A DNA stretch of 64,000 nucleotides from Chiayiivirga flava (GTDB lineage: Bacteria; Pseudomonadota; Gammaproteobacteria; Xanthomonadales; Xanthomonadaceae), in the NCBI RefSeq assembly GCF_014202825.1, contig NZ_JACHHP010000002.1:682001-746000 (forward strand), given 5' to 3'. The notes under the pieces are model-generated. The model was not told where the DNA came from. It ran no database searches and saw nothing but the letters and a program-made list of their open reading frames with translations. Shown here one piece after another: positions 1-64,000 of this stretch (positions within the stretch are counted from its first letter, which is position 1; each line of letters begins with the position of its first letter). Both the position numbers and the translations under genes were made by a program.

Positions 1-581
1 AGCGCGGCGCCGACCTGCGCCTGATCGCGTTCCCGGACGAGGCCACGCGCAGCAACGGCTTCGAGCTGAGCGTGCCGTACGGCGCCAGCCTCATCCTGAC
101 CCACTCGATGGACGGCGAGATCCGCGGGCTCGATTCGTTCGACAGCCACCCGCCGGTGGCGCCGCTGTTCTGGGGCTTCCGCGTGATGGTGGGCATCGGC
201 GTGCTGATGCTGCTGGCGTCGTGGTGGAGCGCGTGGCGCCTGCGGCGCACGGACGAACTGCCGCGCTGGCTGCTGCGCACGCTCGCGGGCATGACGTTCG
301 CCGGCTGGGTCGCGACGCTCGCGGGCTGGTACGTCACCGAGATCGGACGCCAGCCGTGGCTGGTGACCGGCGTGCTGACCACCGCGGGCGCAGCGGGCCC
401 GGTCGGGGCGCCGATGATCGCGACCAGTCTTGCCATGTACCTGGCGCTGTACGCGGTGCTCATCGTGTCCTACATCTGGGTGATGACCTACATGGCGCGC
501 CGCGCGATGGTCGGCGACAAGCGCAAGGGCCCGGCACCGGCGGCGGTTCAGGCCTTCACCGACGACACGCAACCGGGCTGA
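1..581 (+). CDS. cydA: Cytochrome bd-type quinol oxidase subunit I, C-terminal part
   Basis: The gene is cut by the left edge and reads from base 3. Subunit I carries the hemes and quinol site of the bd oxidase, which reduces oxygen to water in the inner membrane. The visible 192 residues contain at least three membrane segments and the family hallmark ETEIGRQPW-like motif (seen as TEIGRQPWLVTGVLTT), which lies late in CydA. A hydrophilic Lys-rich tail ends the protein. The next gene, cydB, follows after 11 bases, so the two form an operon. Identification rests on the GRQPW motif and the neighbour. Confidence 0.93.
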   Translation, partial: RGADLRLIAFPDEATRSNGFELSVPYGASLILTHSMDGEIRGLDSFDSHPPVAPLFWGFRVMVGIGVLMLLASWWSAWRLRRTDELPRWLLRTLAGMTFAGWVATLAGWYVTEIGRQPWLVTGVLTTAGAAGPVGAPMIATSLAMYLALYAVLIVSYIWVMTYMARRAMVGDKRKGPAPAAVQAFTDDTQPG

Positions 582-592
582 GGGACACGACC

Positions 593-1585
593 ATGGACGA
601 CGCACTGCCGCTGATCTTCCTGTTCCTGATGGGTCTTGCCGTGCTGATCTACGTGGTGCTCGACGGCTACGACCTGGGCGTGGGCATCCTGCTCTCCGGC
701 GCCGACGACGCGCAGAAGGACCGCATGGTGGCGTCGATCGGACCGTTCTGGGATGCCAACGAAACCTGGCTCGTGCTTGGCGTGGGCATCCTGCTGATCG
801 CGTTCCCGAAGGCGCACGGCGTGATCCTGACGTCGCTCTATCTGCCGGTGGCGCTGATGCTCGTCGGCCTGATCCTGCGCGGCGTCGCGTTCGACTTCCG
901 GGTCAAGGCGCACGCCAAGTACAAGGCCGCGTGGAACCGCGCCTTCCTCGGCGGCTCGCTGCTCGCCACCTGGGCGCAGGGCTACATGATCGGCGACTAC
1001 ATCCTGGGCTTCGAGCCGGGCTGGATCGCGTTCGGGTTCGCCGCGTTCATCGGCTGCTGCCTGATCGCGGGGTATGCGCTGCTCGGTGCGGCGTGGCTGA
1101 TCCTCAAGACCGAGGAAGGCCTGCATGCCAAGGCCGTGCGCTGGGCGCACCGCGCGCTGTGGATGACCGGTGCCGGCGTCGCCGCGGTGTCGATCGCCAC
1201 GCCGCTGGTGAGCCAGCGCATCTTCGACAAGTGGTTCTCGCTGCCGGAACTGTTCTGGACCGCGCCGGTGCCGATCGCTGCCGCGGCGCTGTGGCTGTGG
1301 ACCGAACGCACGCTCGCGCGCATGCAGCGCGGCGACGCGGCGGCGCACTGGAAACCCTTCGCCGGCGCGGCAGGACTGTTCGTGCTGTCGTTCCTCGGAC
1401 TGGCCTACAGCATGTTTCCGTATCTCGTCGTCGACCGACTCGACATCTGGCAGGCGGCCAGTTCGCCCGAAGCGTTGGCCGTGATCCTGATCGGCGTCGG
1501 CATCACGCTGCCGGCGATCCTGGTCTACACGGTCTACTCGTACAAGGTGTTCTGGGGTCGCGCGGAAGACCTGCACTACGACTGA
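593..1585 (+). CDS. cydB: Cytochrome bd-type quinol oxidase subunit II
   Basis: Partner of CydA in the bd-type terminal oxidase. 330 residues, close to the usual family length. The N-terminus has the diagnostic GYDLGVGIL motif and, near residue 50, the W-x-ANETWLV motif; eight or so hydrophobic membrane segments follow to the end. The ATG at 593 sits 11 bases after the cydA stop with a weak GGGA upstream. No small CydX-type ORF is visible downstream: the next gene is convergent and begins its 3' end 9 bases later. It could be the cyanide-insensitive CioAB variant; the sequence seen does not decide this. Confidence 0.95.
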   Translation: MDDALPLIFLFLMGLAVLIYVVLDGYDLGVGILLSGADDAQKDRMVASIGPFWDANETWLVLGVGILLIAFPKAHGVILTSLYLPVALMLVGLILRGVAFDFRVKAHAKYKAAWNRAFLGGSLLATWAQGYMIGDYILGFEPGWIAFGFAAFIGCCLIAGYALLGAAWLILKTEEGLHAKAVRWAHRALWMTGAGVAAVSIATPLVSQRIFDKWFSLPELFWTAPVPIAAAALWLWTERTLARMQRGDAAAHWKPFAGAAGLFVLSFLGLAYSMFPYLVVDRLDIWQAASSPEALAVILIGVGITLPAILVYTVYSYKVFWGRAEDLHYD

Positions 1586-1594
1586 GCGTGCAGC

Positions 1595-3412
1595 TCAGCC
1601 CAGGCCCGGCAGCAGCGGTCCGTCGAGCCACAGCCAGCGCGCGAGCCACGTGCTGACAAAGCCGATCATCAGGGTCAACGGCACGCCCACCTTGATGAAA
1701 TCGCCGAAGGTGTAGCGTCCCGGATTGAGGATCAGCAGGTTGCCGTGGTGGCCGATGGGGGTGAGGAAACTCGCCACCGCGCCAAGCGCGGTGCACACCA
1801 CGAACGGCGTCGGCGGCAGGTCCATGCCGGTGGCGAGCGAAATCGCCACCGGGCCGAGCAGCACCGTCGTGGCCGCGTCGGACAGGATCTGCGTCAGCAG
1901 CGCGCCGGACCAGAACACCACCAGCAGCACCGCGAGCGGGCTGAAATCCGCGGTGTAGCGCAGCAGCACATCGGCGAACAGTTGCGCGGTGCCGGTCTTT
2001 TCCATCGCGATGCCGAGTGGAATGACGCCGGCGATCATCACGAAGATGCGCACGTCGATGCCGCGATAGGCATCCTCCACGCCGATGCAGCGGCTCAGCA
2101 CCATCGCCACCGCGCCGCACAGGAACGCGATCTGCGCCGGCAGCACCTCGGTGGCGGCCGCCACCACCGCCGCCGCCATGATGATCAGCGCCAGCGGCGC
2201 GCGGCTGCGCTGCTTCTGCCGCGCCGCGAACGGCACCAGCATGAGGAAGCCGCGGTGCGCGGCGAGCTCGCTGAAGGTCTGCTGCCGCCCCCACAGCACC
2301 AGCAGGTCGCCCTCCTGCAGCGTCACCTGCGACAGCTCGCTGTTGATCCAGCCTTCCTTGCGCCACAGCCCGACCACGATCACGCCGAGCGTGCGGAAGA
2401 AATCGATGGTGCCGATGTTCTGCCCGACGAACTCCGAATGCGGCGCGACCACGGCCTGCACCAGCTGTTCCTCGCCGAGCAGTTCGGTGTCGCGGTCCTT
2501 GGCCTGCGCTTCGCCGTACTTGGCCACGGCGTGCAGATCCAGGCCCGGTTCGTCCTTGATCGAGGCGATCTCGTCGGGCGAGGCCCGCACCAGCAGCACG
2601 TCGCCCGCCGACAGCAGGCTGTCCGGACCGCGGAAGCGCTTGCGCGTGCCGTGGCGCAACCAGTCGACCACCTGCAGACGCTTGTCGAAATGTTTGAGGA
2701 ACTCGCCGTAATTGCGCCCGGCCCACTCCGAATCCTTCGCCAGCACGAGCTCGGTGTAGTAACGCTCCAGCCGCATGTAGTCGCCGTTGTCGGCCGCGCC
2801 CATCCGCTTGGGAAGCAGCCAGCGCCCGAGCAGCATGTAAGCGGCGCCGAGCAGCACGAGCGCCGCACCGATCGGCGTGATCGCGAACACGTCCAGGCGC
2901 GGTTCGCCCGCCCGCACCAGCAGATCGGCCGCGAGCAGGAAGGCCGGGGCGCTGAACAGCGTCAGCGTGGTGCCGAGCGAGGCGGCGAGCGACATCGGCA
3001 TCAGCAGGCGCGAAGCCGCGAGCTGGTGGTCGCGCGCCAGCCGCATCAGGATCGGCAGCATCATCGCGGTGACCATCAGATGGTGCGAAAACGCCGCGAG
3101 TGCGGCGACCGCCGGCATCACCACCGCGATGGTGCGCCACTCGCTGCCGCCGGCCGCGCGCCCGATCAGGGCACCGATGCGATCGGTCAGGCCGGTGGCG
3201 GCGAGCGCCGCCGACAGCACGAACACCGCGGCGACGATGATCGCGGGCTCGCTGGAGAAGCCGGTGAGCGCTTCCTTGCCGTCGAGGATGCCGGTGAGCG
3301 TGAGCGCCATGAGCACCAGCATCGCGGCGAGGTCGATACGGACCTTTTCGCTGATGAACAGCGCCAGCGCGCCGACGAGGATGACGAGAAAGGTGATCTG
3401 CTGGAAATCCAT
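1595..3412 (-). CDS. SLC13-family anion/sodium symporter with two RCK_C (TrkA-C) domains
   Basis: Predicted inner-membrane transporter of the divalent anion:Na+ symporter (DASS/CitMHS-like) superfamily, 605 residues. Two hydrophobic halves (about residues 5-175 and 395-605) flank a soluble middle part (about 195-375) that holds two successive RCK_C-like domains; one has the typical pattern HSEFVGQNIGTIDFFRTLG followed by LQEGDLLVLWG. The second half carries an SDAATTVLLGP segment, matching the SDNAATT-type helix of the family. RCK_C domains bind small ligands and usually gate transport. Substrate cannot be read from the sequence; sulfate is the usual default annotation. The start MDFQQITF places the first helix at the N-terminus. 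Convergent with cydB. Confidence 0.85.
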   Translation of the reverse strand: MDFQQITFLVILVGALALFISEKVRIDLAAMLVLMALTLTGILDGKEALTGFSSEPAIIVAAVFVLSAALAATGLTDRIGALIGRAAGGSEWRTIAVVMPAVAALAAFSHHLMVTAMMLPILMRLARDHQLAASRLLMPMSLAASLGTTLTLFSAPAFLLAADLLVRAGEPRLDVFAITPIGAALVLLGAAYMLLGRWLLPKRMGAADNGDYMRLERYYTELVLAKDSEWAGRNYGEFLKHFDKRLQVVDWLRHGTRKRFRGPDSLLSAGDVLLVRASPDEIASIKDEPGLDLHAVAKYGEAQAKDRDTELLGEEQLVQAVVAPHSEFVGQNIGTIDFFRTLGVIVVGLWRKEGWINSELSQVTLQEGDLLVLWGRQQTFSELAAHRGFLMLVPFAARQKQRSRAPLALIIMAAAVVAAATEVLPAQIAFLCGAVAMVLSRCIGVEDAYRGIDVRIFVMIAGVIPLGIAMEKTGTAQLFADVLLRYTADFSPLAVLLVVFWSGALLTQILSDAATTVLLGPVAISLATGMDLPPTPFVVCTALGAVASFLTPIGHHGNLLILNPGRYTFGDFIKVGVPLTLMIGFVSTWLARWLWLDGPLLPGLG

Positions 3413-3584
3413 GCGGGTCGCTCGGTGTGGACGGGCATCATCGCATCGCGGCGGGCGCGCCGTATCGGGCGGAACGCGTCCGGCGGCACCGCCGGAGCCG
3501 TGCAAATCGACCGTGGCGGACGACGCCGGCGCACGGCACCGGCGCATGCGCGCCCGGACTGCCGCGGTCGCCGCCGCGAACCGC

Positions 3585-4286
3585 CTATTTTGCCGGGAAC
3601 AGCGCCTCGGCGCGCTGGAACAGCACCCAGCTCGTCGCGATGTACTTGTCGCGGCCGCGCGGCATGTTGCCGCGGTGCGTGTGGGTGAACGCGGTCGGCG
3701 CGATCAGCAGGCTGCCGGTCTTCGGCACGATCTTGCGATTCTGGTGGATGAACTCCGTCTCGCCCTCGCCGAAACCGTCGTTGAGGTAGATCGTCCACAG
3801 CAGATGCCGATGCAGGGTCTCGCAGCTCGCGTCCTTCGGAAACAGCTCGCAGTGCCAGTACGGGTAGCCGCCCTCGTCGGCGGTGTAACGCTGCACGTTG
3901 ATGCGCCCGGGGCGGAACACGTGCATGGTCAACTGCGCCAGTTGCTTGTCCGGCATCGCTTCGAAATCCTCGAACGCGATCCGTTTCGGCGCCGTGCCCG
4001 GTCCGCCGCTCTGCACCATCAGCGGCGCGATCAGCGCGTAGGCGTACTTGCGCAGATAACGCTGCAGGCCACCGAACGCGGCCACATTCAACTGCTGCTC
4101 CAGATCGGCCCAATCGGCGCGCCCGGCGAGGCTGATGTCGCGGCTGTGCTTGAGCTCCGGGAACAACCCGCTGCCGACCAGCCCCGGCGTGTGCTGCCCG
4201 CTGCGCTCGAAGCGCTGCACGATCGCGGCGCAGGCCGCGGGCGAGAGGGCATTGTCGTAGACCTCGATGAAGTCGGTGTTCGTCAT
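3585..4286 (-). CDS. 2OG-Fe(II) dioxygenase-like protein (prolyl 4-hydroxylase-like fold)
   Basis: 233 residues. The N-terminal FIEVYDNALSPAACAAIVQ pattern is typical of prolyl-4-hydroxylase-type 2-oxoglutarate oxygenases. The iron site appears to be H145-x-E147 (YWHCE) with the distal His at 202 or 204 (THTHRG) and a following Arg/Lys pair (R212, K214) for the oxoglutarate carboxylate. The acidic ligand would be Glu where most of the family have Asp. No signal peptide, so cytoplasmic. It stands alone between two same-strand genes; there is no partner that names a substrate. Confidence 0.75.
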   Translation of the reverse strand: MTNTDFIEVYDNALSPAACAAIVQRFERSGQHTPGLVGSGLFPELKHSRDISLAGRADWADLEQQLNVAAFGGLQRYLRKYAYALIAPLMVQSGGPGTAPKRIAFEDFEAMPDKQLAQLTMHVFRPGRINVQRYTADEGGYPYWHCELFPKDASCETLHRHLLWTIYLNDGFGEGETEFIHQNRKIVPKTGSLLIAPTAFTHTHRGNMPRGRDKYIATSWVLFQRAEALFPAK

Positions 4287-4413
4287 GATTGCTCGGACAA
4301 GGGTCGTTCATGATCCCAGACGCTGAACGCGGGGGTCGTGTTCGCTGCAATCTGGCTGCAAATTCCGGTCACGTTCTGCGGCCCGCCTCCGACAGGGTCG
4401 CCACCCCAAAAAA

Positions 4414-4446
4414 AGAGCACCCGCAGCGTGAGGTTGTTGGTGCATC
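4414..4446 (-). terminator. Possible terminator of the kelch gene
   Basis: On the minus strand, just after the kelch stop codon, a GCACC...GGTGC pair (5 bp, long loop with an inner GC-rich hairpin) is followed by CTCTTTTTTT, an unusual T-run for this GC-rich genome. The stem is weak, so this is tentative. The rest of the 170-base gap holds no ORF I can support. Confidence 0.35.
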
Positions 4447-4456
4447 CACCCGTGGC

Positions 4457-7405
4457 CTAGTTCACGGATTCAAATCCGTCCTGCAGCAACAGGCGCGAGG
4501 GAACGATCGGCGATGGACGATAGAACCAGACTTCAGCGTATGGCCAGACCAGCATCATGCCATCGCTCCAGACAGCATTGCCGTCAGCGGCGGGCGGGGG
4601 GTCTTGCAGCGCGGTCGGCCGCCACTGGTCAACCGCGGGCGCGTAGTGCCCTCCCGTCGCGGTGGGAGAATTGACTTCTACCCGCCCGCCCCAAACGATC
4701 ATTTCCTCGCCGGTCCAGACCGCCGAGTGGCCATGGCGTGCAGGTGGTACCTCGACCAGAGAGGTGGGCGTCCATGAATCGCTCTCCGGGGAATAGCGCG
4801 CTCCCGTGTCACGCCCGTGGATGACGATCCACGCAATGCCTCCCCCCCACACTACCATCTCGCTGCCTGTCCAGATCGCGCTGTGTGCTTCTCTCCCTGT
4901 TGGGGCATTTGCTTCGGAAATTGCTGTCCATGTGTCCAACACCGGGTCGTATCTGGCTCCATGTCCCGGCACGTTGCCGTTGTCACCCCCCCACACCAGC
5001 ATTTCCGTCCCGGTCCACACGCCGGCGGGAGGTCTGCCGAACACCGGAGCGGCGACCGACGACATCGGGGTCCACTGATTCGTCAGCGGGTCGAAGCGAT
5101 CGCCGTGATCGTCCGGATCGCCCCAGTACCGCGTGCCACCCCAGACAAGCAGCTCGCGACCGCTCCAGAACGCCAGGAGGTCATCGCGCGTATCGCGCCC
5201 ATCGGGCGGAAGTGCGATCCAGGAATCGCTCGCAGGGTCGTAACGTCCTCCCTCGGAGGTTTCGTCCGATGCGTTCGCTTGTCCTCCCACCACGATCATC
5301 TCCAGACCGGTCCACACCGCCGCATGTCCGGTCCGAGGCGACGGTGCATCGAGCTGCGTTACCGGCTGCCATCGATCCAGCACAGGGTCATATTGCCCGC
5401 CGGTGCCGTGGGCTGCGGATGGCTCGTTGCCGCCCCAGATGATGAACTCGGCCCCAGTCCAGACGGAGACCGAACCTGCGCGCGGCGTGGGACGCCCCGG
5501 TGGCTTGGCGTCGAACGTGACCCAGCGATCCAGGTCGGGGTCATAGCGCGCACCGGCGCCGGACGTCGGCCCCATGTAAGCGTTCGTGGAACCTCCCCAC
5601 ACGATCAGTTCCTCGCCCGTCCATACACTGGTCTGACCAGCCAGTACTCCAGGTGAGCCGGATGTCGACATCGGCTTCCATGTGTCGGTAGCAGGCTCGT
5701 AACGTGCCTGATCCGGTATCAGCGCGTAATCGTTTTCCCAGTCCTCCGAAGTTCCCCAGACGAGCAATTCGGTCCCCGTCCAGGCCGTAACCATTGAAAA
5801 TCCCGTCAAAGGTGCATCGATGTCGCTGATCGCACTCCAGGAGTTTGCAGCAGGGTCGAACAATGCACCGGCATAGCCGTTCCAGATCACCATCAGTGTT
5901 CCGGTCCAATGCGCGGGCTCAATCGATGGCGGCGCAATTTCTTCCCCTTCCAGTGCGGTCCACTCTCCCGAAACAGGATCGAACCGACCGCCGTCGACGT
6001 GGAATTGGGCAAGGTAACCTCCGTTCTCGCTGGGTACGAAGTGCATGCCACCCCACACCAGCATTTCCTGTCCCGTCCAGACGGCCGAGTGCTCGGAGCG
6101 ACCCGCCACGACAGTCGTTTCGGGAATCGCCGTCCAGCGATCTTCCGATGGCGAGTACCTGCCCCCGTCCGACAACGCAGTTTGCAGTCCAATGGCACCC
6201 CCGAACACGATGAGCTCGGTGCCGGTCCACACGAGGCTGGCATCGGTGCGCTCGGTCGGGGAGCCTTCCATCGACATCGGTCGCCATGTGTCGCTGCGCG
6301 GATCGTAGCGGCCGGATGTCTCCGCGCGCCCGGACCAGAACACCGCTTCGCTCCCGGTCCACACGGCAGGCACATTCGAACTGATGCTCGCGCCGACTGT
6401 CCTCCATGAATCGGTGGCGGGGTCGTACAGATACATGCGCGTTCCGCCGCCGTCGTAACTGTGCCCACCCCAGATCAGCATTTCGTCGCCTGTCCACAGC
6501 GACATCGCGTCCCGTCGACCCGATGGCGCACCTTCCGGCCGCCAGCCCGTGAAGTTCGACAGCACCGATTTTTCGACGGATGGCACGCGAAGCGCGGTTG
6601 CAGCCAGACGCTTGATGGGGCCGTCGAACGTCGATGCGTTCTTCTGCCACCACGAATGGAAGTCGACCTTGGGCCAGGTCCAAACTCGCGTCGCAGGACG
6701 GCCGTCGGAGCCTACGAATGGTTTACGAAACTCGAATGCCGACCCGACATCGACCACACCCTTGCGGTCCGGGGTGCTGCCGGGTCGTGATGTGGGCGCA
6801 CGGAGAAATCCGTCGGGTCGAGGAACGCGCGCCACCGGAGGCGTGGCAGATTGCTCGATGGTCTGCACGATTCCGCTCGGAAGCGCGCCGGCCCGAATTT
6901 CATGCAGCGCATCGAGCGCTCGTTCGCGCACAGGAGCATGGAGCCGGGTGTCCTGCCAATATGCCGTCTGCAGGCGTCGCTTCACGAGCGCGGGACGCAC
7001 GAGACACTCCGCGAGACGCTGCGGGTCGTTGTCCAACGCAGCAAACAGGCGGCGCAACTGCTCGGGTGCGCGTGTATTGCGGACCATCCGATCGAGCTCG
7101 GACTGCATGTCCGATATGGTGAGCCGAACATCGAACTGTTGCGCGAGCGCGCGCTCCATGCGTGCCGCGTCTCGCACGAGCCGCTGCGCGGATTGTCGGT
7201 CGAAGACGTGCGAGAGCGGTGGTTTCGATGAAACGTTCTCTTTCGGCCAAATGCGCTGCGACCATCGCACCTCTTCGACCGCGAGCGTGCACGCGATCCG
7301 ATCGGCATCGCTGAAATCTTTCGCAGATGTTCCGATTGGTGCAACGCAGGCGGCGATCAGCGCCAGCCCCATGCAGCGACGAAACTGTAGAATCGGAAAA
7401 ATCAT
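4457..7405 (-). CDS. Secreted kelch-like beta-propeller protein with C-terminal DGFES tail
   Basis: 982 residues. The start at MIFPILQFRR gives a signal peptide (basic start, hydrophobic core to about residue 28, cut near GTSAKD). Residues about 45-350 are non-repetitive with many Arg. From about 360 to 975 there are 14 copies of a 45-residue kelch-like unit built on xWTGxEhhVWGG, then GGRYDPxxDxW. Fourteen blades would make two seven-bladed propellers. The protein ends LLLQDGFESVN, a short tail shared with the M36 protease in this window. Likely secreted or surface-held; ligand unknown. It is a single gene with an upstream gap that contains only the end of recD, so it may have its own promoter. 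Confidence 0.8.
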   Translation of the reverse strand: MIFPILQFRRCMGLALIAACVAPIGTSAKDFSDADRIACTLAVEEVRWSQRIWPKENVSSKPPLSHVFDRQSAQRLVRDAARMERALAQQFDVRLTISDMQSELDRMVRNTRAPEQLRRLFAALDNDPQRLAECLVRPALVKRRLQTAYWQDTRLHAPVRERALDALHEIRAGALPSGIVQTIEQSATPPVARVPRPDGFLRAPTSRPGSTPDRKGVVDVGSAFEFRKPFVGSDGRPATRVWTWPKVDFHSWWQKNASTFDGPIKRLAATALRVPSVEKSVLSNFTGWRPEGAPSGRRDAMSLWTGDEMLIWGGHSYDGGGTRMYLYDPATDSWRTVGASISSNVPAVWTGSEAVFWSGRAETSGRYDPRSDTWRPMSMEGSPTERTDASLVWTGTELIVFGGAIGLQTALSDGGRYSPSEDRWTAIPETTVVAGRSEHSAVWTGQEMLVWGGMHFVPSENGGYLAQFHVDGGRFDPVSGEWTALEGEEIAPPSIEPAHWTGTLMVIWNGYAGALFDPAANSWSAISDIDAPLTGFSMVTAWTGTELLVWGTSEDWENDYALIPDQARYEPATDTWKPMSTSGSPGVLAGQTSVWTGEELIVWGGSTNAYMGPTSGAGARYDPDLDRWVTFDAKPPGRPTPRAGSVSVWTGAEFIIWGGNEPSAAHGTGGQYDPVLDRWQPVTQLDAPSPRTGHAAVWTGLEMIVVGGQANASDETSEGGRYDPASDSWIALPPDGRDTRDDLLAFWSGRELLVWGGTRYWGDPDDHGDRFDPLTNQWTPMSSVAAPVFGRPPAGVWTGTEMLVWGGDNGNVPGHGARYDPVLDTWTAISEANAPTGREAHSAIWTGSEMVVWGGGIAWIVIHGRDTGARYSPESDSWTPTSLVEVPPARHGHSAVWTGEEMIVWGGRVEVNSPTATGGHYAPAVDQWRPTALQDPPPAADGNAVWSDGMMLVWPYAEVWFYRPSPIVPSRLLLQDGFESVN

Positions 7406-7502
7406 CGGCCGCCCCCGGAAAACCAAGGGGGATGATAACGCGCAGTCACTGTAGCGCGTTCCGGACAAGGAAACATCGCGTCCGGCTGACGCAGCTGTCC
7501 GC

Positions 7503-9332
7503 TCACCAAGGCGGAGCGAAAGCTCCAGCTGTGGATTCCTGCAAACCGGGCAGAATCCCTCCGAAGCACCTTGCCAACCCGCTGTACCGCTGCGCGCGGC
7601 GCGCGATGCCCGCGCGCAGGATGTCTTCGCCGGCCCACACGGTGACATGTTCGCGCGTGCGGGTGAGACCGGTGTAGAGCAGTTCGCGCGAGACGGCGCG
7701 GGTGTCGTGCTCGGGCAGGACGAGCAGCACGCGGTCGAATTCGGAGCCCTGCGATTTGTGCACGGTCAGCGCGAACGCGGGTTCGTGCGCGGGCAGGGCG
7801 GTGGGGGCGAACGGGCGCAGGCCGGTGTCGGTGTCGAACCAGACGTGCAGGCGGTCGTCGTGCGCGTCGCGCCACCCGACGCCGATGTCGCCGTTGAACA
7901 GGCCGTGGCGGTAGCTGTTCTGCACCACCATCGCGAGACCGCCGTGGAAGAGCGCGTCGCCGCGGCGGGACGGATCGAGCATGGCGACGAGCTGGGCGTT
8001 GAGCGCAAGGCTCCCGGAGGGGCCCGCGCGCAAGGCCGTCAGCACGCGGTAGCGGCGCGCGAGGTCGAGTGCCTGCTGCGGATCGGCGGCGAGCTGCAGC
8101 GCGCGGTAGTGCGGCACCGCGTGCTGGCGCAACCACGCCGGCAGGGCGCGCAGCGTGCTCTGCTGCCACTCGACGCCGCGATAGCGTGCCGCCGCGAGCC
8201 CGTCGAGTGCGACGTCGGCCTCGCCTTCGCGGATGGCGGCGGCGAGCGGTGCGAGATCGAGTTGCGCGGCCTGGCGGTGGCTGCGGTGCAGGTGCACGCG
8301 GCGGCCGGGAAACGCGGCGAATTCGGGCGTGCGGTCGGCCGCGTCGCACAGCGCCGACAGCACGTTGCCGGTCTCCACCGACGGCAGCTGGTCCGGGTCG
8401 CCGATCAGCATCAGGCGTGCGTGCCGCGATACGGCTTCGACCAGTTTGGTCATCAGCGGCAGGTCGACCATCGACGCTTCATCCACCACCACGAGGTCAG
8501 CTGCCAACGGCTGCGCGGCATCGTGGCGGAAGACGCTGCGGTTCGGGATCGTGCCGAGCAGGCGGTGCACGGTGGACGCGGCGGACGGAATCGCCGCAGA
8601 CGTGGCTGCATCGATCAGGCCGTCGTCGAGCAGTGCATCGAGCGTGGTGCGCAGGCTTTCGCCCAGGCGCGCCGCGGCCTTGCCGGTGGGCGCGGCCAGC
8701 AGGATGCGCGGCGCGGGCTCGCCGCGGCGTGCGGCAGCTTCCACCGCCAGCACCAGCAGGCGCGCCACCGTGGTGGTCTTGCCGGTGCCCGGACCGCCGG
8801 TGAGCAGCAGCACGCGGTGCACGAGTGCGGCGCGTGCAGCGATGGCCTGGGCGTCGCCGGGATCGGACCGCAGCAGCGGGAACAGCTGCGCGAGCCGCGG
8901 TTCGAGCCACGCGGTGTGGTCGGCGGGCGACGGTGCGGCGGCGTCGCCCAGCATGCACAGCGCGGCGGCGAGGCGACGTTCGTAACGCCAGTAACGGCGC
9001 AGCGCGAGGCGGTCGTCCTCCAGCACCAGCACGCGTGTTTCGCTGGCTGCGTCTGCGGACGACGCTACGAAGCGCGACGCACGCAGCGCATCGAGCCATT
9101 CGGCAAGCGGCGGCAATGGCGGCGGCGTGTCGTTCGGCGCATCGGGCAGCAGCAGGTGCGCACATGCGAGCGGCAGCACGCTGTGGCCCTGCGCCACCGC
9201 CGCGGCCGCCAGCGCCGCCGCAGCCAGCACGGCGTCCGGCGTGGCCGGATCGATGCGGCGCAGCGCCAGCGCAAACGCATGGTCGACCGCGCGCACCGCG
9301 GCGCTGCGCAGCAGGGCGTCGAGCAGCGTCAT
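7503..9332 (-). CDS. recD: RecBCD exonuclease V subunit alpha
   Basis: 5'-3' helicase subunit of the RecBCD double-strand-break repair nuclease. 609 residues from an ATG that overlaps the recB stop (ATGA at 9329-9332). Walker A is GGPGTGKT at residues 179-186, motif II appears as VVVDEASMVDLP, and the C-terminal UvrD-like motif FALTVHKSQGSEFD followed by LLYTGLTRTR is intact. Length matches E. coli RecD (608). Last gene of the recC-recB-recD operon. Confidence 0.97.
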   Translation of the reverse strand: MTLLDALLRSAAVRAVDHAFALALRRIDPATPDAVLAAAALAAAAVAQGHSVLPLACAHLLLPDAPNDTPPPLPPLAEWLDALRASRFVASSADAASETRVLVLEDDRLALRRYWRYERRLAAALCMLGDAAAPSPADHTAWLEPRLAQLFPLLRSDPGDAQAIAARAALVHRVLLLTGGPGTGKTTTVARLLVLAVEAAARRGEPAPRILLAAPTGKAAARLGESLRTTLDALLDDGLIDAATSAAIPSAASTVHRLLGTIPNRSVFRHDAAQPLAADLVVVDEASMVDLPLMTKLVEAVSRHARLMLIGDPDQLPSVETGNVLSALCDAADRTPEFAAFPGRRVHLHRSHRQAAQLDLAPLAAAIREGEADVALDGLAAARYRGVEWQQSTLRALPAWLRQHAVPHYRALQLAADPQQALDLARRYRVLTALRAGPSGSLALNAQLVAMLDPSRRGDALFHGGLAMVVQNSYRHGLFNGDIGVGWRDAHDDRLHVWFDTDTGLRPFAPTALPAHEPAFALTVHKSQGSEFDRVLLVLPEHDTRAVSRELLYTGLTRTREHVTVWAGEDILRAGIARRAQRYSGLARCFGGILPGLQESTAGAFAPPW

Positions 9333-12300
9333 GCGTGGCCTCCGCGGCCGGCGAACAGGGCATCGAGATCGTGCAGCAGCGCGAGCGGGATCGACGGCGC
9401 GTGGATGCCCGCACCGTCGTCGCGTCCGGCATCCAGCCCGCGGCAGTAGAGATACCGCACGCCGCCGAAATCGCGCGCGGCCTCGTAGCTGTCGCCGAGG
9501 CGGAAACGCAGCCAGCGGTGCAGCGCGACCGCATACAGCGCGTACTGCAGATCGTATTCGCTGTCGCGCACGGCCGTGTCGAGCGCATGCGGCGTGTAGT
9601 CCGGCAGCAGGTTCGATTTGTAATCGAGCACGTAGTAGCGCCCGTCGTGGCGATACACCAGATCGATGCGCCCGGTCAGCAGGCCCTCGATGCGGCGGCG
9701 CAGGCCGAAACCTTGGCGCGCGGTGGCGATGCCGTGACGATGCAGCACCGCGATCAGCGCCGGCACCGCGACGGGCGCGAGGCCGAGGTGGAACTCCAGT
9801 TCGTTGCGTCGCGCCGCATCCGGCAGGTCGACCAGGCGTGTGCCTTCGGGCAGGCGCACATTGAGCGTGTTGCGCACCAGCGCGCACAGCAGGGCGACGC
9901 CGGCGTCGTCGGTGTCCGGGGCGTAACCTTCCGAACGCAACGCCTGCAGCAGCGCGGCGGCTTCGCCCGGCGGCGGCGCAGCGTCGATCCAGTCACGCCA
10001 GCGCGCCACGTCCACGTGTTCCAGCGCGTGGTGCAGGCTGTTGCCGAAACGCGCGCCGACGAAGGGCGACCGCAGCGGCGCGGACAGCGCGAGCGGATCG
10101 TCCTCGTCGTCGGCGCCGTGTTCCTCCGCGGCGGCGCCGGTGTCTTCGCGCGCGAGTTGCGAGTAGCTGTAGATCCACCAGTCGCGCGCGATCTCGCGCT
10201 GCGCGATGGCCGCAGGCGGCGCCGGTGGCGTGGCCTCCGCGGCGAGGCGCGTGGCCGGCAAAGCCGTCGCGGCGTCTTCGATGCGGATCGCGTCCGGCGC
10301 CGCCGCCCGCAGCACCGCCAGGCGCGCCGCGATCGACGCCTCGTCGACCGTTGCCGCGCTGGTCGCGCCCGTTTCGCGGTGCATTAGCCAAGCCAGCGCG
10401 CTATCGCCGGCGCAGCGGCTCGTGCCCCATGCCAGCCACAGCCCGAGCTTGGCGCGCGTGAGGCCGACATACAGCAGGCGCAGGGCTTCGGCGCGGTCCT
10501 CCGCGCGCTGGCGTTCCGCGGCGACGGCATCGCCGTTGCCGTCGCCGCTGCCCGTCAGCCAGCCGACGCGTTTGGTGCCGTCGTGGAAGGCCAGCACGCC
10601 ACGTGGCTTCGGGATGCCGTCGGTTGCGACGAAGGGCAGGAACACGAGATCGAATTCGAGACCCTTGCTGCGATGCAGGGTCAGGATCGTGACGCGGTCG
10701 GCGTCGGATTCGAGCCGCAGCTGCTCGTCCTCGTTGTCGGCATCGGCATCGCGCATGCGACGTTCGAGCGCGTCGAGCAGGGCGCGTGCGCCGAGCGCTG
10801 CGGCCGGGTCGCATTGCAGGGCGTCGAGCAGTTGCAGGTGGTTGGTCAGGCGGCGCTCGCCGTCGGCAAGCGCGAGCAGGCGCGGGGCCTGTTCCGCACA
10901 CAGCGTGTTGCCCAGTGCGAGCAGGCCGTGGCGGTCGAGTTGGTGGCGCCACGCCTGCGCGAGGTCCTGCGCGCCGCGTTGCTGCAGGGCGTCGTCGTCG
11001 AGCGCGGCGATGTCGGCCGCGCTCCAGCCCAGCAGCGGGGTGGCAAGTGCGGCGCGCAGGCGGCCGTCGTCGCCGGGTGCGACGATGGCGAGCAGCAGGC
11101 GGCGCCATTCTTCCGCCTCCTCGCTCGCGAACACGCTGTCGCGCGCCGGCGCCACGCTCGGCACGCCGATGGCCGCCAGCGTGTGCTGCATGCGCAGCGC
11201 GTCGCGGTTGCTGCGCACCAACACGGCGATGTCGCCGGGGCGGACGGCCCGCGTGTCGTTGCCGCTGCCGCGTTGCACCCGGCCGGCGCGGGCGTCGCGC
11301 AGCAGGGCCTGGATCTGCGCGGCGCAGGCGATGGCGGCGGCGTCGCGGGTCTCGTCGATCGGTTGCTTCGGCATCGAGGCGAGCGTCAGCACGGTGAGCG
11401 CGGGCGCGACGGCGCCGTCGATGCGCAGCGCGTCGTCGGCGCAGCGGCCACCGGGGGCGACCGGCACGAATGCGATGCCGTCCTGTGCGAACGCATCCTC
11501 GCCGCCCATCGCGAACAGCGCTTCCACGGCGCGCAGCAAGCTCGGGCGCGAGCGGAAATTGTGCGCCAGGCTGTGCGTCTGCGACGCCTGCCGTGCCGCG
11601 GCCAGATAGGTGAACACATCGCCGCCGCGAAAGCGGTAGATCGATTGCTTCGGGTCGCCAATCAGGAACAGCGCATGCGGACGCGGATCGTCCGGGTCGG
11701 GCTGCGCGGCAAACACATGACGGAAGATCGACCACTGACGCGGATCGGTGTCCTGGAACTCGTCGACCAGCGCGACGCGGTACTGCGCCCGCAGCCGACG
11801 TGCGAACAGCATGCCGTTCGGTCCGTGCAGCGCCGCTTCGGTGTCGCGCACGAGATCGTCGAAGCCCTGCTGGCCGCGCTGCGCCTTGAGTTCGGCCAGA
11901 CGTCCGCGCGCAAACGCGCAGGCGCGGTGCACCAGGGCGATGCGGCGCCGCGCGCGCTCGAGCGTCAGGGCATCGTCGGCCGCCATCCACGCCGCGATCG
12001 CATCGAACAGCGGCGACTGCGGCACGCGGGCGTGTTGGCCGTCCTTCGCGCGTTCGCGCAGGCCCTCGGGCGTGAACCAGTCGAGCTTGTCGCGCGGCGG
12101 CGGCACCGTGGCCGGCGCGTCGCGCCAGGTCAACAGATGTTCCCAGCGCGCCTGCACGTGGCGCACGGCGAACTTCTGCTTCTGCATCGTGCCGCCGTCG
12201 AACGCCTGCTGCAGCGCTGCGCGCGCGCTGTCGGCATGCGCCGGCACCGCGGCGCGCAGGGCCTGCGTCGCGGCGTCGAGCGCGGCGGCGGCCGTCGGCG

Positions 12301-12913
12301 TCTGCGCCGGGATGTGCGGTTCGATTGCGTCGTGGCCGAGCCAGTCGCGCAGGTCGTCCGCGAGCCGCTGCGGCGACGTCCAGTGTTCGAGCAGCACGTC
12401 GGCATCGCCATCGTCGTAGCTGACGCGGCGCCAGAACTCGGTCGCCACCTCCAGCCGCAGCGCATTTTCGTTCGTCACCAGTTCGCGTGCGGCAAGCGGC
12501 TGCGCGGCCTCCAACGCGTGGTCCGCGAGCGCGCGCTGGCAGAAGGCGTGAATGGTGTGGATCGGCGCAAGATCCATCGATTCGACCGCTGCGCGCAGGC
12601 GATGCACCAGGGCCGCGCGCGTTTCGGACCGCAACGCCGCGTCGACCAGCGCGACGGTGGGCTCGCTGCCGTCCGGTGCCGCTCCGCCGTCCGCCAGTGC
12701 CAGGGCGAGGGTCAGCCGCTCGCGCAGTCGCGTGCGCAGTTCCGCGGTCGCGGCCACCGTGAAGGTGACCGCCAGGACCTCCGGCACCGTCAGGCGCGCT
12801 TCCACGATCAGCCGCACGTACAGTGTGGCCAGGGTGTACGTCTTGCCGGTGCCGGCGCTGGCTTCGATCAGCTGGATGCCGGACAGCGGAACGGTGAGGC
12901 CGAGATCGCTCAT
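9329..12913 (-). CDS. recB: RecBCD exonuclease V subunit beta
   Basis: 3'-5' helicase and nuclease subunit. 1194 residues. Helicase motif I is IEASAGTGKTYTL (Lys24), motif II appears in VALVDEFQDTDPRQW, and motif VI in ALRLLYVGLTRAK. The C-terminal nuclease domain has the conserved GRIDLVYRHDGRYYVLDYKS signature, with the Asp and Asp-x-Lys metal-site residues present. The ATG at 12913 overlaps the recC stop by 4 bases, and its stop overlaps the recD start the same way, implying translational coupling of all three subunits. Confidence 0.97.
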   Translation of the reverse strand: MSDLGLTVPLSGIQLIEASAGTGKTYTLATLYVRLIVEARLTVPEVLAVTFTVAATAELRTRLRERLTLALALADGGAAPDGSEPTVALVDAALRSETRAALVHRLRAAVESMDLAPIHTIHAFCQRALADHALEAAQPLAARELVTNENALRLEVATEFWRRVSYDDGDADVLLEHWTSPQRLADDLRDWLGHDAIEPHIPAQTPTAAAALDAATQALRAAVPAHADSARAALQQAFDGGTMQKQKFAVRHVQARWEHLLTWRDAPATVPPPRDKLDWFTPEGLRERAKDGQHARVPQSPLFDAIAAWMAADDALTLERARRRIALVHRACAFARGRLAELKAQRGQQGFDDLVRDTEAALHGPNGMLFARRLRAQYRVALVDEFQDTDPRQWSIFRHVFAAQPDPDDPRPHALFLIGDPKQSIYRFRGGDVFTYLAAARQASQTHSLAHNFRSRPSLLRAVEALFAMGGEDAFAQDGIAFVPVAPGGRCADDALRIDGAVAPALTVLTLASMPKQPIDETRDAAAIACAAQIQALLRDARAGRVQRGSGNDTRAVRPGDIAVLVRSNRDALRMQHTLAAIGVPSVAPARDSVFASEEAEEWRRLLLAIVAPGDDGRLRAALATPLLGWSAADIAALDDDALQQRGAQDLAQAWRHQLDRHGLLALGNTLCAEQAPRLLALADGERRLTNHLQLLDALQCDPAAALGARALLDALERRMRDADADNEDEQLRLESDADRVTILTLHRSKGLEFDLVFLPFVATDGIPKPRGVLAFHDGTKRVGWLTGSGDGNGDAVAAERQRAEDRAEALRLLYVGLTRAKLGLWLAWGTSRCAGDSALAWLMHRETGATSAATVDEASIAARLAVLRAAAPDAIRIEDAATALPATRLAAEATPPAPPAAIAQREIARDWWIYSYSQLAREDTGAAAEEHGADDEDDPLALSAPLRSPFVGARFGNSLHHALEHVDVARWRDWIDAAPPPGEAAALLQALRSEGYAPDTDDAGVALLCALVRNTLNVRLPEGTRLVDLPDAARRNELEFHLGLAPVAVPALIAVLHRHGIATARQGFGLRRRIEGLLTGRIDLVYRHDGRYYVLDYKSNLLPDYTPHALDTAVRDSEYDLQYALYAVALHRWLRFRLGDSYEAARDFGGVRYLYCRGLDAGRDDGAGIHAPSIPLALLHDLDALFAGRGGHA

Positions 12914-15900
12914 GCGGCGTCGGCCTGCAGCAGCGCGCCGAACACCGTCACCGAGATCGATCGGAACGCCTCCGCCTCGCGCGTGTTGCCCGGCGCGAAC
13001 GGATCGCGTCCGCGCAGCGCCAGCGCGATCCACGGATCGTGCCGTTCGACCTGGTCCCACACCGTGCGTGCGTGTTCGAACGCCTCCTCGTCGCTGCATT
13101 GCCGCTCGCGCAGACGCTGCACGAATGCGTAGCCGGCGCGCGGTCCCCACGGCAGCGCCTCCTGCAGGGCCTGCCTGCGCAGCGCGAGCAGGCCATCGAG
13201 CACGCTGCGCGCGGCATGCGGCGCGATGGCCGCGCAACGGCGCGAACCTTCCTTCGCGATGAGGCGATGCACTGGCGCGGTTTCGCCGAGCGCCGACCAC
13301 ACCAGCGCGTCCAGGCCGAGCCGCAGCTGCGTCCGGCCGTGCGGTTCGCTCAGGCTCCACTGGTGCAGGCCGCTGTCGAACACCGCGTCCAGCCGGCCGT
13401 GCAGGCGCGTGCCGCCGAGGTCGATCTCGAAGTCGCGCGCGCGCATCGCGCCGCGCTGCGGCGCGCGCCACCGCGCAAGCAGCGGGCGCAGCTCCTGCCA
13501 CGCGAGCGCGACCTCGTGCCGGCCCGCGCGTCCGGGCGCGATGCGCGCCTGCGCCAGCAGCCGCGCGCGCAGCGCGTCGACGTCGAGCGCGTCGTCGCGC
13601 AGCAACTCGGCGAACACCGCGTCGCGCACCGCATGGCGATGCAGCCCGTCGTTGCGATCGAACGGTTCGTCGTCGGCGGCATCCTCCGACAGGGTGCGCA
13701 GGCGCAGGCCGAGACGACGTTCGAGCCAGGCGCGCGCGGGATTGAGCAGATCGTGCAGCACGACGCGATGCTGCACCGCGGTTTCGGGCGGCGGTGGCGG
13801 CAGAACCGTGGCGAACGCGGGCAATGCGGCGGCGACGCGCGGCACGTCGGTCGCGACGCGCCACTGCGCGAGGTAACTCGTGCGGCGCGCATCGCCGGCG
13901 CCGAACGCTTCCGGCGCAAACGGCTGCAGCGGATGCGACACCATCAGCGCGTCCGCGTCGCGCCCGGCGGTGTGCGCGGCCTGCTCCAGCAACTCCGCCA
14001 CCACCACCGAGGGCGGCCGTGCCTCGCCGCTGCGCGGATCGGCGCCCAGCCAGCTCAGGTAAAACGTGTCCGTCGCGGCGGCGAACAGCTGCAGGAACAG
14101 CAGGCGGTCGTCGTCGCGGATCGAGCGGTCGCCGAGACGATGCGCGGGTGTGCGCAGGGCGTGCGCGATGCGATTGAGGCCGCCGGCCGGGTCGCGGCGC
14201 GGAAACACGTCGTCGTCCATGCCGATCAGGCACACCACGCGGAACGGGATCAGCCGCATCGGCACCATGCGCGCGACGTTGACCCCGCCGCTGAGGAAGG
14301 GCTGGCGGGTCTGGTCCTCGCGCAACGCGGCATCGAACCACGCGCGCACCACGTCGGGCGCAATGGCGTCGTCGACCTGCGCGGTGCGGGTTTCCTCACC
14401 GAAACGCTGCAGCGTTGCGCGCAATGTCTCGAGCGCACGTCGGGTGGCGGCATCGGACGGGTTCGGCTCGAACAGGTCGTCGAGCAGGCGCGCGATGCGT
14501 GCTTCCCAGCGCGCGGCATCGGCCGGTTGCGCGAGTTCGCGCTGCAGCCGTGCGAGCGTGCGCAGCGCCTGCAACGCGGCATCGAGCGTGGCGATGGCGC
14601 CGCCTTCGAGCTCGGGCCACGGCGCAATGCCCTCCAGCATCGCATCGTCGCCGCCGGCGTGGCCGAGCAGGATGCGATCGAGCGCCCACGCCCACGTGTA
14701 CGCAGGTTCCTCGGGTGCACCGTGCGCGACGCGGTGGCGCGCGTCGAGCGCCCAGCGTGCGCCGGCGGCGTGCAGCCAGTCAACGAGCGCCTCGAGTTCG
14801 CCGCCGTCGAGCTCGAACCGCGCGGCCACCGCCGGCTGCGCCAGCAACGCGAGCACCTCGCCGACGCCGAAGCGCGCTTCGGGCAGCGCGAGGGCGCGCA
14901 GGAAGGTGTCGACCAGCGGATGCGCGGCAATGGCGCTGCCGTCGGCGAGCGCGTACGGCACGTGTCCGCGCTCGCCCTGCGTGGCGCCGAACACGGCGTG
15001 CACGTACGGCGCGTAGCGATCGATGTCGGGCGTCAGCACCGCGATGTCGCGCGGCTGCAGCGTGGGGTCGGCATCGAGCAGGACGCGCAGCTGGTCGTGC
15101 AGCACCTGCACCTCGCGCAGGCGGGTGTGGCAGCGGTGGAACTGCAGCGAGCGGTCGGATGCGAGATCGGCAGGCACCGGCGCGCGCCGCGCCAGCAGAT
15201 CGCGCTGCATGCGATGCAACAGGCCGGTGCGCGTGGCCGGGTCCGGCGGCACGTAGATCGCCTGTTCCCAGGTGGGGTGCGCCACGTCGTAGGAAAACAG
15301 CAGGCGCACGAAGTCGCGCCCGGCCACGCCGTTGGCGCGCAGCAGCGGGTGTTCGTCGTCGCCGGAGAAACCCGCGTCGGGCTGGGCACGCAGTCGTTCG
15401 CGCGCGGTCTGCAGATCGCCCCACCAGCGCTCCACCGGCGACACGAAGAAGAAGTGCAGCGTGCCCGCGCGCGCCTGCGATGCGATCACGCGCAGCACGT
15501 CGGGCGAGACGTTCTGGCAGCAGAACGCGAACAGCCGCGACGCAAGCCCGACGGGCGCCGCATCGCCGTCCTCGCCGAAACGCGCGAGATAGTCCGTGAG
15601 GCGGGCGCCGCGGTGCGCAAGGCCACGCGTCGCGTGCCGCCACAATGTCGCCTGCCAGTCGCCGGGTGCGGCACCGCGATCCCAGTCGTGCAGCCAGTCG
15701 CGGCGCCAGGCCTGGTACTTCTCGAAGGCCGCGGCCAGGTCGCCGGCGAGCGTCCATGCCGCGCGCTCGGGCCGTTCGCGCTCGAGCAGCGGCCGCAGCG
15801 GTTCCAGCGCGCGCTGCTGGCGCACCGAGCGGTCGCGCAGGCTGGACCACAACCGCCAGCGCAGATGCGCGGCATCGGCGCTGGCCGCGTCGTCGCCGCC

Positions 15901-16149
15901 GAGGTTCGCCGCCAGCGCATCGCGCACGAACTCGCCGGGCGTGAGAAAGCGCAGGTTCGCGGCCACGCCGTGCTCGCGTGCGAGCGTGGCCTGCAGCCAG
16001 CGCCGCATCGACGGCTGCGGAATGAGGATGGTGTCCGGCGCGAGCGGGTCGCAGGACACGTCGATGCGCGCAAGCTCGGCCGCCAGCACGCCAGCCAGCA
16101 CCTCGAGATCGTTGCCATGGTAGAGACGGAAGTCGGGCGCGGCCGGCAT
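12910..16149 (-). CDS. recC: RecBCD exonuclease V subunit gamma
   Basis: Chi-recognition subunit of RecBCD with dead helicase and nuclease folds. 1079 residues, near the family norm of about 1120. The start FRLYHGNDLEVLAGVLA is the typical RecC N-terminus (usually FRLYxSNxLexLa), followed by ILIPQPSMRRWLQ. MRLIPFRVVCLIGMDDDVFPR in the middle is the RecC RP-f-vvclLGMndg-fPR motif. First gene of the operon; the upstream 200-base gap to the divergent MotA-like gene holds its promoter. Confidence 0.96.
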   Translation of the reverse strand: MPAAPDFRLYHGNDLEVLAGVLAAELARIDVSCDPLAPDTILIPQPSMRRWLQATLAREHGVAANLRFLTPGEFVRDALAANLGGDDAASADAAHLRWRLWSSLRDRSVRQQRALEPLRPLLERERPERAAWTLAGDLAAAFEKYQAWRRDWLHDWDRGAAPGDWQATLWRHATRGLAHRGARLTDYLARFGEDGDAAPVGLASRLFAFCCQNVSPDVLRVIASQARAGTLHFFFVSPVERWWGDLQTARERLRAQPDAGFSGDDEHPLLRANGVAGRDFVRLLFSYDVAHPTWEQAIYVPPDPATRTGLLHRMQRDLLARRAPVPADLASDRSLQFHRCHTRLREVQVLHDQLRVLLDADPTLQPRDIAVLTPDIDRYAPYVHAVFGATQGERGHVPYALADGSAIAAHPLVDTFLRALALPEARFGVGEVLALLAQPAVAARFELDGGELEALVDWLHAAGARWALDARHRVAHGAPEEPAYTWAWALDRILLGHAGGDDAMLEGIAPWPELEGGAIATLDAALQALRTLARLQRELAQPADAARWEARIARLLDDLFEPNPSDAATRRALETLRATLQRFGEETRTAQVDDAIAPDVVRAWFDAALREDQTRQPFLSGGVNVARMVPMRLIPFRVVCLIGMDDDVFPRRDPAGGLNRIAHALRTPAHRLGDRSIRDDDRLLFLQLFAAATDTFYLSWLGADPRSGEARPPSVVVAELLEQAAHTAGRDADALMVSHPLQPFAPEAFGAGDARRTSYLAQWRVATDVPRVAAALPAFATVLPPPPPETAVQHRVVLHDLLNPARAWLERRLGLRLRTLSEDAADDEPFDRNDGLHRHAVRDAVFAELLRDDALDVDALRARLLAQARIAPGRAGRHEVALAWQELRPLLARWRAPQRGAMRARDFEIDLGGTRLHGRLDAVFDSGLHQWSLSEPHGRTQLRLGLDALVWSALGETAPVHRLIAKEGSRRCAAIAPHAARSVLDGLLALRRQALQEALPWGPRAGYAFVQRLRERQCSDEEAFEHARTVWDQVERHDPWIALALRGRDPFAPGNTREAEAFRSISVTVFGALLQADAA

Positions 16150-16355
16150 GGGCACATGATGCCCGAGACACGTCGCAGCGGCTGCGACCGGGAACATCCG
16201 AGGATGCGAGTGGTCCCAGCACGGTCGCACTCGTCACGTCGCATCGGCGCGGCACGGTTCAGCCGGCCCGCGTCATGCTGGCGCGCGCGCCGTCGGCCGC
16301 CCAGCCGGCATCGCGTCGCCGCGTCGCACTCCATCCATCGGCAAAGGTTTCGTCC

Positions 16356-17438
16356 ATGAGCCAACCCAATCGCGTCCTGCTCTGGATGCTCGGCTTCCTC
16401 GCGCTGGTCGGCGTGGCCGCCGTCCTGCTGTTTCCGTCGCTGCGCAGCGCGTTCGGCGCGACGCCCTACTTCAACGGCGTGATCATCGCGGTGTTCGTCG
16501 TCGGGATCGCGGTGAACCTGCGCCAGGTGTTGCGCCTGCAGCGCGAAGTGGCATGGATCGAAGGCTACCGGCGCTCCAGCCCCGATCGCGTGCAGGAGTC
16601 GCCGGTGCTGCTGGCACCGATGGCCAAGATGCTCGGCAAGGGCGCCAAGCAGCAGTCGCTGTCCACCGCCTCGACGCGTTCCATCCTCGACAGCATCTAC
16701 CTGCGCCTGGAAGAACAGCGCGACCTCTCGCGCTACCTCATCGGCCTCATGATCTTCCTCGGCCTGCTCGGCACGTTCTGGGGACTGCTCAAGACCATCG
16801 GTTCGGTCAGCGACATCATCGGCGGCTTGTCGGCCAGCGGCGATGCGCTGGCGATGTTCGAAACGCTCAAGACGCGCCTGCAGGCGCCGCTATCGGGCAT
16901 GGCGACGAGTTTCTCGACGTCGCTGTTCGGACTCGCCGGTTCGCTGATCCTCGGATTCCTCGATCTGCAGTCCGGGCGCGCGTCGAACCGCTTCTACACC
17001 GAAGTGGAAGACTGGCTGTCGGGCATGACCCGGCTGTCGTCCGGCGGCGCCATCGCCGACGGCGATGCCTCCGTGCCCGCATATGTGCAGGCATTGCTGG
17101 AGCAGACGGCCGACGGCCTGGAGCGCATGCAGCGCGCCATCGTCGACAGCGAGCGCGAGCGCCGCGGCAATGCCGAGCAGCTGTCCGAACTCAACACCCA
17201 GCTCGCGCGCCTGTCCGAACACCTGGGCAAGGAGTCGCGCGGCGCCAGCGATCTTGCGCAGGCGCAGAGCGAGCTGAAGACCGTGCTGCGCACGCTGGCG
17301 CAGCAGAACGAGGGCGGGTCGCGCCTGTCGGACGAACTGCGCGCCGAATTCCGTCTGCTCTCACGCACCATCGCGGCGGCCGTGGACGGCAAGCGTCCCG
17401 TCGCGCCGGCGCCGGACCTGCCGCGCGAGCGGTTCTGA
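16356..17438 (+). CDS. MotA/TolQ/ExbB-like proton-channel protein with coiled-coil tail
   Basis: 360 residues. Four membrane segments are visible at about 7-26, 40-57, 126-147 and 183-202. The third contains GLLGTFWGLLKTIG, the signature of TolQ/ExbB/MotA proton channels. A long hydrophilic helix-rich tail (about 245-345) is probably a coiled coil. No flagellar genes are nearby, so this is not a flagellar stator by context; it pairs with the OmpA/MotB-like gene 17 bases downstream. The pair resembles ZorA/ZorB of the Zorya defence system but also common housekeeping MotA-OmpA pairs of unknown role. Confidence 0.85.
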   Translation: MSQPNRVLLWMLGFLALVGVAAVLLFPSLRSAFGATPYFNGVIIAVFVVGIAVNLRQVLRLQREVAWIEGYRRSSPDRVQESPVLLAPMAKMLGKGAKQQSLSTASTRSILDSIYLRLEEQRDLSRYLIGLMIFLGLLGTFWGLLKTIGSVSDIIGGLSASGDALAMFETLKTRLQAPLSGMATSFSTSLFGLAGSLILGFLDLQSGRASNRFYTEVEDWLSGMTRLSSGGAIADGDASVPAYVQALLEQTADGLERMQRAIVDSERERRGNAEQLSELNTQLARLSEHLGKESRGASDLAQAQSELKTVLRTLAQQNEGGSRLSDELRAEFRLLSRTIAAAVDGKRPVAPAPDLPRERF

Positions 17439-17455
17439 GCGGCGGCCACTGACGC

Positions 17456-18586
17456 ATGAGCACCAGCCTCGCACGCCGCCGCCGCGCGGTCGATTTCTGG
17501 CCCGGATTCGTCGACGCCCTCAGCTCGCTGCTGATGGTGCTGGTGTTTCTGCTGCTGATCTTCACCGTCGGCCAGTTCGTGCTGTCCGATGCACTGTCCG
17601 GACGCGACAAGGCGCTGGCCGAACTCAACGCCGAGCTCGCGCAGCTGGCAAAGTCGCTGTCGATGGAAGAGGCAGCCAAGGCCCAGGCGCTGCAACGCAT
17701 CGAGGACATTTCCGCCTCGCTCGCCACCGCCGCCGGCGAGCGCGATGCGTTGCGCCTCAACCTCGACCAGACCGGCGCCGCGCTCACCCAGGCCACGGCG
17801 CAGCTTGAGGGCAGCGAGGCCGAGGTGGCGCGTCTCACCGCCGACATCAACGCGCTGGCCGAGCTGCGCCGCCAGCTCGAAAGCGAAATCGCCTCGCGCC
17901 TGGCCGAGCTCGACGAAAACCGCGAGAAACTTGCGGTGCAGACCGATCTGTCGGCCAAGTCCGCGGCGCAGGTGGAGCTGCTCAACCGGCAGATGGCGGC
18001 GCTGCGCCAGCAGCTCGACGAGATCAGCGCCTCGCTCGAACTGGCCAACGCGCAGTCGAAGGCCAAGGACGTGCGCATCGCGGACCTCGGCAAGGAACTC
18101 AATCTCGCGCTCGCCAACAAGGTCAACGAACTGCAGCGCTACCGCTCCGACTTTTTCGGCAAGCTCCGCGCGGTGCTCGGCGACCGCGCCGACATCCAGA
18201 TCGTCGGCGACCGTTTCGTGGTGCCGAGCGAGCTGCTGTTCGCGTCAGGCACCGACGAGCTCACGCCGGCGGCCTACGCGCAGCTCGACAAGCTGGCCGC
18301 GACGCTCAGCGAAGTCACCAGCGAAATCCCGAGCGAGCTCGACTGGGTGCTGCGCATCGACGGCCACACCGACCGGCGTCCGATCAGCACGCCGCGCTTC
18401 CCGTCGAACTGGGAACTGTCGACCGCGCGTGCGATCGCGATCGTGAAGTATCTCGTGGTGCGCGGGATTCCGGCCAATCGCCTCGCGGCGAACGGCTTCG
18501 GCGAGTTCCGCCCGCTCGACACCGGCGACAGCGAAGCCGCCTACGCGATCAATCGAAGGATCGAGATCCAGCTGACGAATCGCTGA
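17456..18586 (+). CDS. MotB/ZorB-like protein: one membrane helix, coiled coil, OmpA peptidoglycan-binding domain
   Basis: 376 residues. One membrane helix at about 22-45 is preceded by VDFWPGFVDALSS; Asp20 stands where MotB-type proteins carry the proton-binding Asp. Residues about 48-235 are a long coiled coil rich in Ala, Leu, Glu and Arg. The C-terminus (about 250-376) is an OmpA-like domain with LLFASGTDEL, RIDGHTDRRP and NRRIEIQL motifs that bind peptidoglycan. Translationally close to the MotA-like gene, so the two should form an inner-membrane ion-driven complex anchored to the wall. Confidence 0.87.
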   Translation: MSTSLARRRRAVDFWPGFVDALSSLLMVLVFLLLIFTVGQFVLSDALSGRDKALAELNAELAQLAKSLSMEEAAKAQALQRIEDISASLATAAGERDALRLNLDQTGAALTQATAQLEGSEAEVARLTADINALAELRRQLESEIASRLAELDENREKLAVQTDLSAKSAAQVELLNRQMAALRQQLDEISASLELANAQSKAKDVRIADLGKELNLALANKVNELQRYRSDFFGKLRAVLGDRADIQIVGDRFVVPSELLFASGTDELTPAAYAQLDKLAATLSEVTSEIPSELDWVLRIDGHTDRRPISTPRFPSNWELSTARAIAIVKYLVVRGIPANRLAANGFGEFRPLDTGDSEAAYAINRRIEIQLTNR

Positions 18587-18638
18587 TGTCGCGCATCGCC
18601 ATGCCATGATGCTCAGCACGCAACGCCACGTCCTGCCA

Positions 18639-18684
18639 CCCTTCTCCCCCCCGGGAGAAGGTGCCGGCAGGCGGATGAGGGACA
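18639..18684. repeat. REP-like palindromic repeat, single copy
   Basis: CCTTCTCCC...GGGAGAAGG is a perfect 9-bp inverted repeat at 18640-18661, followed by GTGCCGGCAGGCGGATGAGG. The same unit occurs in a cluster at 20209-20461. It lies between the convergent OmpA-like and methyltransferase genes, a usual position for such elements. The rest of the 225-base gap shows no gene. Confidence 0.75.
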
Positions 18685-18811
18685 TGCGGTCCGTCGTATC
18701 GGTGCATGATGTACCGAGCGAGCGGCGGTGAAATGCGATCATGCAGCCACCCGCCGATTTCGCTGGGTTCTGCATCCGCACCCGTCTCCCGAGGCGGAAG
18801 GTCGCGGAACG

Positions 18812-19564
18812 CTACGCCTGCCGCCCGACGCGCAACACCAGCGGCCAGCGCACCACGCGCGTGTCCGCCTCGCCCCACGCCGCCGCGAACTCCGGCGCGA
18901 TCCGCTCGATCGGATCGACCCCGGTCGCTGCCTTGTAGCGCTGCGTCGCCGACCACGTACCCAGGTACGCGAGGTACTGCCCCAGCGTCCACGTCACGGC
19001 CATCTCGAACGCCGGCACACCGTCCACCCGGGCGAACGGAAACTCGAGCTCGGCATACCCGTTCTCGATGTGCCGCCGCTCCGGCGGCCAGTAGTTTCCG
19101 AGCCACTGGTCGTACAGACGCATGAACGCGGCATCCACGTCGCGCGACACCTGCGACAGCCCGTAGCTCCACACCGCGATCGCGCCGTCGTCGGCCAGCA
19201 CGCGCCGCACCTGCGCGTAGAAGGCCGGCAGATCGAACCAGTGCAACGCCTGCGCCACGGTGACCAGATCGACGCTGCCGTCGGCCAGCGTGGGCGCCTC
19301 CGCCGGTTCGACGCGGTACTCCACATTTCCGGCCGGCGCGGCCTGCGCGATCTGCTCCGCGCTCGGATCGGTGCCGAGCACGCGCTCGAACACCCGCGCC
19401 AGCGCCACCGTGGCCTGTCCGTTGCCGCAACCGGCATCCCACGCCAGCCCGCGCCGCGCCGGCACGCCGGCGAGCCAGTCGAACAACGCATCGGGGTAGG
19501 TCGGGCGCGCACGCGCGTAGGTGGCGGCGTGGCCGGAGAAGTGGTCTTTGAAGGTGCGGGTCAT
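18812..19564 (-). CDS. Class I SAM-dependent methyltransferase
   Basis: 250 residues. Motif I is AWDAGCGNGQATVALA, followed by an acidic residue at the end of strand two (VLGTDPSAEQI) and VEPAEAPTLADGSVDLVTVAQALHWFD, the typical motif sequence of Methyltransf_11-type enzymes of the trans-aconitate/UbiE-like group. The N-terminus FKDHFSGHAATYARARPTYP is the usual start of this subfamily. Substrate unknown. It is convergent with the MotB-like gene and divergent from a GNAT. Confidence 0.88.
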   Translation of the reverse strand: MTRTFKDHFSGHAATYARARPTYPDALFDWLAGVPARRGLAWDAGCGNGQATVALARVFERVLGTDPSAEQIAQAAPAGNVEYRVEPAEAPTLADGSVDLVTVAQALHWFDLPAFYAQVRRVLADDGAIAVWSYGLSQVSRDVDAAFMRLYDQWLGNYWPPERRHIENGYAELEFPFARVDGVPAFEMAVTWTLGQYLAYLGTWSATQRYKAATGVDPIERIAPEFAAAWGEADTRVVRWPLVLRVGRQA

Positions 19565-19684
19565 CGGCGCATTTTACCGTGCGCACCTGAGCGCATCGGA
19601 ACGCGCGTTCGTGCGCTGTCTTGACAGCGTCACGTGCGGCGCACATCGACGATACTGCGCGGCCCGCCACTGCCTGCACGCGCC

Positions 19685-20179
19685 ATGTCCGACTCCCCGA
19701 CCCATCGCACGATTGCCGTGCGCGACGCCAACTCCGCCGACATCGATCTGCTGGCGCGCTGGGCGATCGCGATGGCGCTGGAAACCGAACACAAGACGCT
19801 CGATCCGGACACCGTGCGGCGCGGCATTGCGGCGCTGTTCGCGCAGCCGCAGCGCGGGCGTTACCTCGTGGCCGAGCGCGACGGCGCCGCCGCCGGCACG
19901 CTGATGCTGACGCACGAATGGAGCGACTGGCGTTGCGGCGACTGGTGGTGGATCCAGAGCGTCTACATCGTGCCGGCGCATCGCCGCCACGGCGTGTTCC
20001 GCGCGCTGTACCACCACGTCGCAACGCAGGCGCGCGCCGACGCCGGCGTGTGCGGCCTGCGCCTGTACGTGGAGCGCGACAACGCGGTCGCGCAGCGGAC
20101 ATACGCCGCGCTCGGCATGGAAGATGCCGGGTACCGCATGTTCGAGATTGCGTTGCCACGGCGTCTCGATAACGGCTGA
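19685..20179 (+). CDS. GNAT-family N-acetyltransferase
   Basis: 164 residues from MSDSPTHRTIAVRDA. The acetyl-CoA site region is seen as WIQSVYIVPAHRRHGVFRALYHH, corresponding to the V-x-P-x-x-R-x-x-G-x-x-x-x-L motif, and the C-terminal YVERDNAVAQRTYAALGM is the standard GNAT beta6-alpha segment. Cytoplasmic; substrate unknown. Stands alone upstream of a REP-like repeat cluster. Confidence 0.88.
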   Translation: MSDSPTHRTIAVRDANSADIDLLARWAIAMALETEHKTLDPDTVRRGIAALFAQPQRGRYLVAERDGAAAGTLMLTHEWSDWRCGDWWWIQSVYIVPAHRRHGVFRALYHHVATQARADAGVCGLRLYVERDNAVAQRTYAALGMEDAGYRMFEIALPRRLDNG

Positions 20180-20208
20180 TGCGTGGAAGTCGGTTGCACC
20201 GGCGCTGC

Positions 20209-20461
20209 GAGAGCACCCCCTTCCGCCTGCCGGCACCTTCCCCCGCTGCGCGGGAGAAGGAATGCTTCGCTGGAGGTTGGGAAGAGGCGGACGTTGCGGG
20301 TTGTGGCGCGTCCGGGTAACGCGGTTCTTTCCCGCACGCGGGAGAAGGACTGCTTTGCTGCAAGCTGGGGAGGAGCCGAACGTTGCAGGTTAACACTGGC
20401 GCCCGGCCATGCGCTCCTTCTCCCGCGCAGCGGGGGGAAGGTGCCGGCAGGCGGAAGGGGG
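20209..20461. repeat. Cluster of three REP-like palindromic repeats
   Basis: The 360-base gap between the GNAT and phhA is filled with repeat units and no gene. Three palindromes of the CCTTCTCCCGC/GCGGGAGAAGG type are seen, at about 20236-20260, 20324-20347 and 20415-20440. The outer two are flanked by TGCCGGCAGGCGGAA in inverted orientation, so they face each other like a REP pair. The intervening segments share GAAGGA-TGCTT-GCTG and a GGACGTTGC/GAACGTTGC block. Confidence 0.8.
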
Positions 20462-20539
20462 TCGGCCGGGCGGACGCCTATCAGACAACACCGAACCGGC
20501 GAAGCGGCACGGCCGATCCACCGCCGCCGTCACGCCGTC

Positions 20540-21433
20540 CTACACGTCCCCGTCCGCCAGCCAGCCTTCGCCAGTGCCGCGCTGGATCACGTCGTCGCCG
20601 GGCAATACCGCACCCGCCGCGTACGACGGTGCATCGTGGATGCGCGCATACAGCGGACGGAAGTCCGGTCGCGTCGCCTCGAACAGCTGCTCGAAACTGT
20701 CGATCACGAAATACGTCTTCTGGTACGAATCGATGCGGTACCGCGTGCGCATCACGCGCTCCAGGTCGAAGCCGATGCGATTGGGCGCCGCCGATTCCAG
20801 ACAGTGCAGGCTCTCGCCCTTGCTGCTCAGAATGCCCGAGCCGTAGATGCGCAGCTCGCCGTCGCGGTTGCGGATCAGGCCGAACTCCACCGTGTACCAG
20901 TACAGCCGCGCCAGATGCTGCAGCGCCCAGTCGCCGACGCCGGTGGCCTTCACGCCGCCGAGGCCGTACGCGCGCATGTAGTTCGCGAACACCGGATTCA
21001 TCAGCAGCGGCACGTGGCCGAAGAGATCGTGGAACAGGTCCGGTTCGGCGAGATAGTCGAGTTGCTCGGGTTTGCGGATCCACCAGGTGACCGGGAATTC
21101 CCGCGCGGCCAGATGCTCGAAGAACGCCAGTTCGGGCAGCAGGCCTTCGACGGCCACCAGTTGCCAGCGGGTCGCGCGCCACAAGCGCTCGTTGAGTTCA
21201 TCGAAGCGCGGGATGCGGTCGGGCGTCATGCCCATCTGTTCCTGCGCGACGAGGAATTCGTCACTGGCGCGGCCGACCAGCAACTTGCGCTGGCGGTCGT
21301 AGAGCTGCGCCCAGACGCGGTGGTCGGTGCTGCTGTAGTCGGCCCACGGCTGTTCGATCACGCCGGCGGCGTAGACCGGCACGTAACCCTTGTCGGTCAG
21401 CGAATGTTCGAGGCGCTGCGGGGCGGCATTCAC
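20540..21433 (-). CDS. phhA: Phenylalanine-4-hydroxylase
   Basis: Monomeric bacterial pterin-dependent hydroxylase converting phenylalanine to tyrosine, the entry step of aromatic amino-acid breakdown. 297 residues from a GTG with GGAG nine bases upstream; upstream ATGs would run into the shared regulatory gap. Iron ligands are H135 and H140 (FHDLFGHVPLL) and E183 (YWYTVEFGL), matching the family spacing. The core RxxxY and GxG segments of the pterin fold are present. Divergent from an Lrp/AsnC regulator, which is a plausible phenylalanine or tyrosine sensor for this gene. Confidence 0.95.
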   Translation of the reverse strand: MNAAPQRLEHSLTDKGYVPVYAAGVIEQPWADYSSTDHRVWAQLYDRQRKLLVGRASDEFLVAQEQMGMTPDRIPRFDELNERLWRATRWQLVAVEGLLPELAFFEHLAAREFPVTWWIRKPEQLDYLAEPDLFHDLFGHVPLLMNPVFANYMRAYGLGGVKATGVGDWALQHLARLYWYTVEFGLIRNRDGELRIYGSGILSSKGESLHCLESAAPNRIGFDLERVMRTRYRIDSYQKTYFVIDSFEQLFEATRPDFRPLYARIHDAPSYAAGAVLPGDDVIQRGTGEGWLADGDV

Positions 21434-21561
21434 GGGGCGGGCTCCGGACTGGATGTTGCACACGATGCTACGGCGGAAGCGCTGCAATGGGGTTGCGTTG
21501 TTGCACGAAAGCATCCATTCGCTGCAATATTGTTGCGTATAATCTGAATATCACAGCTCAA
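21434..21561. promoter_or_regulatory. Shared phhA/Lrp intergenic control region
   Basis: This 128-base divergent gap is AT-rich against its surroundings. On the plus strand a perfect TATAAT lies at 21538-21543, 19 bases before the regulator ATG. Around it repeated TTGC/GCAA words occur (GTTGCGTTGTTGCAC, GCTGCAATATTGTTGC), the last containing GCAATATTGTTGC, a near-palindrome of the sort bound by Lrp-family dimers. Autoregulation and control of phhA from here are inference. Confidence 0.6.
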
Positions 21562-22044
21562 ATGACCGCCGCGAGCCTGGATCGCATCGATCTGCACATC
21601 CTCGCCGTGCTGCAGGGCGAGGGACGCCTCTCCAACGCCGACCTCGCCGAGCGCGTGAACCTGTCGCCGTCGGCGTGCCTGCGCCGCGTGCAGCGGCTGG
21701 AGCGCGACGGCGTGATCGCCGGCTATGGCGCGCGGCTCGACCCCGCGGCGCTGGGCATCGGCCTGCAGGCATTCGTGCGACTGCAGCTGGCGCGGCACGA
21801 TCGCGAGGCGATCGAATCCTTCGTCGCCTCGCTGCAGGACTGGGACGAGGTGGTGACGTGCCATGCGCTGACCGGCGACATGGACTACCTGCTGCACGTG
21901 GCGGTGGCCGACCTGGAGCACTTCTCGCGGTTCCTGCTCGACCGCCTGCTGAGCTCGTCCGGCGTGGCGGACGTCAACACGAGTTTCGTGCTGCGCGCGG
22001 TGAAACAGGCGCAGGGGTTGCCGCTGAAGCCGAGCCGGGAGTGA
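21562..22044 (+). CDS. Lrp/AsnC-family transcriptional regulator
   Basis: 160 residues. The N-terminal helix-turn-helix reads LDRIDLHILAVLQGEGRLSN then ADLAERVNLSPSACLRRVQR, the standard AsnC-type sequence; the C-terminal RAM (AsnC_trans_reg) domain covers about 70-150, with CHALTGDMDYLLHV as its ligand-site region. Divergent from phhA, so likely an amino-acid-responsive regulator of aromatic amino-acid catabolism. The ATG at 21562 is preceded by CACAGCTCAA, not a strong ribosome site. Confidence 0.93.
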   Translation: MTAASLDRIDLHILAVLQGEGRLSNADLAERVNLSPSACLRRVQRLERDGVIAGYGARLDPAALGIGLQAFVRLQLARHDREAIESFVASLQDWDEVVTCHALTGDMDYLLHVAVADLEHFSRFLLDRLLSSSGVADVNTSFVLRAVKQAQGLPLKPSRE

Positions 22045-22167
22045 CGGCAGTGAGAGGTGAGCGTGCCGGCAGGCACGAGGGCGTGACCTGGACGCTCGAA
22101 CCATGGGGTGTCGGGGAGGTCCCACGGATCGACGGTGACTGCGCGCCAGACCATGCCGGCCCGCACC

Positions 22168-22815
22168 TCACCCCAGCACCCGATCGCCCGCAATCACCAC
22201 ATCCGCCGGCCGCGCCGCAAACAGGCCCACGCTCACGACTCCGACGATCTGGTTGATCTCGCGCTCCAGCCCGACCGGATCGGTGATGCGCAACCCGTGC
22301 ACATCGAGGATCCAGTTGCCGTTGTCGGTGACGACGCCGTCGCGCCACACCGGCTGGCCGCCGAACGCCGCCAGCGCGCGCGCCACGTGGCTGCGCGCCA
22401 TCGGAATCACCTCCACCGGCAGCGCAAACGCACCGAGCACGTCGACGCACTTGGCCGGGTCGACCACGCACACGAAACGCGCGCTCGCCGCGGCAATGAT
22501 CTTCTCGCGCGTCAGTGCCGCGCCGCCGCCCTTGATCAGGCGACGCTGCGGATCGCACTCGTCGGCACCGTCGACGTAGAGCGTCAGCGGGCCGACGGCG
22601 TTGAGGTCGAACACCTCGATGCCGTGCTGCTGCAGCAGTGCGGTGCTCTGTTCCGAACTCGACACGGCGCCGGCGATGCGATCGCGCATGCGGCCCAGGC
22701 CCTCGATGAAGAATTTCACGGTCGAGCCGGTGCCGACGCCGACGATCTTGCCGTCTTCGACGTAGGTCAATGCACGCTCGGCGGCCTGGCGCTTCTGGGT
22801 GTCGCGGTCAGTCAT
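22168..22815 (-). CDS. rpiA: Ribose-5-phosphate isomerase A
   Basis: Interconverts ribose 5-phosphate and ribulose 5-phosphate in the pentose phosphate pathway. 215 residues, the usual length. Hallmarks seen: [16 protein letters not shown] (phosphate loop), [19 protein letters not shown] (active site Asp and Lys), and IVDPAKCV-like [15 protein letters not shown] start. Convergent with the Lrp regulator. Confidence 0.97.
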
Positions 22816-22846
22816 GGGGCGGGGAGAGGAGCGAGAAAGGAGAAGG

Positions 22847-22870
22847 GAGAAACGAGAAACGAGAAACGAG
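22847..22870. repeat. Three tandem copies of a 7-bp GAGAAAC unit
   Basis: GAGAAAC is repeated three times at 22847-22867 inside a purine-rich spacer between the EVE-domain gene and rpiA. It lies between the EVE gene stop and the rpiA start codon in a gap of 78 bases. Length variation here would change spacing upstream of rpiA. Confidence 0.7.
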
Positions 22871-22893
22871 TGAGAGCGGGCCGACGGACGCAG

Positions 22894-23346
22894 CTACTCG
22901 AGTGCGAGGATGCGCTTCCACTGCGCCGCGGTTACCGGCATCACCGAGAGTCGGTTGCCGCGGCGGGTGAGGGCGAAGTCGCCGAGGTCGTCGTCGTGCT
23001 GGCGGATCTCGTCCAGCGTGATCGTGCGCCTGAGCTTGCGCTCGAACGCGACGTCAACCAGGTCCCAGCGCGGCTGTTCGCGCGTGCTTTTTTCGTCGAA
23101 GTAGTCGCTCTTGCGCTGGAACTGCGTGGGGTCCGGATGCGCTTCGGAGGCGACCGTGGCGATGCCCACCACGCCGGGCACGGCGCAGCTCGAATGGTAG
23201 AAGAACACCTTGTCGCCGACGGCCATCTGGCGCATGAAGTTGCGTGCCTGGAAATTGCGCACGCCGCTCCACGGTTCGGTGCCGACCTTCGCCAGGTCGT
23301 CGATCGAGAACGTGTCGGGCTCGGACTTCATCAGCCAGTGCTTCAT
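22894..23346 (-). CDS. EVE-domain protein (thymocyte nuclear protein 1-like)
   Basis: 150 residues, the full length of a stand-alone EVE domain. The start MKHWLMKSEPDTFSIDDL and the block WSGVRNFQARNFMRQMAVGDKVFFYHSS are diagnostic. EVE domains bind modified bases in DNA or RNA; the role of the stand-alone bacterial protein is not established. Located between rpiA and the 5-FTHF cyclo-ligase on the same strand, as in several Xanthomonadales-type loci, which suggests a housekeeping role. Confidence 0.93.
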   Translation of the reverse strand: MKHWLMKSEPDTFSIDDLAKVGTEPWSGVRNFQARNFMRQMAVGDKVFFYHSSCAVPGVVGIATVASEAHPDPTQFQRKSDYFDEKSTREQPRWDLVDVAFERKLRRTITLDEIRQHDDDLGDFALTRRGNRLSVMPVTAAQWKRILALE

Positions 23347-23395
23347 GCGCGTGCGTCGTGGTGACCGGCCGGCAGTGTAGCCGACGACCGCGCGC

Positions 23396-23986
23396 TCAGC
23401 GGCAGCGGATCAGCGCGCGCTCGGTGGCGATGTAGTCGAGCCCCACGTCCCACGGTTCGGCCTGCAGGCCGTCGTGTTGCTGGAAGGCGTAGCCGACGCC
23501 GACCAGCAGCGGCTTCGCGGCGCGCTGCGCGGCCTGCAGGAACGCGAAGCTGCGGTCGTAGTACCCGCCGCCGGCACCCAGGCGCACCCCGTCGGTCGTG
23601 AAGGCGAGCAGGGGCACCAGCACCACGTCCATCGCGTCCGGGGGCAGGCACGAGCTCGGCGCAAGATCGGGTTCCGGAATGCCGTAGCGGTTCTGCACCA
23701 GCGCATCGCCGGCCCGCCACGGCGCGAACAGCAGCGCGTTGCCGGACGTGAGGCAGGGCAGGCAGTAGACGAACCCGGGCGCCGGCACCAGCAGCGCGTG
23801 CAGCGGCACTTCGCCGCCGGTGGCCCAGTAGCCTGCGAGGTAGCGGGCGTCGCGCACCGCATCGAGCGAACGGACGTGGCGCGCCACCGCATCGGCGGCC
23901 GCCAGACGCTGCGCGGCCGGCAGCGCGCTGCGCCGTGCACGCATCTGTTCGCGCACGGCGCGGCGGTCGGAGCGGGGAGCGGTCAA
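23396..23986 (-). CDS. ygfA: 5-formyltetrahydrofolate cyclo-ligase
   Basis: Converts 5-formyl-THF to 5,10-methenyl-THF using ATP. 196 residues from a TTG (MTAPRSDRRAVREQM), the family's usual length; an upstream in-frame TTG at 24061 would add 25 unlikely residues and run up to the 6S RNA end. Key motifs: VPLLAFTTDGVRLGAGGGYYDR (glycine-rich loop and folate site) and DVVLVPLLAF. It lies directly downstream of the 6S RNA, the arrangement ssrS-ygfA known in gammaproteobacteria, so the two are probably co-transcribed. Confidence 0.9.
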   Translation of the reverse strand: MTAPRSDRRAVREQMRARRSALPAAQRLAAADAVARHVRSLDAVRDARYLAGYWATGGEVPLHALLVPAPGFVYCLPCLTSGNALLFAPWRAGDALVQNRYGIPEPDLAPSSCLPPDAMDVVLVPLLAFTTDGVRLGAGGGYYDRSFAFLQAAQRAAKPLLVGVGYAFQQHDGLQAEPWDVGLDYIATERALIRCR

Positions 23987-24074
23987 CGCGTCGTGCCGGC
24001 GGAGCCGCTTGCGCGGGGTGAACGCATCCGTAGATGGAGGCGTCGGGGAGACGGAAGGCAACCTCCGCCGTGGC

Positions 24075-24245
24075 GATGCGTACCAAACGACCTTGATCCC
24101 AGAGGATCAGGTGGGAAGGCTCGTTGCGCTTCGGGCTTCCCGCACGTTGGCGGACATGCACGCCGGCACAATGTCGCATTCCCGGGGTCATTCATTAGGG
24201 TCAAGGCAATATGTAAGCGTACGCTGTCGGACACGGCAGAGGATG
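24075..24245 (-). ncRNA. ssrS: 6S RNA
   Basis: Small RNA that mimics an open promoter and binds sigma70-RNA polymerase. Evidence: position between zapA and the 5-FTHF cyclo-ligase, as in gammaproteobacteria; perfect terminal pairing GCGUAC (24224-24219) with GUACGC (24083-24078); and the 3' arm CUGAUCCUCUGGGAUCAAGG, a hairpin in the place of the conserved ...GAACC..GGUUC.. arm. The 5' arm has GCCUUGACCCUAAUGAAUG. Ends are estimated to a few bases. No protein-coding frame here is convincing. Confidence 0.82.
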
Positions 24246-24252
24246 CGCGGCA

Positions 24253-24279
24253 AGCATAGCAACTGCCGGCGTGCTGCAA
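24253..24279 (-). promoter_or_regulatory. Candidate sigma70 promoter of 6S RNA
   Basis: On the minus strand TTGCAG (24279-24274) and TATGCT (24258-24253) are spaced 15 bases and lie just upstream of the inferred 6S RNA 5' end near 24246. The spacer is short, so the -35 assignment is weaker than the -10. Confidence 0.45.
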
Positions 24280-24361
24280 GTTAAACCGGTGTGCGGCGCG
24301 GCGGCCGGGGTGCACTTGAAAAACGTCGCCGCGCGCAGGGCTTGACGCGCACGCCGCGACG

Positions 24362-24658
24362 CTAGCGCGACACCGAATCGATGAGCCCGTCGAGCTTGCG
24401 ATGCAGGTCCCGCAGCGACAGGGTGAGCTCGCGCTCCTCGTCGCCGGACCCGCGCTTGAGCTGCATCAGTTCGTGCGCGAGATTGAGCGCGGTCAGCACC
24501 GCGATGCGGTCGACGCCGGCCATCTTGTTGCCGCCGCGCAGTTCGCGCATGCGGGCGTCGAGGAACGTCGCCGCGGCGACCAGTCCGTCGCGCTCCTGCG
24601 GTTGGCAGGCGACCAGATATTCGCGGTCCAGGATGCGGACCTCGACCGGATCGCTCAC
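24362..24658 (-). CDS. zapA: Cell division protein ZapA
   Basis: Z-ring associated protein that bundles FtsZ. 98 residues, family-typical. The start VEVRILDREYLVACQPQE matches the ZapA N-terminus, with FLDARMRELR and the C-terminal helix DRIAVLTALNLAHELMQL. Translation begins at a GTG that overlaps the stop of the upstream coiled-coil gene (GTGA at 24655-24658), so the two are coupled. 6S RNA follows downstream. Confidence 0.95.
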   Translation of the reverse strand: MSDPVEVRILDREYLVACQPQERDGLVAAATFLDARMRELRGGNKMAGVDRIAVLTALNLAHELMQLKRGSGDEERELTLSLRDLHRKLDGLIDSVSR

Positions 24659-24876
24659 GCGTTGTGCTCCAGGCTTTTGAGCCGCTGGATCATGGCTTCC
24701 ACCCGCGAGCGCGCCTGTTCGTTCTTGGTCAGCAGCGCCGCCCGCTCGCCGATCAGCTGGTCCTGGCTGGTGCGCAGGCTGCGGTTCTCGTCCAGCAAGC
24801 GGCGTACCACGTCGCAGAGCCGATCGATCTTGTCGGTCAGCTGGTGCACTTGTTCGAGGTGGTCGGACGCGGCCAT
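24655..24876 (-). CDS. ZapB-like coiled-coil protein (TIGR02449 family)
   Basis: 73 residues, helical throughout, with heptad-like Leu/Val spacing (LEQVHQLTDKIDRLCDVVRR then LLDENRSLR). Matches the small TIGR02449 proteins encoded just upstream of zapA in gammaproteobacteria. The overlap with zapA and the coiled coil suggest a division-related role, possibly ZapB-like; this is inference from context. Confidence 0.85.
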   Translation of the reverse strand: MAASDHLEQVHQLTDKIDRLCDVVRRLLDENRSLRTSQDQLIGERAALLTKNEQARSRVEAMIQRLKSLEHNA

Positions 24877-24907
24877 GCGGCCACGATAGGGTGCGGCGCG
24901 GGGGCGG

Positions 24908-27900
24908 TCAACCGGCGGTCCGGTCGGCGCCCGGGGTACGCGTCTGGGCGCGGAAATTGCGGATGAAGGCCAGGCAATGGTGCACGTCCAGCGCCGGCGA
25001 CAGCCAGAAGCCCTGGATCTCGTCGCAGCCCTGTTCGCGCAGATACATCAGCTGCTCCTCGGTTTCCACGCCTTCGGCCACGACGTTCAGTCCGAGCGAG
25101 TGCGCCATCGTGATGACGGTGGCGGTGATGGCTTCGTCGTCGGGATCGTGGGTCAGGTCGCCGACGAATTCCTTGTCGATCTTCAGCGTGTCGATCGGCA
25201 GGCGCTTGAGGTAGATCAGCGAGGAGTAGCCGGTGCCGAAATCGTCGATCGCGAGCGACACGCCGATGTCCTTGAGCTCGCGCAGCACGCTGATGGTCTG
25301 CTCGGCGTTGGCCATCACCATGCTCTCGGTCACTTCCAGTTCCAGGCGCGCAGGCGGGATGTCGATCTCGGCGAGCACGCGCCGCAGCAGATCGGGCAGG
25401 TTGCCGCGCAGCAGCTGCAGCACCGAGACGTTGACGGCCATGCCGATGTCGTCGAGCGCATGTCGGTTCCAGCGCTGCAGCGTCATGCAGGCCTCGCGCA
25501 GCACCCACTCGCCGATCGGCAGGATGAGGCCGGTTTCCTCGGCGATCGGGACGAACACCGACGGCGCGATCGGGCCCAGTTCGGTGCTGTTCCAGCGCAA
25601 CAGCGCCTCGACGCCGCTGATGTGGTTGTCGATCAGCGACAGGCGCGGCTGGAACTCGAGCGAGAATTCGCCGCGGTCCAGCGCCTTGCGCAGCGCCGCG
25701 ATCATGACCGCGCGACGACGCGCCTGCGCGTCCATCTCCTCGGTGTACACCTGCCAGGTGTTGCGGCCGCGGTCCTTGGCCTGGTACATCGCGGTGTCGG
25801 CGAACTTGAGCAGGTCGGTCGGTACCAGACCGTGGTCCGGATACAGGCTGATGCCGATCGACGGCGAGATGGTCACGTCGCTGCGGCCGTCGATGTCGAG
25901 CGGCTCGGCGAACGCGGTGACGATGTTCTGCGCCACGGCCTCGGCGCGCGCGATGTCGCCGATGTCCTCGATCACCACGGTGAATTCGTCGCCGCCCAGG
26001 CGCGCGACGGTGTCGTTGCTGCCGACGGTGCGCAGCAAGCGTGCGGCGGCGGACTTGAGGATGCGGTCGCCGGCGGCGTGGCCGAGCGAATCGTTGATGT
26101 CCTTGAAGCGGTCGAGGTCCAAGAACAGCACCGCGACCCGCGACTCCATGCGCCGCGCCCGCACCACCGCGCGCGCGAGCCGTTCGGCCAGCAGGCTGCG
26201 GTTCGGCAGGCCCGTGAGGGTGTCGTAGTTGGCGAGGTAGCGCAGTTCCTGCTCGGCGCGCTTCTTGTCGGTGATGTCGTTGAGCACGGCGACGTAGTGG
26301 CTGCGCCCGCCGAAGCTGTCGCCCACCTGCGAGATTTCCATCCACGCGAGGAATTCCTCGCCGTCGCGGCGGCGCAGCCACATCTCGCCTTTCCAGTGGC
26401 CGTCGGCTTCCAGCGCCTCGCGCTGCCGCCGGTAGAACTCGTCGCTGTTCTGGGTGCTGTTGAGCAGGCCGGCGGCGAGGCCGATCACCTCTTCCTCGTC
26501 GTAACCGGTGATGCGCGAGAACGAGGCGTTGACCGAGACGAAACGGAAGTCGAGCGAGGTGACCGCCACCGCTTCGCTCATGCTGCGCAGCACTTCGGAG
26601 GCGATGCGGCGCTCGCGTTCGGCGCGGCGGCTGGCGCTGATGTCGTGCGCGGTGCCGGCGATGCGCAGCGGGTTGTTCTGCGCGTCGCGCTCCACCACCT
26701 TTCCGCGCGAGCGCACCCAGATCCACTCGCCGTGCGCGTTGCGGATCCGATGTTCGGATTCGAACGATTCACTCTTGCCCAGGATGTGTTCCTGCAGGAT
26801 CTGCTGCACGCGCGGCAGGTCGTCCGGGTGCACCGCGCGCGTGCGCCATTCGTCGGCGCTCATCTCGTGTTCGTCGCGCATGCCCAGCAGCTGGTCGGCG
26901 CCCATGCGGTAGATCCGGTTGGCGCGCACGTCCCAGTCCCAGAATTCGTCGCCCGAGCCCCAGAGCGAGAGCTTCAGGCGTTCCTCGCGCTCGCGCAGCT
27001 GCGCCATCAGTTCGCGCCGGTGCGCCCGGCGCCGGCGTTGCGCGAACACCAGGCCGAGCAGCAGCGCACTGCCGCCGGCAAGATACGCCGCGCGTGCCGG
27101 CGCGCTGTTCCACCACGGCGGGACCACGCGCACCGGCACCTTGAGTTCGTGCGGGCTCCAGACGCCGTCGCGGTTGGTTGCGCGCACGCGGAACAGGTAG
27201 TCGCCGGCGGCGAGGTTGGTGTAGGTGGCGTGGGGCTGGGCGCCGGCTTCCACCCAGTCCGCGTCGAAGCCGTCGAGCTTGAACGCAAAGCGGTTCTCGC
27301 CCGGGGCGGCGAAGTCCAGCGCGGCGACGATGAGGCGCAGGATGCGCGCCGACTGCGGCAAGGCGAGCCGGCGCGACGGCGGCAGGTCGGCTTCGGGCAG
27401 CGCGGTGTTGCCGACGGTGGCACCGATCAGCGCGATGGGAGGCGCGAACGCGCTGTCGCGGATGCTTTCGGGGCGGAACAGATTGATGCCCCGCACCCCG
27501 CCGAAGACGATGCGCCCGTCGTGCAGGCGAAGCGTGGCGCCGCCATTGAACTCGAGGTCCTGCAGCCCCGAGCGCAGGCCGTAGCGGCGCACCGCGCCGC
27601 TGTTGCGGTCGATCCGCGTGATGCCGCTGTGCCCGCTCAGCCAGAGGAAGCCGGCGCCGTCCTCGGCAATGCCGTAGACCACCGGATCGCGCAGCCCGAT
27701 GCGCTCGCCGTACCGCTCGAACGCGATCGAACCGCCACCTTCGACGATCCTGTCCAGGCCGTTGTGGCTGCCGACCCAGAGCGTGCCGTCGCGGCTCTGG
27801 TGCAGCGCGCGCACCGGCGCGCCCGACAGGGTGGCGGCATCGGCCGGATCGTGGCGGAACCGGCGAAATCCGTCGCCCTGCGGCAGATACAGATCGAGGC

Positions 27901-29533
27901 CGTCCATGCTGCCGATCCAGAGCCGGTCGTCGGCATCCTCGAACAGGGTGAGCACCTGGGCGTTGCCGAGCGCGCCGTCCGTCCGCGGATCGGCGCGGAA
28001 CATCGTCCAGCGTCCCGTCGCGGGTTCGTAGCGGGCCAGACCCTGGTTCCACACCGCGATCCAGAGCGAGCCGTCGCGCCGCCGCAGCAGGGCGCGCAGC
28101 GGCTGGTCCAGACTGGCGCCCGCGCCGCCCACGGCCTCGCGCCGCACGCGGCCGGCATCGGCATCCACATGGAACAGGCCGCGATCGGTGCTGACCCACA
28201 ACGCGGTGCCGTCCGCCGGCGCGATGCCCTGCACGCGCAACGGCGCGCTGCGGCCGGGCCCGTCGGCAAGCGCACGACGCAGCAGCGGCTCGAAGCTCTC
28301 GAAGCGGTCGGCATCGATGTCGTAGCGCTTGAGCCCGTCGCCCTCGGTGCCGATCCACAGGCGTCCGTCGGGCACCTCGAACAGCGCGCGCACGTAGTTG
28401 GTGACGAGGCGGTCGCGCTGCGGATCCAGATCGACGATGGTCTGGAACGTGGCGCCGCGCACGTCGCCGATGGCGACACCGCGGATGTTTCCGCCGATCC
28501 ACAGCAGGTCCGAGCGGTCGACGGTCATGGCCGTCACCAGGCGTGCGTCGGGCGCGCCGCCGTCGAGACCCGGCTGGTGCGGAAGACGGCGGCCGATGCC
28601 GGTGGCCGGATCGAAGCGCAGCAGGCTGGCGTCCGAGAGCGCCGCCCACACCACGCCGCCGAGGTCGGCCGCCAGCGTGATGACGCTCGCGGCCGGCGCG
28701 TCGCCCGTGGCGTCCGCGGGCCAGACGCGCCGCGGCGCGCCGTCCTGCGCGGCGGCCTGCCACAGCCCGGACGCACTGCCGATCCACACCATGCCGTTGG
28801 TGCCGGCCGCGATCGTCACCGGCACATCGGGCAGCGCGATCCTGCGTGCATCGTGCGAATCGACGGCGAACACGAACAGGCCTTCGTCGGTCGCGCCCCA
28901 GGCCTGGCCGGCGGCGTCGACGGCGATGCCGTGCACATGCGGGTCGGGGGTGGTGGCGCGGCGGAAACGCAGCACGTCCTCGCGCGCGCCGCTGCCGGGC
29001 TGCAGCAGCGCGATGCCGCCGGCGCTGCCCACCCACATTCCGACGCCCGGCTGGAAGTGCAGCGCATCGATGCGATCGTGCCGCGGTTCGTCCTCGCCGT
29101 CGCCGTGTCCGACCGCGGTCAGCGCGGAACGCGTCGCGTCGAGCACGAACATGCCCTGCGTCCGGGTGCCTAGCCACAGGCGTCCGGCCTCGTCTTCGGC
29201 CAGTGCCGTCACGAAGCCCCGCGGCACCTGCGACGGATCGGCGAGCATCTCCGACAGCGGACGGAAGCGGTAGCCGTCGTAGCGCTGCAGGCCCGCCTGC
29301 GTCGCGACCCACATGAATCCGGCGCGGTCCTGCAGCAGCGCGGTGATGGAGCTCTGCGCGAGGTTCTGGCGATGGTCGAGCGTCTGGAAGTAGTAATCGC
29401 GTCGCGCCGCGGACGCGGCGAAGGCGATCAGGCACGCGAGCGCGCAGGCGGCCACGCGCCACAGCCACGCGCGCGTCAAGCCGCCCCCGCCCGGCGCCCG
29501 CCCCCGCGCCCTCCGGACCCCCTCGCATTCCAT
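24908..29533 (-). CDS. Membrane sensor: reg_prop beta-propeller, Y_Y_Y, two PAS, GGDEF and EAL
   Basis: 1541 residues from MECEGVRRARG. Signal peptide or anchor at about 20-45; about 50-720 is a periplasmic reg_prop-type propeller (repeated GFMWVATQAGLQRYDG, RLWIGTEGDGLKRYD, TLWVGSHNGLDRI units); a Y_Y_Y domain follows (FAFKLDGFDADWVEAG...); a membrane helix near 825-845; then two PAS domains (one with GDEFWDWDVRANRIYRM), GGDEF (DTLTGLPNR, RLGGDEFTVV) and EAL (EALLRW, ELEVTES, DDFGTGYSS, EGVETEEQ, IQGFWL). Both catalytic domains keep their key residues, so it may make and degrade cyclic di-GMP. Such propeller-Y_Y_Y sensors usually detect extracellular polymers. Confidence 0.92.
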   Translation of the reverse strand: MECEGVRRARGRAPGGGGLTRAWLWRVAACALACLIAFAASAARRDYYFQTLDHRQNLAQSSITALLQDRAGFMWVATQAGLQRYDGYRFRPLSEMLADPSQVPRGFVTALAEDEAGRLWLGTRTQGMFVLDATRSALTAVGHGDGEDEPRHDRIDALHFQPGVGMWVGSAGGIALLQPGSGAREDVLRFRRATTPDPHVHGIAVDAAGQAWGATDEGLFVFAVDSHDARRIALPDVPVTIAAGTNGMVWIGSASGLWQAAAQDGAPRRVWPADATGDAPAASVITLAADLGGVVWAALSDASLLRFDPATGIGRRLPHQPGLDGGAPDARLVTAMTVDRSDLLWIGGNIRGVAIGDVRGATFQTIVDLDPQRDRLVTNYVRALFEVPDGRLWIGTEGDGLKRYDIDADRFESFEPLLRRALADGPGRSAPLRVQGIAPADGTALWVSTDRGLFHVDADAGRVRREAVGGAGASLDQPLRALLRRRDGSLWIAVWNQGLARYEPATGRWTMFRADPRTDGALGNAQVLTLFEDADDRLWIGSMDGLDLYLPQGDGFRRFRHDPADAATLSGAPVRALHQSRDGTLWVGSHNGLDRIVEGGGSIAFERYGERIGLRDPVVYGIAEDGAGFLWLSGHSGITRIDRNSGAVRRYGLRSGLQDLEFNGGATLRLHDGRIVFGGVRGINLFRPESIRDSAFAPPIALIGATVGNTALPEADLPPSRRLALPQSARILRLIVAALDFAAPGENRFAFKLDGFDADWVEAGAQPHATYTNLAAGDYLFRVRATNRDGVWSPHELKVPVRVVPPWWNSAPARAAYLAGGSALLLGLVFAQRRRRAHRRELMAQLREREERLKLSLWGSGDEFWDWDVRANRIYRMGADQLLGMRDEHEMSADEWRTRAVHPDDLPRVQQILQEHILGKSESFESEHRIRNAHGEWIWVRSRGKVVERDAQNNPLRIAGTAHDISASRRAERERRIASEVLRSMSEAVAVTSLDFRFVSVNASFSRITGYDEEEVIGLAAGLLNSTQNSDEFYRRQREALEADGHWKGEMWLRRRDGEEFLAWMEISQVGDSFGGRSHYVAVLNDITDKKRAEQELRYLANYDTLTGLPNRSLLAERLARAVVRARRMESRVAVLFLDLDRFKDINDSLGHAAGDRILKSAAARLLRTVGSNDTVARLGGDEFTVVIEDIGDIARAEAVAQNIVTAFAEPLDIDGRSDVTISPSIGISLYPDHGLVPTDLLKFADTAMYQAKDRGRNTWQVYTEEMDAQARRRAVMIAALRKALDRGEFSLEFQPRLSLIDNHISGVEALLRWNSTELGPIAPSVFVPIAEETGLILPIGEWVLREACMTLQRWNRHALDDIGMAVNVSVLQLLRGNLPDLLRRVLAEIDIPPARLELEVTESMVMANAEQTISVLRELKDIGVSLAIDDFGTGYSSLIYLKRLPIDTLKIDKEFVGDLTHDPDDEAITATVITMAHSLGLNVVAEGVETEEQLMYLREQGCDEIQGFWLSPALDVHHCLAFIRNFRAQTRTPGADRTAG

Positions 29534-29623
29534 TGCGCCACCATATCGCACTCCGCCGCGCACCGCAGCGCCCGCCGCGACGGCGCTGCTAGAATCCGGG
29601 CATTGCACCGTGCCGGAGCACGC

Positions 29624-30175
29624 TTGGACGATCAGGAACTGCCGCCCTACGAGGCCGTCGCCACGGCGCTGGGCCACCTGCGGCTGGGCGTGGACGCGAG
29701 CGAGCTGCACGGCGCGTTGTGCGGCTGGCTCAGCGCGGGCGGCGCGATGCGGCGCGACGACTGGATGGCGCAGCTGCAGATCGAGGCCGACGGCGCCGGC
29801 GTCGCGGCCAATGCCGCCCTCGACGGGTTGTTCGTCGCAAGCGTCGCGCAGCTGGCCGATCCGGACCTCGGTTTCGCGCTGTTGCTGCCGCACGAGGATG
29901 TGCCGCTGGCCGAGCGCGTCGACGCCCTGCTGCGCTGGTGCCGCGGCTATCTCGGCGGCTTCGGCCTCGGTGCCGGCAGCGCGCCGACGCTGTCGCCGGA
30001 CGCGCAGGAAGCGCTGCAGGACCTGGCGCGCATCGCCGCGTTCACCGTGGGCGAAGACGAACCCGAGCGCGACGAGGACGCCCTCGCGGAAGTCGCCGAA
30101 TTCGTGCGCGTGGCGGCATTGCTGCTGCACGCGGACACCGCGCGCGATGCCGACGCGCGCCGCCGCCTGCACTGA
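29624..30175 (+). CDS. YecA/UPF0149-family protein (YgfB-like)
   Basis: 183 residues starting at a TTG, chosen because GGAG lies five bases upstream and the protein then begins LDDQELPPYEAVATALGHL, the family's own start. Motifs ASELHGALCGWLSAGG and RVDALLRWCRGYLGGFGLG are diagnostic of UPF0149. Immediately upstream of pepP (5-base gap), the ygfB-pepP order found in E. coli near zapA and ssrS. Function is not established here; some family members act as regulators of stress or toxin genes. Confidence 0.9.
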   Translation: MDDQELPPYEAVATALGHLRLGVDASELHGALCGWLSAGGAMRRDDWMAQLQIEADGAGVAANAALDGLFVASVAQLADPDLGFALLLPHEDVPLAERVDALLRWCRGYLGGFGLGAGSAPTLSPDAQEALQDLARIAAFTVGEDEPERDEDALAEVAEFVRVAALLLHADTARDADARRRLH

Positions 30176-30180
30176 ACGCG

Positions 30181-31533
30181 ATGCCCCGCGCGCCGACATC
30201 GCCGCCGCCGATCAAACCGACCGAATTCGCGCGCCGCCGCCGCCAGCTCATGCGCATGGCCGGTGCCGACGCGATCCTGATCCTGCCGGCCGCAGCCGAA
30301 CGCATCCGCAGCAACGACAGCCACTACCCGTACCGCCAGGACAGCGATTTCTGGTATCTCACCGGCTTCGCCGAGCCCGAGGCGGTGCTGGTGCTGGTGC
30401 CCGGACGCGCACACGGCGAGACGCTGCTGTTCTGCCGCGAGCGCCATCCCGAACGCGAGGCCTGGGACGGCCCGCGTGCCGGCCCCGACGGCGCGATCGA
30501 CCAGTTCGGCATGGACGATGCCTATCCGATCTCGGACATGGACGAAATCCTGCCGCGGCTGATCGAAGGCCGCTCGCGCGTCTACTACCACTTCGGCCGC
30601 GACGCCGAGTTCGATCTCAAGCTGATCGGCTGGGTCAATCGGGTGCGGGCCCAGGTCAAGCAGGGCGCGCAGCCGCCGCACGAGTTCCAGGAACTGGGCC
30701 ACCTGCTGCACGAGCAGCGCCTGTTCAAGAGCGCGGACGAGCGCCGGCTGATGAAGCACGCCGCCACCATCGCCGCGCAGGCGCACGTGCGAGCCATGCA
30801 GGCCGCGCGCCCGGGCATGATCGAATACGAGATCGAGGCCGAACTGCTGCACACCTTCCGCCGGCACGGTGCCGTGCCTGCCTACGAATCCATCGTCGGC
30901 GCCGGCCCCAACGCCTGCGTGCTGCACTACCGCGCCAACAACGCGCCGCTGCGCGACGGCGACCTGCTGCTGATCGACGCCGGCGCCGAGTACCAGGGCT
31001 ACGCCTCGGACATCACCCGCACGTTCCCGGTGAACGGCCGCTACAGCGCGGCGCAGCGTGCGGTGTACCAGCTCGTGCTCGACGCGCAGCGCGCGGCGAT
31101 CGCGGCATCGGTGCCGGGCGCGTCGTGGATCGCGCCGCACACCGCCGCGGTGGAAACGCTTACCGAGGGCATGCTGCGCCTGGGGCTGATCAAGGGCACG
31201 TTCGAGCAGTGCCTGAAGGACCACACCTACCGCCGCTTCTACATGCACAAGACCGGGCACTGGCTGGGCCTGGACGTGCACGACGTCGGCGACTACCGCA
31301 TCGACGGCGATTACCGCGTGCTCGAACCGGACATGGTGTTCACCGTGGAACCGGGCCTCTACATCCCGCCCGGCAGCAAGGGCGTGGCGGCGAAATGGCA
31401 GGGCATCGGCGTGCGCATCGAGGACGACGTGGTCATCACCCGCACCGGCAACAGCGTGCTGACCGACGCGGTGCCGAAGGACATCGACGCGATCGAGGCG
31501 TTGATGGGCAAGCGCGAACGCGCCGCGGCCTGA
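30181..31533 (+). CDS. pepP: Xaa-Pro aminopeptidase (aminopeptidase P)
   Basis: Removes N-terminal residues preceding proline. 450 residues. The N-terminal half has SHYPYRQDSDFWYLTGF, typical of PepP. The pita-bread metalloprotease domain keeps its five metal ligands: D266 and D277 (LIDAGAEYQGYASDITRTF), H360 (HKTGHWLGLDVHD), E390 (TVEPGLY) and E414 (GIGVRIEDDV). ATG starts five bases after the YecA-family stop; one operon. Confidence 0.96.
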   Translation: MPRAPTSPPPIKPTEFARRRRQLMRMAGADAILILPAAAERIRSNDSHYPYRQDSDFWYLTGFAEPEAVLVLVPGRAHGETLLFCRERHPEREAWDGPRAGPDGAIDQFGMDDAYPISDMDEILPRLIEGRSRVYYHFGRDAEFDLKLIGWVNRVRAQVKQGAQPPHEFQELGHLLHEQRLFKSADERRLMKHAATIAAQAHVRAMQAARPGMIEYEIEAELLHTFRRHGAVPAYESIVGAGPNACVLHYRANNAPLRDGDLLLIDAGAEYQGYASDITRTFPVNGRYSAAQRAVYQLVLDAQRAAIAASVPGASWIAPHTAAVETLTEGMLRLGLIKGTFEQCLKDHTYRRFYMHKTGHWLGLDVHDVGDYRIDGDYRVLEPDMVFTVEPGLYIPPGSKGVAAKWQGIGVRIEDDVVITRTGNSVLTDAVPKDIDAIEALMGKRERAAA

Positions 31534-31606
31534 GTCGGCGCGCCCGGTCGCCACCGGCAGGACACTTGCCGCTATGCTTGCCGCGGAGTTTCCAGGCGGA
31601 TGCGGC

Positions 31607-31864
31607 ATGCGGTGTTACGTGTACAAGAGCCGGCGGCGTGCCGACACCTATCTGTTCCTCGCCCAGCGCGACGATTTCGCGCGCGTGCCCGAGGCGTTGC
31701 GGGCGCCGCTGGGCGATCTGGATTTCACCCTCGAATTCGATCTGACGCCCGGGCGCCGGCTGGTGCGCGGCGATGGCGAGGCCGTGCGCGCCAATCTGGC
31801 GGACCGCGGTTTCCACATCCAGTTTCCGTCGTCCGAGGTGCCCGGCGCGCATGACGCAGGCTGA
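31607..31864 (+). CDS. YcgL-domain protein
   Basis: 85 residues starting MRCYVYKSRRRADTYLFLAQ, which is the classic YcgL start; the rest (PLGDLDFTLEFDLTPGRRLV, ANLADRGFHIQFPS) also fits. Small cytoplasmic protein of unknown function that is usual in gammaproteobacteria. An upstream in-frame ATG at 31574 would add 11 residues not in the family. It overlaps the start of the ankyrin gene by 14 bases. Confidence 0.9.
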   Translation: MRCYVYKSRRRADTYLFLAQRDDFARVPEALRAPLGDLDFTLEFDLTPGRRLVRGDGEAVRANLADRGFHIQFPSSEVPGAHDAG

Positions 31865-34800
31865 GCGCGATCCGGCGGAGAACGCCGCCGGCGTCGGCGC
31901 CGCGGCGGCATTGTTCGGATTCCTGCCGGCGCTGCTGCTGACGCTGCTGCCGCTGCTGCACCCGCATCCCGCGCTGGGGCTGGGGCCGGTGCTGGCGCTG
32001 CCGCTGTACGTGCTGGCCGCGGTGCAGGCGCTGGGTTACCGCTACGAGGCCGGCTACGTCGCGGCGCTGCGCGCGCGCGCGCCGAGCGCGCTGCTGCTGT
32101 GGGTCGCGGCGCTGCTGCTGCTTGGCGTCGCGGTGGGCTGGCCGGCGCTGTGGCTGCAGCGCAGCGGCGCGCTCGGGGCGGTGTTGCTGGTCAGCGCGGG
32201 CGTGGCGGCGACGTGGCTGTTGGCTTGGCGCATCTGGACCGCGCCGGGCCTCGTGTTCCTCTGGGACGATGCGGTGCGGCAGCGCGGCACCGTGGCGCGT
32301 GCGATCGACATGGCCGGCCGCCTCAGCGACAGCGGCGGCAGCGGTTGGCGCGGGGGGCTGGCGGCGACGCTGCTGCTGCTGCTCGGCCTCGCCACGCTGG
32401 CGGTCGGCTGGGGCGGCGCGTGGCCGTCGCCGCTGTGGCGCAGCACCGCACTCGTGCTGCACGCGCTGCTGCTGGCGCCGGGTCTGAGCCTTGCCCTGAT
32501 CGAACTGACCGCGCAGCGCCTGCTGCAGCCGGCGGCCGCGGAGGCGCCGGCGACGGCGCCCGATGCTGCCGAGGCACCCGAACCGAGCGTGGCGGAGCCG
32601 ACCGATCCGGTCGATCCGCAGCAGCGGCTGTACGCGGCCGCGCGCGCCGGCCGCGTCGACGAGGCGCTGGCCCTGCTCGACGCCGGCGCCAACCCGCACG
32701 CCCTGCCGGACGCCGACGCGCGCGATCAGCGCACCTTGCCGATGCTCGCGGCGCTGCTCAGCGACCTGCGCCTGCTGCGCGCGCTGATCGCAGCCGGCGC
32801 CGACATCAACCGCCGCCATGCCGGGCTCACGCCGCTGCTGGTGGCCACGCGCGACAGCTACCACGGGCGACCGGACGCGGTCACCACGTTGCTGGCCAAC
32901 GGCGCCGACCCACGCGCCGCCGACGCCGACGGCGGCACCGCGCTGCACGGTGCCGCGCGCAGCGCCGATCCGGCCGTCTGCGCCCTGCTGATCGACGCGG
33001 GCGCGGAGCTCGACGCGGTCGACAAGGACGGCTTCAGCGCACTGGGCACCGCCTGCGCCACCGGCAACTGGCGCCTCGCGCGTTTCCTGCTCGAACGTGG
33101 CGCGCGCTGCGAGCCGGCGAACGGCCAGTCCGCACTCATCGCCGCCGCCGGTGGCGAGGACGATCCGGCCGGCGTCGCGCTGCTGCTCAGGCACAAGGCG
33201 CGCGTGGACGCGCGCGGACGCCTGCAGCGCGGCGCCTTGCACGCGGCCTGCCTCGCGGGCAACGCCGACATCGCGGCCGCGCTGATCGCCGCCGGCGCCG
33301 ACGTCGATGCGCGCGACGACCTCGGCGTCACGCCGCTGCTCGACGCCGCGCGCAGCGGCAGCGCGGCCGTGCTGCGCGCGCTCGCACCGCGGCAGCCGGA
33401 CGCGCAGGCGGTCGACCACGCCGGCCGCAACGCGCTGGCCATCGCCTGCCAGGCCGGGCGCTGCGATGTCGCCGCGCTCACGTTGCTGCAGCAGCTGGGG
33501 GTGGATCCGCAGCAACCGGGCAACGACGGCCGCCGTCCGCTCGACCACGCCGTCGCCGCCGGCCGCTGGGCGCTCGTGGCGCAGCTCGACCCCGGCTACG
33601 CGTTGCCCGCGTGCCTCGCCGACGACGACGACGAACTCGCCGACGCACCGCCGCTGGCGCGCCTGCGCCTGGCGCTCGATCAGGGCCGGCTGACCGCCGC
33701 GCGCGAACGGCGTGGCCTGCTGGTCGACGCCGACGACGACCTGCTCGCACTGTTCCTCGACCTCGCCGACACCCTGCCGCCGCCGGCACTGCAGGTGCTG
33801 GCCGAACGCATCGATCCCGAGCGCCGCGACGCCGACGGCGACACCGTGCTCACCCGCCTGCTGGCGCGCGGCAGTGCCGGTCGCAATGCCGCGCAGCTGT
33901 TGCTGGCGCGCGGCGCCGCACCGAGCGGTGGCGCCGCGCTCGCGCGGCATCTGGCCGCCGCCGCGCGCGAGTCCGCGTCCGCGCACGATGCTGCGTCCGC
34001 GCGCGCGGACGAAGCGCAGCGCTTCGCCCTCGACCTGCTGGCACGCGGCGCCGATGCCTTTGCGCCGGATGCCGCCGGCGACGCGCCATTGCTGCACGCG
34101 TTGCGGCTGCACTGGTCCGAGCTGCTCGACGCCTTGCTGCAGCGCGGCGCCGATCCGCAGACCCGCAGCGCGGACGGCCACACGGCCCTGCTGCTGGCAT
34201 GCGCGCTCGACGACGAACATGCGGTGCGGCGCCTGATCGCGCACGGCGCGCAGCCGGACGCGCGTGCCGCCGACGGCCAGACCCCGCTGGGCCTCGCGCT
34301 GGCCTCCGGACGGCGCGAACTGGCGCGCTGGCTCGACTGGCCGCAGTGGCCGCTGCCGGCACGGCCGCTGCGCGCGGCCGATCTGCCCGACGCCGCGTTG
34401 CGTGGCGATGCGGCGGCGGTCGAGCGCCTGCTCGATCTGGGCCTGCCGATCGACGGGGTCGACGCGAAAGGCTGCACTGCGTTGCTGCGCGCCTGCGGCG
34501 GCGGCCATGCCGATCTCGTCGCGCGCCTGCTCGAACGCGGCGCGGATGCGTCGCACGCGGCAAACTCCGGTGCCACCTGCCTCAGCGCCGCACTCAGCAT
34601 GAAACATGGCGCGGTGCTGCGCCTGCTGCTCGAGCACGGCGCCGCGCCGGACCAGGCGCTGCCGGGCGACCTGACGCCGCTGATGCTCGCCGCGGGCCTG
34701 GGCCAGGCGCATGCGGTCTCGGCCCTGCTCGCGCACGGCGCCGATCCGGCGCGTCGCGATGGAGACGGCGGCACCGCGCTGCATGCCGCGGCGCAGTTCG

Positions 34801-35240
34801 GATTCGCCGCACGCGATCGCGCCGCAGCGTTGTCGCTGTGGGACGCGCTGCCGGCGTCAGCGGACCTGCTCAACGCCGCCAACGCGCGTGGAGAAACGCC
34901 GCTGCTGCTGTTGCTCGGCGCCGCCGCCGATGCCGGCACGCGTTGCGACGAGGACGTGGTGTTGGCCCAGCTCGAACGCCTGCTCGCGCGCGGCGCCGAT
35001 GTCGGTGCGCAGGAACGGCGCGGCTTTTCCGCGCTGCACCTGGCGGCACTGCACGGCCTGGGCCGCAACGTGCGCGCGCTGCTGGCGGCCGGGGCCGATC
35101 CGGACCGGCGCGACAGCCTCAACCGCCGCCCGAACGAGATCGCGCTGATGCGCGGCTTCGTCGACATCGCGGCCGACTTCGAGCCCGGCACCCGCGCACC
35201 GCCGTCGATGGCGCGTTTCCTGCGCGAACCGCGCGGCTGA
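31851..35240 (+). CDS. Membrane-anchored ankyrin-repeat protein
   Basis: 1129 residues. The first 230 or so hold several hydrophobic membrane segments, then an Ala/Pro/Glu-rich linker, then about 16-18 ankyrin-type repeats to the C-terminus (e.g. DGGTALHGAARSADPAVCALL, DGHTALLLACALDDEHAVRRL, GFSALHLAALHGLGRNVRAL). A few repeats in the middle (about 540-640) are degenerate. Likely an inner-membrane protein with a large ankyrin interaction surface; topology puts the solenoid on the cytoplasmic or periplasmic side depending on helix number, which I cannot fix. It overlaps YcgL and ends before a clear terminator. Confidence 0.85.
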   Translation: MTQAERDPAENAAGVGAAAALFGFLPALLLTLLPLLHPHPALGLGPVLALPLYVLAAVQALGYRYEAGYVAALRARAPSALLLWVAALLLLGVAVGWPALWLQRSGALGAVLLVSAGVAATWLLAWRIWTAPGLVFLWDDAVRQRGTVARAIDMAGRLSDSGGSGWRGGLAATLLLLLGLATLAVGWGGAWPSPLWRSTALVLHALLLAPGLSLALIELTAQRLLQPAAAEAPATAPDAAEAPEPSVAEPTDPVDPQQRLYAAARAGRVDEALALLDAGANPHALPDADARDQRTLPMLAALLSDLRLLRALIAAGADINRRHAGLTPLLVATRDSYHGRPDAVTTLLANGADPRAADADGGTALHGAARSADPAVCALLIDAGAELDAVDKDGFSALGTACATGNWRLARFLLERGARCEPANGQSALIAAAGGEDDPAGVALLLRHKARVDARGRLQRGALHAACLAGNADIAAALIAAGADVDARDDLGVTPLLDAARSGSAAVLRALAPRQPDAQAVDHAGRNALAIACQAGRCDVAALTLLQQLGVDPQQPGNDGRRPLDHAVAAGRWALVAQLDPGYALPACLADDDDELADAPPLARLRLALDQGRLTAARERRGLLVDADDDLLALFLDLADTLPPPALQVLAERIDPERRDADGDTVLTRLLARGSAGRNAAQLLLARGAAPSGGAALARHLAAAARESASAHDAASARADEAQRFALDLLARGADAFAPDAAGDAPLLHALRLHWSELLDALLQRGADPQTRSADGHTALLLACALDDEHAVRRLIAHGAQPDARAADGQTPLGLALASGRRELARWLDWPQWPLPARPLRAADLPDAALRGDAAAVERLLDLGLPIDGVDAKGCTALLRACGGGHADLVARLLERGADASHAANSGATCLSAALSMKHGAVLRLLLEHGAAPDQALPGDLTPLMLAAGLGQAHAVSALLAHGADPARRDGDGGTALHAAAQFGFAARDRAAALSLWDALPASADLLNAANARGETPLLLLLGAAADAGTRCDEDVVLAQLERLLARGADVGAQERRGFSALHLAALHGLGRNVRALLAAGADPDRRDSLNRRPNEIALMRGFVDIAADFEPGTRAPPSMARFLREPRG

Positions 35241-35314
35241 GGCTCGGCGAGCGCGCGTCGCGCGTGCCTGACATGCAACGTGCCCGGCGTACGACGGGCC
35301 TCGCCTGAAACCGG

Positions 35315-35336
35315 AACGCCCGCAGCAGCGGGCGTT
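35315..35336. terminator. Rho-independent-type hairpin after the ankyrin gene
   Basis: AACGCCCGC-AGCA-GCGGGCGTT is a perfect 9-bp stem with a 4-base loop, flanked by A- and T-residues on both sides, so it can serve both the ankyrin gene and the convergent protease gene. Confidence 0.8.
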
Positions 35337-35366
35337 TCGGCGCGAGCGGATCGTGCCTGAGGCCCG

Positions 35367-38300
35367 TCAGTCGCTTTCGAAGCCGTCGGCAAAGATCTCC
35401 GGGCCCACGGCCAGGTCCAGGGCGTCGGACAGGGCGCTGGTGTTGCCGGCCACGTCCGTCTGCCCGGCGCGCAGCGCATGCACGCCGTCGCCGTCGAGCG
35501 ACGCCACGCAGGTCCAGTCGCCCGCGCCGTCGGCGACGGCGGTGCAGACCGGCACGCCCGCGTCGTACACCGTGACGGCGGCACCGGCTTCGGCCACACC
35601 CGTCAGCGTGGGTGTCGGCGAACCGGCGCCGTCGGCCGCGAGCGTCGGCGCGTTCGCGCTGCGATCGACCGTCAGCGCGAGCGGCGCCGACGCGGCGCTG
35701 TCGACGCCACCGACCGTCGCGACCGCGGTGATCGCGAGCGCGCCCTCGGGCAGGCTCGCCGCCACCGTCGCGCTGCCGCCGCTGCAGGCCGCGCCGCTGC
35801 CCGCCGGCACGCCGTCGGCGCGCAGCGAGATCGTGCTGCCGTCGACGCAGACCACGTCGAACTGCGCCGGATCGGCGTTGGTGATGTCGTCGTCGTCGAC
35901 GTTGCCGCTGTCGAACGCCGGCAGCAGGTCCGGTGTGCCGGGCGCGGGCGCCACGTTGCCGAGCGCGATCGCGACGCTGCGGCTGCCGAACGTGGCCACC
36001 ACGTCGTAGAGGCCGGCGGTGGCGTTCGCGACCGGCACCGGCGTCGACGCGACGCCGTTCCCGTCGGTCGGCACCTGCAGCGTGGTGACGTCGCCGGGGA
36101 ACGTGGCCGAGGCGCCGCTCGACGGTGCGGCGAACTGCACCGGCGTGCCGGCGATCGGCGCGCCCTGCGCATCGCTCACCTGCACCGTGAGCCCGCTCGC
36201 GAACGGCGTGCCGACCAGCGTGATCTGGCCGTCGCCGGCGACGATCTCGGCGTCGGCGCAGAAATCGCGCTGCGGAACGATCGTCGGGAACGGCGTGTTG
36301 TCGATGCCGGCGAAGACCAGGTTGTCCAGTTCCCAGCCGGCGGCGCCGACCGCCTCGTCCGTGCCCACGGCAAACCGCACCCGTACCGTCTGTCCGGCAT
36401 AGGTGCTGCCGAGGTCGATCGTGACCGGGCTCATCGCGGGATAGCCGGTGCTGGTGTTGACGTAGGCGCTGCGGGTTTCGATCGGGTTGTTGCTCTGATC
36501 GGTCAGCACGCCGTTGTAGGTCGGCACGGCGGACGGGCCGATGTCGATCCAGCTGGCGCCGTCGTCCGTGCTCAGCTCGACGATGCCGCCGTCCCAGTGC
36601 ACGCCGCTGCCGCTCTCGAACTGGTGGCGGTGCTGGAACGTGATCACGAACGGCGTGTCCGTCGACACCTGCAGCGGCGGCGAGACCAGCGACGAGAGAC
36701 CGGTGGAGGCGTTGTCGCGTCCGAGGAAGCGGTGCTCGCTCGGCGAGATTTCCGTGCGCTGCCAGCGGAAGGTGTCGTCGGCGGTGACTTCGAGCCGGGT
36801 CTCCCACGCCATCGCGGGGCTTTCGGCATCGTCAGTGGCGGACGATTGCGGCACCGTGTCGAAGTTCACCCGGAATTGCACGCTGGCGTTGCCCGGTGCG
36901 TCGAGCTGCGGATCGTCCCAGCTCAGGTCCAGATCGATGACGTCGATGCCGCCGGTGGGCGCGTACGCGATCGGCACCAGCGCCTGTGCCGCACCGAGCG
37001 GGCCGGAGTCCGAGACCGGCAGCACGTTGCCCTGCGGGAAGCTGACGCCGGGCGAAGACGAGGACACGGTGAGGTCGGTGGCGGCGAGCGCGCTGAATCC
37101 GGTGTTGCGCAGATGCACCGCGAGCGTGCCGGTTTCGCCGCCGTCGAGGATGCCGTCGAGATCGCAGTAGCCGGGCTGGTCGTCGAGCGTGGCGTCGCCG
37201 AAGGCCATCGCGTAGCCCTGCGTCGATGTGCTTTCGATCACGCCGATGTTGCCCGCTGCCTCGCGCCCGGGCGCCACCGCGCCGAAGCCGGCGCCGCGCT
37301 TGGCGAAGCCGGCGACGCAGATCGCGAAGTCCTCCTGGCTCTGCGCGGCGATGGCCGCCAGCACGCCGTCGCGCGCTTCGACGAACGTCGGGGCGTTCGG
37401 CGTCATCTTGTAGCCGGCGACCACGTAGCTCTTCATGCGTGCCTGGGCTTCGTCGAAGCTCAGCCGGGTCGAATCGCGCAGCAATCCGGAGTAGCACTCC
37501 CACAGCATCGAGGCCCAGACTTCGCCGGTGTTGTGCACCGACGAATTGGTGCCGGTGAACGCGCGCGGTGGCCCCACCGGCAGCGCGACGCCGTTCTGGA
37601 TGTGGCGGAAGCTCAGCGGATTGATGTTGAGATTGGTGCTGTACGGGTAGCGCCGGATGCCGTAGTAGAAGCTGTTGTTGGGCGCGAGCCGGCCGGTGGC
37701 GTAGCCGGCCACGCTGTACGCGCCGGTGTATGCGTTGGGGCCGGTTTCCGGCACCACGGTCATCAGCAGCGAATGGAAATCGCCCCAGCCCTCGCCCATG
37801 CCGCCGCCCTGCAGATTGCTCAGGCCCGCGGCGTTTCCGATCAGGCGGTTGCTGATGTAGTGGCCCCATTCGTGCGCGACGATGGCGTTGTCGATGGTGC
37901 CGTCGCGCGTCACTTCCCCGCCCACGGGGAAGACGTACATGCGCATGCGCGGACGGGCGCCGTCGGCGGGCGTGGCCATGTTGGCGTTGCTGGTGCTGGC
38001 GTAGTCCTGGCCCTGGGCGCGGATGTCGTCGCCGCCGATGCCGCCGCGGCCGAAGTTGTCGACCTGGGCGTTGCCGGCGGCTTCGTCGAAGCCGGCGTCG
38101 TAGTAGGCGTCGTGCAGCCAGTTGTTGACGTAGAACAGCTGCGTGACCGCGGCCTGGATCTGGTCGGTGTTGGTGTTCGGCGCCTGCGCCACGTTGTAGG
38201 TGCGGTCGAAGGTGCCGGGCGCGGTGGCCGCGGCGCGGATGTCGCCGACGTTGTAGTCGTCCGGCGCGGTGATGTTGGCGAAGGCGTCGACGTTGTTGCC

Positions 38301-39401
38301 GCGCGTTTCGGTGGCGCCGTCCGCCAGCCACGGGTCGTTTTCGCTGAACGGTGCGTTCTGCAGCGTGACGAGCGCGGGTGCGATGAACGGCGGCTGGGTG
38401 TTGTCCGGCGTGCCGGTCGGGTGCGGATGCCAGGTGCGCGCCACCGGTCCGTTGTACGGGCGGAAATCGCCGCCGGTTTCGGCCCACACCCGGTAGGTGA
38501 ATGCGGCCTCGGCCACCAGGTCCTTGCGGAACAGCAGGCTGCCGTCCTTGGCCGAGATCACGTGCGCCAGCCAGTGCGCGCCGGCCACGGTGTCCACCTC
38601 GCTTTCCACGTACCACGCCGGCACCAGGCCTTCGGGCATGCGGAACCACACCGGCTTGACCCGCGGCGGCTGCAGCACGCGCAGCGCATCGCCGGTCTGC
38701 GCCGGCACGGGCAGGGTGTAGCGGGTGTAGCCGCCGGCATCGGCGCGCAGGGTCTGTGCCTGCAGCGCGGCCGCCAGCGGAGCGCCGTCGAGGCCGTGGT
38801 CGTCGAGCACGCGTGCGATGGCGTCCTGCGCGTCGAGCACGAAGCCGTGCGCCGCGGTCGAGGCGTCGCGCCGGCTGCGCGTGTCGCCGAGCAGATAGCC
38901 CGACACCGCCGTGAGGCGACCGTCGGCGTCGCTGAGCAGGGTCATCGAATCGCGGAACACGTCGATGCCGTCGATGCGCTGGCGCAACCGCACCAGCTGT
39001 GCGCCGCCCGGCATGGTCTGGCGGTCGTAGGCCTCCAGCGCGTCGATCTCGGCGTCGCTCAGGCGGTACAGCGGCGCCAGCGTGCGCAGTTGGTCGCGCG
39101 CGGCGCGCACCGGATCGGCGCCGCGCGCGGACACGGCGCGTGCCGGCGACGCATCGCCCACCCACAGGAAGTTCGGCACGCCCAGGCGCTCGTCGTGGTG
39201 GCCGTGCACGTCGAGCCGGCGCAGCGCGGACGCATCGATCCGCGGCGCGGACCCCGCGGCATCGCGCGCCGCCGCGGTGCGGCTCAGCGCATCGAAGCCC
39301 TCGGTGCTTTGCGCCGACGCGGCGCCGCACAACAACGCAAGGCACGCCGCCGCGAGCCGGGCACGGACGTACGGGCCGGAGCCCCGGATGGATCGATGCA
39401 T
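35367..39401 (-). CDS. Secreted M36 (fungalysin-type) metalloprotease with C-terminal repeats and DGFES tail
   Basis: 1344 residues. Signal peptide about 1-30 (ARLAAACLALLCGAASAQS), FTP/PepSY-like propeptide to about 270, then the M36 catalytic domain with H510-E-W-G-H514 (AHEWGHYISN) and the third zinc ligand E537 in GMGEGWGDFHS. After about 750 come beta-sandwich domains (a proprotein-convertase-P/carbohydrate-type module with SPPLQVSTDTPFVITFQHRH, then Ig-like segments) and a final EIFADGFESD tail. Likely an extracellular zinc endopeptidase. Single gene between a convergent ankyrin gene and a same-strand antiporter gene. Confidence 0.93.
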   Translation of the reverse strand: MHRSIRGSGPYVRARLAAACLALLCGAASAQSTEGFDALSRTAAARDAAGSAPRIDASALRRLDVHGHHDERLGVPNFLWVGDASPARAVSARGADPVRAARDQLRTLAPLYRLSDAEIDALEAYDRQTMPGGAQLVRLRQRIDGIDVFRDSMTLLSDADGRLTAVSGYLLGDTRSRRDASTAAHGFVLDAQDAIARVLDDHGLDGAPLAAALQAQTLRADAGGYTRYTLPVPAQTGDALRVLQPPRVKPVWFRMPEGLVPAWYVESEVDTVAGAHWLAHVISAKDGSLLFRKDLVAEAAFTYRVWAETGGDFRPYNGPVARTWHPHPTGTPDNTQPPFIAPALVTLQNAPFSENDPWLADGATETRGNNVDAFANITAPDDYNVGDIRAAATAPGTFDRTYNVAQAPNTNTDQIQAAVTQLFYVNNWLHDAYYDAGFDEAAGNAQVDNFGRGGIGGDDIRAQGQDYASTSNANMATPADGARPRMRMYVFPVGGEVTRDGTIDNAIVAHEWGHYISNRLIGNAAGLSNLQGGGMGEGWGDFHSLLMTVVPETGPNAYTGAYSVAGYATGRLAPNNSFYYGIRRYPYSTNLNINPLSFRHIQNGVALPVGPPRAFTGTNSSVHNTGEVWASMLWECYSGLLRDSTRLSFDEAQARMKSYVVAGYKMTPNAPTFVEARDGVLAAIAAQSQEDFAICVAGFAKRGAGFGAVAPGREAAGNIGVIESTSTQGYAMAFGDATLDDQPGYCDLDGILDGGETGTLAVHLRNTGFSALAATDLTVSSSSPGVSFPQGNVLPVSDSGPLGAAQALVPIAYAPTGGIDVIDLDLSWDDPQLDAPGNASVQFRVNFDTVPQSSATDDAESPAMAWETRLEVTADDTFRWQRTEISPSEHRFLGRDNASTGLSSLVSPPLQVSTDTPFVITFQHRHQFESGSGVHWDGGIVELSTDDGASWIDIGPSAVPTYNGVLTDQSNNPIETRSAYVNTSTGYPAMSPVTIDLGSTYAGQTVRVRFAVGTDEAVGAAGWELDNLVFAGIDNTPFPTIVPQRDFCADAEIVAGDGQITLVGTPFASGLTVQVSDAQGAPIAGTPVQFAAPSSGASATFPGDVTTLQVPTDGNGVASTPVPVANATAGLYDVVATFGSRSVAIALGNVAPAPGTPDLLPAFDSGNVDDDDITNADPAQFDVVCVDGSTISLRADGVPAGSGAACSGGSATVAASLPEGALAITAVATVGGVDSAASAPLALTVDRSANAPTLAADGAGSPTPTLTGVAEAGAAVTVYDAGVPVCTAVADGAGDWTCVASLDGDGVHALRAGQTDVAGNTSALSDALDLAVGPEIFADGFESD

Positions 39402-39510
39402 GAAGGATGTCCCCTGGATGGCGAGTCGCCGCGGAAGGTGCCCGCGGCGCCGGCTGCCCCCGGCAGCGATCGCGATTGTGGCGGCGCGCGCCGGCAGCCG
39501 CAACGGCCGT

Positions 39511-41331
39511 TCAGGCGGTGTCGCCGCGCGGCGGGGCGGAGGCCGCCGCGGCGGAGAGCTCGTCGGCGTCGAACAGGTGTTCGAGCTCGCGCAGCGCTTC
39601 CTTGTTGGACGCGATCAACGCGGCTTCGTCGTCGTAGATCAGGTGCTGGTCGTGCAGCAGACGTTCGTCGTGTTCCTCGAAACGCTCGCGCCGCAGCCGC
39701 GCGTCTTCGGGCGACAGGCCCAGCGCGCACAGCACGCGTTCGCCCAGCTCCAGGCTGGAGTGGAAGGTTTCGCGCACCACGTTCACGTCCAGGTCCATGA
39801 GCTTGAACACGTGCTGGCGGTTGCGCGCGCGGGCGTAGATGCGCAGGTGCGGGAAACTGCGCTTGACCATCCGCGCGATGCGGATGTTGGCGTCCGGATC
39901 GTCGGTGGTGAGCACGAAGATCTCGGCGTGTTCGGCGCCGGCCGAGCGCAGCAGTTCGACGCTGGCCGGATCGCCGAAATACAGCGTGCTGCCGAAGCGA
40001 CGCGACAGGTCGACCTGTTCCGGACTGTTCTCCAGCGCCACGAACGTGATCTTCTGCGCCCGCAGCATGCGCGCCACGATCTGCCCCATGCGGCCGAAAC
40101 CGGCCACGATCACGCGCGGCGCGTCGACGCGGATGGTGTCGAACGCGCGCCGTTCGCGCGTGGACGCCTCGCGCCGACCGCCAAGCAGGCGATCCACCGC
40201 CAGCAGGCACAGCGGCGTCACCGCCATCGTCAGCGCCACGACGGCGAGCAGGCGGTCGCGCAGCGCGGCGTCGATGAGGCCTTCCTTGAACGCTTCGCCG
40301 AACACCACGAAGGCGAATTCGCCCCCCAGCCCGAGCACCGTGCCGAGCAGCAGCGCGTTGCGCGTATCCAGCCGCGCCGCGCGTCCGACGCCGACCAGCA
40401 CCAGCATCTTCAGCGCGAGCAGCCCCGCCACCCACAGCGCGACGATGCCCGGCTCGTCCATCACCCGGTCGAGGTCGATGCTCATGCCCACGGCCATGAA
40501 GAACAGGCCGAGCAGCAGGCCCTTGAACGGCTCGATGTGCGCCTCGAGCGCGTGGCGGTATTCGGAATCGGCCAGCAGCACGCCGGCGAGGAACGCGCCC
40601 AGGCCCATCGAGAGGCCGGCCTGGTCCATCAGCCACGCGTTGCCGGCCACCACCAGCAGCGCGGTCGCGGTGAACACCTCCACCATGCGCACCCGCGCCA
40701 CCCAGCGCAGCACCGGCCGCAGCAGATAGCGGCCGCCGACCACCACCGCGAGGATCACCGCAAACGCCTTGGCCAGCGCCGCGGGCGACGGTGCGGCCTG
40801 TTCCAGCGCCTTGGCTTCGCCGAGGATCGGAATCAGCGCCAGCAGCGGAATCGCGACCAGGTCCTGGAACAGCAGGATCGCGAACGCGAGCCGGCCGTAG
40901 CCGGTGGTGAGCTCCTTGCGTTCGGCCAGCAACTGCAATCCCACCGCCGTGGACGACAGCGCAAGCCCCAGCCCGATGACGAGGTTGGCCTTCCATCCCA
41001 GCCCGTACAGCAAGCCGCACACGCCCAGCAGCAGCGCCGACAGCAGCACCTGCAGCCCGCCCATGCCGAACACCTGGCGCCGCATCACCCACAGCCGCGC
41101 CGGCGACAGTTCCAGTCCGATCACGAACAGCAGCATCACAACGCCAAGCTCCGAGGCCGCGAGCACGCTGTCGGCATTGCTGACCACGCGCAGCACGTCC
41201 GGGCCCAGCACCACGCCGGCGGCGAGGTAACCGAGCACGGCGCCAAGGCCCAGGCGGCGGAACAGCGGCACCGCGATCACGGCGGCGAGCAGGAAGACCA
41301 GCGCCAGTTCGAGGGTTCCGTGGTCGCTCAT
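39511..41331 (-). CDS. Kef-type K+/monovalent cation:proton antiporter with RCK_N domain
   Basis: 606 residues. Residues about 5-375 form a CPA2 Na+/H+ exchanger-like membrane domain (LGYLAAGVVLGPDVLRV, FVIGLELSP, FLAGVLLADSEYRHALEAHI, ETFK-free FKGLLLGLFFMAVGMSID). The cytosolic part begins with a Rossmann RCK_N domain (VIVAGFGRMGQIVARML, then VALENSPEQVD, YFGDPASVELLRSAG) and ends with an acidic helical tail. Fits KefB/KefC: glutathione-adduct-regulated potassium efflux. Which of the two, and whether an ancillary KefF/G exists, cannot be told; no such gene is adjacent. Confidence 0.92.
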   Translation of the reverse strand: MSDHGTLELALVFLLAAVIAVPLFRRLGLGAVLGYLAAGVVLGPDVLRVVSNADSVLAASELGVVMLLFVIGLELSPARLWVMRRQVFGMGGLQVLLSALLLGVCGLLYGLGWKANLVIGLGLALSSTAVGLQLLAERKELTTGYGRLAFAILLFQDLVAIPLLALIPILGEAKALEQAAPSPAALAKAFAVILAVVVGGRYLLRPVLRWVARVRMVEVFTATALLVVAGNAWLMDQAGLSMGLGAFLAGVLLADSEYRHALEAHIEPFKGLLLGLFFMAVGMSIDLDRVMDEPGIVALWVAGLLALKMLVLVGVGRAARLDTRNALLLGTVLGLGGEFAFVVFGEAFKEGLIDAALRDRLLAVVALTMAVTPLCLLAVDRLLGGRREASTRERRAFDTIRVDAPRVIVAGFGRMGQIVARMLRAQKITFVALENSPEQVDLSRRFGSTLYFGDPASVELLRSAGAEHAEIFVLTTDDPDANIRIARMVKRSFPHLRIYARARNRQHVFKLMDLDVNVVRETFHSSLELGERVLCALGLSPEDARLRRERFEEHDERLLHDQHLIYDDEAALIASNKEALRELEHLFDADELSAAAASAPPRGDTA

Positions 41332-41626
41332 GGTGGCGCTCCGTGCGTTGCGTGGCTGCGGTGTCCGACCCGCAGGCCTGCGCAGGCGTTCGTGCAGCGG
41401 ATGGGTGGGGATTGTGGCAAATGCAAGGGCCGATGACGGGATCGCGCCGTCTTTGCCGGTAACCGTGAACGACGTCTCGCCGCCGAGTCGCGAACCGCGA
41501 CGTGGCGCAAGGTGCGGCGACCGCGCGGCAGGCAGCATGCGCATCGGGGCCAGCATCGCGTTAGACTGGCGATATCCACACGCCGCGCCGGGATGGCGCG
41601 CCGTTTTTTGGGGCAAGGGGCAAAAC

Positions 41627-44600
41627 ATGAAGACCGGTTTCCGCATCGTCGCGGTCCTGTTGTCGCTGTGGGCGACGCAGGCCATCGCGCAATCCACCGT
41701 GCACGAGGTGTACCTGGATCTGGATGCCGATGCGTCCACCGGCTGCAGCGTGGTCACCGATGCCGGCAGCGTCGCGGGCATGGAGCTGCGTCTGCGCGCG
41801 ACCGTCGACGGCGACCCGCCGCAGGTGCAGACGGTCACGCGCGCGCTGTGCGACGGCGCCGCCTTCGGCGCCGCGCAGGCGCAGCCGGCCGGCTACCCGG
41901 TGGGCCTGAACCTCGGCAGCGGTGGCGCCGATGTGGTCGAGTTCTCGACCGCACTCGCGGGCCTGGGCGACGGCGGCACGGTGCCGGCCGCGTTCGTGTC
42001 GAGCAACGCCGCGGGCGCCGACCTGGTGCTGACGACGGTCACGCTGCCCGGCACCGTCGAACCGCCGGGCCCGACCCCGATCGAACCCGCCGTCATTCCG
42101 GCCACCGGCTGGCTGACGCTGCTGCTGCTCGTCGGTTTGACCGTGTGGCTGGCGCGCCGGCATCCGGGCGTCGGCGGCACGCTGGTCGTGATCGTGATGA
42201 TGGGCGCGGGTGTGGCATGGGCGGCCAACTTCGTCGCCGACGGCCAGATCATCGACTGGACCGGCGAGGCGCCCGTCGCCACCGATCCGGCCAACGACGC
42301 CAGCGACGGCTCCGCGCAGATCGACATCGTGGCGGTGTTCGCGGCCACCGAGAACGCGCGCCTGCACGTGCGCATCGACGTGCGCGATCTGGAACCGACC
42401 GCCAACCAGGCGCCGACGCTCGATCCGCAGACCTTCACGCTGGCCGAGAACAGCGCCGCCGGCACGGCCGTCGGCAGCATCGCCGGCACCGACCCGGACG
42501 CGGGCCAGACGCTGACCTACGCGATCACGGGCGGCAACACCGGCAATGCGTTTGCCATCGATGCCGCCACCGGCGCGATTTCGGTGGCGAACGCCGCCGC
42601 GCTCGATTTCGAAGCCGGCGCCACCTTTGCCCTCACCGTCACCGCCACCGACGACGGCGACCCCGCGCTCAGTGCCACCGCCACGATCACCATCGACCTG
42701 GACGACGTCAACGAAGCCCCGCAGATCGACGCGCAGACCTTCGCCGTGTCGGAAAACGCGCCCGACGGCACCGCCGTCGCGGCCGTGGTGGCAAGCGATC
42801 CGGATTCGAGCGCACCGAACGCGACGCTGACGTTCGCGATCACCGGCGGCAACACCGGCGGCGCGTTCGCCATCGACGCGAACTCCGGCGCCATCACCGT
42901 GGCGAGCAGCGCCGCGGTCACGCTCGCGAACGCGCCGTTCGCGCTCGTCGTGCAGGTGTCCGACGGCGGCACGCCGTCGCTCGACGCCAGCGCCACGATC
43001 ACCATCGAGGTCACCGACCAGAACGACGCGCCGGTGTTCGACCAGGCCGCGTATGCCTTCACCGTGGCCGAGAACAGCGCGGCGGCCACCGCGGTCGGCA
43101 CGCTCTCGGCCACCGACCCGGACGCCGGCCAGACACTGACGTATGCGATCGCGAGCGGCAACGTCGGCAATACCTTCGCCGTCGACGCGGCCAGCGGCGC
43201 GATCACCGTCGCCGATCCGGCCGCGCTCGATTTCGAGACCACGCCGACCTTCGACCTCACCGTCTCGGTCACCGACAGCGGCGCACCGGCGCTGAGCGAC
43301 ACCGCGACCGTGACCGTCACGCTCACCGATGCGAACGATGCGCCGGTGGCGGACGACGCTGCCTTCACCGTGGCCGAGAATGCCGCCATCGGCACGTCCG
43401 TCGGCACCTACGCCGCGACCGATCCGGACGCCACCGCGCCGGACAACACGCTGTCCTACGCGATCACCGCCGGCAACGACGACGGCACGTTCGCGATCGA
43501 CGCGACCACCGGCGAGATCACCGTCGCCGACAACACGCTGCTCGATTTCGAAACCGTCGCGGCGTTTGCGCTGGAGATCACCGCCACCGACGGCGGCGGC
43601 CTGAGCGACACCGGCATCGCCACGATCAACGTGCTCGACGAAAACGAAGCCCCGACGCTGCCCGCCGCCACGCGCGACGTGGTCGAAGCCAGCCCGAACG
43701 GCACGCCGGTCGGCGCACCGATCGCCGGCATCGATCCGGACACTACGGCGCCGAACAACACGCTCACCTACGCGATCACCGGCGGCAACACCGACGGCGC
43801 GTTCCAGATCGATGCGGCCACCGGCCAGATCAGCGTCGCCAACTCGGCCGCGGTCACCTCCGCGACGCCGGTGTTCACGCTCAGCGTCGAGGTCACCGAC
43901 GGCGGTGGCCTCGTCGGCAGCGGCACGGTCACCGTCAACGTCACCGATGTGAACGACGCGCCGAGCTTCGTCGCCGGCCCGGACCAGACCAGCCTCGAGG
44001 ACGCCGGTCCGCTCACCGGCACGCCGGACCCGTGGGCCACGGCCATCGACGACAACGATCCGACCGTGCAGGCGCTCACCTTCATCGTCACCGCCGACAA
44101 CCCCGCGCTGTTCGCCACCCAGCCGAGCATCACGCCAACCGGCACGCTGAGCTACGAAGCCGCCCCCGACGCCAACGGCAGCACCCTCGTCACCGTGGTG
44201 TTGCAGGACGACGGCGGCACCGCGCTCGGCGGCGTCGACACCAGCGCGCCGCAGACCTTCACCATCACCGTCGGCGCGGTCAACGACGCGCCGCTGTTCA
44301 CCGCCGGTCCGAACCAGTCCGTGCTCGAGAACGCTCCGGCGCAGACCGTGCCGAACTGGGCCACGGGCGTTGCCGCCGGCCCGGCGAACGAAAGCGGACA
44401 GACCGTGGCCTTTGCCGTCACCGGCAACACCGATCCGTCGCTATTCACCGTGCAGCCCGCCGTTGCGCCCGACGGCACGCTGACCTACACGCCGGCGCCC
44501 GGCGTCATCGGCACCGCCACCATCACGCTGGAGCTCGCCGACAACGGCGGCACCGCCGACGGCGGTGTCGACACCAGCGCGCCGCAGACCTTCACCATCA

Positions 44601-47600
44601 GCATCAACAACGTCAACGACGCGCCGAGCTTCACCGCCGGCCCGCCGCAGATCGTGCTCGAAGACGCCGGCGCGCAGACCGTCGCAGGCTGGGCCACGGG
44701 TATCGACGACGGCGATGCCGGCGTCACCCAGGCGCTGACCTTCAATATCACCGGCAACAGCAATGCGGCGCTGTTCGCCGTCGCGCCGGCCATCGATCCC
44801 GCCACCGGCACGCTCACCTACACGCCGGCGGCCGATGCCAACGGCGTCGCCACGATCACCGCGACGTTGTCGGACGACGGTGGCACCGCCGACGGCGGCG
44901 TCGACACCAGCGCACCGCAGAGCTTCACCATCACCGTCACCGCGGTCAACGACGCGCCGAGCTTCATTCCCGGCGCGCCCGTGTCCATGCTCGAAAACGC
45001 CGGCGCGCAGACCATTCCGTGGGCCACGGCGATCAGCGCGGGGCCCGCGAACGAAGCCGGCCAGATCGCCACCTTCGTCGTCAGCGGCAACACCAACCCG
45101 GGACTGTTCGCCACGGCGCCGACGATCGCCGCCAACGGCACGCTGACCTTCACGCCGGCCACCAACACCAGCGGCAGCGCCGATGTCACCGTCGTGCTGC
45201 AGGACGACGGCGGCACCGCCAATGGCGGTGTCGATGCCACCGCCCCGGTCACGTTGACCATCACCGTCGTCGACGTCAACGCCGCGCCGAGCTTCGTCGT
45301 CGGTGCCGCGCAGACCGTGAACGAGGACGCCGGCGCGCAGACCGTCGCCGGCTGGGCCACGGCCATCGACGACGGCGACGCGGGCGCCACGCAGGCGCTC
45401 ACCTTCAACATCACCGGCAACACCAACACGGCGCTGTTCGCCGCCGGCCCGTCCGTGGCCGCCAACGGCACGCTGAGCTACACGCCGGCGGCCAACGCCA
45501 ACGGCACGGCGACGATCACGCTGACCCTGTCCGACGACGGCGGCACCGCCAACGGCGGCAGCGACACCTCCGCACCGCAGTCGTTCACCATTACCGTCGA
45601 CGCGGTCAACGACGCGCCGGTGTTCACCGCCGGCCCGGCGCAGACCATCGACGAAGACGCACCGGCGCAGACCGTGCCGAACTGGGCCACCGGCATCGGC
45701 CCGGGCGGCGGCACCGACGAGGCCGCGCAGACGCTGACCTTCGCCGTCACCGGCAACACCAACCCGACATTGTTCAGCGCCGCACCGGCGATCGCCGCGA
45801 ACGGCACGCTGACCTACGCCGTGCAGCCGAACGCCAGCGGCACGGCCACGCTGCAGATCACGCTGTCCGACAACGGCGGCACCGCGAACGGCGGCGTGGA
45901 CACCTCGGCGCCGCAGACCCTCGTGATCACCGTCAACAACGTCAACGATGCGCCGAGCTTCCTCGTCGGCCCGAACCCGACCGTGCTCGAAGACGCGGGC
46001 GCGCAGACGATCAACCCCTGGGCCACCGCGATCGACGACGGCGATCCGGACGTGACGCAGACGCTCACGTTCCAGATCGTGTCCAACGACAACGCCGCGC
46101 TGTTCAGTGCCGGCCCGGCGATCTCGCCGGCGGGCGTGCTGACCTTCACCCCGGCCGCGGAAGCGTCGGGCGTGGCCAACATCAGCGTGCGTCTGAGCGA
46201 CAACGGCGGCACCGCGAACGGCGGCGTCGACGCCTCCGCGCCGCAGGTCTTCACCATCACCGTCACCGAGGTCAACGACGCGCCGCTGGCCACGCCCAAG
46301 ACCCACGCCACGCATTCGGCGATCGCGCTGAACATCGTCGCGGCCAGCCACACCGGCGAGCTGCTCGACGGCGCCTCCGATCCGGACGACGCCCCGGCCG
46401 CGCTCAGCGCGCAGCTGGTCGCCGGTTCGTTCCTGCCGGCCGGCGCGCAGGTCACGCTCACCGACGCCGCCACCGGCAGCTTCCGCTATGACCCGCCGGG
46501 CGGTTTCAGCGGCGGCGGCAGCTTCCAGTTCCGCATCTGCGACGACGGCGCGCCGGTCGGTCCGGTGCAGTGCAGCGCGCCGCAGACGGTGTCGATCAAC
46601 GTCACCGGCCCGGAGCTGTGGTTCGTGGATGCCGGCGCCGCCGGTGGCGGTGACGGCGGACTTGCCGACCCGTTCACCTCGCTCGCCGCGATTCCGGGCG
46701 GGCGCGGCACCGGCGATCGCATCTTCGTCGCCAGCGGCAGCTACGCCGCGGGACATACGTTGAACGCGAACGAACAGGTCATTGGCCAGGCCGCCAGCGG
46801 CGGCTTCGCGAGCCTGCTCGGCGTCGTCGTGCCCGGCAACGGCCAGCTGGACGCGCTGCCCGCGTCGGGCCCGTCGCCGTCGCTCGGCGGCGGCGTCACG
46901 TTCGGCGGCAACGGCGGCGTGCTGCGCGGCGTGACGCTCACCGCAGGCAGCGGCACGGCCATCAGCGCCGGCGCGGTCAGCGGCATCGAGGTGGCCGAAA
47001 CGAGCATCGACGCCAGCACCACCGCCGCCAACTTCAACGGCACGGGTGCGAGTGCGGCCGGCGTGTCGTTCACCTCGACGCGGTCCACGGGCGGCGCCAA
47101 CGGCATCGTGCTCAGCAACCTCAGCGGCACCTTCGACTTCGGCACCGGCACCCTCTCGGGCCACAGCGGCACGACGTTCCAGGCCGGCGGCACGCTCGGC
47201 AGCACGAGCTACGCCGGTGATCTGGGCAAGACCGCCGCCGGTTTCCTGCTCGACGTGACGGGCGGTGCGTCCGGCAACCTGACGCTCGGCGGCGCCTTCG
47301 CCTGCACCGGCGCCTGCGGCAGCGGCGGCGGCAACGTCGGCGTCCGCGTCGCCGGGCGCAGCGGCGGTACCCTGAGCTTCACCGGCGCCAAGGCGATCAG
47401 CGGCTCGGCGGCCAATACCGCCATCCTGCTCAGCGGCAACGCCGGCGCCACGCTGAATTTCAGTGGCAACACCGCCCTGACAACCACCAGCGGCACCGGC
47501 CTCTCGGCGAACGGCGGCGGCAATCTGACGATCAACGGCCAGTTCGACGTGACCACCACGGCCGGCAGGGCGATACGCATCGACGGCATGACGCTGTCCG

Positions 47601-49321
47601 GCAGCACCATCGGCACGCTGTTCACCAACGGCGCACTGGGCGCCGGCGTCCCCGCCGTGCAGATCAGCAACAGCACCACGCCCGGCACCTTCACGCTCGG
47701 CCAGGAGCTTCTCCTCGATCACGACGATGCCGGCGAATCGGGCGGCGGCGTGCAGTTGGTCGACAACACCGGCAGCTGGTCGCTGCCGCGCTGGAGCCGC
47801 GTCACCAGCAGCGACACCACCGCACTGCGCGCGTCGAACGCCGGCACGCTCGGCATCGGCGACATCATCCGCGGCAATGCCGTCACGACGGTGGGGACGG
47901 CGATCCTGGTGCAGAACACCACCATCGCCGCGCAGGATCTCAACTTCACGGCGGTCTCCAGCTTCGGCGGCGCCGTCAACGGCATCCTGCTGCAGAACAC
48001 CGGCACGCTCGGCGGCCTCGTGGTGACCGGCACCGGCGCGCCCGGCAGCGGCGGCACCATCGCCAACACCAGCAGCCACGGCATCCAGCTGCTCACCACC
48101 GCGGCGCCGTCGTTCGCCTTCATGCAGATCCAGAACACCGTCGGCGACGGCGTCAGCGGCAGCCGCACCGACGGGTTCAGCTTCATCAACGGCAGTATCG
48201 ACAACTCCGGCATCGGCGGCCTCGTGGACGCGTCGAACATCGGTTTCAACGACACCGCCGCCGGCCTCGAAAACAACCTCAGCGGCACGGTCGTCATCAC
48301 CGGCAACACGCTGACCAACGCGCGCTACCACGGCGTGGACATCTTCAACTATGCCGGCACGCTGGCCGATGTCACGGTGTCGAACAACACGATCACCAGC
48401 AGCACCGTTGCGGCCACCTCGCAGGGCTCGGGCATCCGCCTGATCGCGTTCGGCTCGGCGACCACGGCCGCCAGCGTCACCAGCGCCACGCTCGCCAACA
48501 ACGTGATCAGCAACTTCCCCGGCGGCGTGGGCATCCAGGCGCAGGGCGGCAATGCCAACGCGGCAGGGCCGACGCCGCTGTTCGGCACCGCAGGGTCGGG
48601 GAGCAGCGTGATCCGCATCACCGGCAACCGCATCGCCGGCCAGAGTCCCGCCAATCCGATCGCGGCCGAGGCCATCGTGGCGCTGGTCAACGGCAAGGGC
48701 CAGGGCAACTTCGACATCTCCGGCAACGGCACCGTGGCCAACCCGATCACCAACGTCAACGGCACCGCCATCAGCCACTCGGCGTTCGGCACCGCGGTGG
48801 TGACGTCCACGATCAGCAACAACGTGATCGTGGCCAACAACATCTTCGCCGCGCAGGGCATCGGCGTGGGCACCTCGAACACGGCCGGCTTCGCCAACAC
48901 GCCGTCGCTGACCACCACGATCACCGGCAACAACGTGTCCGCCACCGACGGCAACGGCATCCTCGCCGTGGCGCGCGACGGCAGCGGCACGCTGCGCGCG
49001 AAGATCCAGAACAACACCGTGGCCGCACCGCTGACCGGCGTGCGCCCGGGCATCCGGGTCGATTCGGGCAACGGCACGTCCGTGAACGAGACGGTCTGCG
49101 TGAACATCTCCGGCAACACCAGCGCCGGCAGCGGCGGCCATCCGGGCATCGGCCTGCGCAAGCAGGGCGCGGTCGCCACCACCAACGCCTTCGGCGTCAA
49201 CGGCATGGTGGCCACCGCCTCTCCGGGCGTGGAAACCTACGTCGGCGGACTCAATCCGGCCGGTGCCGGCGTGCTGCTCATCTCCGCGAGCAGCGGCTTC
49301 TCCAACTGCAGCCTGCCGTGA
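41627..49321 (+). CDS. Giant cadherin-repeat surface protein with C-terminal beta-helix
   Basis: 2564 residues; AAGGGG lies 5-6 bases before the ATG. Signal peptide 1-22 (VLLSLWATQAIAQS). Residues 157-180 (IPATGWLTLLLLVGLTVWLA) resemble an IPTL-type C-terminal anchor but are internal, and a second hydrophobic segment follows at about 184-205. Then five cadherin-like domains of about 103 residues (AENSAAGTAVGS, DPDAGQTLTYAI, DVNEAP), seven more regular domains of about 110 residues (EDAGAQTVAGWATGIDDGD, DDGGTADGGVDTSAPQSF), one linker domain, and about 900 residues of right-handed beta-helix-like repeats. Probably an adhesin-like surface or secreted protein; calcium binding by the DPD/DxNDAP motifs is inferred. 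It leads the collar-protein locus. Confidence 0.88.
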   Translation: MKTGFRIVAVLLSLWATQAIAQSTVHEVYLDLDADASTGCSVVTDAGSVAGMELRLRATVDGDPPQVQTVTRALCDGAAFGAAQAQPAGYPVGLNLGSGGADVVEFSTALAGLGDGGTVPAAFVSSNAAGADLVLTTVTLPGTVEPPGPTPIEPAVIPATGWLTLLLLVGLTVWLARRHPGVGGTLVVIVMMGAGVAWAANFVADGQIIDWTGEAPVATDPANDASDGSAQIDIVAVFAATENARLHVRIDVRDLEPTANQAPTLDPQTFTLAENSAAGTAVGSIAGTDPDAGQTLTYAITGGNTGNAFAIDAATGAISVANAAALDFEAGATFALTVTATDDGDPALSATATITIDLDDVNEAPQIDAQTFAVSENAPDGTAVAAVVASDPDSSAPNATLTFAITGGNTGGAFAIDANSGAITVASSAAVTLANAPFALVVQVSDGGTPSLDASATITIEVTDQNDAPVFDQAAYAFTVAENSAAATAVGTLSATDPDAGQTLTYAIASGNVGNTFAVDAASGAITVADPAALDFETTPTFDLTVSVTDSGAPALSDTATVTVTLTDANDAPVADDAAFTVAENAAIGTSVGTYAATDPDATAPDNTLSYAITAGNDDGTFAIDATTGEITVADNTLLDFETVAAFALEITATDGGGLSDTGIATINVLDENEAPTLPAATRDVVEASPNGTPVGAPIAGIDPDTTAPNNTLTYAITGGNTDGAFQIDAATGQISVANSAAVTSATPVFTLSVEVTDGGGLVGSGTVTVNVTDVNDAPSFVAGPDQTSLEDAGPLTGTPDPWATAIDDNDPTVQALTFIVTADNPALFATQPSITPTGTLSYEAAPDANGSTLVTVVLQDDGGTALGGVDTSAPQTFTITVGAVNDAPLFTAGPNQSVLENAPAQTVPNWATGVAAGPANESGQTVAFAVTGNTDPSLFTVQPAVAPDGTLTYTPAPGVIGTATITLELADNGGTADGGVDTSAPQTFTISINNVNDAPSFTAGPPQIVLEDAGAQTVAGWATGIDDGDAGVTQALTFNITGNSNAALFAVAPAIDPATGTLTYTPAADANGVATITATLSDDGGTADGGVDTSAPQSFTITVTAVNDAPSFIPGAPVSMLENAGAQTIPWATAISAGPANEAGQIATFVVSGNTNPGLFATAPTIAANGTLTFTPATNTSGSADVTVVLQDDGGTANGGVDATAPVTLTITVVDVNAAPSFVVGAAQTVNEDAGAQTVAGWATAIDDGDAGATQALTFNITGNTNTALFAAGPSVAANGTLSYTPAANANGTATITLTLSDDGGTANGGSDTSAPQSFTITVDAVNDAPVFTAGPAQTIDEDAPAQTVPNWATGIGPGGGTDEAAQTLTFAVTGNTNPTLFSAAPAIAANGTLTYAVQPNASGTATLQITLSDNGGTANGGVDTSAPQTLVITVNNVNDAPSFLVGPNPTVLEDAGAQTINPWATAIDDGDPDVTQTLTFQIVSNDNAALFSAGPAISPAGVLTFTPAAEASGVANISVRLSDNGGTANGGVDASAPQVFTITVTEVNDAPLATPKTHATHSAIALNIVAASHTGELLDGASDPDDAPAALSAQLVAGSFLPAGAQVTLTDAATGSFRYDPPGGFSGGGSFQFRICDDGAPVGPVQCSAPQTVSINVTGPELWFVDAGAAGGGDGGLADPFTSLAAIPGGRGTGDRIFVASGSYAAGHTLNANEQVIGQAASGGFASLLGVVVPGNGQLDALPASGPSPSLGGGVTFGGNGGVLRGVTLTAGSGTAISAGAVSGIEVAETSIDASTTAANFNGTGASAAGVSFTSTRSTGGANGIVLSNLSGTFDFGTGTLSGHSGTTFQAGGTLGSTSYAGDLGKTAAGFLLDVTGGASGNLTLGGAFACTGACGSGGGNVGVRVAGRSGGTLSFTGAKAISGSAANTAILLSGNAGATLNFSGNTALTTTSGTGLSANGGGNLTINGQFDVTTTAGRAIRIDGMTLSGSTIGTLFTNGALGAGVPAVQISNSTTPGTFTLGQELLLDHDDAGESGGGVQLVDNTGSWSLPRWSRVTSSDTTALRASNAGTLGIGDIIRGNAVTTVGTAILVQNTTIAAQDLNFTAVSSFGGAVNGILLQNTGTLGGLVVTGTGAPGSGGTIANTSSHGIQLLTTAAPSFAFMQIQNTVGDGVSGSRTDGFSFINGSIDNSGIGGLVDASNIGFNDTAAGLENNLSGTVVITGNTLTNARYHGVDIFNYAGTLADVTVSNNTITSSTVAATSQGSGIRLIAFGSATTAASVTSATLANNVISNFPGGVGIQAQGGNANAAGPTPLFGTAGSGSSVIRITGNRIAGQSPANPIAAEAIVALVNGKGQGNFDISGNGTVANPITNVNGTAISHSAFGTAVVTSTISNNVIVANNIFAAQGIGVGTSNTAGFANTPSLTTTITGNNVSATDGNGILAVARDGSGTLRAKIQNNTVAAPLTGVRPGIRVDSGNGTSVNETVCVNISGNTSAGSGGHPGIGLRKQGAVATTNAFGVNGMVATASPGVETYVGGLNPAGAGVLLISASSGFSNCSLP
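42410..43957 (+). repeat. Five tandem cadherin-domain repeats (DNA level about 310 bp each)
   Basis: Each unit starts near GCGCCG(A/G) (Ala-Pro) after AACGA(A/C)GCC and contains the words GCCGAGAAC, GATCCGGAC and ACCTACGCGATCACCGG. The copies have drifted more than the next repeat class, so they look older. Confidence 0.8.
43958..46280 (+). repeat. Seven tandem repeats of about 332 bp
   Basis: A second repeat class inside the giant gene encodes seven 110-residue domains starting APSFxxGPxQ. Nucleotide similarity between copies is high (shared long words around GACGGCGGCACCGCCGACGG and ACCTTCACCATCACCGTC), which makes copy-number change by recombination likely. Confidence 0.85.
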
Positions 49322-49357
49322 GCGCGCGACTCATGCACACCACAGGGATACTTCGCC

Positions 49358-49864
49358 GTGGCTGAACCCTTTCTCTCCGAGGTCCGCCTGTTCTCGTTCG
49401 GGTTCCCGCCGCGTGGCTGGGCGCTGTGCAACGGACAATTGCTGCCGATCAACCAGAACCAGGCGCTGTTCTCGCTGCTCGGCACCACGTTCGGCGGCGA
49501 CGGACGGGTCAATTTCGCGCTGCCGGACCTGCGCGGCCGCGTGCCGATGCACGTGGGCGGCAGCCACACGCTGGGCGAACGCGGCGGCGAGCAGGCGCAC
49601 ACGCTGAGCATCGCGGAACTGCCGACGCACACCCACGTGGCCCAGGCCGCCGGGGTTGCGGCCACGACCAACACGCCCACCGGCGGGCTGATGCTGTCCA
49701 ATTCGCTGGGCTCGGCGGCCTACGGTCCGGCCAGCAATGTGGTGGCGATGGCGCCGCAGGCCGTGGCCAACGCCGGCGGTTCGCAGGCGCACCTGAACAT
49801 GCAGCCGTTCCTCACCATCAGCTTCTGCATCGCGCTGCAGGGCATCTTTCCGTCGCCGACCTGA
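49358..49864 (+). CDS. Tail-collar domain protein (Mdp family), copy 1
   Basis: 168 residues from a GTG, with AGGGA about ten bases upstream. Matches microcystin-dependent-protein/phage tail collar proteins: RLFSFGFPPRGWALCNGQLL, LLGTTFGGDGRVNFALPDLR, GRVPMHVG, and the C-terminal NMQPFLTISFCIALQGIFPS. These proteins resemble the tip of short tail fibres. First of three adjacent paralogues; follows the giant cadherin gene by 36 bases. No other phage structural genes are nearby, so this is a chromosomal non-phage locus. Confidence 0.92.
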   Translation: MAEPFLSEVRLFSFGFPPRGWALCNGQLLPINQNQALFSLLGTTFGGDGRVNFALPDLRGRVPMHVGGSHTLGERGGEQAHTLSIAELPTHTHVAQAAGVAATTNTPTGGLMLSNSLGSAAYGPASNVVAMAPQAVANAGGSQAHLNMQPFLTISFCIALQGIFPSPT

Positions 49865-49889
49865 AAAACGCACAGGACCTGCGTTTTTC
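49863..49889 (+). terminator. Perfect 10-bp hairpin between collar copies 1 and 2
   Basis: GAAAAACGCA ... TGCGTTTTTC with a 7-base loop, overlapping the copy-1 stop codon. The 3' arm ends in five T's, so it can act as a terminator or partial terminator that would lower expression of copies 2 and 3 relative to copy 1. It is also symmetrical, so it could stabilise mRNA. Confidence 0.7.
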
Positions 49890-49912
49890 AACAATTGCTG
49901 GGAGCAAGCGTC

Positions 49913-50422
49913 ATGGCACAACCGTATGTCGGCGAGATCCGGATGTTCGGCGGCAACTTTGCGCCCGCAGGGTGGGCGTTCTGCGATGGGCAGTTGCTGC
50001 CGATTTCCGAGAACGAAACGCTGTTCCAGCTCATCGGCACCACCTACGGCGGCGATGGTCAGAGCACGTTCGCGATGCCGGACCTGCGCGGCCGCCTGCC
50101 GCTGCACCAGGGCAACAGCTTCATCCTTGCCGAGACCGGCGGCGCGGAAGAAATCACGCTCACGGTCGGCCAGATTCCGTCGCACAGCCATCCGATGCTC
50201 GGCAGCGCCGACACGGCCACCACGCTGGCCGCGTCCGGTGCCGTGCTCGCGGCCAGCACCGGCGCCACGATCTCGCCGTACGGCACGGATGCGCCGCGCA
50301 CCAACCTCGCAGGACAGAGCGTGACGGCGGTGGGCGGCAGCCAGCCGCACACCAACATGAAGCCCTACCTGTGCGTGAACTTCATCATCTCCCTGTTCGG
50401 GATCTTCCCGAGCCCGACCTGA
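49913..50422 (+). CDS. Tail-collar domain protein (Mdp family), copy 2
   Basis: 169 residues; ATG with GGGAG eight bases upstream. Same family: EIRMFGGNFAPAGWAFCDGQ, LIGTTYGGDGQSTFAMPDLR, SQPHTNMKPYLCVNFIISLF at the end. It is diverged from copy 1 in the middle (TLAASGAVLAASTGATISPY), where the family's variable loop lies. Confidence 0.92.
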   Translation: MAQPYVGEIRMFGGNFAPAGWAFCDGQLLPISENETLFQLIGTTYGGDGQSTFAMPDLRGRLPLHQGNSFILAETGGAEEITLTVGQIPSHSHPMLGSADTATTLAASGAVLAASTGATISPYGTDAPRTNLAGQSVTAVGGSQPHTNMKPYLCVNFIISLFGIFPSPT

Positions 50423-50432
50423 GGCAGCGATC

Positions 50433-50951
50433 GTGGCCGATCCGTTTGTTGCGGAAATCCGCATCTTCCCCTTCAACTTCGCGCCGCGCGGCTGGGCGTG
50501 GTGCGACGGGCAGCTGCTGCCGCTGTCGCAGAACACCGCGCTGTTCTCGCTGCTGGGCACCACGTACGGCGGCAACGGCAAGAGCAACTTCGCCCTGCCC
50601 GACCTGCAGGGCCGCTCGCCGATGCATCCGGGCCAGGGACCGGGCCTGTCGCTGCACGACCTGGGCGAAACCGGCGGCAGCGAGACGGTGACGCTGCTCG
50701 AATCGGAGATCCCGTCGCACAGCCACGCGCTGCAGGCCTCGCAGGCCGACGCCATCGAGCGCACACCCGCGGCGAGCATGCCGGCCACCGGCATCGGCCT
50801 TGGCCTGTATGCCGCGCCCGCCAGCATCGTGCAGCTCTCGCCGCTGGCGCTGGCGCCGGCGGGCGGCGACCAGCCGCACAACAACCTGCAGCCCTACCTG
50901 ACGCTGTATTTCTGCATCGCGCTGCAGGGCGTGTTTCCGCCGCGCACATGA
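50433..50951 (+). CDS. Tail-collar domain protein (Mdp family), copy 3
   Basis: 172 residues from a GTG ten bases after copy 2, with GAGG upstream. Motifs EIRIFPFNFAPRGWAWCDGQ, LLGTTYGGNGKSNFALPDLQ and PHNNLQPYLTLYFCIALQ. Co-transcribed with copies 1 and 2; triplets of this family usually go together, perhaps as a hetero-assembly. Confidence 0.92.
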   Translation: MADPFVAEIRIFPFNFAPRGWAWCDGQLLPLSQNTALFSLLGTTYGGNGKSNFALPDLQGRSPMHPGQGPGLSLHDLGETGGSETVTLLESEIPSHSHALQASQADAIERTPAASMPATGIGLGLYAAPASIVQLSPLALAPAGGDQPHNNLQPYLTLYFCIALQGVFPPRT

Positions 50952-50964
50952 CGAGGAAGGCCCG

Positions 50965-51561
50965 ATGAAGAGACGACAGTTCCTGGGTGCCGGTCGCGTG
51001 GCGCTGGTCGGTGCCGGCATCGCCGCGCTGCCGCTGCGGCACGCCGCGGCGTCGGAGGCGGCGCCGCGGTTCCGCCTGCTGCGGCGCGACGGCGGCCGCC
51101 TGCGGCCGCTCGTCGACTGCGGCGCGCAGCCGGCGTGCGACGCTGCGCGGCTCGTCGTGCATCTGCAGCCGCTGCAGCCCGCGCCCGGCGGTGCGACGCT
51201 GGCGCGACTGCGCCTGAGCGCCATGTTCGATGCGCTCGGCGCACCGCAGTCGCCGTTCCACATGTTGCACTTCTCGGCGGCGGACCCGGCCGGCACCACG
51301 CGGCCCTACCGCTTCATGGCCGCACGCGAATCGCTGCGAGCGCTGCAGATCGAGTACAGCCTGCACGACGATCCCGCGGACACCTGCCGCAGCGAGCGCT
51401 GCAGTCTTGTCGCGCAACCCTTCGCCGCGCTCGAACCGGGCGACTACGTGCTCGCCGGTCCGGCGCGCGATCGGCTCGCCGCCAACGCAACCGACGGCCT
51501 GCTCGACGACCCCGCGCGCGATTTCGACTACGTGGCGTTCCGCATCGCCGTCGCCGGCTGA
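50965..51561 (+). CDS. Tat-signal protein of unknown function in the collar locus
   Basis: 198 residues. The start MKRRQFLGAGRVALVGAGIA has the twin-arginine RRxFL pattern followed by a hydrophobic core and ALPLRHAAASEA cut site, so it is probably exported folded by Tat. The mature part has two Cys pairs (DCGAQPACD, TCRSERC) and no domain I recognise. It starts 13 bases after collar copy 3 and is followed 11 bases later by a GNAT, so it belongs to this operon. Confidence 0.75.
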   Translation: MKRRQFLGAGRVALVGAGIAALPLRHAAASEAAPRFRLLRRDGGRLRPLVDCGAQPACDAARLVVHLQPLQPAPGGATLARLRLSAMFDALGAPQSPFHMLHFSAADPAGTTRPYRFMAARESLRALQIEYSLHDDPADTCRSERCSLVAQPFAALEPGDYVLAGPARDRLAANATDGLLDDPARDFDYVAFRIAVAG

Positions 51562-51572
51562 CGACGCCGACG

Positions 51573-52160
51573 GTGGCAGCGCATCCACCGACGGCATGGC
51601 GCGATTGCCTGCTGGTCGGCCTGCCGCTGGCGCTGCGGCCCGAGCGCGATGCCGATCGCGACGCGCTGATCGCGGTGTACGACGCCGCGCGCGCGGACGA
51701 ACTCGACCGCGCACCGTGGCCGCCCGGCCAGCGCGAGCGCTTCGTCGCGCACCAGTTCGAGCTGCAGCGCACCCAATACCGCGCGCACTACCCGGGCGCG
51801 GATTTCCTGGTGATCGAGCGCGAGGGCGTCGTCGTCGGACGCGTCTACCTGCATCGCGGCGCGCACGAACTCCGCCTGATGGACATGGCGCTGCTGCCGG
51901 AGCTGCGCCAGCGCGGCATCGGCACGCGCCTGCTGCGCGATCTCGTCGCGTGGTGCGACGGCGTACCGTGTCCGCTCACCCTGCACGTGGAGCCGTTCAA
52001 TCCGGCCTATCGCCTCTACCGCCGCTTCGGCTTCACCTGGCGGCGCAGCACCGGCATCTACCATTTCCTCGAGCGCGTGCCCGGCACGCCGTGCGGCGAG
52101 GCCGGAATGTCTGCGTGGCCGCGCGGCGAACCAGGCACCCGCGCAGACAGCGTCAGTTGA
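51573..52160 (+). CDS. GNAT-family N-acetyltransferase in the collar locus
   Basis: 195 residues from a GTG (start uncertain; no strong ribosome site). The acetyl-CoA region MDMALLPELRQRGIGTRLLRDL is the standard R-Q-R-G-I-G-T motif, and the end LHVEPFNPAYRLYRRFGFTW is typical of GNATs. Why a GNAT sits with collar proteins is unknown; it may modify one of the operon products. It overlaps by 8 bases the end of the convergent DUF6916-like gene. Confidence 0.85.
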   Translation: MAAHPPTAWRDCLLVGLPLALRPERDADRDALIAVYDAARADELDRAPWPPGQRERFVAHQFELQRTQYRAHYPGADFLVIEREGVVVGRVYLHRGAHELRLMDMALLPELRQRGIGTRLLRDLVAWCDGVPCPLTLHVEPFNPAYRLYRRFGFTWRRSTGIYHFLERVPGTPCGEAGMSAWPRGEPGTRADSVS

Positions 52161-52452
52161 ACACGATCTCGTAGACGATCCCGCGCGCGTCGCGCCGAAC
52201 CGGCGTGAAAAACAATTCCAGATGTCCGTGCACGGGATGTGGGAACTGCAGCAGCCCCTGCTGCAGCGGCGGTTGCAGCGGCCCGCGCAGCAACAGCGAA
52301 AAGCCGGGCAGCGCACGCACGGTCGGATATGCCGAGCGCGTCACCGCCTCCACCTGCATCGCCACTTCGTCGGTTCCGGCGCGGACCAGCAGTGCGTTGC
52401 CGATGAGGGCATCGAAATCATCGGCACGGAGCCGGTCGAGGGACGTGGTCAT
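52153..52452 (-). CDS. DUF6916-like small protein
   Basis: 99 residues, MTTSLDRLRADDFDALIGNALLV..., with the pattern GFSLLLRGPLQPPLQQGLLQ and PHPVHGHLELFFTPVRRD. This matches the DUF6916 family, which I know as occurring beside collar-domain genes in Xanthomonadales-type genomes; family assignment is from memory of the pattern. Function unknown. It faces the collar operon tail to tail. Confidence 0.7.
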   Translation of the reverse strand: MTTSLDRLRADDFDALIGNALLVRAGTDEVAMQVEAVTRSAYPTVRALPGFSLLLRGPLQPPLQQGLLQFPHPVHGHLELFFTPVRRDARGIVYEIVFN

Positions 52453-52570
52453 GCCGGCAAGCTTATGCGCCGAGCCGCTTGCTGCCAATGCAGCGAGGTC
52501 TTCGCGCAGCATTGAACCGCCGCAGCGCATCCGCCAGACTCGCGCGACCCCCCACGTGCCGGAGGCCGCC

Positions 52571-53398
52571 ATGCCTTTTCGATCCGCTGCCGCGTTTGTA
52601 CTGGCTGCCATTCTGCCGTTGGCCGCCGCATCCGCCGCCGAGCCGCACCCCGAGGCCGAGCTCGAGATCGGCGTGGTCGGCGACCTGGAAATCGGTCCCG
52701 ACGGCGCCGTGCGCACGTACGAGGTCACGAGCAAGCTCGCCGAACCGCTCACCGCTCTGGTGGAGCGCAAGGTGCGCGAATGGATGTTCGAGCCCATCGC
52801 CGTGGACGGCAAGCCGGTCATCGCGAAGACGCGCGCGCGCCTCACGCTGCGCGCCATCCCGCAGGGCGACGACTACCAGCTGCGCATCGAGGGCGTGCAT
52901 TTTGGCGAAGCCGCACCGTCCGCCGCGACCACGCTCAAGGCGCCGACCTACCCGCGCAACGCCATCCGCGAGGGCATCGGCGCGCGCGTGATGCTGGTCG
53001 CGCGGCTGGACGCCGACGGACGCGTGATCGAGGTGCACCCGTACCAGACCAGCCTCGACAAACCGATCAAGTCCGACTTCACAGCCAACAAATGGCGCAC
53101 CGCCTTCGAGCGCGCCAGCATCGCCGCCGTCGAAGACTGGCGCTACGATCTCACCGAGTCCATCGACGGCGCGACTGCCGGCCAGACCGTGATGATCCCG
53201 ATCCAGTATTCGCTGTCGTACGGCCGCACGTCGGCGCCAAACGAGCGCTGGCGCCAGTACATTCCCGGCCCGGTGTCGCCCGCGCCGTGGCAGGACGACA
53301 GCCGCATCGCGCAGCTCGACGACATCGGCGAAGGCGAAACACGCTCGCTGTCCTCGCGCTTCCGCCTCACCCGCGATCCCACGGGCACCGTACTCTGA
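52571..53398 (+). CDS. Periplasmic protein with TonB_C-like domain
   Basis: 275 residues. Signal peptide 1-24 (FVLAAILPLAAASAAE). Middle and C-terminal parts hold LKAPTYPRNAIREGIGARVM, VARLDADGRVIEVH and FERASIAAVEDWRYD, the pattern of TonB C-terminal (energy-transducer-like) domains, but no proline-rich stretch or TonB membrane anchor. It ends one base before the next gene, a TPR-GGDEF protein, so the two form an operon. Possibly a periplasmic input partner of that cyclase; inference only. Confidence 0.75.
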   Translation: MPFRSAAAFVLAAILPLAAASAAEPHPEAELEIGVVGDLEIGPDGAVRTYEVTSKLAEPLTALVERKVREWMFEPIAVDGKPVIAKTRARLTLRAIPQGDDYQLRIEGVHFGEAAPSAATTLKAPTYPRNAIREGIGARVMLVARLDADGRVIEVHPYQTSLDKPIKSDFTANKWRTAFERASIAAVEDWRYDLTESIDGATAGQTVMIPIQYSLSYGRTSAPNERWRQYIPGPVSPAPWQDDSRIAQLDDIGEGETRSLSSRFRLTRDPTGTVL

Positions 53399-53399
53399 G

Positions 53400-55337
53400 A
53401 TGAGACCGTCACGCACCCGGCGCAGGAGCCTGCAGGCGCTGTCGCCGGTCTGCGCCGTGCTGCTGTTCCTGGCGCTGCCGCTGGCCGCGCAGACCACGAC
53501 GGCAAGTCCCGCCGACGATCCGCACGACGCCGCGCTGGTGCGCTGCTTCGGCCTGCAGCGCAGCGAGCCGGCACAGGCGATCGCCATTGCCGAGAGCCTC
53601 CTCGCTGACGGCGCCTTGCCCGTGCTCGCCGAGATCAAGGCGCAGAGTTGCCTGGGCATGGCCAGCGCGCTGGCCGGCGACACCGGGCGCGCGCTCGCCG
53701 CCGCCGAACGCATGGAACAGCTCATCGACGCCAATCCGCAGCCGAACGCGGTGGCGCTGCGCACCTATTCGAACGCCGGCGCCATCCTGCATGCCGCCGG
53801 CCAGGTCCATCGCGCGCTGGCGCTGTACGATCGCGCCGAGCGCATTGCGCTCGCCGAGGAATCGGAGGTCGCCCAGCTCACCACGCTGATCAACGTCGCG
53901 TTGATCCACGCCGAGAACCTCGACGATCCCGACGGCGCCGAGACCCTGTTCCAGCGCGCCATCGCGCTGTCGGAACGTACCGGCACGCGCGACGTGCTGC
54001 TCGACTACAACCATGCGCGCAATCTGCTGCGGCTCGGACGCCAGCGCGAGGCGCTGGCCGCGTTCGACGCGGCCCACGCGCAGGCCGAGCGCGTCCCCAA
54101 CACGCTGATGGGTCACCGCATCGATGCCGAGCGCACCGCGTTGCGGCATGTGCTCGACGGTTCGACCGACGCCCGCGACGTGCTCGAAACCACCATCGCG
54201 GCGCAGCGCGCGCTGCCCGATCCGGCGGGCGAGGCCATCAGCCTGACCCTGCTCGCGCGGACCGAGCTCGCCGACGGCGACGCGGAGGCCGCGCTGCGCA
54301 ACGCCCGCGCGGCCGAACAGGTCGCGCAGAGCGACGCGTTCCTGCGCGAGCGGGTCGACGCGATCCGCGCCCAGGTCGCCGCCTTGCGCGCCCTGCAGCA
54401 ACCCGAGGCCGCGCTGGACCAGGCCGAGCGCGCGCACACGCTCGAACTGGGCGCGCTGCGCCGCCTGAACCTGCAGGGCCTGGCCGACCTGCAGGCCCGC
54501 CTGCAGGATGCCGACAGCGCGCGCGAACTCGAGCGCCTGCGGCTGGAACGGCAGATCCAGAACCTGAGCCTGGACCGCACCCGCCTCGCGCGCAACTGGG
54601 CCGTCGGCAGCCTGATCGCGATCGGACTCGCGGTGCTCGCCTTCGTGCTGTTCCAGCGGCGCATCAACCTGCGCCTGCGCCGCCTGAGCACGCTCGACGC
54701 GCTCACCGGCCTCATCAACCGCCGCGCCGCCACCCACCGCCTCGACGCGACGCTCGCGAACGGTGTTCCCGGCGCCAGCGCGCGCGCGCTGATCCTGCTG
54801 GTGGACATCGACCACTTCAAGCAGGTGAACGATCGCCACGGCCACGCCGTCGGCGATCTGATCCTCACCGAGCTGTCGGCGCGACTGAAGACCGGCTGCC
54901 GGCCGGACGACGTGGTGTCGCGCTGGGGCGGCGAGGAATTCCTCATCGCCTGCGGACAGGTCACGCTCGACCAGGCACGCGCGGTGGCCGAACGCCTGCG
55001 CGCGGCAATCGCCGACGTCTCGTTTCCGCTGCCGGACGGCCAGCGCGTCGCCGTCACCATCTCGATCGGCTTCGCGCCGTATCCGTTTTTTCCCGACCAC
55101 GAAGACCACGGCGCGGAAGCGTGGCAGGATGCCATCCGTCTCGCCGACCGCGCGCTGTACGCGGCCAAGCACAGCGGCCGCAACGCGTGGGTCGGGCTCT
55201 GGGGGCACGACGCCGACGGCACCGACATCGACAGCGTGCTGCGCGATCCGCTGCAGGCCGAGCGTGCGCGCCGCATCGCCATCGTCGCCAGCCGCGCGCC
55301 AAACTGGACGGGCGACGCCGCCGCCGACGCGACCTGA
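53400..55337 (+). CDS. TPR-GGDEF diguanylate cyclase
   Basis: 645 residues. Signal peptide about 1-31, TPR-type helical repeats about 40-380 (periplasmic), coiled coil 380-395, one membrane helix at about 400-420, then a GGDEF domain: LDALTGLINRRA, VDIDHFKQVNDRHGHAVGD, SRWGGEEFLIAC. The catalytic GGEEF and the inhibitory RxxD site (RPDD, five residues before) are intact, so it should be an active, product-inhibited cyclase. The start ATG is one base after the TonB_C-like gene. Confidence 0.92.
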   Translation: MRPSRTRRRSLQALSPVCAVLLFLALPLAAQTTTASPADDPHDAALVRCFGLQRSEPAQAIAIAESLLADGALPVLAEIKAQSCLGMASALAGDTGRALAAAERMEQLIDANPQPNAVALRTYSNAGAILHAAGQVHRALALYDRAERIALAEESEVAQLTTLINVALIHAENLDDPDGAETLFQRAIALSERTGTRDVLLDYNHARNLLRLGRQREALAAFDAAHAQAERVPNTLMGHRIDAERTALRHVLDGSTDARDVLETTIAAQRALPDPAGEAISLTLLARTELADGDAEAALRNARAAEQVAQSDAFLRERVDAIRAQVAALRALQQPEAALDQAERAHTLELGALRRLNLQGLADLQARLQDADSARELERLRLERQIQNLSLDRTRLARNWAVGSLIAIGLAVLAFVLFQRRINLRLRRLSTLDALTGLINRRAATHRLDATLANGVPGASARALILLVDIDHFKQVNDRHGHAVGDLILTELSARLKTGCRPDDVVSRWGGEEFLIACGQVTLDQARAVAERLRAAIADVSFPLPDGQRVAVTISIGFAPYPFFPDHEDHGAEAWQDAIRLADRALYAAKHSGRNAWVGLWGHDADGTDIDSVLRDPLQAERARRIAIVASRAPNWTGDAAADAT

Positions 55338-55346
55338 CACCGACAG

Positions 55347-56027
55347 TCACGCGCGTCGCAGCGACCAGAATCCGATATCGCGACGCGTGCGGTATCCGAT
55401 GTCGTCGTACATCCGCTTCGCGCGCAGGTTGTCGTGGCTCACGTGCAGGAAGGGCAGGCGGCCCTGCCGCAGCAGATCGTTCGTCAGCCACGCCAGCAAT
55501 CGCCGCGCGAGGCCGCGCCCGGTGAACTCCGGATGCGTGCAGATGGCGCTGATTTCCTGGCAGGTGTCGGTGGCCAGGCGTTCGCCGATCATCGCCGCCA
55601 GGCGCCCGCCGTCGTCGATGCCGAAATATCGCCCCATCGCCATCGTGCGCGGCCGGAAATAGTGCGGATACACCAGCGCGGTGAGGGCCAGCACGTCGGC
55701 GCGCCGGGATTCGTCCAGCGTCACGATCGGAGGCCCGTCGACGGCCGCCAGCGGTTCGCCGCATGTCATCTGCGCCAGCGGCGCATGGGCGTGCAGACTC
55801 CACGCGTCCGACACGTCCGGTGCGTGGCCGAGCAGATACATGGTCTCGTCGCGTGCCACCAGCGATTCCAGCGTGGCGTCCGCGACGGTCGCGCAGTCGG
55901 CCCGCACCCCGACGAAGGGCGCCATGTCCGCGGGGTAGCGCAGCGCCGTCGCGTCGCCGATGGCGCAATGCGCATGACGGCCGTGCAGCGCGGCCCAGAT
56001 GGGATTGTCGAGTGCGGCGTCGTTCAT
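55347..56027 (-). CDS. GNAT-family N-acetyltransferase
   Basis: 226 residues from MNDAALDNPIW. The C-terminal half is a GNAT of the FR47-like kind: ISAICTHPEFTGRGLARRLL and SHDNLRAKRMYDDIGYRTRR. The N-terminal half is a degenerate GNAT-like half with LVARDETMYLLGHAPD. Cytoplasmic; substrate unknown. Convergent with the GGDEF gene. Confidence 0.86.
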   Translation of the reverse strand: MNDAALDNPIWAALHGRHAHCAIGDATALRYPADMAPFVGVRADCATVADATLESLVARDETMYLLGHAPDVSDAWSLHAHAPLAQMTCGEPLAAVDGPPIVTLDESRRADVLALTALVYPHYFRPRTMAMGRYFGIDDGGRLAAMIGERLATDTCQEISAICTHPEFTGRGLARRLLAWLTNDLLRQGRLPFLHVSHDNLRAKRMYDDIGYRTRRDIGFWSLRRA

Positions 56028-56210
56028 GCCGCCGGCCGCCCGCACCGCATCGCCGGCGCGGCGGGTTCACCGATGTCGCGCATGCACGCTCCGGACGCAT
56101 CTGTCGATGCCGCGCAGGATGGACCATCGCGGCGTTGTCCGGCAATCGGATTTCGACACGCTCCGCGCACGTTCCGGCGATACGCCGATGCGCGGCGGAA
56201 CGGGTTCCCG

Positions 56211-56612
56211 TCAGGCGATCGAACGCGCCACGGCAATCAGCACCACGCAGCCGAACGCGATCGATGCCGCGCCCAGCAGGCCCAGATGCCGGACCGCACG
56301 CGCCACCGACCACGCCGCGAACCGGCGGTGCAGTCGCCACGGCACCAGCGCCAGCACGGCCGTCGTGACCAGCAGCACCCAGCCTGCAATCGCGAATCCC
56401 GTCGACCACGGCAGACGCTCCGCATGCAGCACCAACGCGCCGCCCACCCACACGCGCACTGCAAGCTCGAGCGCGTGCAGCCGCGCCGATCCGGCAAACC
56501 CGAACAGGAACCGTCGCGCCAGCGCAGGCGCCGCGAATGCCGCCACGCCGAGCAGCAGCAGATACAGGCCCGCCAGCGTCACCGTTGCGGCGGCAAGAAG
56601 CTGCATCAGCAT
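56211..56612 (-). CDS. Small integral membrane protein, unknown
   Basis: 133 residues with four hydrophobic segments (about 4-30, 45-62, 70-90, 105-130) separated by Arg-rich loops. Starts MLMQLLAAATVTLAGLYLLL. I do not recognise the family (DUF4345-like proteins have a similar four-helix plan). Alone between a GNAT and DUF2200 genes on the same strand. Confidence 0.65.
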   Translation of the reverse strand: MLMQLLAAATVTLAGLYLLLLGVAAFAAPALARRFLFGFAGSARLHALELAVRVWVGGALVLHAERLPWSTGFAIAGWVLLVTTAVLALVPWRLHRRFAAWSVARAVRHLGLLGAASIAFGCVVLIAVARSIA

Positions 56613-56715
56613 GTCAGCGCGCACGCGCGCGCTGCGCACGAAACGTCCGTGGCCGCGCGGCAACGCTGCAAGACAACCGGTAGCACGGCACGACGCGTCG
56701 TCGACACCGGCGCAC

Positions 56716-57066
56716 CTACCGCATGACCTTCTCGACCGCCTTGCCCTTCGCAAGCTCGTCGATCAGCTTGTCCAGATACCGGACGTTCCGCACCAGCGGA
56801 TCCTCGATCTCCTCCACGCGCACCCCGCAGATGGTGCCGCGGATAAGCGAACGGTTGGGGTGCAGGGCCGGCGCCTCGGCGAAAAACGTCCGGAAATCGC
56901 TTTCCGTGTCGATCTGCCGCTGCAGGTCCGCCGCGCTGTAGCCGGTCAGCCAGCAGATGACGCGATCCACCTCGGCACGGGTGCGGTTCTTGCGCTCGGC
57001 TTTCTCGACATACAGCGGATACACCTTCGAGAACTTCATTGCGGGAATGCGATCATCGTTTTTCAT
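56716..57066 (-). CDS. DUF2200-family protein
   Basis: 116 residues: [52 protein letters not shown] and [20 protein letters not shown] are the full DUF2200 pattern. Cytoplasmic, helical, function unknown. GGAG-type ribosome site (CGGAGGATCGATG) just before the ATG. Confidence 0.92.
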
Positions 57067-57175
57067 CGATCCTCCGGCTCGGCCAATAACCCATGCTCGC
57101 CGTTGTGCGTCGGCGGCTCAAGCGCCCCGATTCGGCTCACGGGACATCATCGGGATGCACGCAAGCAATCGCCAC

Positions 57176-57550
57176 TCACCGCGCATCGCACGCATCCCTG
57201 CACCGGACGATGGCGGCGCGGAGCGTCGTCCACCAGCCGGACGCGTACGGATGCAGCCACCTGCGCGGCAACGGTTTTCCGAAGCGCGACGTGCGAAGCA
57301 CACGCGCCTTGAGCCACGCGATGTCGAACCCCGCCCATTCCGGCACCGGCGACAGGCCGAGATTGAACGACACCGCTGGCCGTACCTCGTTCCAGAAGAT
57401 GGCTTCGAGCTCGTCCAGCGTGTACTTGGACTCGGCACATGCGCGCGCGATCGCGGGAAGGAGAATGGCCGGATCGGTGTCCATCCAGACCTGCTGCATC
57501 CAGTCCCACACCGGTGCGCGATCGTCGATGTCTTCGCTTGGTGGTCTCAC
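57176..57550 (-). CDS. DUF7079-like small protein
   Basis: About 124 residues: VWDWMQQVWMDTDPAILLPA, KYTLDELEAIFWNEVRPAVS, WAGFDIAWLKARVL. The pattern matches short proteins annotated DUF7079; function unknown. The start is uncertain: a GTG at 57550 gives the family's length, while another at 57622 adds 24 unlikely residues. Confidence 0.7.
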   Translation of the reverse strand: MRPPSEDIDDRAPVWDWMQQVWMDTDPAILLPAIARACAESKYTLDELEAIFWNEVRPAVSFNLGLSPVPEWAGFDIAWLKARVLRTSRFGKPLPRRWLHPYASGWWTTLRAAIVRCRDACDAR

Positions 57551-57758
57551 GGTGGCCACACCCGGGTCAGGAGCCGCTGTTCCGCAGCGGTCCGCGGGAA
57601 GCGAGCATAGCGTCGGCAGCACACCCGATCACGCGAAGTCCGCGGGACGCACGACACCCATCCGTCGACGGGCGCAGCCACAGCCCGCCCGCGAAACGCC
57701 AGACGCGTCGTGCAGGCTTGCGCTACCGCCATCGGGCGAATCACGGGAATCTGCTCGA

Positions 57759-58715
57759 ATGAAACCAATGCGTGCATCGACTCTCGGCATCACATTGCTT
57801 GCGTTCGCCTCGGCAGCCGCGTTCGCGAACGACGCGGTCGCCGTCGACGCGCGTGCACAGGTTCGGGAGTTTGCGATCTGGCCGGAAGGTTCGGCCATCC
57901 TGCGGCAAGGCATCGAGGCACTCGCCGGGCAAGAACATGCGATCACGCATCCTTCGCTGCTGGTCCATTCGCCGGCCGCCTCGTCGTCGCGCACGGCGGC
58001 GCTGGTGTTTCCCGGCGGCGGCTACAAGGCGGTCGCAGTCGGCCCGCACAGCACGCTCGGCCCGGACGGCGCGGATGTCTGCAAGTGGCTGACCGATGCC
58101 GGCGTCACCTGCGTGCTGTTGAAGTATCGCGTGCCCAATACCGGCTGCAACTGGAATCCCGTCACCCGCCGGCACGATGCGCCGGACGTGCCGATGGCAC
58201 TGCAGGACGCGCAACGCGCCATCTCGATGATTCGCCATCGCGCCGACGAACTGGACATCGACCCGCGCAGGATCGGCGTGATCGGCTTCTCGGCCGGCGG
58301 CAACCTGGCCGTGCTTTCGAGCACGGCCTTCGAGCACCGCGTCTACGCACCGATCGACGCAATCGACGCGGTCAGTTCTCGCCCCGACTTCGCGATTCCG
58401 GTGTATCCGGGCCACATGACGATGGAGCACAAGAACAAGCGGCCCAGAAACCTCGCGGCGCAGGAACTCAATACCGACATCGTGGTGTCGCCGCGCGTCC
58501 CGCCGACACTGCTGATCCACGCGAAGGACGATCCCGTCGATCCCGTGCACTATTCGCTGGTCTACGAACGCGAACTGAGGAAGGCCGGAGGCGATGTCAC
58601 GCTCAAGCTGTACGAAAACGGCGGGCATGCGTTCGGCGTCAGAAAACAGGGCACCGACTCGGACCGCTGGACCGACGACGCGCTGGCGTGGCTGAAGAAC
58701 ATCGGCATGCTCTGA
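57759..58715 (+). CDS. Secreted alpha/beta-hydrolase esterase
   Basis: 318 residues. Signal peptide 1-23 (LGITLLAFASAAAFAND). Oxyanion-hole motif FPGGGYKAV, nucleophile in VIGFSAGGNLAV, acid in LLIHAKDDPVDPVHY and catalytic His in YENGGHAFGVRKQGTDSD, all in the order of acetyl-xylan-esterase/endo-xylanase-type hydrolases (BD-FAE-like). Probably a periplasmic carbohydrate esterase; substrate not determined. Alone in its transcription unit. Confidence 0.88.
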   Translation: MKPMRASTLGITLLAFASAAAFANDAVAVDARAQVREFAIWPEGSAILRQGIEALAGQEHAITHPSLLVHSPAASSSRTAALVFPGGGYKAVAVGPHSTLGPDGADVCKWLTDAGVTCVLLKYRVPNTGCNWNPVTRRHDAPDVPMALQDAQRAISMIRHRADELDIDPRRIGVIGFSAGGNLAVLSSTAFEHRVYAPIDAIDAVSSRPDFAIPVYPGHMTMEHKNKRPRNLAAQELNTDIVVSPRVPPTLLIHAKDDPVDPVHYSLVYERELRKAGGDVTLKLYENGGHAFGVRKQGTDSDRWTDDALAWLKNIGML

Positions 58716-58890
58716 CCGCGACCGGCAGGCGTGGCTGCAGCCGGTCCTGACGTCGATTCGCACGCGCACGCGGCCCCCGCATCGGCTGGACGTCGACGCG
58801 GCACCCGCGTCAGGCGCCGCACACGCCGCTGCCGCAACCGGGCAGCCGACGCCGGAACCGCGTCGCCGGCGCGGACGCAGCGCGAAGACA

Positions 58891-59247
58891 TCAGGCGTCG
58901 CCCCACGTGCTGACACACACCTCGTGAAACTGCAGTTCTGGCCGAAGACCGGAATAGTTCGGGAGGTCGGCAGCCAGCAGGGCGCCCGCAGCCAACACCG
59001 CGGTCCTGGCCTGCGCGAGCGTGGAAAAATAGGCGTTCGACGTGGCAATCACCGCGCCCGCTGTCGGTGGACCATCGATCAGCGCGCGCGAGCACTCGAA
59101 GCGGATCATGCCCAGCGGTTGCAGCAGTTGTCCGGCAAGGCGCGCGTGTTCCGTGGTGTAGTAATCGTGATCGAACCAGGCGTCGGCGGCCCAGCGGTAG
59201 ATGCCGACGACCTTGACGCGCTTGATCGCACCGACGCCGGAAGACAT
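58891..59247 (-). CDS. EthD-domain protein
   Basis: 118 residues from MSSGVGAIKRVKVVGIYRWA. The pattern WFDHDYYTTEHARLAGQLLQPLG and the ferredoxin-like fold length fit EthD/dimeric alpha-beta barrel proteins. Function unknown; relatives degrade small organic molecules. Last gene with chromosomal base composition before the cassette array. Confidence 0.85.
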   Translation of the reverse strand: MSSGVGAIKRVKVVGIYRWAADAWFDHDYYTTEHARLAGQLLQPLGMIRFECSRALIDGPPTAGAVIATSNAYFSTLAQARTAVLAAGALLAADLPNYSGLRPELQFHEVCVSTWGDA

Positions 59248-59344
59248 GGCAGTGACCCGTGCTGTGGGAGGGGAGGCATGCCGGCACCGCGCCGCGAAGC
59301 GGCTGCGGCGCGGTTGAAATCCGACCGGCGTCTGCGCGACGACG

Positions 59345-59542
59345 TTACTGCGTCCCCGGCACGGGCGGGGTGTCCTCGATTGCGGATTGGATCGCCGACG
59401 AGAGATCGCTGCCGTCGGCCGCCATCGGCGCCGCGCGGGCGCACATGTCCGCCGCGGAACCACCGACCCATTGTTCGTACGGATCGGTCCGGACGGTGGC
59501 GAAGTCGGTCCATCCTTCCCGCGTTGCCCGAATCGATCTCAT
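59345..59542 (-). CDS. Short ORF after repeat B
   Basis: 65 residues beginning MRSIRATREGWTDFATVRTD. Its start lies at the end of repeat B, in the same place where the cassette ORF at 60479 starts after repeat A, so both begin MRS. No family recognised; it may be a remnant cassette fused to chromosomal DNA. Confidence 0.4.
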   Translation of the reverse strand: MRSIRATREGWTDFATVRTDPYEQWVGGSAADMCARAAPMAADGSDLSSAIQSAIEDTPPVPGTQ

Positions 59543-59688
59543 GCAAGCGTGTCGGTCCCCGGACCTGCCAAGCCGATAACTCTGATGGCGAGCTCCCGCC
59601 GATTGAGCGTGTGGCCCAGGTCCGCGGATTCCATGATGGCCCGAGCGATCACGCTCACCCCAAGGCCGAATAGACGACTGCAACCGCA
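59535..59688 (-). repeat. Repeat B (copy of a 150-bp array repeat)
   Basis: Direct repeat of the segment at 60852-61001 at roughly 70-80% identity. Shared words on the minus strand: GCGGTTGCA, TATTCGGC, CATCATGGAATCCGCG, GTTATCGGCTTGGC, GGGGACCGACACGCTTGCAT then GAGATC. It follows the stop of the cassette ORF at 59745 where an attC should be. Confidence 0.8.
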
Positions 59689-59744
59689 ACGACTTGCCAC
59701 GATTTAGACGGGATCAGTTAACAGAGGAGTCCATAGATGAACTT

Positions 59745-60392
59745 TCAGGTGCCCACGCGCTCACAGAGCTGGATCGCTTTCGGGCACTTGATGTCAATGA
59801 AGGGGCGCGGTGTTCCATCACAGAACCAAACCATTCTGTACTCCGACTCTGCTGCGAACCTCGCCTGCTTGATGAAGAACTTGTTCCTCATGTGGTTTCC
59901 TACGACGGAGTTTTGCCTTTCCATCCAGCGTTCAGGATCTTCTCCGTCCTCGGGCGGGGAGAAACTATGGTCATCTGTTGCCTCGTAGAACGTATTTTTA
60001 CGATAGATGCAAGGCCCTTCGGTTCCTCCAATGAACCCAGGTATCTGCCTAGCCAAAGTAGCCGAAAAGGCAAGCGTATCCTTTATTCTGATGCCCGCGT
60101 ATCCGTCGCCGGGGTGGACTTCCGTCATTGATCCACACAGTACGTATGCTTCTTGCCCATTGAAGGCGATTGCGGAGAGATTTGATTTTGGAGATACGAT
60201 CTTCATCGCGGCCTTCCCTTCTTCTGAGTCTCTCCGAGTCTCATCCGGATGCTTACAGAACGACTCAAACGAACTGAGTCGAAGTGAGCCGTCCTTGAAG
60301 AAGGCGTCCACGTACTCGCGATGCATTCGACGATCAACGACGGGCGTGCGAACTTCCCAATTATAGCCGATCGGAAGATTCAGAATTGACAT
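59745..60392 (-). CDS. Cassette ORF, DUF2971-like
   Basis: 215 residues; the ATG lies six bases after attC-g, as for a cassette gene. FFKDGSLRLSSFESFCKHPD, TRRDSEEGK and KFFIKQARFAAESEYRMVWF resemble DUF2971-type proteins, which have the same order of a LR.S.F..., R.D.EG and E.EYR motif. Lowest GC of the window. Its own attC is not visible; repeat B follows its stop. Confidence 0.6.
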   Translation of the reverse strand: MSILNLPIGYNWEVRTPVVDRRMHREYVDAFFKDGSLRLSSFESFCKHPDETRRDSEEGKAAMKIVSPKSNLSAIAFNGQEAYVLCGSMTEVHPGDGYAGIRIKDTLAFSATLARQIPGFIGGTEGPCIYRKNTFYEATDDHSFSPPEDGEDPERWMERQNSVVGNHMRNKFFIKQARFAAESEYRMVWFCDGTPRPFIDIKCPKAIQLCERVGT

Positions 60393-60397
60393 TGGCT

Positions 60398-60484
60398 ACC
60401 TAACGTCGAGTTAAGCCGCCGCGCACGACGGCGTTGGATGAATGCGACGAACTGTTCGCGGTCGGCTTAGAAACTTAGTTAGAC
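60398..60484 (-). other. attC site g (87 bp)
   Basis: Outer core sites GTTAGAC (60484-60478 side) and ACCTAAC (60398-60404) with inner TTAAGCCGCCGCGC and GCGGTCGGCTTAGA arms that pair. It supplies the TAA stop of the cassette ORF to its right (TTA at 60479-60481). Confidence 0.85.
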
Positions 60485-60859
60485 CTGTGAGGGCGAGCCA
60501 AACGGAACAAGCCGCTCGATAGGCGGCATTGTATCTGGAGTGCTTTGGCCGTCAATTGACCAGAGCTCGAGACCGCCCAACAGACCATCTTGCTCAAATA
60601 CAAACGCGCCACAAAGGTGGCCTTGCTCGGTACTCCATTGATAGTCGGAGAGAATGCGCACAGCGGGATCGGCCGGCCGCTTCCCGTTGATGGAAAAATC
60701 GATGCTGGCGCAACCACAACCGCAGCGCCCAGTAACACGGGCGAGTTGAAGCTGCTCCAGGAAAGCGGAATTGTCTCCGGTGCCGTGCGCAAGTAACCAG
60801 CGCACTACCGCGAGCTCATCAGGAGCTAGCGGACGGTCGATAGCCAGATTTGATCTCAT
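60479..60859 (-). CDS. Cassette ORF, Cys-rich-motif hypothetical family
   Basis: 126 residues from MRSNLAIDRPLAPDELAVVR; a longer frame upstream only reads through repeat A. It has VTGRCGCGCASIDFSINGK, a CxCxC motif I know from a widespread small family often found in cassette arrays and accessory regions, followed by FVFEQDGLLGGLELWSIDG. Function unknown. The stop TAA lies in attC-g. Confidence 0.7.
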   Translation of the reverse strand: MRSNLAIDRPLAPDELAVVRWLLAHGTGDNSAFLEQLQLARVTGRCGCGCASIDFSINGKRPADPAVRILSDYQWSTEQGHLCGAFVFEQDGLLGGLELWSIDGQSTPDTMPPIERLVPFGSPSQV

Positions 60860-61001
60860 GCAAGCGTGTCGGTCCCCGATGCAGCCAAGCCGATAACAAT
60901 GTTGGTCCACGCTACCGCTTGAACATATGGCCCTGCGTCGCGGATTCCATGATGGCTCGGGCTCGATGCCCAACAAAGCCGAATACACGAATGCAACCGC
61001 A
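60852..61001 (-). repeat. Repeat A (copy of a 150-bp array repeat)
   Basis: Direct repeat of 59535-59688. It fills the space between the stop of the membrane-protein ORF at 61082 and the start of the ORF at 60479 where no canonical attC is found. The last bases encode the initiating MRS of the next ORF. Confidence 0.8.
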
Positions 61002-61081
61002 CCGTCTTGGTGAGATCGAAACACACGCGTCAGCAGGAAGGGAGCAGAAACAGAATCAGGAACGATCAACCACAACTGCCG

Positions 61082-61378
61082 TCAGGGGTTGAGGGAGGAG
61101 TCCATGCATGAATTGTTCAGCGACACGACTAGCAGAATCAAGACGGCAAGTGTAGGCAGCAACCACCGTGAGGAAACCACCGCGATGGCGGCAACGGCGA
61201 GGAATCCTCTCAAGGCCTCAGGCCAGTGAGCGCAACCGGCTTCTAGCGTAAGCCACCCTGTGGCGCTACATCCAACGAATGGGCCGAAGTAGACAGGGAT
61301 GATGGATGCGGCAATGGCAAGTGCCGCGGCAGCTCCGCCTCTTGCGATCCAAAATGCTTGCGAGGTCGTGAACAACAA
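61082..61378 (-). CDS. Cassette ORF, small membrane protein
   Basis: 98 residues from a TTG directly beside attC-f (start uncertain). Two to three hydrophobic segments (AAAALAIAASIIPVYFGPFV, LRGFLAVAAIAVVSS, LLPTLAVLILLVVSL). No family recognised. No attC follows its stop; repeat A does, so this ORF and the next may be in one two-gene cassette between attC-f and attC-g. Confidence 0.6.
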   Translation of the reverse strand: MLFTTSQAFWIARGGAAAALAIAASIIPVYFGPFVGCSATGWLTLEAGCAHWPEALRGFLAVAAIAVVSSRWLLPTLAVLILLVVSLNNSCMDSSLNP

Positions 61379-61379
61379 C

Positions 61380-61465
61380 GTCTAACACCTAAGTTAAGCC
61401 GCCGCCCGAGAGCGTGCGGATAAAGCGAAGAACTCTCACCCGTCGGCTTGAACGCATAGTTAGAA
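61380..61465 (-). other. attC site f (86 bp)
   Basis: Core sites GTCTAAC and GTTAGAA. Inner arms TTAAGCCGCCGCCCGAGAG and CTCTCACCCGTCGGCTTGAA pair over most of their length. Nearly the same sequence as attC-e. It gives the TAA stop of the ankyrin cassette ORF. Confidence 0.93.
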
Positions 61466-61828
61466 CCCGTGCGCCACGAGCAAAGCGACGACGCGCTGGT
61501 GATTGAGAAACTCCGCAAGCTCCCGAGCAGTGTGCCCATTGTTGCAGCGCTGATTCCGGGCTCCAAGTCGAAGGAGCGTACCCACCGCCAGTTCTTGATC
61601 TTGCTCCGCCGCGCAGTGCAGAGGCGTGAAGCCATCTTCGCCTGGTTTATCGATTTCGGCCCCGCTTGCGACCAACACCTCAATCGCTTCTGCGTCTCCC
61701 CAGATTGAGACAACATGCAGGGGCGTCTCGCCAAATGCGGATACTACCGAGTGAACAGAATTCATCGGACCCGCGCCGGCAAGGTCCGCTCGTTCGACCT
61801 CCGCTAATACTTGCGCCAGGGACTTCAT
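61460..61828 (-). CDS. Cassette ORF, ankyrin-repeat protein
   Basis: 122 residues starting MKSLAQVLAEVERADLAGAG; the ATG is three bases after attC-e. Two to three ankyrin repeats: FGETPLHVVSIWGDAEAIEV, DGFTPLHCAAEQDQELAVGT, and a degenerate NGHTARELAEFLNHQRVVAL. Upstream in-frame codons read attC-e itself (YAFKPTAE...LGRRLNLGV) and are not real coding. Small ankyrin proteins are common cassette cargo; partner unknown. Confidence 0.85.
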   Translation of the reverse strand: MKSLAQVLAEVERADLAGAGPMNSVHSVVSAFGETPLHVVSIWGDAEAIEVLVASGAEIDKPGEDGFTPLHCAAEQDQELAVGTLLRLGARNQRCNNGHTARELAEFLNHQRVVALLVAHGF

Positions 61829-61830
61829 GG

Positions 61831-61916
61831 GTCTAACACCTAAGTTAAGCCGCCGCCCGAGAGGGTGCGGACGAAGCGAGCAACTCTCGGCGGTCGGCTT
61901 GAACGCATAGTTAGCC
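61831..61916 (-). other. attC site e (86 bp)
   Basis: Core sites GTCTAAC (61831) and GTTAGCC (61910). Inner arms TTAAGCCGCCGCCCGAGAG and CTCTCGGCGGTCGGCTTGAA pair. Close copy of attC-f. Confidence 0.93.
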
Positions 61917-61923
61917 CGCGCCC

Positions 61924-62157
61924 TCAACGAAGCCGCCGTGAGACGAACGGAAACAGGAAGAAGGCCACGCAGAGGACACCAAAGCCCACGACTGGAGCAG
62001 TGAGCCGCTCCACGAACCAGAATCCCACAAGCGGAAGTGAGACGAGCGCGACCGCGAACGCAAGCGCGAATGCGAGCGCGTAGGCTGCGAAGGCGCGCAC
62101 AAAAAAGTTCGGGCGAGCGGGAGGCTGCGTGTGCTGATTTTTCTCACCCGGTTGCAT
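61924..62157 (-). CDS. Cassette ORF, small membrane protein
   Basis: 77 residues from an ATG close to attC-d: MQPGEKNQHTQPPARPNFFV, then two membrane helices (YALAFALAFAVALVSLPLVG and TAPVVGFGVLCVAFFLFPFV) and a basic end SRRLR. Unknown function. Its stop is 8 bases from attC-e. Confidence 0.7.
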   Translation of the reverse strand: MQPGEKNQHTQPPARPNFFVRAFAAYALAFALAFAVALVSLPLVGFWFVERLTAPVVGFGVLCVAFFLFPFVSRRLR

Positions 62158-62162
62158 GCGCG

Positions 62163-62222
62163 GACTAACACCTGAGTTAAGCCGCGCCGCGAAGCGGCGT
62201 CGGCTTGAATGAATTGTTAGGC
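62163..62222 (-). other. attC site d (60 bp)
   Basis: Core sites GACTAAC and GTTAGGC. Inner GCCGCGCCGCGAAGCGGCGT forms a hairpin; flanking TTAAGCC/GGCTTGAA arms pair. Almost identical to attC-a and attC-c. Confidence 0.93.
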
Positions 62223-62235
62223 AGCGCCCGCATGA

Positions 62236-62508
62236 CTACATGCAAATAGAACAACGGGTCAGCGACCGATCAAGCTTGGTTTGTGAATATTGCTCCAGGG
62301 CGGCAAGATCAGTGCTACAGAACTTGATGTAGTCGCCGGTTGTGAAGTTGCCAATCTTGGCGCTGGACATTGAGCCATGAGTCGCTGCATGGACCATGGG
62401 GTATTTCGGCATTCTCACAGCGCGATCAACGTTTGCGACGAAGCCGTGCGGGTTGGCCTGAACCCACTTGAGGTATCTCGTCTCGTCATTGTCAAACAGC
62501 TCGACCAT
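62236..62508 (-). CDS. Cassette ORF, conserved cassette-borne hypothetical protein
   Basis: 90 residues: MVELFDNDETRYLKWVQANP then HGFVANVDRAVRMPKYPMVH. GGAGAG lies just upstream, giving two adjacent ATGs (62511 and 62508); I chose the second for spacing. The RYLKWVQANPHGFV pattern recurs in integron and accessory-region proteins. Cys residues near the end (RCSIC) may bind metal. Function unknown. Confidence 0.8.
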   Translation of the reverse strand: MVELFDNDETRYLKWVQANPHGFVANVDRAVRMPKYPMVHAATHGSMSSAKIGNFTTGDYIKFCSTDLAALEQYSQTKLDRSLTRCSICM

Positions 62509-62541
62509 CATTCTCTCCGGTTGCCTGCGCGGTTGATAACG

Positions 62542-62601
62542 GCCTAACACCTGAGTTAAGCCGCGCCGCGAAGCGGCGTCGGCTTGGACGAACTGTTAGG
62601 G
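62542..62601 (-). other. attC site c (60 bp)
   Basis: Core sites GCCTAAC and GTTAGGG with the same inner hairpin as attC-a and attC-d. The cassette ORF to its right reads into this site and stops at 62556. Confidence 0.93.
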
Positions 62602-63056
62602 CTCATGCCGCGTACGGCACAAAACGCAGCAGCTGCGACGAGCCCACAAACCCCGAAGGATGCCGCTCCGCCCATGTATTGGAGCCAGCCTGCCACAGTG
62701 GGCACGCCATTCACCATGGTCTCGACGCCGTTTGACGAGGCGTAGGAGCCTGGGCTGGCGTAGCGCAGCGGCCAAGTGATCACCGCGGCAGGCAAGGCCC
62801 CCAGCACGAAGCCCGCGAGTAGAGCACTCCACCACCGGAGTAGGCCGCGCCAGCGCATGAGGAAGTAGGCCGGGATGCCGAGCACAACCACATGGGCTGC
62901 CGAGATGGCTAAGCAGATGGACAGGAAGCTGCGGGTGCGTACCCAGATATAAGGATCATTCGACTCAAAGGTGGCGAACTGGCCGTAGAGGTACCAAGCC
63001 CCGAGTGCCAGCGTCGGCGCAAGAACCGCTGCTCCGAACGCGATGATGAGTCTCAT
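62556..63056 (-). CDS. Cassette ORF, four-helix membrane protein ending in attC
   Basis: 166 residues from MRLIIAFGAAVLAPTLALGA. Four hydrophobic segments (about 3-24, 44-68, 73-97, 125-148). The last 15 or so residues (MSPNSSSKPTPLRGAA) are translated from attC-c itself and stop inside it. Unknown function. Confidence 0.75.
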   Translation of the reverse strand: MRLIIAFGAAVLAPTLALGAWYLYGQFATFESNDPYIWVRTRSFLSICLAISAAHVVVLGIPAYFLMRWRGLLRWWSALLAGFVLGALPAAVITWPLRYASPGSYASSNGVETMVNGVPTVAGWLQYMGGAASFGVCGLVAAAAFCAVRGMSPNSSSKPTPLRGAA

Positions 63057-63059
63057 GAG

Positions 63060-63148
63060 CCCTAACGCCGTGTTAAGCCGCTGCCGGCCGGCAGCAGTCG
63101 CTTGAGCCTAATGTACATCCGGCAGTCGGCTTGAACACCTAGTTAGGA
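63060..63148 (-). other. attC site b (89 bp)
   Basis: Core sites CCCTAAC (63060) and GTTAGGA (63142). Inner arms TTAAGCCGCTGCCGGC and CCGGCAGTCGGCTTGAA pair around a longer loop. A singleton in this window. Confidence 0.88.
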
Positions 63149-63157
63149 GGCTGTTGC

Positions 63158-63571
63158 TTAGCCGGGGTCGCAAGCGGGCGGAGCAGTGCCAAGCTCCCTT
63201 TGAATTGTCACCCACGTGGTACCGAAGAACTCTTGCGAGGATTGATCGCCAGAAGCCTCGCGGCGGAGCGCGGCTGCGCGCTCCGGGGCCAACGACAGCT
63301 CATACGATGCGCCCACTCTGCGCCAAGCGGACGAATCGTCAGGGATCTCCGCGTGCAGCACAACCAGCTTGGCGCCGCAAAGCTCGGCGGGCGCAAGCAC
63401 CTGAAAGGTCGTTGCGTGATGGGCCTCATAGGAGCCATCGGAGTAGTGCGACCAATTGGCACTCTCCGCGAAATCTATCAGCGTTGCCTGGACCAGGAGT
63501 GGCCGATCCGCAGGTGTGGAGGCGCACGACGTGAGCAGAATAGTGAGAATGCCGAGAAGCCGCGCTAGCAC
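63158..63571 (-). CDS. Cassette ORF, lipoprotein
   Basis: 137 residues from a GTG close to attC-a. MLARLLGILTILLTSCASTP is a lipoprotein signal with lipobox LTSC. The mature part (ADRPLLVQATLIDFAESANW...) has no recognised domain. Likely anchored in the outer or inner membrane leaflet. Stop at 63158, ten bases before attC-b. Confidence 0.8.
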   Translation of the reverse strand: MLARLLGILTILLTSCASTPADRPLLVQATLIDFAESANWSHYSDGSYEAHHATTFQVLAPAELCGAKLVVLHAEIPDDSSAWRRVGASYELSLAPERAAALRREASGDQSSQEFFGTTWVTIQRELGTAPPACDPG

Positions 63572-63582
63572 TGGTAACAGCC

Positions 63583-63642
63583 TCCTAACACCTGAATTAA
63601 ACCGCGCCGCGAAGCGGCGTCGGCTTGAATGAATTGTTAGCC
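63583..63642 (-). other. attC site a (60 bp)
   Basis: Core sites TCCTAAC (63583) and GTTAGCC (63636) with the GCCGCGAAGCGGC hairpin core. It supplies the TAA stop (63637-63639) of the rightmost cassette ORF. Confidence 0.93.
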
Positions 63643-64000
63643 GTCAACTCCAAGTACCCGCAGTGATCGGCAAATGCGCTCGACACCCTTATAGCCAGTC
63701 TTGTAGCCGGCTCCGATCCCTACTATGGCTTTTTCCAGCAATTGACGGTGCTCCTTTGCGATGCGGTAGTTCGGAACGTTAAGCAGCACGTAAAACTCAT
63801 CCATTTCCGCTAAATCAAGCTCGAACGCTAATGTCCTTGACTGTTGTTTCGTCAGGGTCCCACTTGACCAACCGGAGAAAAAATCTCTCCACCAACTTAG
63901 CTCAGATTCTCTAACCGGCGGGTCGGTAGTCAGATACACGCCATGAGGAATTTGATGTTTCGCTTTTAGCTTTGCTTTGACTTGCTCTAGTTCGTCGGAT
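63637..64000 (-). CDS. Cassette ORF, partial at the right edge
   Basis: The frame is open to the window edge. About 120 residues are visible: DELEQVKAKLKAKHQIPHGV, then YLTTDPPVRESELSWWRDFF and YRIAKEHRQLLEKAIVGIGA. A GTG at 63939 could start a 100-residue protein, but the upstream residues look coding (Lys/Glu-rich helix), so the gene probably begins outside. No family recognised. Confidence 0.6.
   Translation of the reverse strand, partial: SDELEQVKAKLKAKHQIPHGVYLTTDPPVRESELSWWRDFFSGWSSGTLTKQQSRTLAFELDLAEMDEFYVLLNVPNYRIAKEHRQLLEKAIVGIGAGYKTGYKGVERICRSLRVLGVDG

What the first reader, a model, noticed from the sequence alone, without database searches (positions are those of the whole stretch)
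59535..61001. 150-bp direct repeat standing in for attC sites
Repeats A (60852-61001) and B (59535-59688) both follow a cassette ORF stop and both end in the initiator ATGAGATC of the next ORF, while no canonical attC is found at those junctions. The pair brackets two cassette ORFs and one attC. It could be a mobile repeat that replaced attC, an unrecognised attC class (it keeps GTTATCGGCTTGG, like the L'/R' half), or a leader that carries a promoter and start codon.
Basis: partly seen in the sequence, partly recalled or inferred. Interest (0 to 1): 0.6.

Follow-up and report, generated by a model that had tools for sequence, protein, structure and literature searches.

The report
Transposase-less IS1111 ends in attC sites
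The two 150-base repeats are leftover right ends of a known kind of jumping gene that homes in on integron attC sites with a guide RNA; the guide-RNA end stayed behind and the transposase gene was lost, so this is an ordinary, now explained, scar.

Summary
Repeats A and B are real: 78% identical, the only two copies in the genome. They are neither attC sites nor cassette leaders. Each is the non-coding right end (RE) of an IS1111-attC insertion sequence, the part that encodes the attC-seeking seekRNA/bridge RNA, without its transposase. In relatives, transposase sequence (whole or fragment) lies 43-100 nt upstream of this RE in 29 of 41 copies classified. A covariance model built without A and B finds both full length (129 and 134 bits; next window hit 12) and finds ISPa25, a known attC-targeting IS1111 element, at 147.5 bits. 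Each RE ends in the inverted repeat (A 13/13, B 11/13 bases) and abuts a decayed attC half. So the missing attC was split by an insertion; deletions then took its other half, the left end, the transposase and the start of the next cassette. The ATGAGATC 'initiator' is IS sequence read antisense. The ORF after A is a nearly whole cassette gene; that after B keeps about 55 of 140 residues. The kind is known; the modest new point is guide-RNA regions that persist in a genome where no complete transposase was found.

The parts
60843..61105 (+). Remnant A: right end of an IS1111-attC insertion sequence (short spacer, guide-RNA region, distal end, subterminal inverted repeat); transposase and left end missing. 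The lower boundary is approximate.
   Evidence: R1 match
60861..61003 (+). A: seekRNA/bridge-RNA region (model R1 match, 129.3 bits, E 5.9e-32)
60895..60900 (+). A: guide AACAAT, complementary to ATTGTT of the adjacent attC half (6/6)
60917..60924 (+). A: second guide strand GCTTGAAC, matching attC GGCTTGAAT (the other strand of the target)
   Evidence: Read; order as described in PMC11187229
60877..60884 (+). A: 5' arm of covarying helix H1 (pairs with 60933-60940)
60933..60940 (+). A: 3' arm of helix H1
61093..61105 (-). A: subterminal inverted repeat ATGGACTCCTCCC (13/13)
61108..61121 (.). A: surviving attC half ATGAATTGTTCAGC with altered core (GTTCAGC for GTTAGGC)
59513..59734 (+). Remnant B: right end of a second, different IS1111-attC element, transposase and left end missing. 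The lower boundary is approximate.
59544..59690 (+). B: seekRNA/bridge-RNA region (model R1 match, 133.5 bits, E 4.6e-33)
59578..59583 (+). B: guide position AACTCT; does not match its own decayed attC half (3/6)
59722..59734 (-). B: subterminal inverted repeat ATGGACTCCTCTG (11/13)
59736..59749 (.). B: decayed attC half GATGAACTTTCAGG
60479..60859 (-). Cassette ORF after A (126 aa); about its first 15-25 nt and the attC left half before it are lost; ATG supplied by the IS spacer
59345..59542 (-). 5'-truncated cassette gene after B (65-aa frame, about 55 residues of it homologous; relatives ~140 aa in L081 and L082)
61082..61378 (-). Cassette ORF before A (98 aa); its last codons and stop lie in the attC half and IS end
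59745..60392 (-). Cassette ORF before B (215 aa); ends in the attC half
60400..60483 (.). Complete attC between A and B
61382..61464 (.). Complete attC on the intI side of A

Best explanation
A and B are remnants of two different IS1111-attC insertion sequences. Each element once inserted, in fixed orientation, into the attC site of an integron cassette and so split that attC in two. The transposase was guided by an RNA made from the element's long non-coding right end: in A one guide strand (AACAAT) pairs with ATTGTT and the other (GCTTGAA) corresponds to the other attC strand. Later deletions removed the left half of each attC, the left end, the transposase gene and the first bases (A) or the first ~85-90 codons (B) of the next cassette. 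The structured guide-RNA region, the right-hand inverted repeat and the right half of attC remain. Shown: homology to the RE of intact elements, the inverted repeat, the half-sites, the conserved helices, and no detectable transposase or left end here. Inferred: that A and B were once complete elements in this lineage, and the deletion events. Not shown: that A or B are transcribed or can still act.
For: Transposase coding sequence lies 43-100 nt upstream on the same strand in 29 of 41 RE copies of at least 75 bits (41 of the 42 such hits were classified). The 29 include fragments of 17 residues upward; 18 of 41 cover nearly the whole transposase. Of the 12 copies without it, 3 are cut by contig ends and 9, A and B among them, have none detectable at E 0.01. 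The transposase has Pfam PF02371 and PF01548. Intact elements sit in attC: left half ...CGGCTTGAATGAT, then ATGGACTCCTCCC, and GGAGTCCATACATGAATTGTTAGGC on the right. An attC core [AG]TTAG follows the right end in 34 of the 39 copies whose right end was found. Model R1, built from 19 relatives without A and B, scores A 129.3 and B 133.5 bits, like the intact element of G022 (128.8, itself in the training set). R1 scores ISPa25, not in the training set, 147.5 bits; ISPa25's transposase is 61.7% identical to that of G087 and its RE is 77.9% identical to A. Helix H1 covaries: 127 of 129 cells paired, and at least two Watson-Crick pair types at 6 of 7 positions; A and B each keep 8 pairs with different letters. 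In two of seven relatives of the ORF after A the gene starts right after a complete attC (L073, L074). In print, the IS1111 seekRNA comes from the region downstream of tnp, and ISKpn4, ISPst6 and ISPa25 target attC (PMC11187229, abstract and passages).
Against: There is no left end and no transposase at A or B, so neither insertion can be shown from both sides. Both attC halves are decayed (GTTCAGC, TTTCAGG), and B's guide matches its flank at only 3 of 6 positions. The guide-target fit is good but uneven: 20 of 37 copies are 6/6, 11 are 5/6, 4 are 4/6 and 2 (B and G027) are 3/6; guides and targets are both conserved, and no independent control was run. The H1 arms were chosen row by row as the best ungapped helix, which inflates the share of paired cells. 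With up to 3 mismatches the inverted-repeat pattern is no commoner in the window than chance (13 found, 12.0 expected); only A (0) and B (2) have fewer than 3 mismatches. The spacer is too divergent to place the deletion points to the base. Five of seven relatives of the ORF after A were not seen directly after a complete attC. No expression data.
Confidence: 0.96

Rival explanations
1. An unrecognised class of attC site: the 150 bp fold as single-stranded DNA and are cut by the integron integrase.
Against: Transposase sequence of an insertion sequence precedes it in 29 of 41 copies, with a separate attC half outside it (34 of 39). The resemblance comes from the RNA guide, which is complementary to attC.
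Confidence: 0.01
2. Non-autonomous mobile units (miniature IS) moved in trans by a transposase elsewhere.
For: Internal-deletion derivatives that keep both ends are seen in relatives (G348, G066 and G310).
Against: A and B have no left end, and the genome shows only a 156-aa IS110-type fragment that matches PF02371 and nothing that matches PF01548. The assembly is a 12-contig draft.
Confidence: 0.02
3. Co-opted leader: the RE end now serves as start-codon (and perhaps promoter) region of the following cassette gene.
For: The ATG of the ORF after A lies in the element and is in frame with the cassette protein.
Against: No promoter-like match in A or B. Three relatives (L073, L074, L077) have their own start GTGAGCCA[CT]ACTCC in place of it. 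The ORF after B is a broken gene.
Confidence: 0.04

Closest known systems
ISPa25 (IS1111 family, attC-targeting)
   Same: RE 77.9% identical to A over 135 nt; R1 match 147.5 bits; ends in GGAGGAGTCCATA followed by an attC half CGACTTGTTAGCC
   Different: ISPa25 has its transposase; A and B have neither transposase nor left end
IS1111-attC group (ISKpn4, ISPst6; Tetu and Holmes 2008, Post and Hall 2009, both known here only from reference lists and recall)
   Same: Insertion in one end of attC; guide RNA downstream of tnp with the top-strand complement before the bottom-strand match; subterminal inverted repeats (PMC11187229, passages)
   Different: Only the right end is left here
IS110-family bridge RNA (Durrant et al. 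2024, PMC11208160, passages)
   Same: Structured RNA in the non-coding end with a target loop; in the RE for the IS1111 group
   Different: The donor loop was not worked out here; no recombinase present

Membership tests
IS1111-attC insertion sequences (as remnant) | Long non-coding region downstream of tnp that encodes a structured guide RNA | tested here: met
   R1 hits to A and B; helix covariation (structure only; transcription not tested)
IS1111-attC insertion sequences (as remnant) | Subterminal inverted repeats at both ends | tested here: inconclusive
   Right repeat present (A 13/13, B 11/13); no left repeat at either
IS1111-attC insertion sequences (as remnant) | Insertion at one end of attC in fixed orientation | tested here: met
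   Right attC half abuts A and, more decayed, B; left half missing
IS1111-attC insertion sequences (as remnant) | DEDD transposase (PF01548 and PF02371) | tested here: not met
   None near A or B; met in the G087 relative. So these are remnants, not complete members
IS1111-attC insertion sequences (as remnant) | Guide complementary to both target strands | tested here: met
   A: AACAAT 6/6 and GCTTGAAC (by eye). B: 3/6 only, so not met for B
Integron attC site | Paired core sites (GTTRRRY and its complement) flanking an imperfect palindrome | tested here: not met
   The regex for attC finds none at A or B; only a half-site lies outside each repeat
Seek/bridge RNA | Transcribed and bound by transposase | not testable with these tools
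   Needs RNA sequencing or co-purification

The most novel reading that the evidence does not exclude
A is a retained orphan guide RNA: its fold and attC-matching guide were kept after the transposase was lost because the RNA still does something at attC sites, for example by pairing with attC DNA or with attC-bearing cassette transcripts, or by serving a transposase that arrives later.
Probability: 0.04. Interest if true: 0.6.

Novelty: new member of a known kind. Interest (0 to 1): 0.2.

Why it matters
It accounts for cassette junctions that lack attC: attC-seeking insertion sequences split the site, and deletions then fuse neighbouring cassettes into one unit with a single attC. It also shows that attC-programmed guide-RNA regions can be left without their transposase: 9 of the 38 RE copies not cut next to the RE by a contig end have no detectable transposase sequence within the stretch examined, up to 1.8 kb upstream. 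Model R1 gives a simple way to recognise such scars in integron arrays, where they could otherwise pass for unknown repeats or odd attC sites.

Tried and rejected
Rfam (E up to 5) gave four hits in 58500-64000, all far below their gathering scores and none at A or B. For a while I thought that A and B were truncated at the same point (GATCTCATG). Comparison with the spacers of G167, G183 and others suggests that this is only where the fast-changing spacers of A and B stop being alike: the spacer of B resembles those of G167 and G183 for about 30 nt more, by eye, and the multiple alignment is too gappy to fix either boundary. I dropped the idea of a shared deletion hot spot. RNAalifold on the plain MAFFT alignment missed helix H1 because of single-base gaps; the arms were then compared row by row. 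Single-sequence folding is only weakly informative (z -1.23 for A, -2.60 for B, -1.10 and -1.09 for two relatives). The promoter and terminator scan gave nothing above chance. A relaxed attC search with a palindrome test found only one site and was worse than the plain one, so array limits rest. The 22 rows below 75 bits were not classified, and one row above it (G214:C12, cut by a contig end) was left out, hence 41 of 42.

The searches for 'IS110 + bridge RNA + remnant' and 'seekRNA + non-autonomous' found no paper in the open-access library. Subscription papers are mostly not held there, so this is no proof that such remnants are undescribed.

Full report
What was claimed.

Is it there? Yes. 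A (60852-61001) and B (59535-59688) align at 78% identity, and they are the only two copies in the genome (4,067,001 bases, 12 contigs). The surroundings are a real cassette array on the minus strand: seven complete attC sites lie at window 60400-63641 (regex). An integron integrase gene (TIGR02249, 473.7 bits) lies at C2:791325-792263, about 50 kb from B. A and B are therefore in the part of the array furthest from the integrase.

What is it? A search of 395 genomes of the same family, own genome included, with B found matches in 23 (two candidates scored per genome). Ten of these genomes searched again with all candidates scored had 1 to 9 matches each at E 0.01 (two of the nine in G087 are pieces of one copy). 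In G087 the repeat follows directly on a 364-aa protein with Pfam domains PF02371 (E 2.7e-23) and PF01548 (E 2.6e-13), that is, an IS110/IS1111-type transposase. Reading the edges of elements in relatives gave the anatomy: attC left part ...CGGCTTGAATGAT, then ATGGACTCCTCCC (left subterminal repeat), transposase, a spacer, our repeat, GGGAGGAGTCCAT (right subterminal repeat), then ACATGAATTGTTAGGC, the other part of attC. This is the anatomy of the IS1111-attC group.

A broader test. I built a covariance model (R1, 147 positions) from 19 relatives, leaving A and B out. R1 finds B at 133.5 bits and A at 129.3 bits, both full length; the next hit in the window has 12.3 bits. It finds matches in 34 of 395 family genomes, own included (seven candidates scored per genome). 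I classified 41 of the 42 hits of 75 bits or more. In 29 of 41, transposase coding sequence lies 43-100 nt upstream on the same strand; 18 of 41 cover nearly the whole transposase, the others are fragments down to 17 residues. In 12 of 41 none was detected at E 0.01: 3 are cut by contig ends, and 9 (including A and B) are not. Some of the nine may hold traces too short to detect; G183 looks, by eye, as if it kept the last codons. In G075:C13, also by eye, other coding sequence, possibly another insertion sequence, stands upstream instead. The right end was found in 39 of 41, and an attC core [AG]TTAG follows it within 34 nt in 34 of 39; about 0.06 per copy would be expected at uniform base composition. 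The five exceptions are A, B, G075:C13, G116:320485 and G239:C35, all with altered versions of the same motif.

A named relative. R1 scores it 147.5 bits. Siddiquee et al. 2024 (PMC11187229; abstract and passages read) report that IS1111 elements make a seekRNA from the region downstream of tnp, that ISKpn4 and ISPst6 target one end of attC, and that ISPa25 targets the same site with a predicted seekRNA of very similar fold. [quoted passage not shown] Durrant et al. 2024 (PMC11208160; passages) place the IS1111 bridge RNA in the right end.

The RNA. The order in A is the published one: AACAAT (complement of the attC top strand ATTGTT), then GCTTGAAC (attC GGCTTGAAT). Of 37 copies where both guide and flank could be read, 20 pair at 6 of 6 positions, 11 at 5, 4 at 4 and 2 (B and G027) at 3. 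Of nine copies with guide AACTAT, two lie next to ATAGTT (one in G087, one in G033), one next to GTAGTT and six, all in G087, next to ATTGTT (5/6), so the fit is not strict. The basal helix H1 is kept by compensatory changes: among 19 distinct rows 127 of 129 cells are paired, and six of seven positions have at least two Watson-Crick pair types. The arms were picked row by row as the best ungapped helix, so the share of paired cells is inflated; the variety of pair types is the stronger point. A (CGATGCAG/CTGCGTCG) and B (CGGACCTG/CAGGTCCG) both keep the helix with different letters. Their bit scores equal that of an intact element (G022, 128.8, in the training set). So the RNA part of A and B shows no clear decay by this measure, whereas both attC halves are altered.

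What was lost. The window has no detectable transposase and no left end near A or B. For A, two of the seven relatives of the next ORF, in Luteimonas arsenica (L073) and a Lysobacterales MAG (L074), start with GTG 2 nt after the core of a complete attC (GTTAGGC-CC-GTGAGCCA...). L077 has the same start without a recognisable attC before it, and the other four relatives showed no attC directly before the gene. In the window the attC left part and about the first 15-25 nt of the cassette are gone, and an ATG from the antisense strand of the IS spacer stands in frame in front. For B, two relatives (L081 of G159, L082 of G277) are proteins of about 140 aa, and they and L083 (G036) have some 85-90 residues before the part that the window keeps, its last ~55, so the ORF after B is a broken gene. 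The deletion edges can be placed only roughly because the spacer is poorly conserved.

Consequence. Because the attC between the 98-aa ORF and the 126-aa ORF is broken, the two ORFs should now move, if at all, as one two-gene cassette bounded by the attC sites at 61382-61464 and 60400-60483. This is inference. The genome has no other match to R1 above noise (16.6 bits, E 0.61), no match to PF01548, and one IS110-type fragment of 156 aa elsewhere, so no complete transposase was found in this 12-contig assembly that could move A or B.

Verdict. This is an ordinary mobile-element scar, well explained by a known kind of element. I rate the interest low (0.2). The remaining open point is whether such orphan guide RNAs are made and do anything.

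Noticed in passing
G000:C2:741001-801000 (window 59001 onward and beyond its end): The array is in two low-GC pieces (0.57-0.59 GC; C2:741-746 kb and 786-792 kb, the second next to intI) with about 40 kb of 0.67-0.73 GC DNA between them in which the attC regex found none. The distal piece may be detached from its integrase.
   Followed up: partly
L081 (G159:C3), downstream of the relative of the ORF after B: By eye, an attC that holds only a ~90-bp stub of an IS1111 right end, an even shorter scar than A and B.
   Followed up: no
L020 (G348), L026 (G066), L017 (G310): Internal-deletion derivatives that keep a left end and a right end with part or none of the transposase; possible miniature elements movable in trans.
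   Followed up: no
L016/L130 (G389:C17:64072): A transposase-less RE preceded by what looks, by eye, like the first ~35 nt of another RE (GGTCCCCGGACCTGC, as in B), suggesting recombination between right ends.
   Followed up: no
L054 (G087:C6): One array stretch with five IS1111-attC right ends 2-3 kb apart, each followed by an attC core; some of the transposases are frameshifted.
   Followed up: partly
G087 elements (L054, L055): Guide AACTAT next to ATTGTT in six copies and next to ATAGTT in one: one element type seems to use two attC variants with a single mismatch.
   Followed up: no
window 61460-61927 (-): Cassette ORF with ankyrin repeats (PF12796, E 1.9e-15).
   Followed up: no
G000:C2:581947-582195 (L067): A 156-aa fragment that matches the IS110-type transposase domain PF02371; a neighbouring ORF ends in NNSSKPTPLRGAP, like ORFs here that read into an attC.
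   Followed up: no
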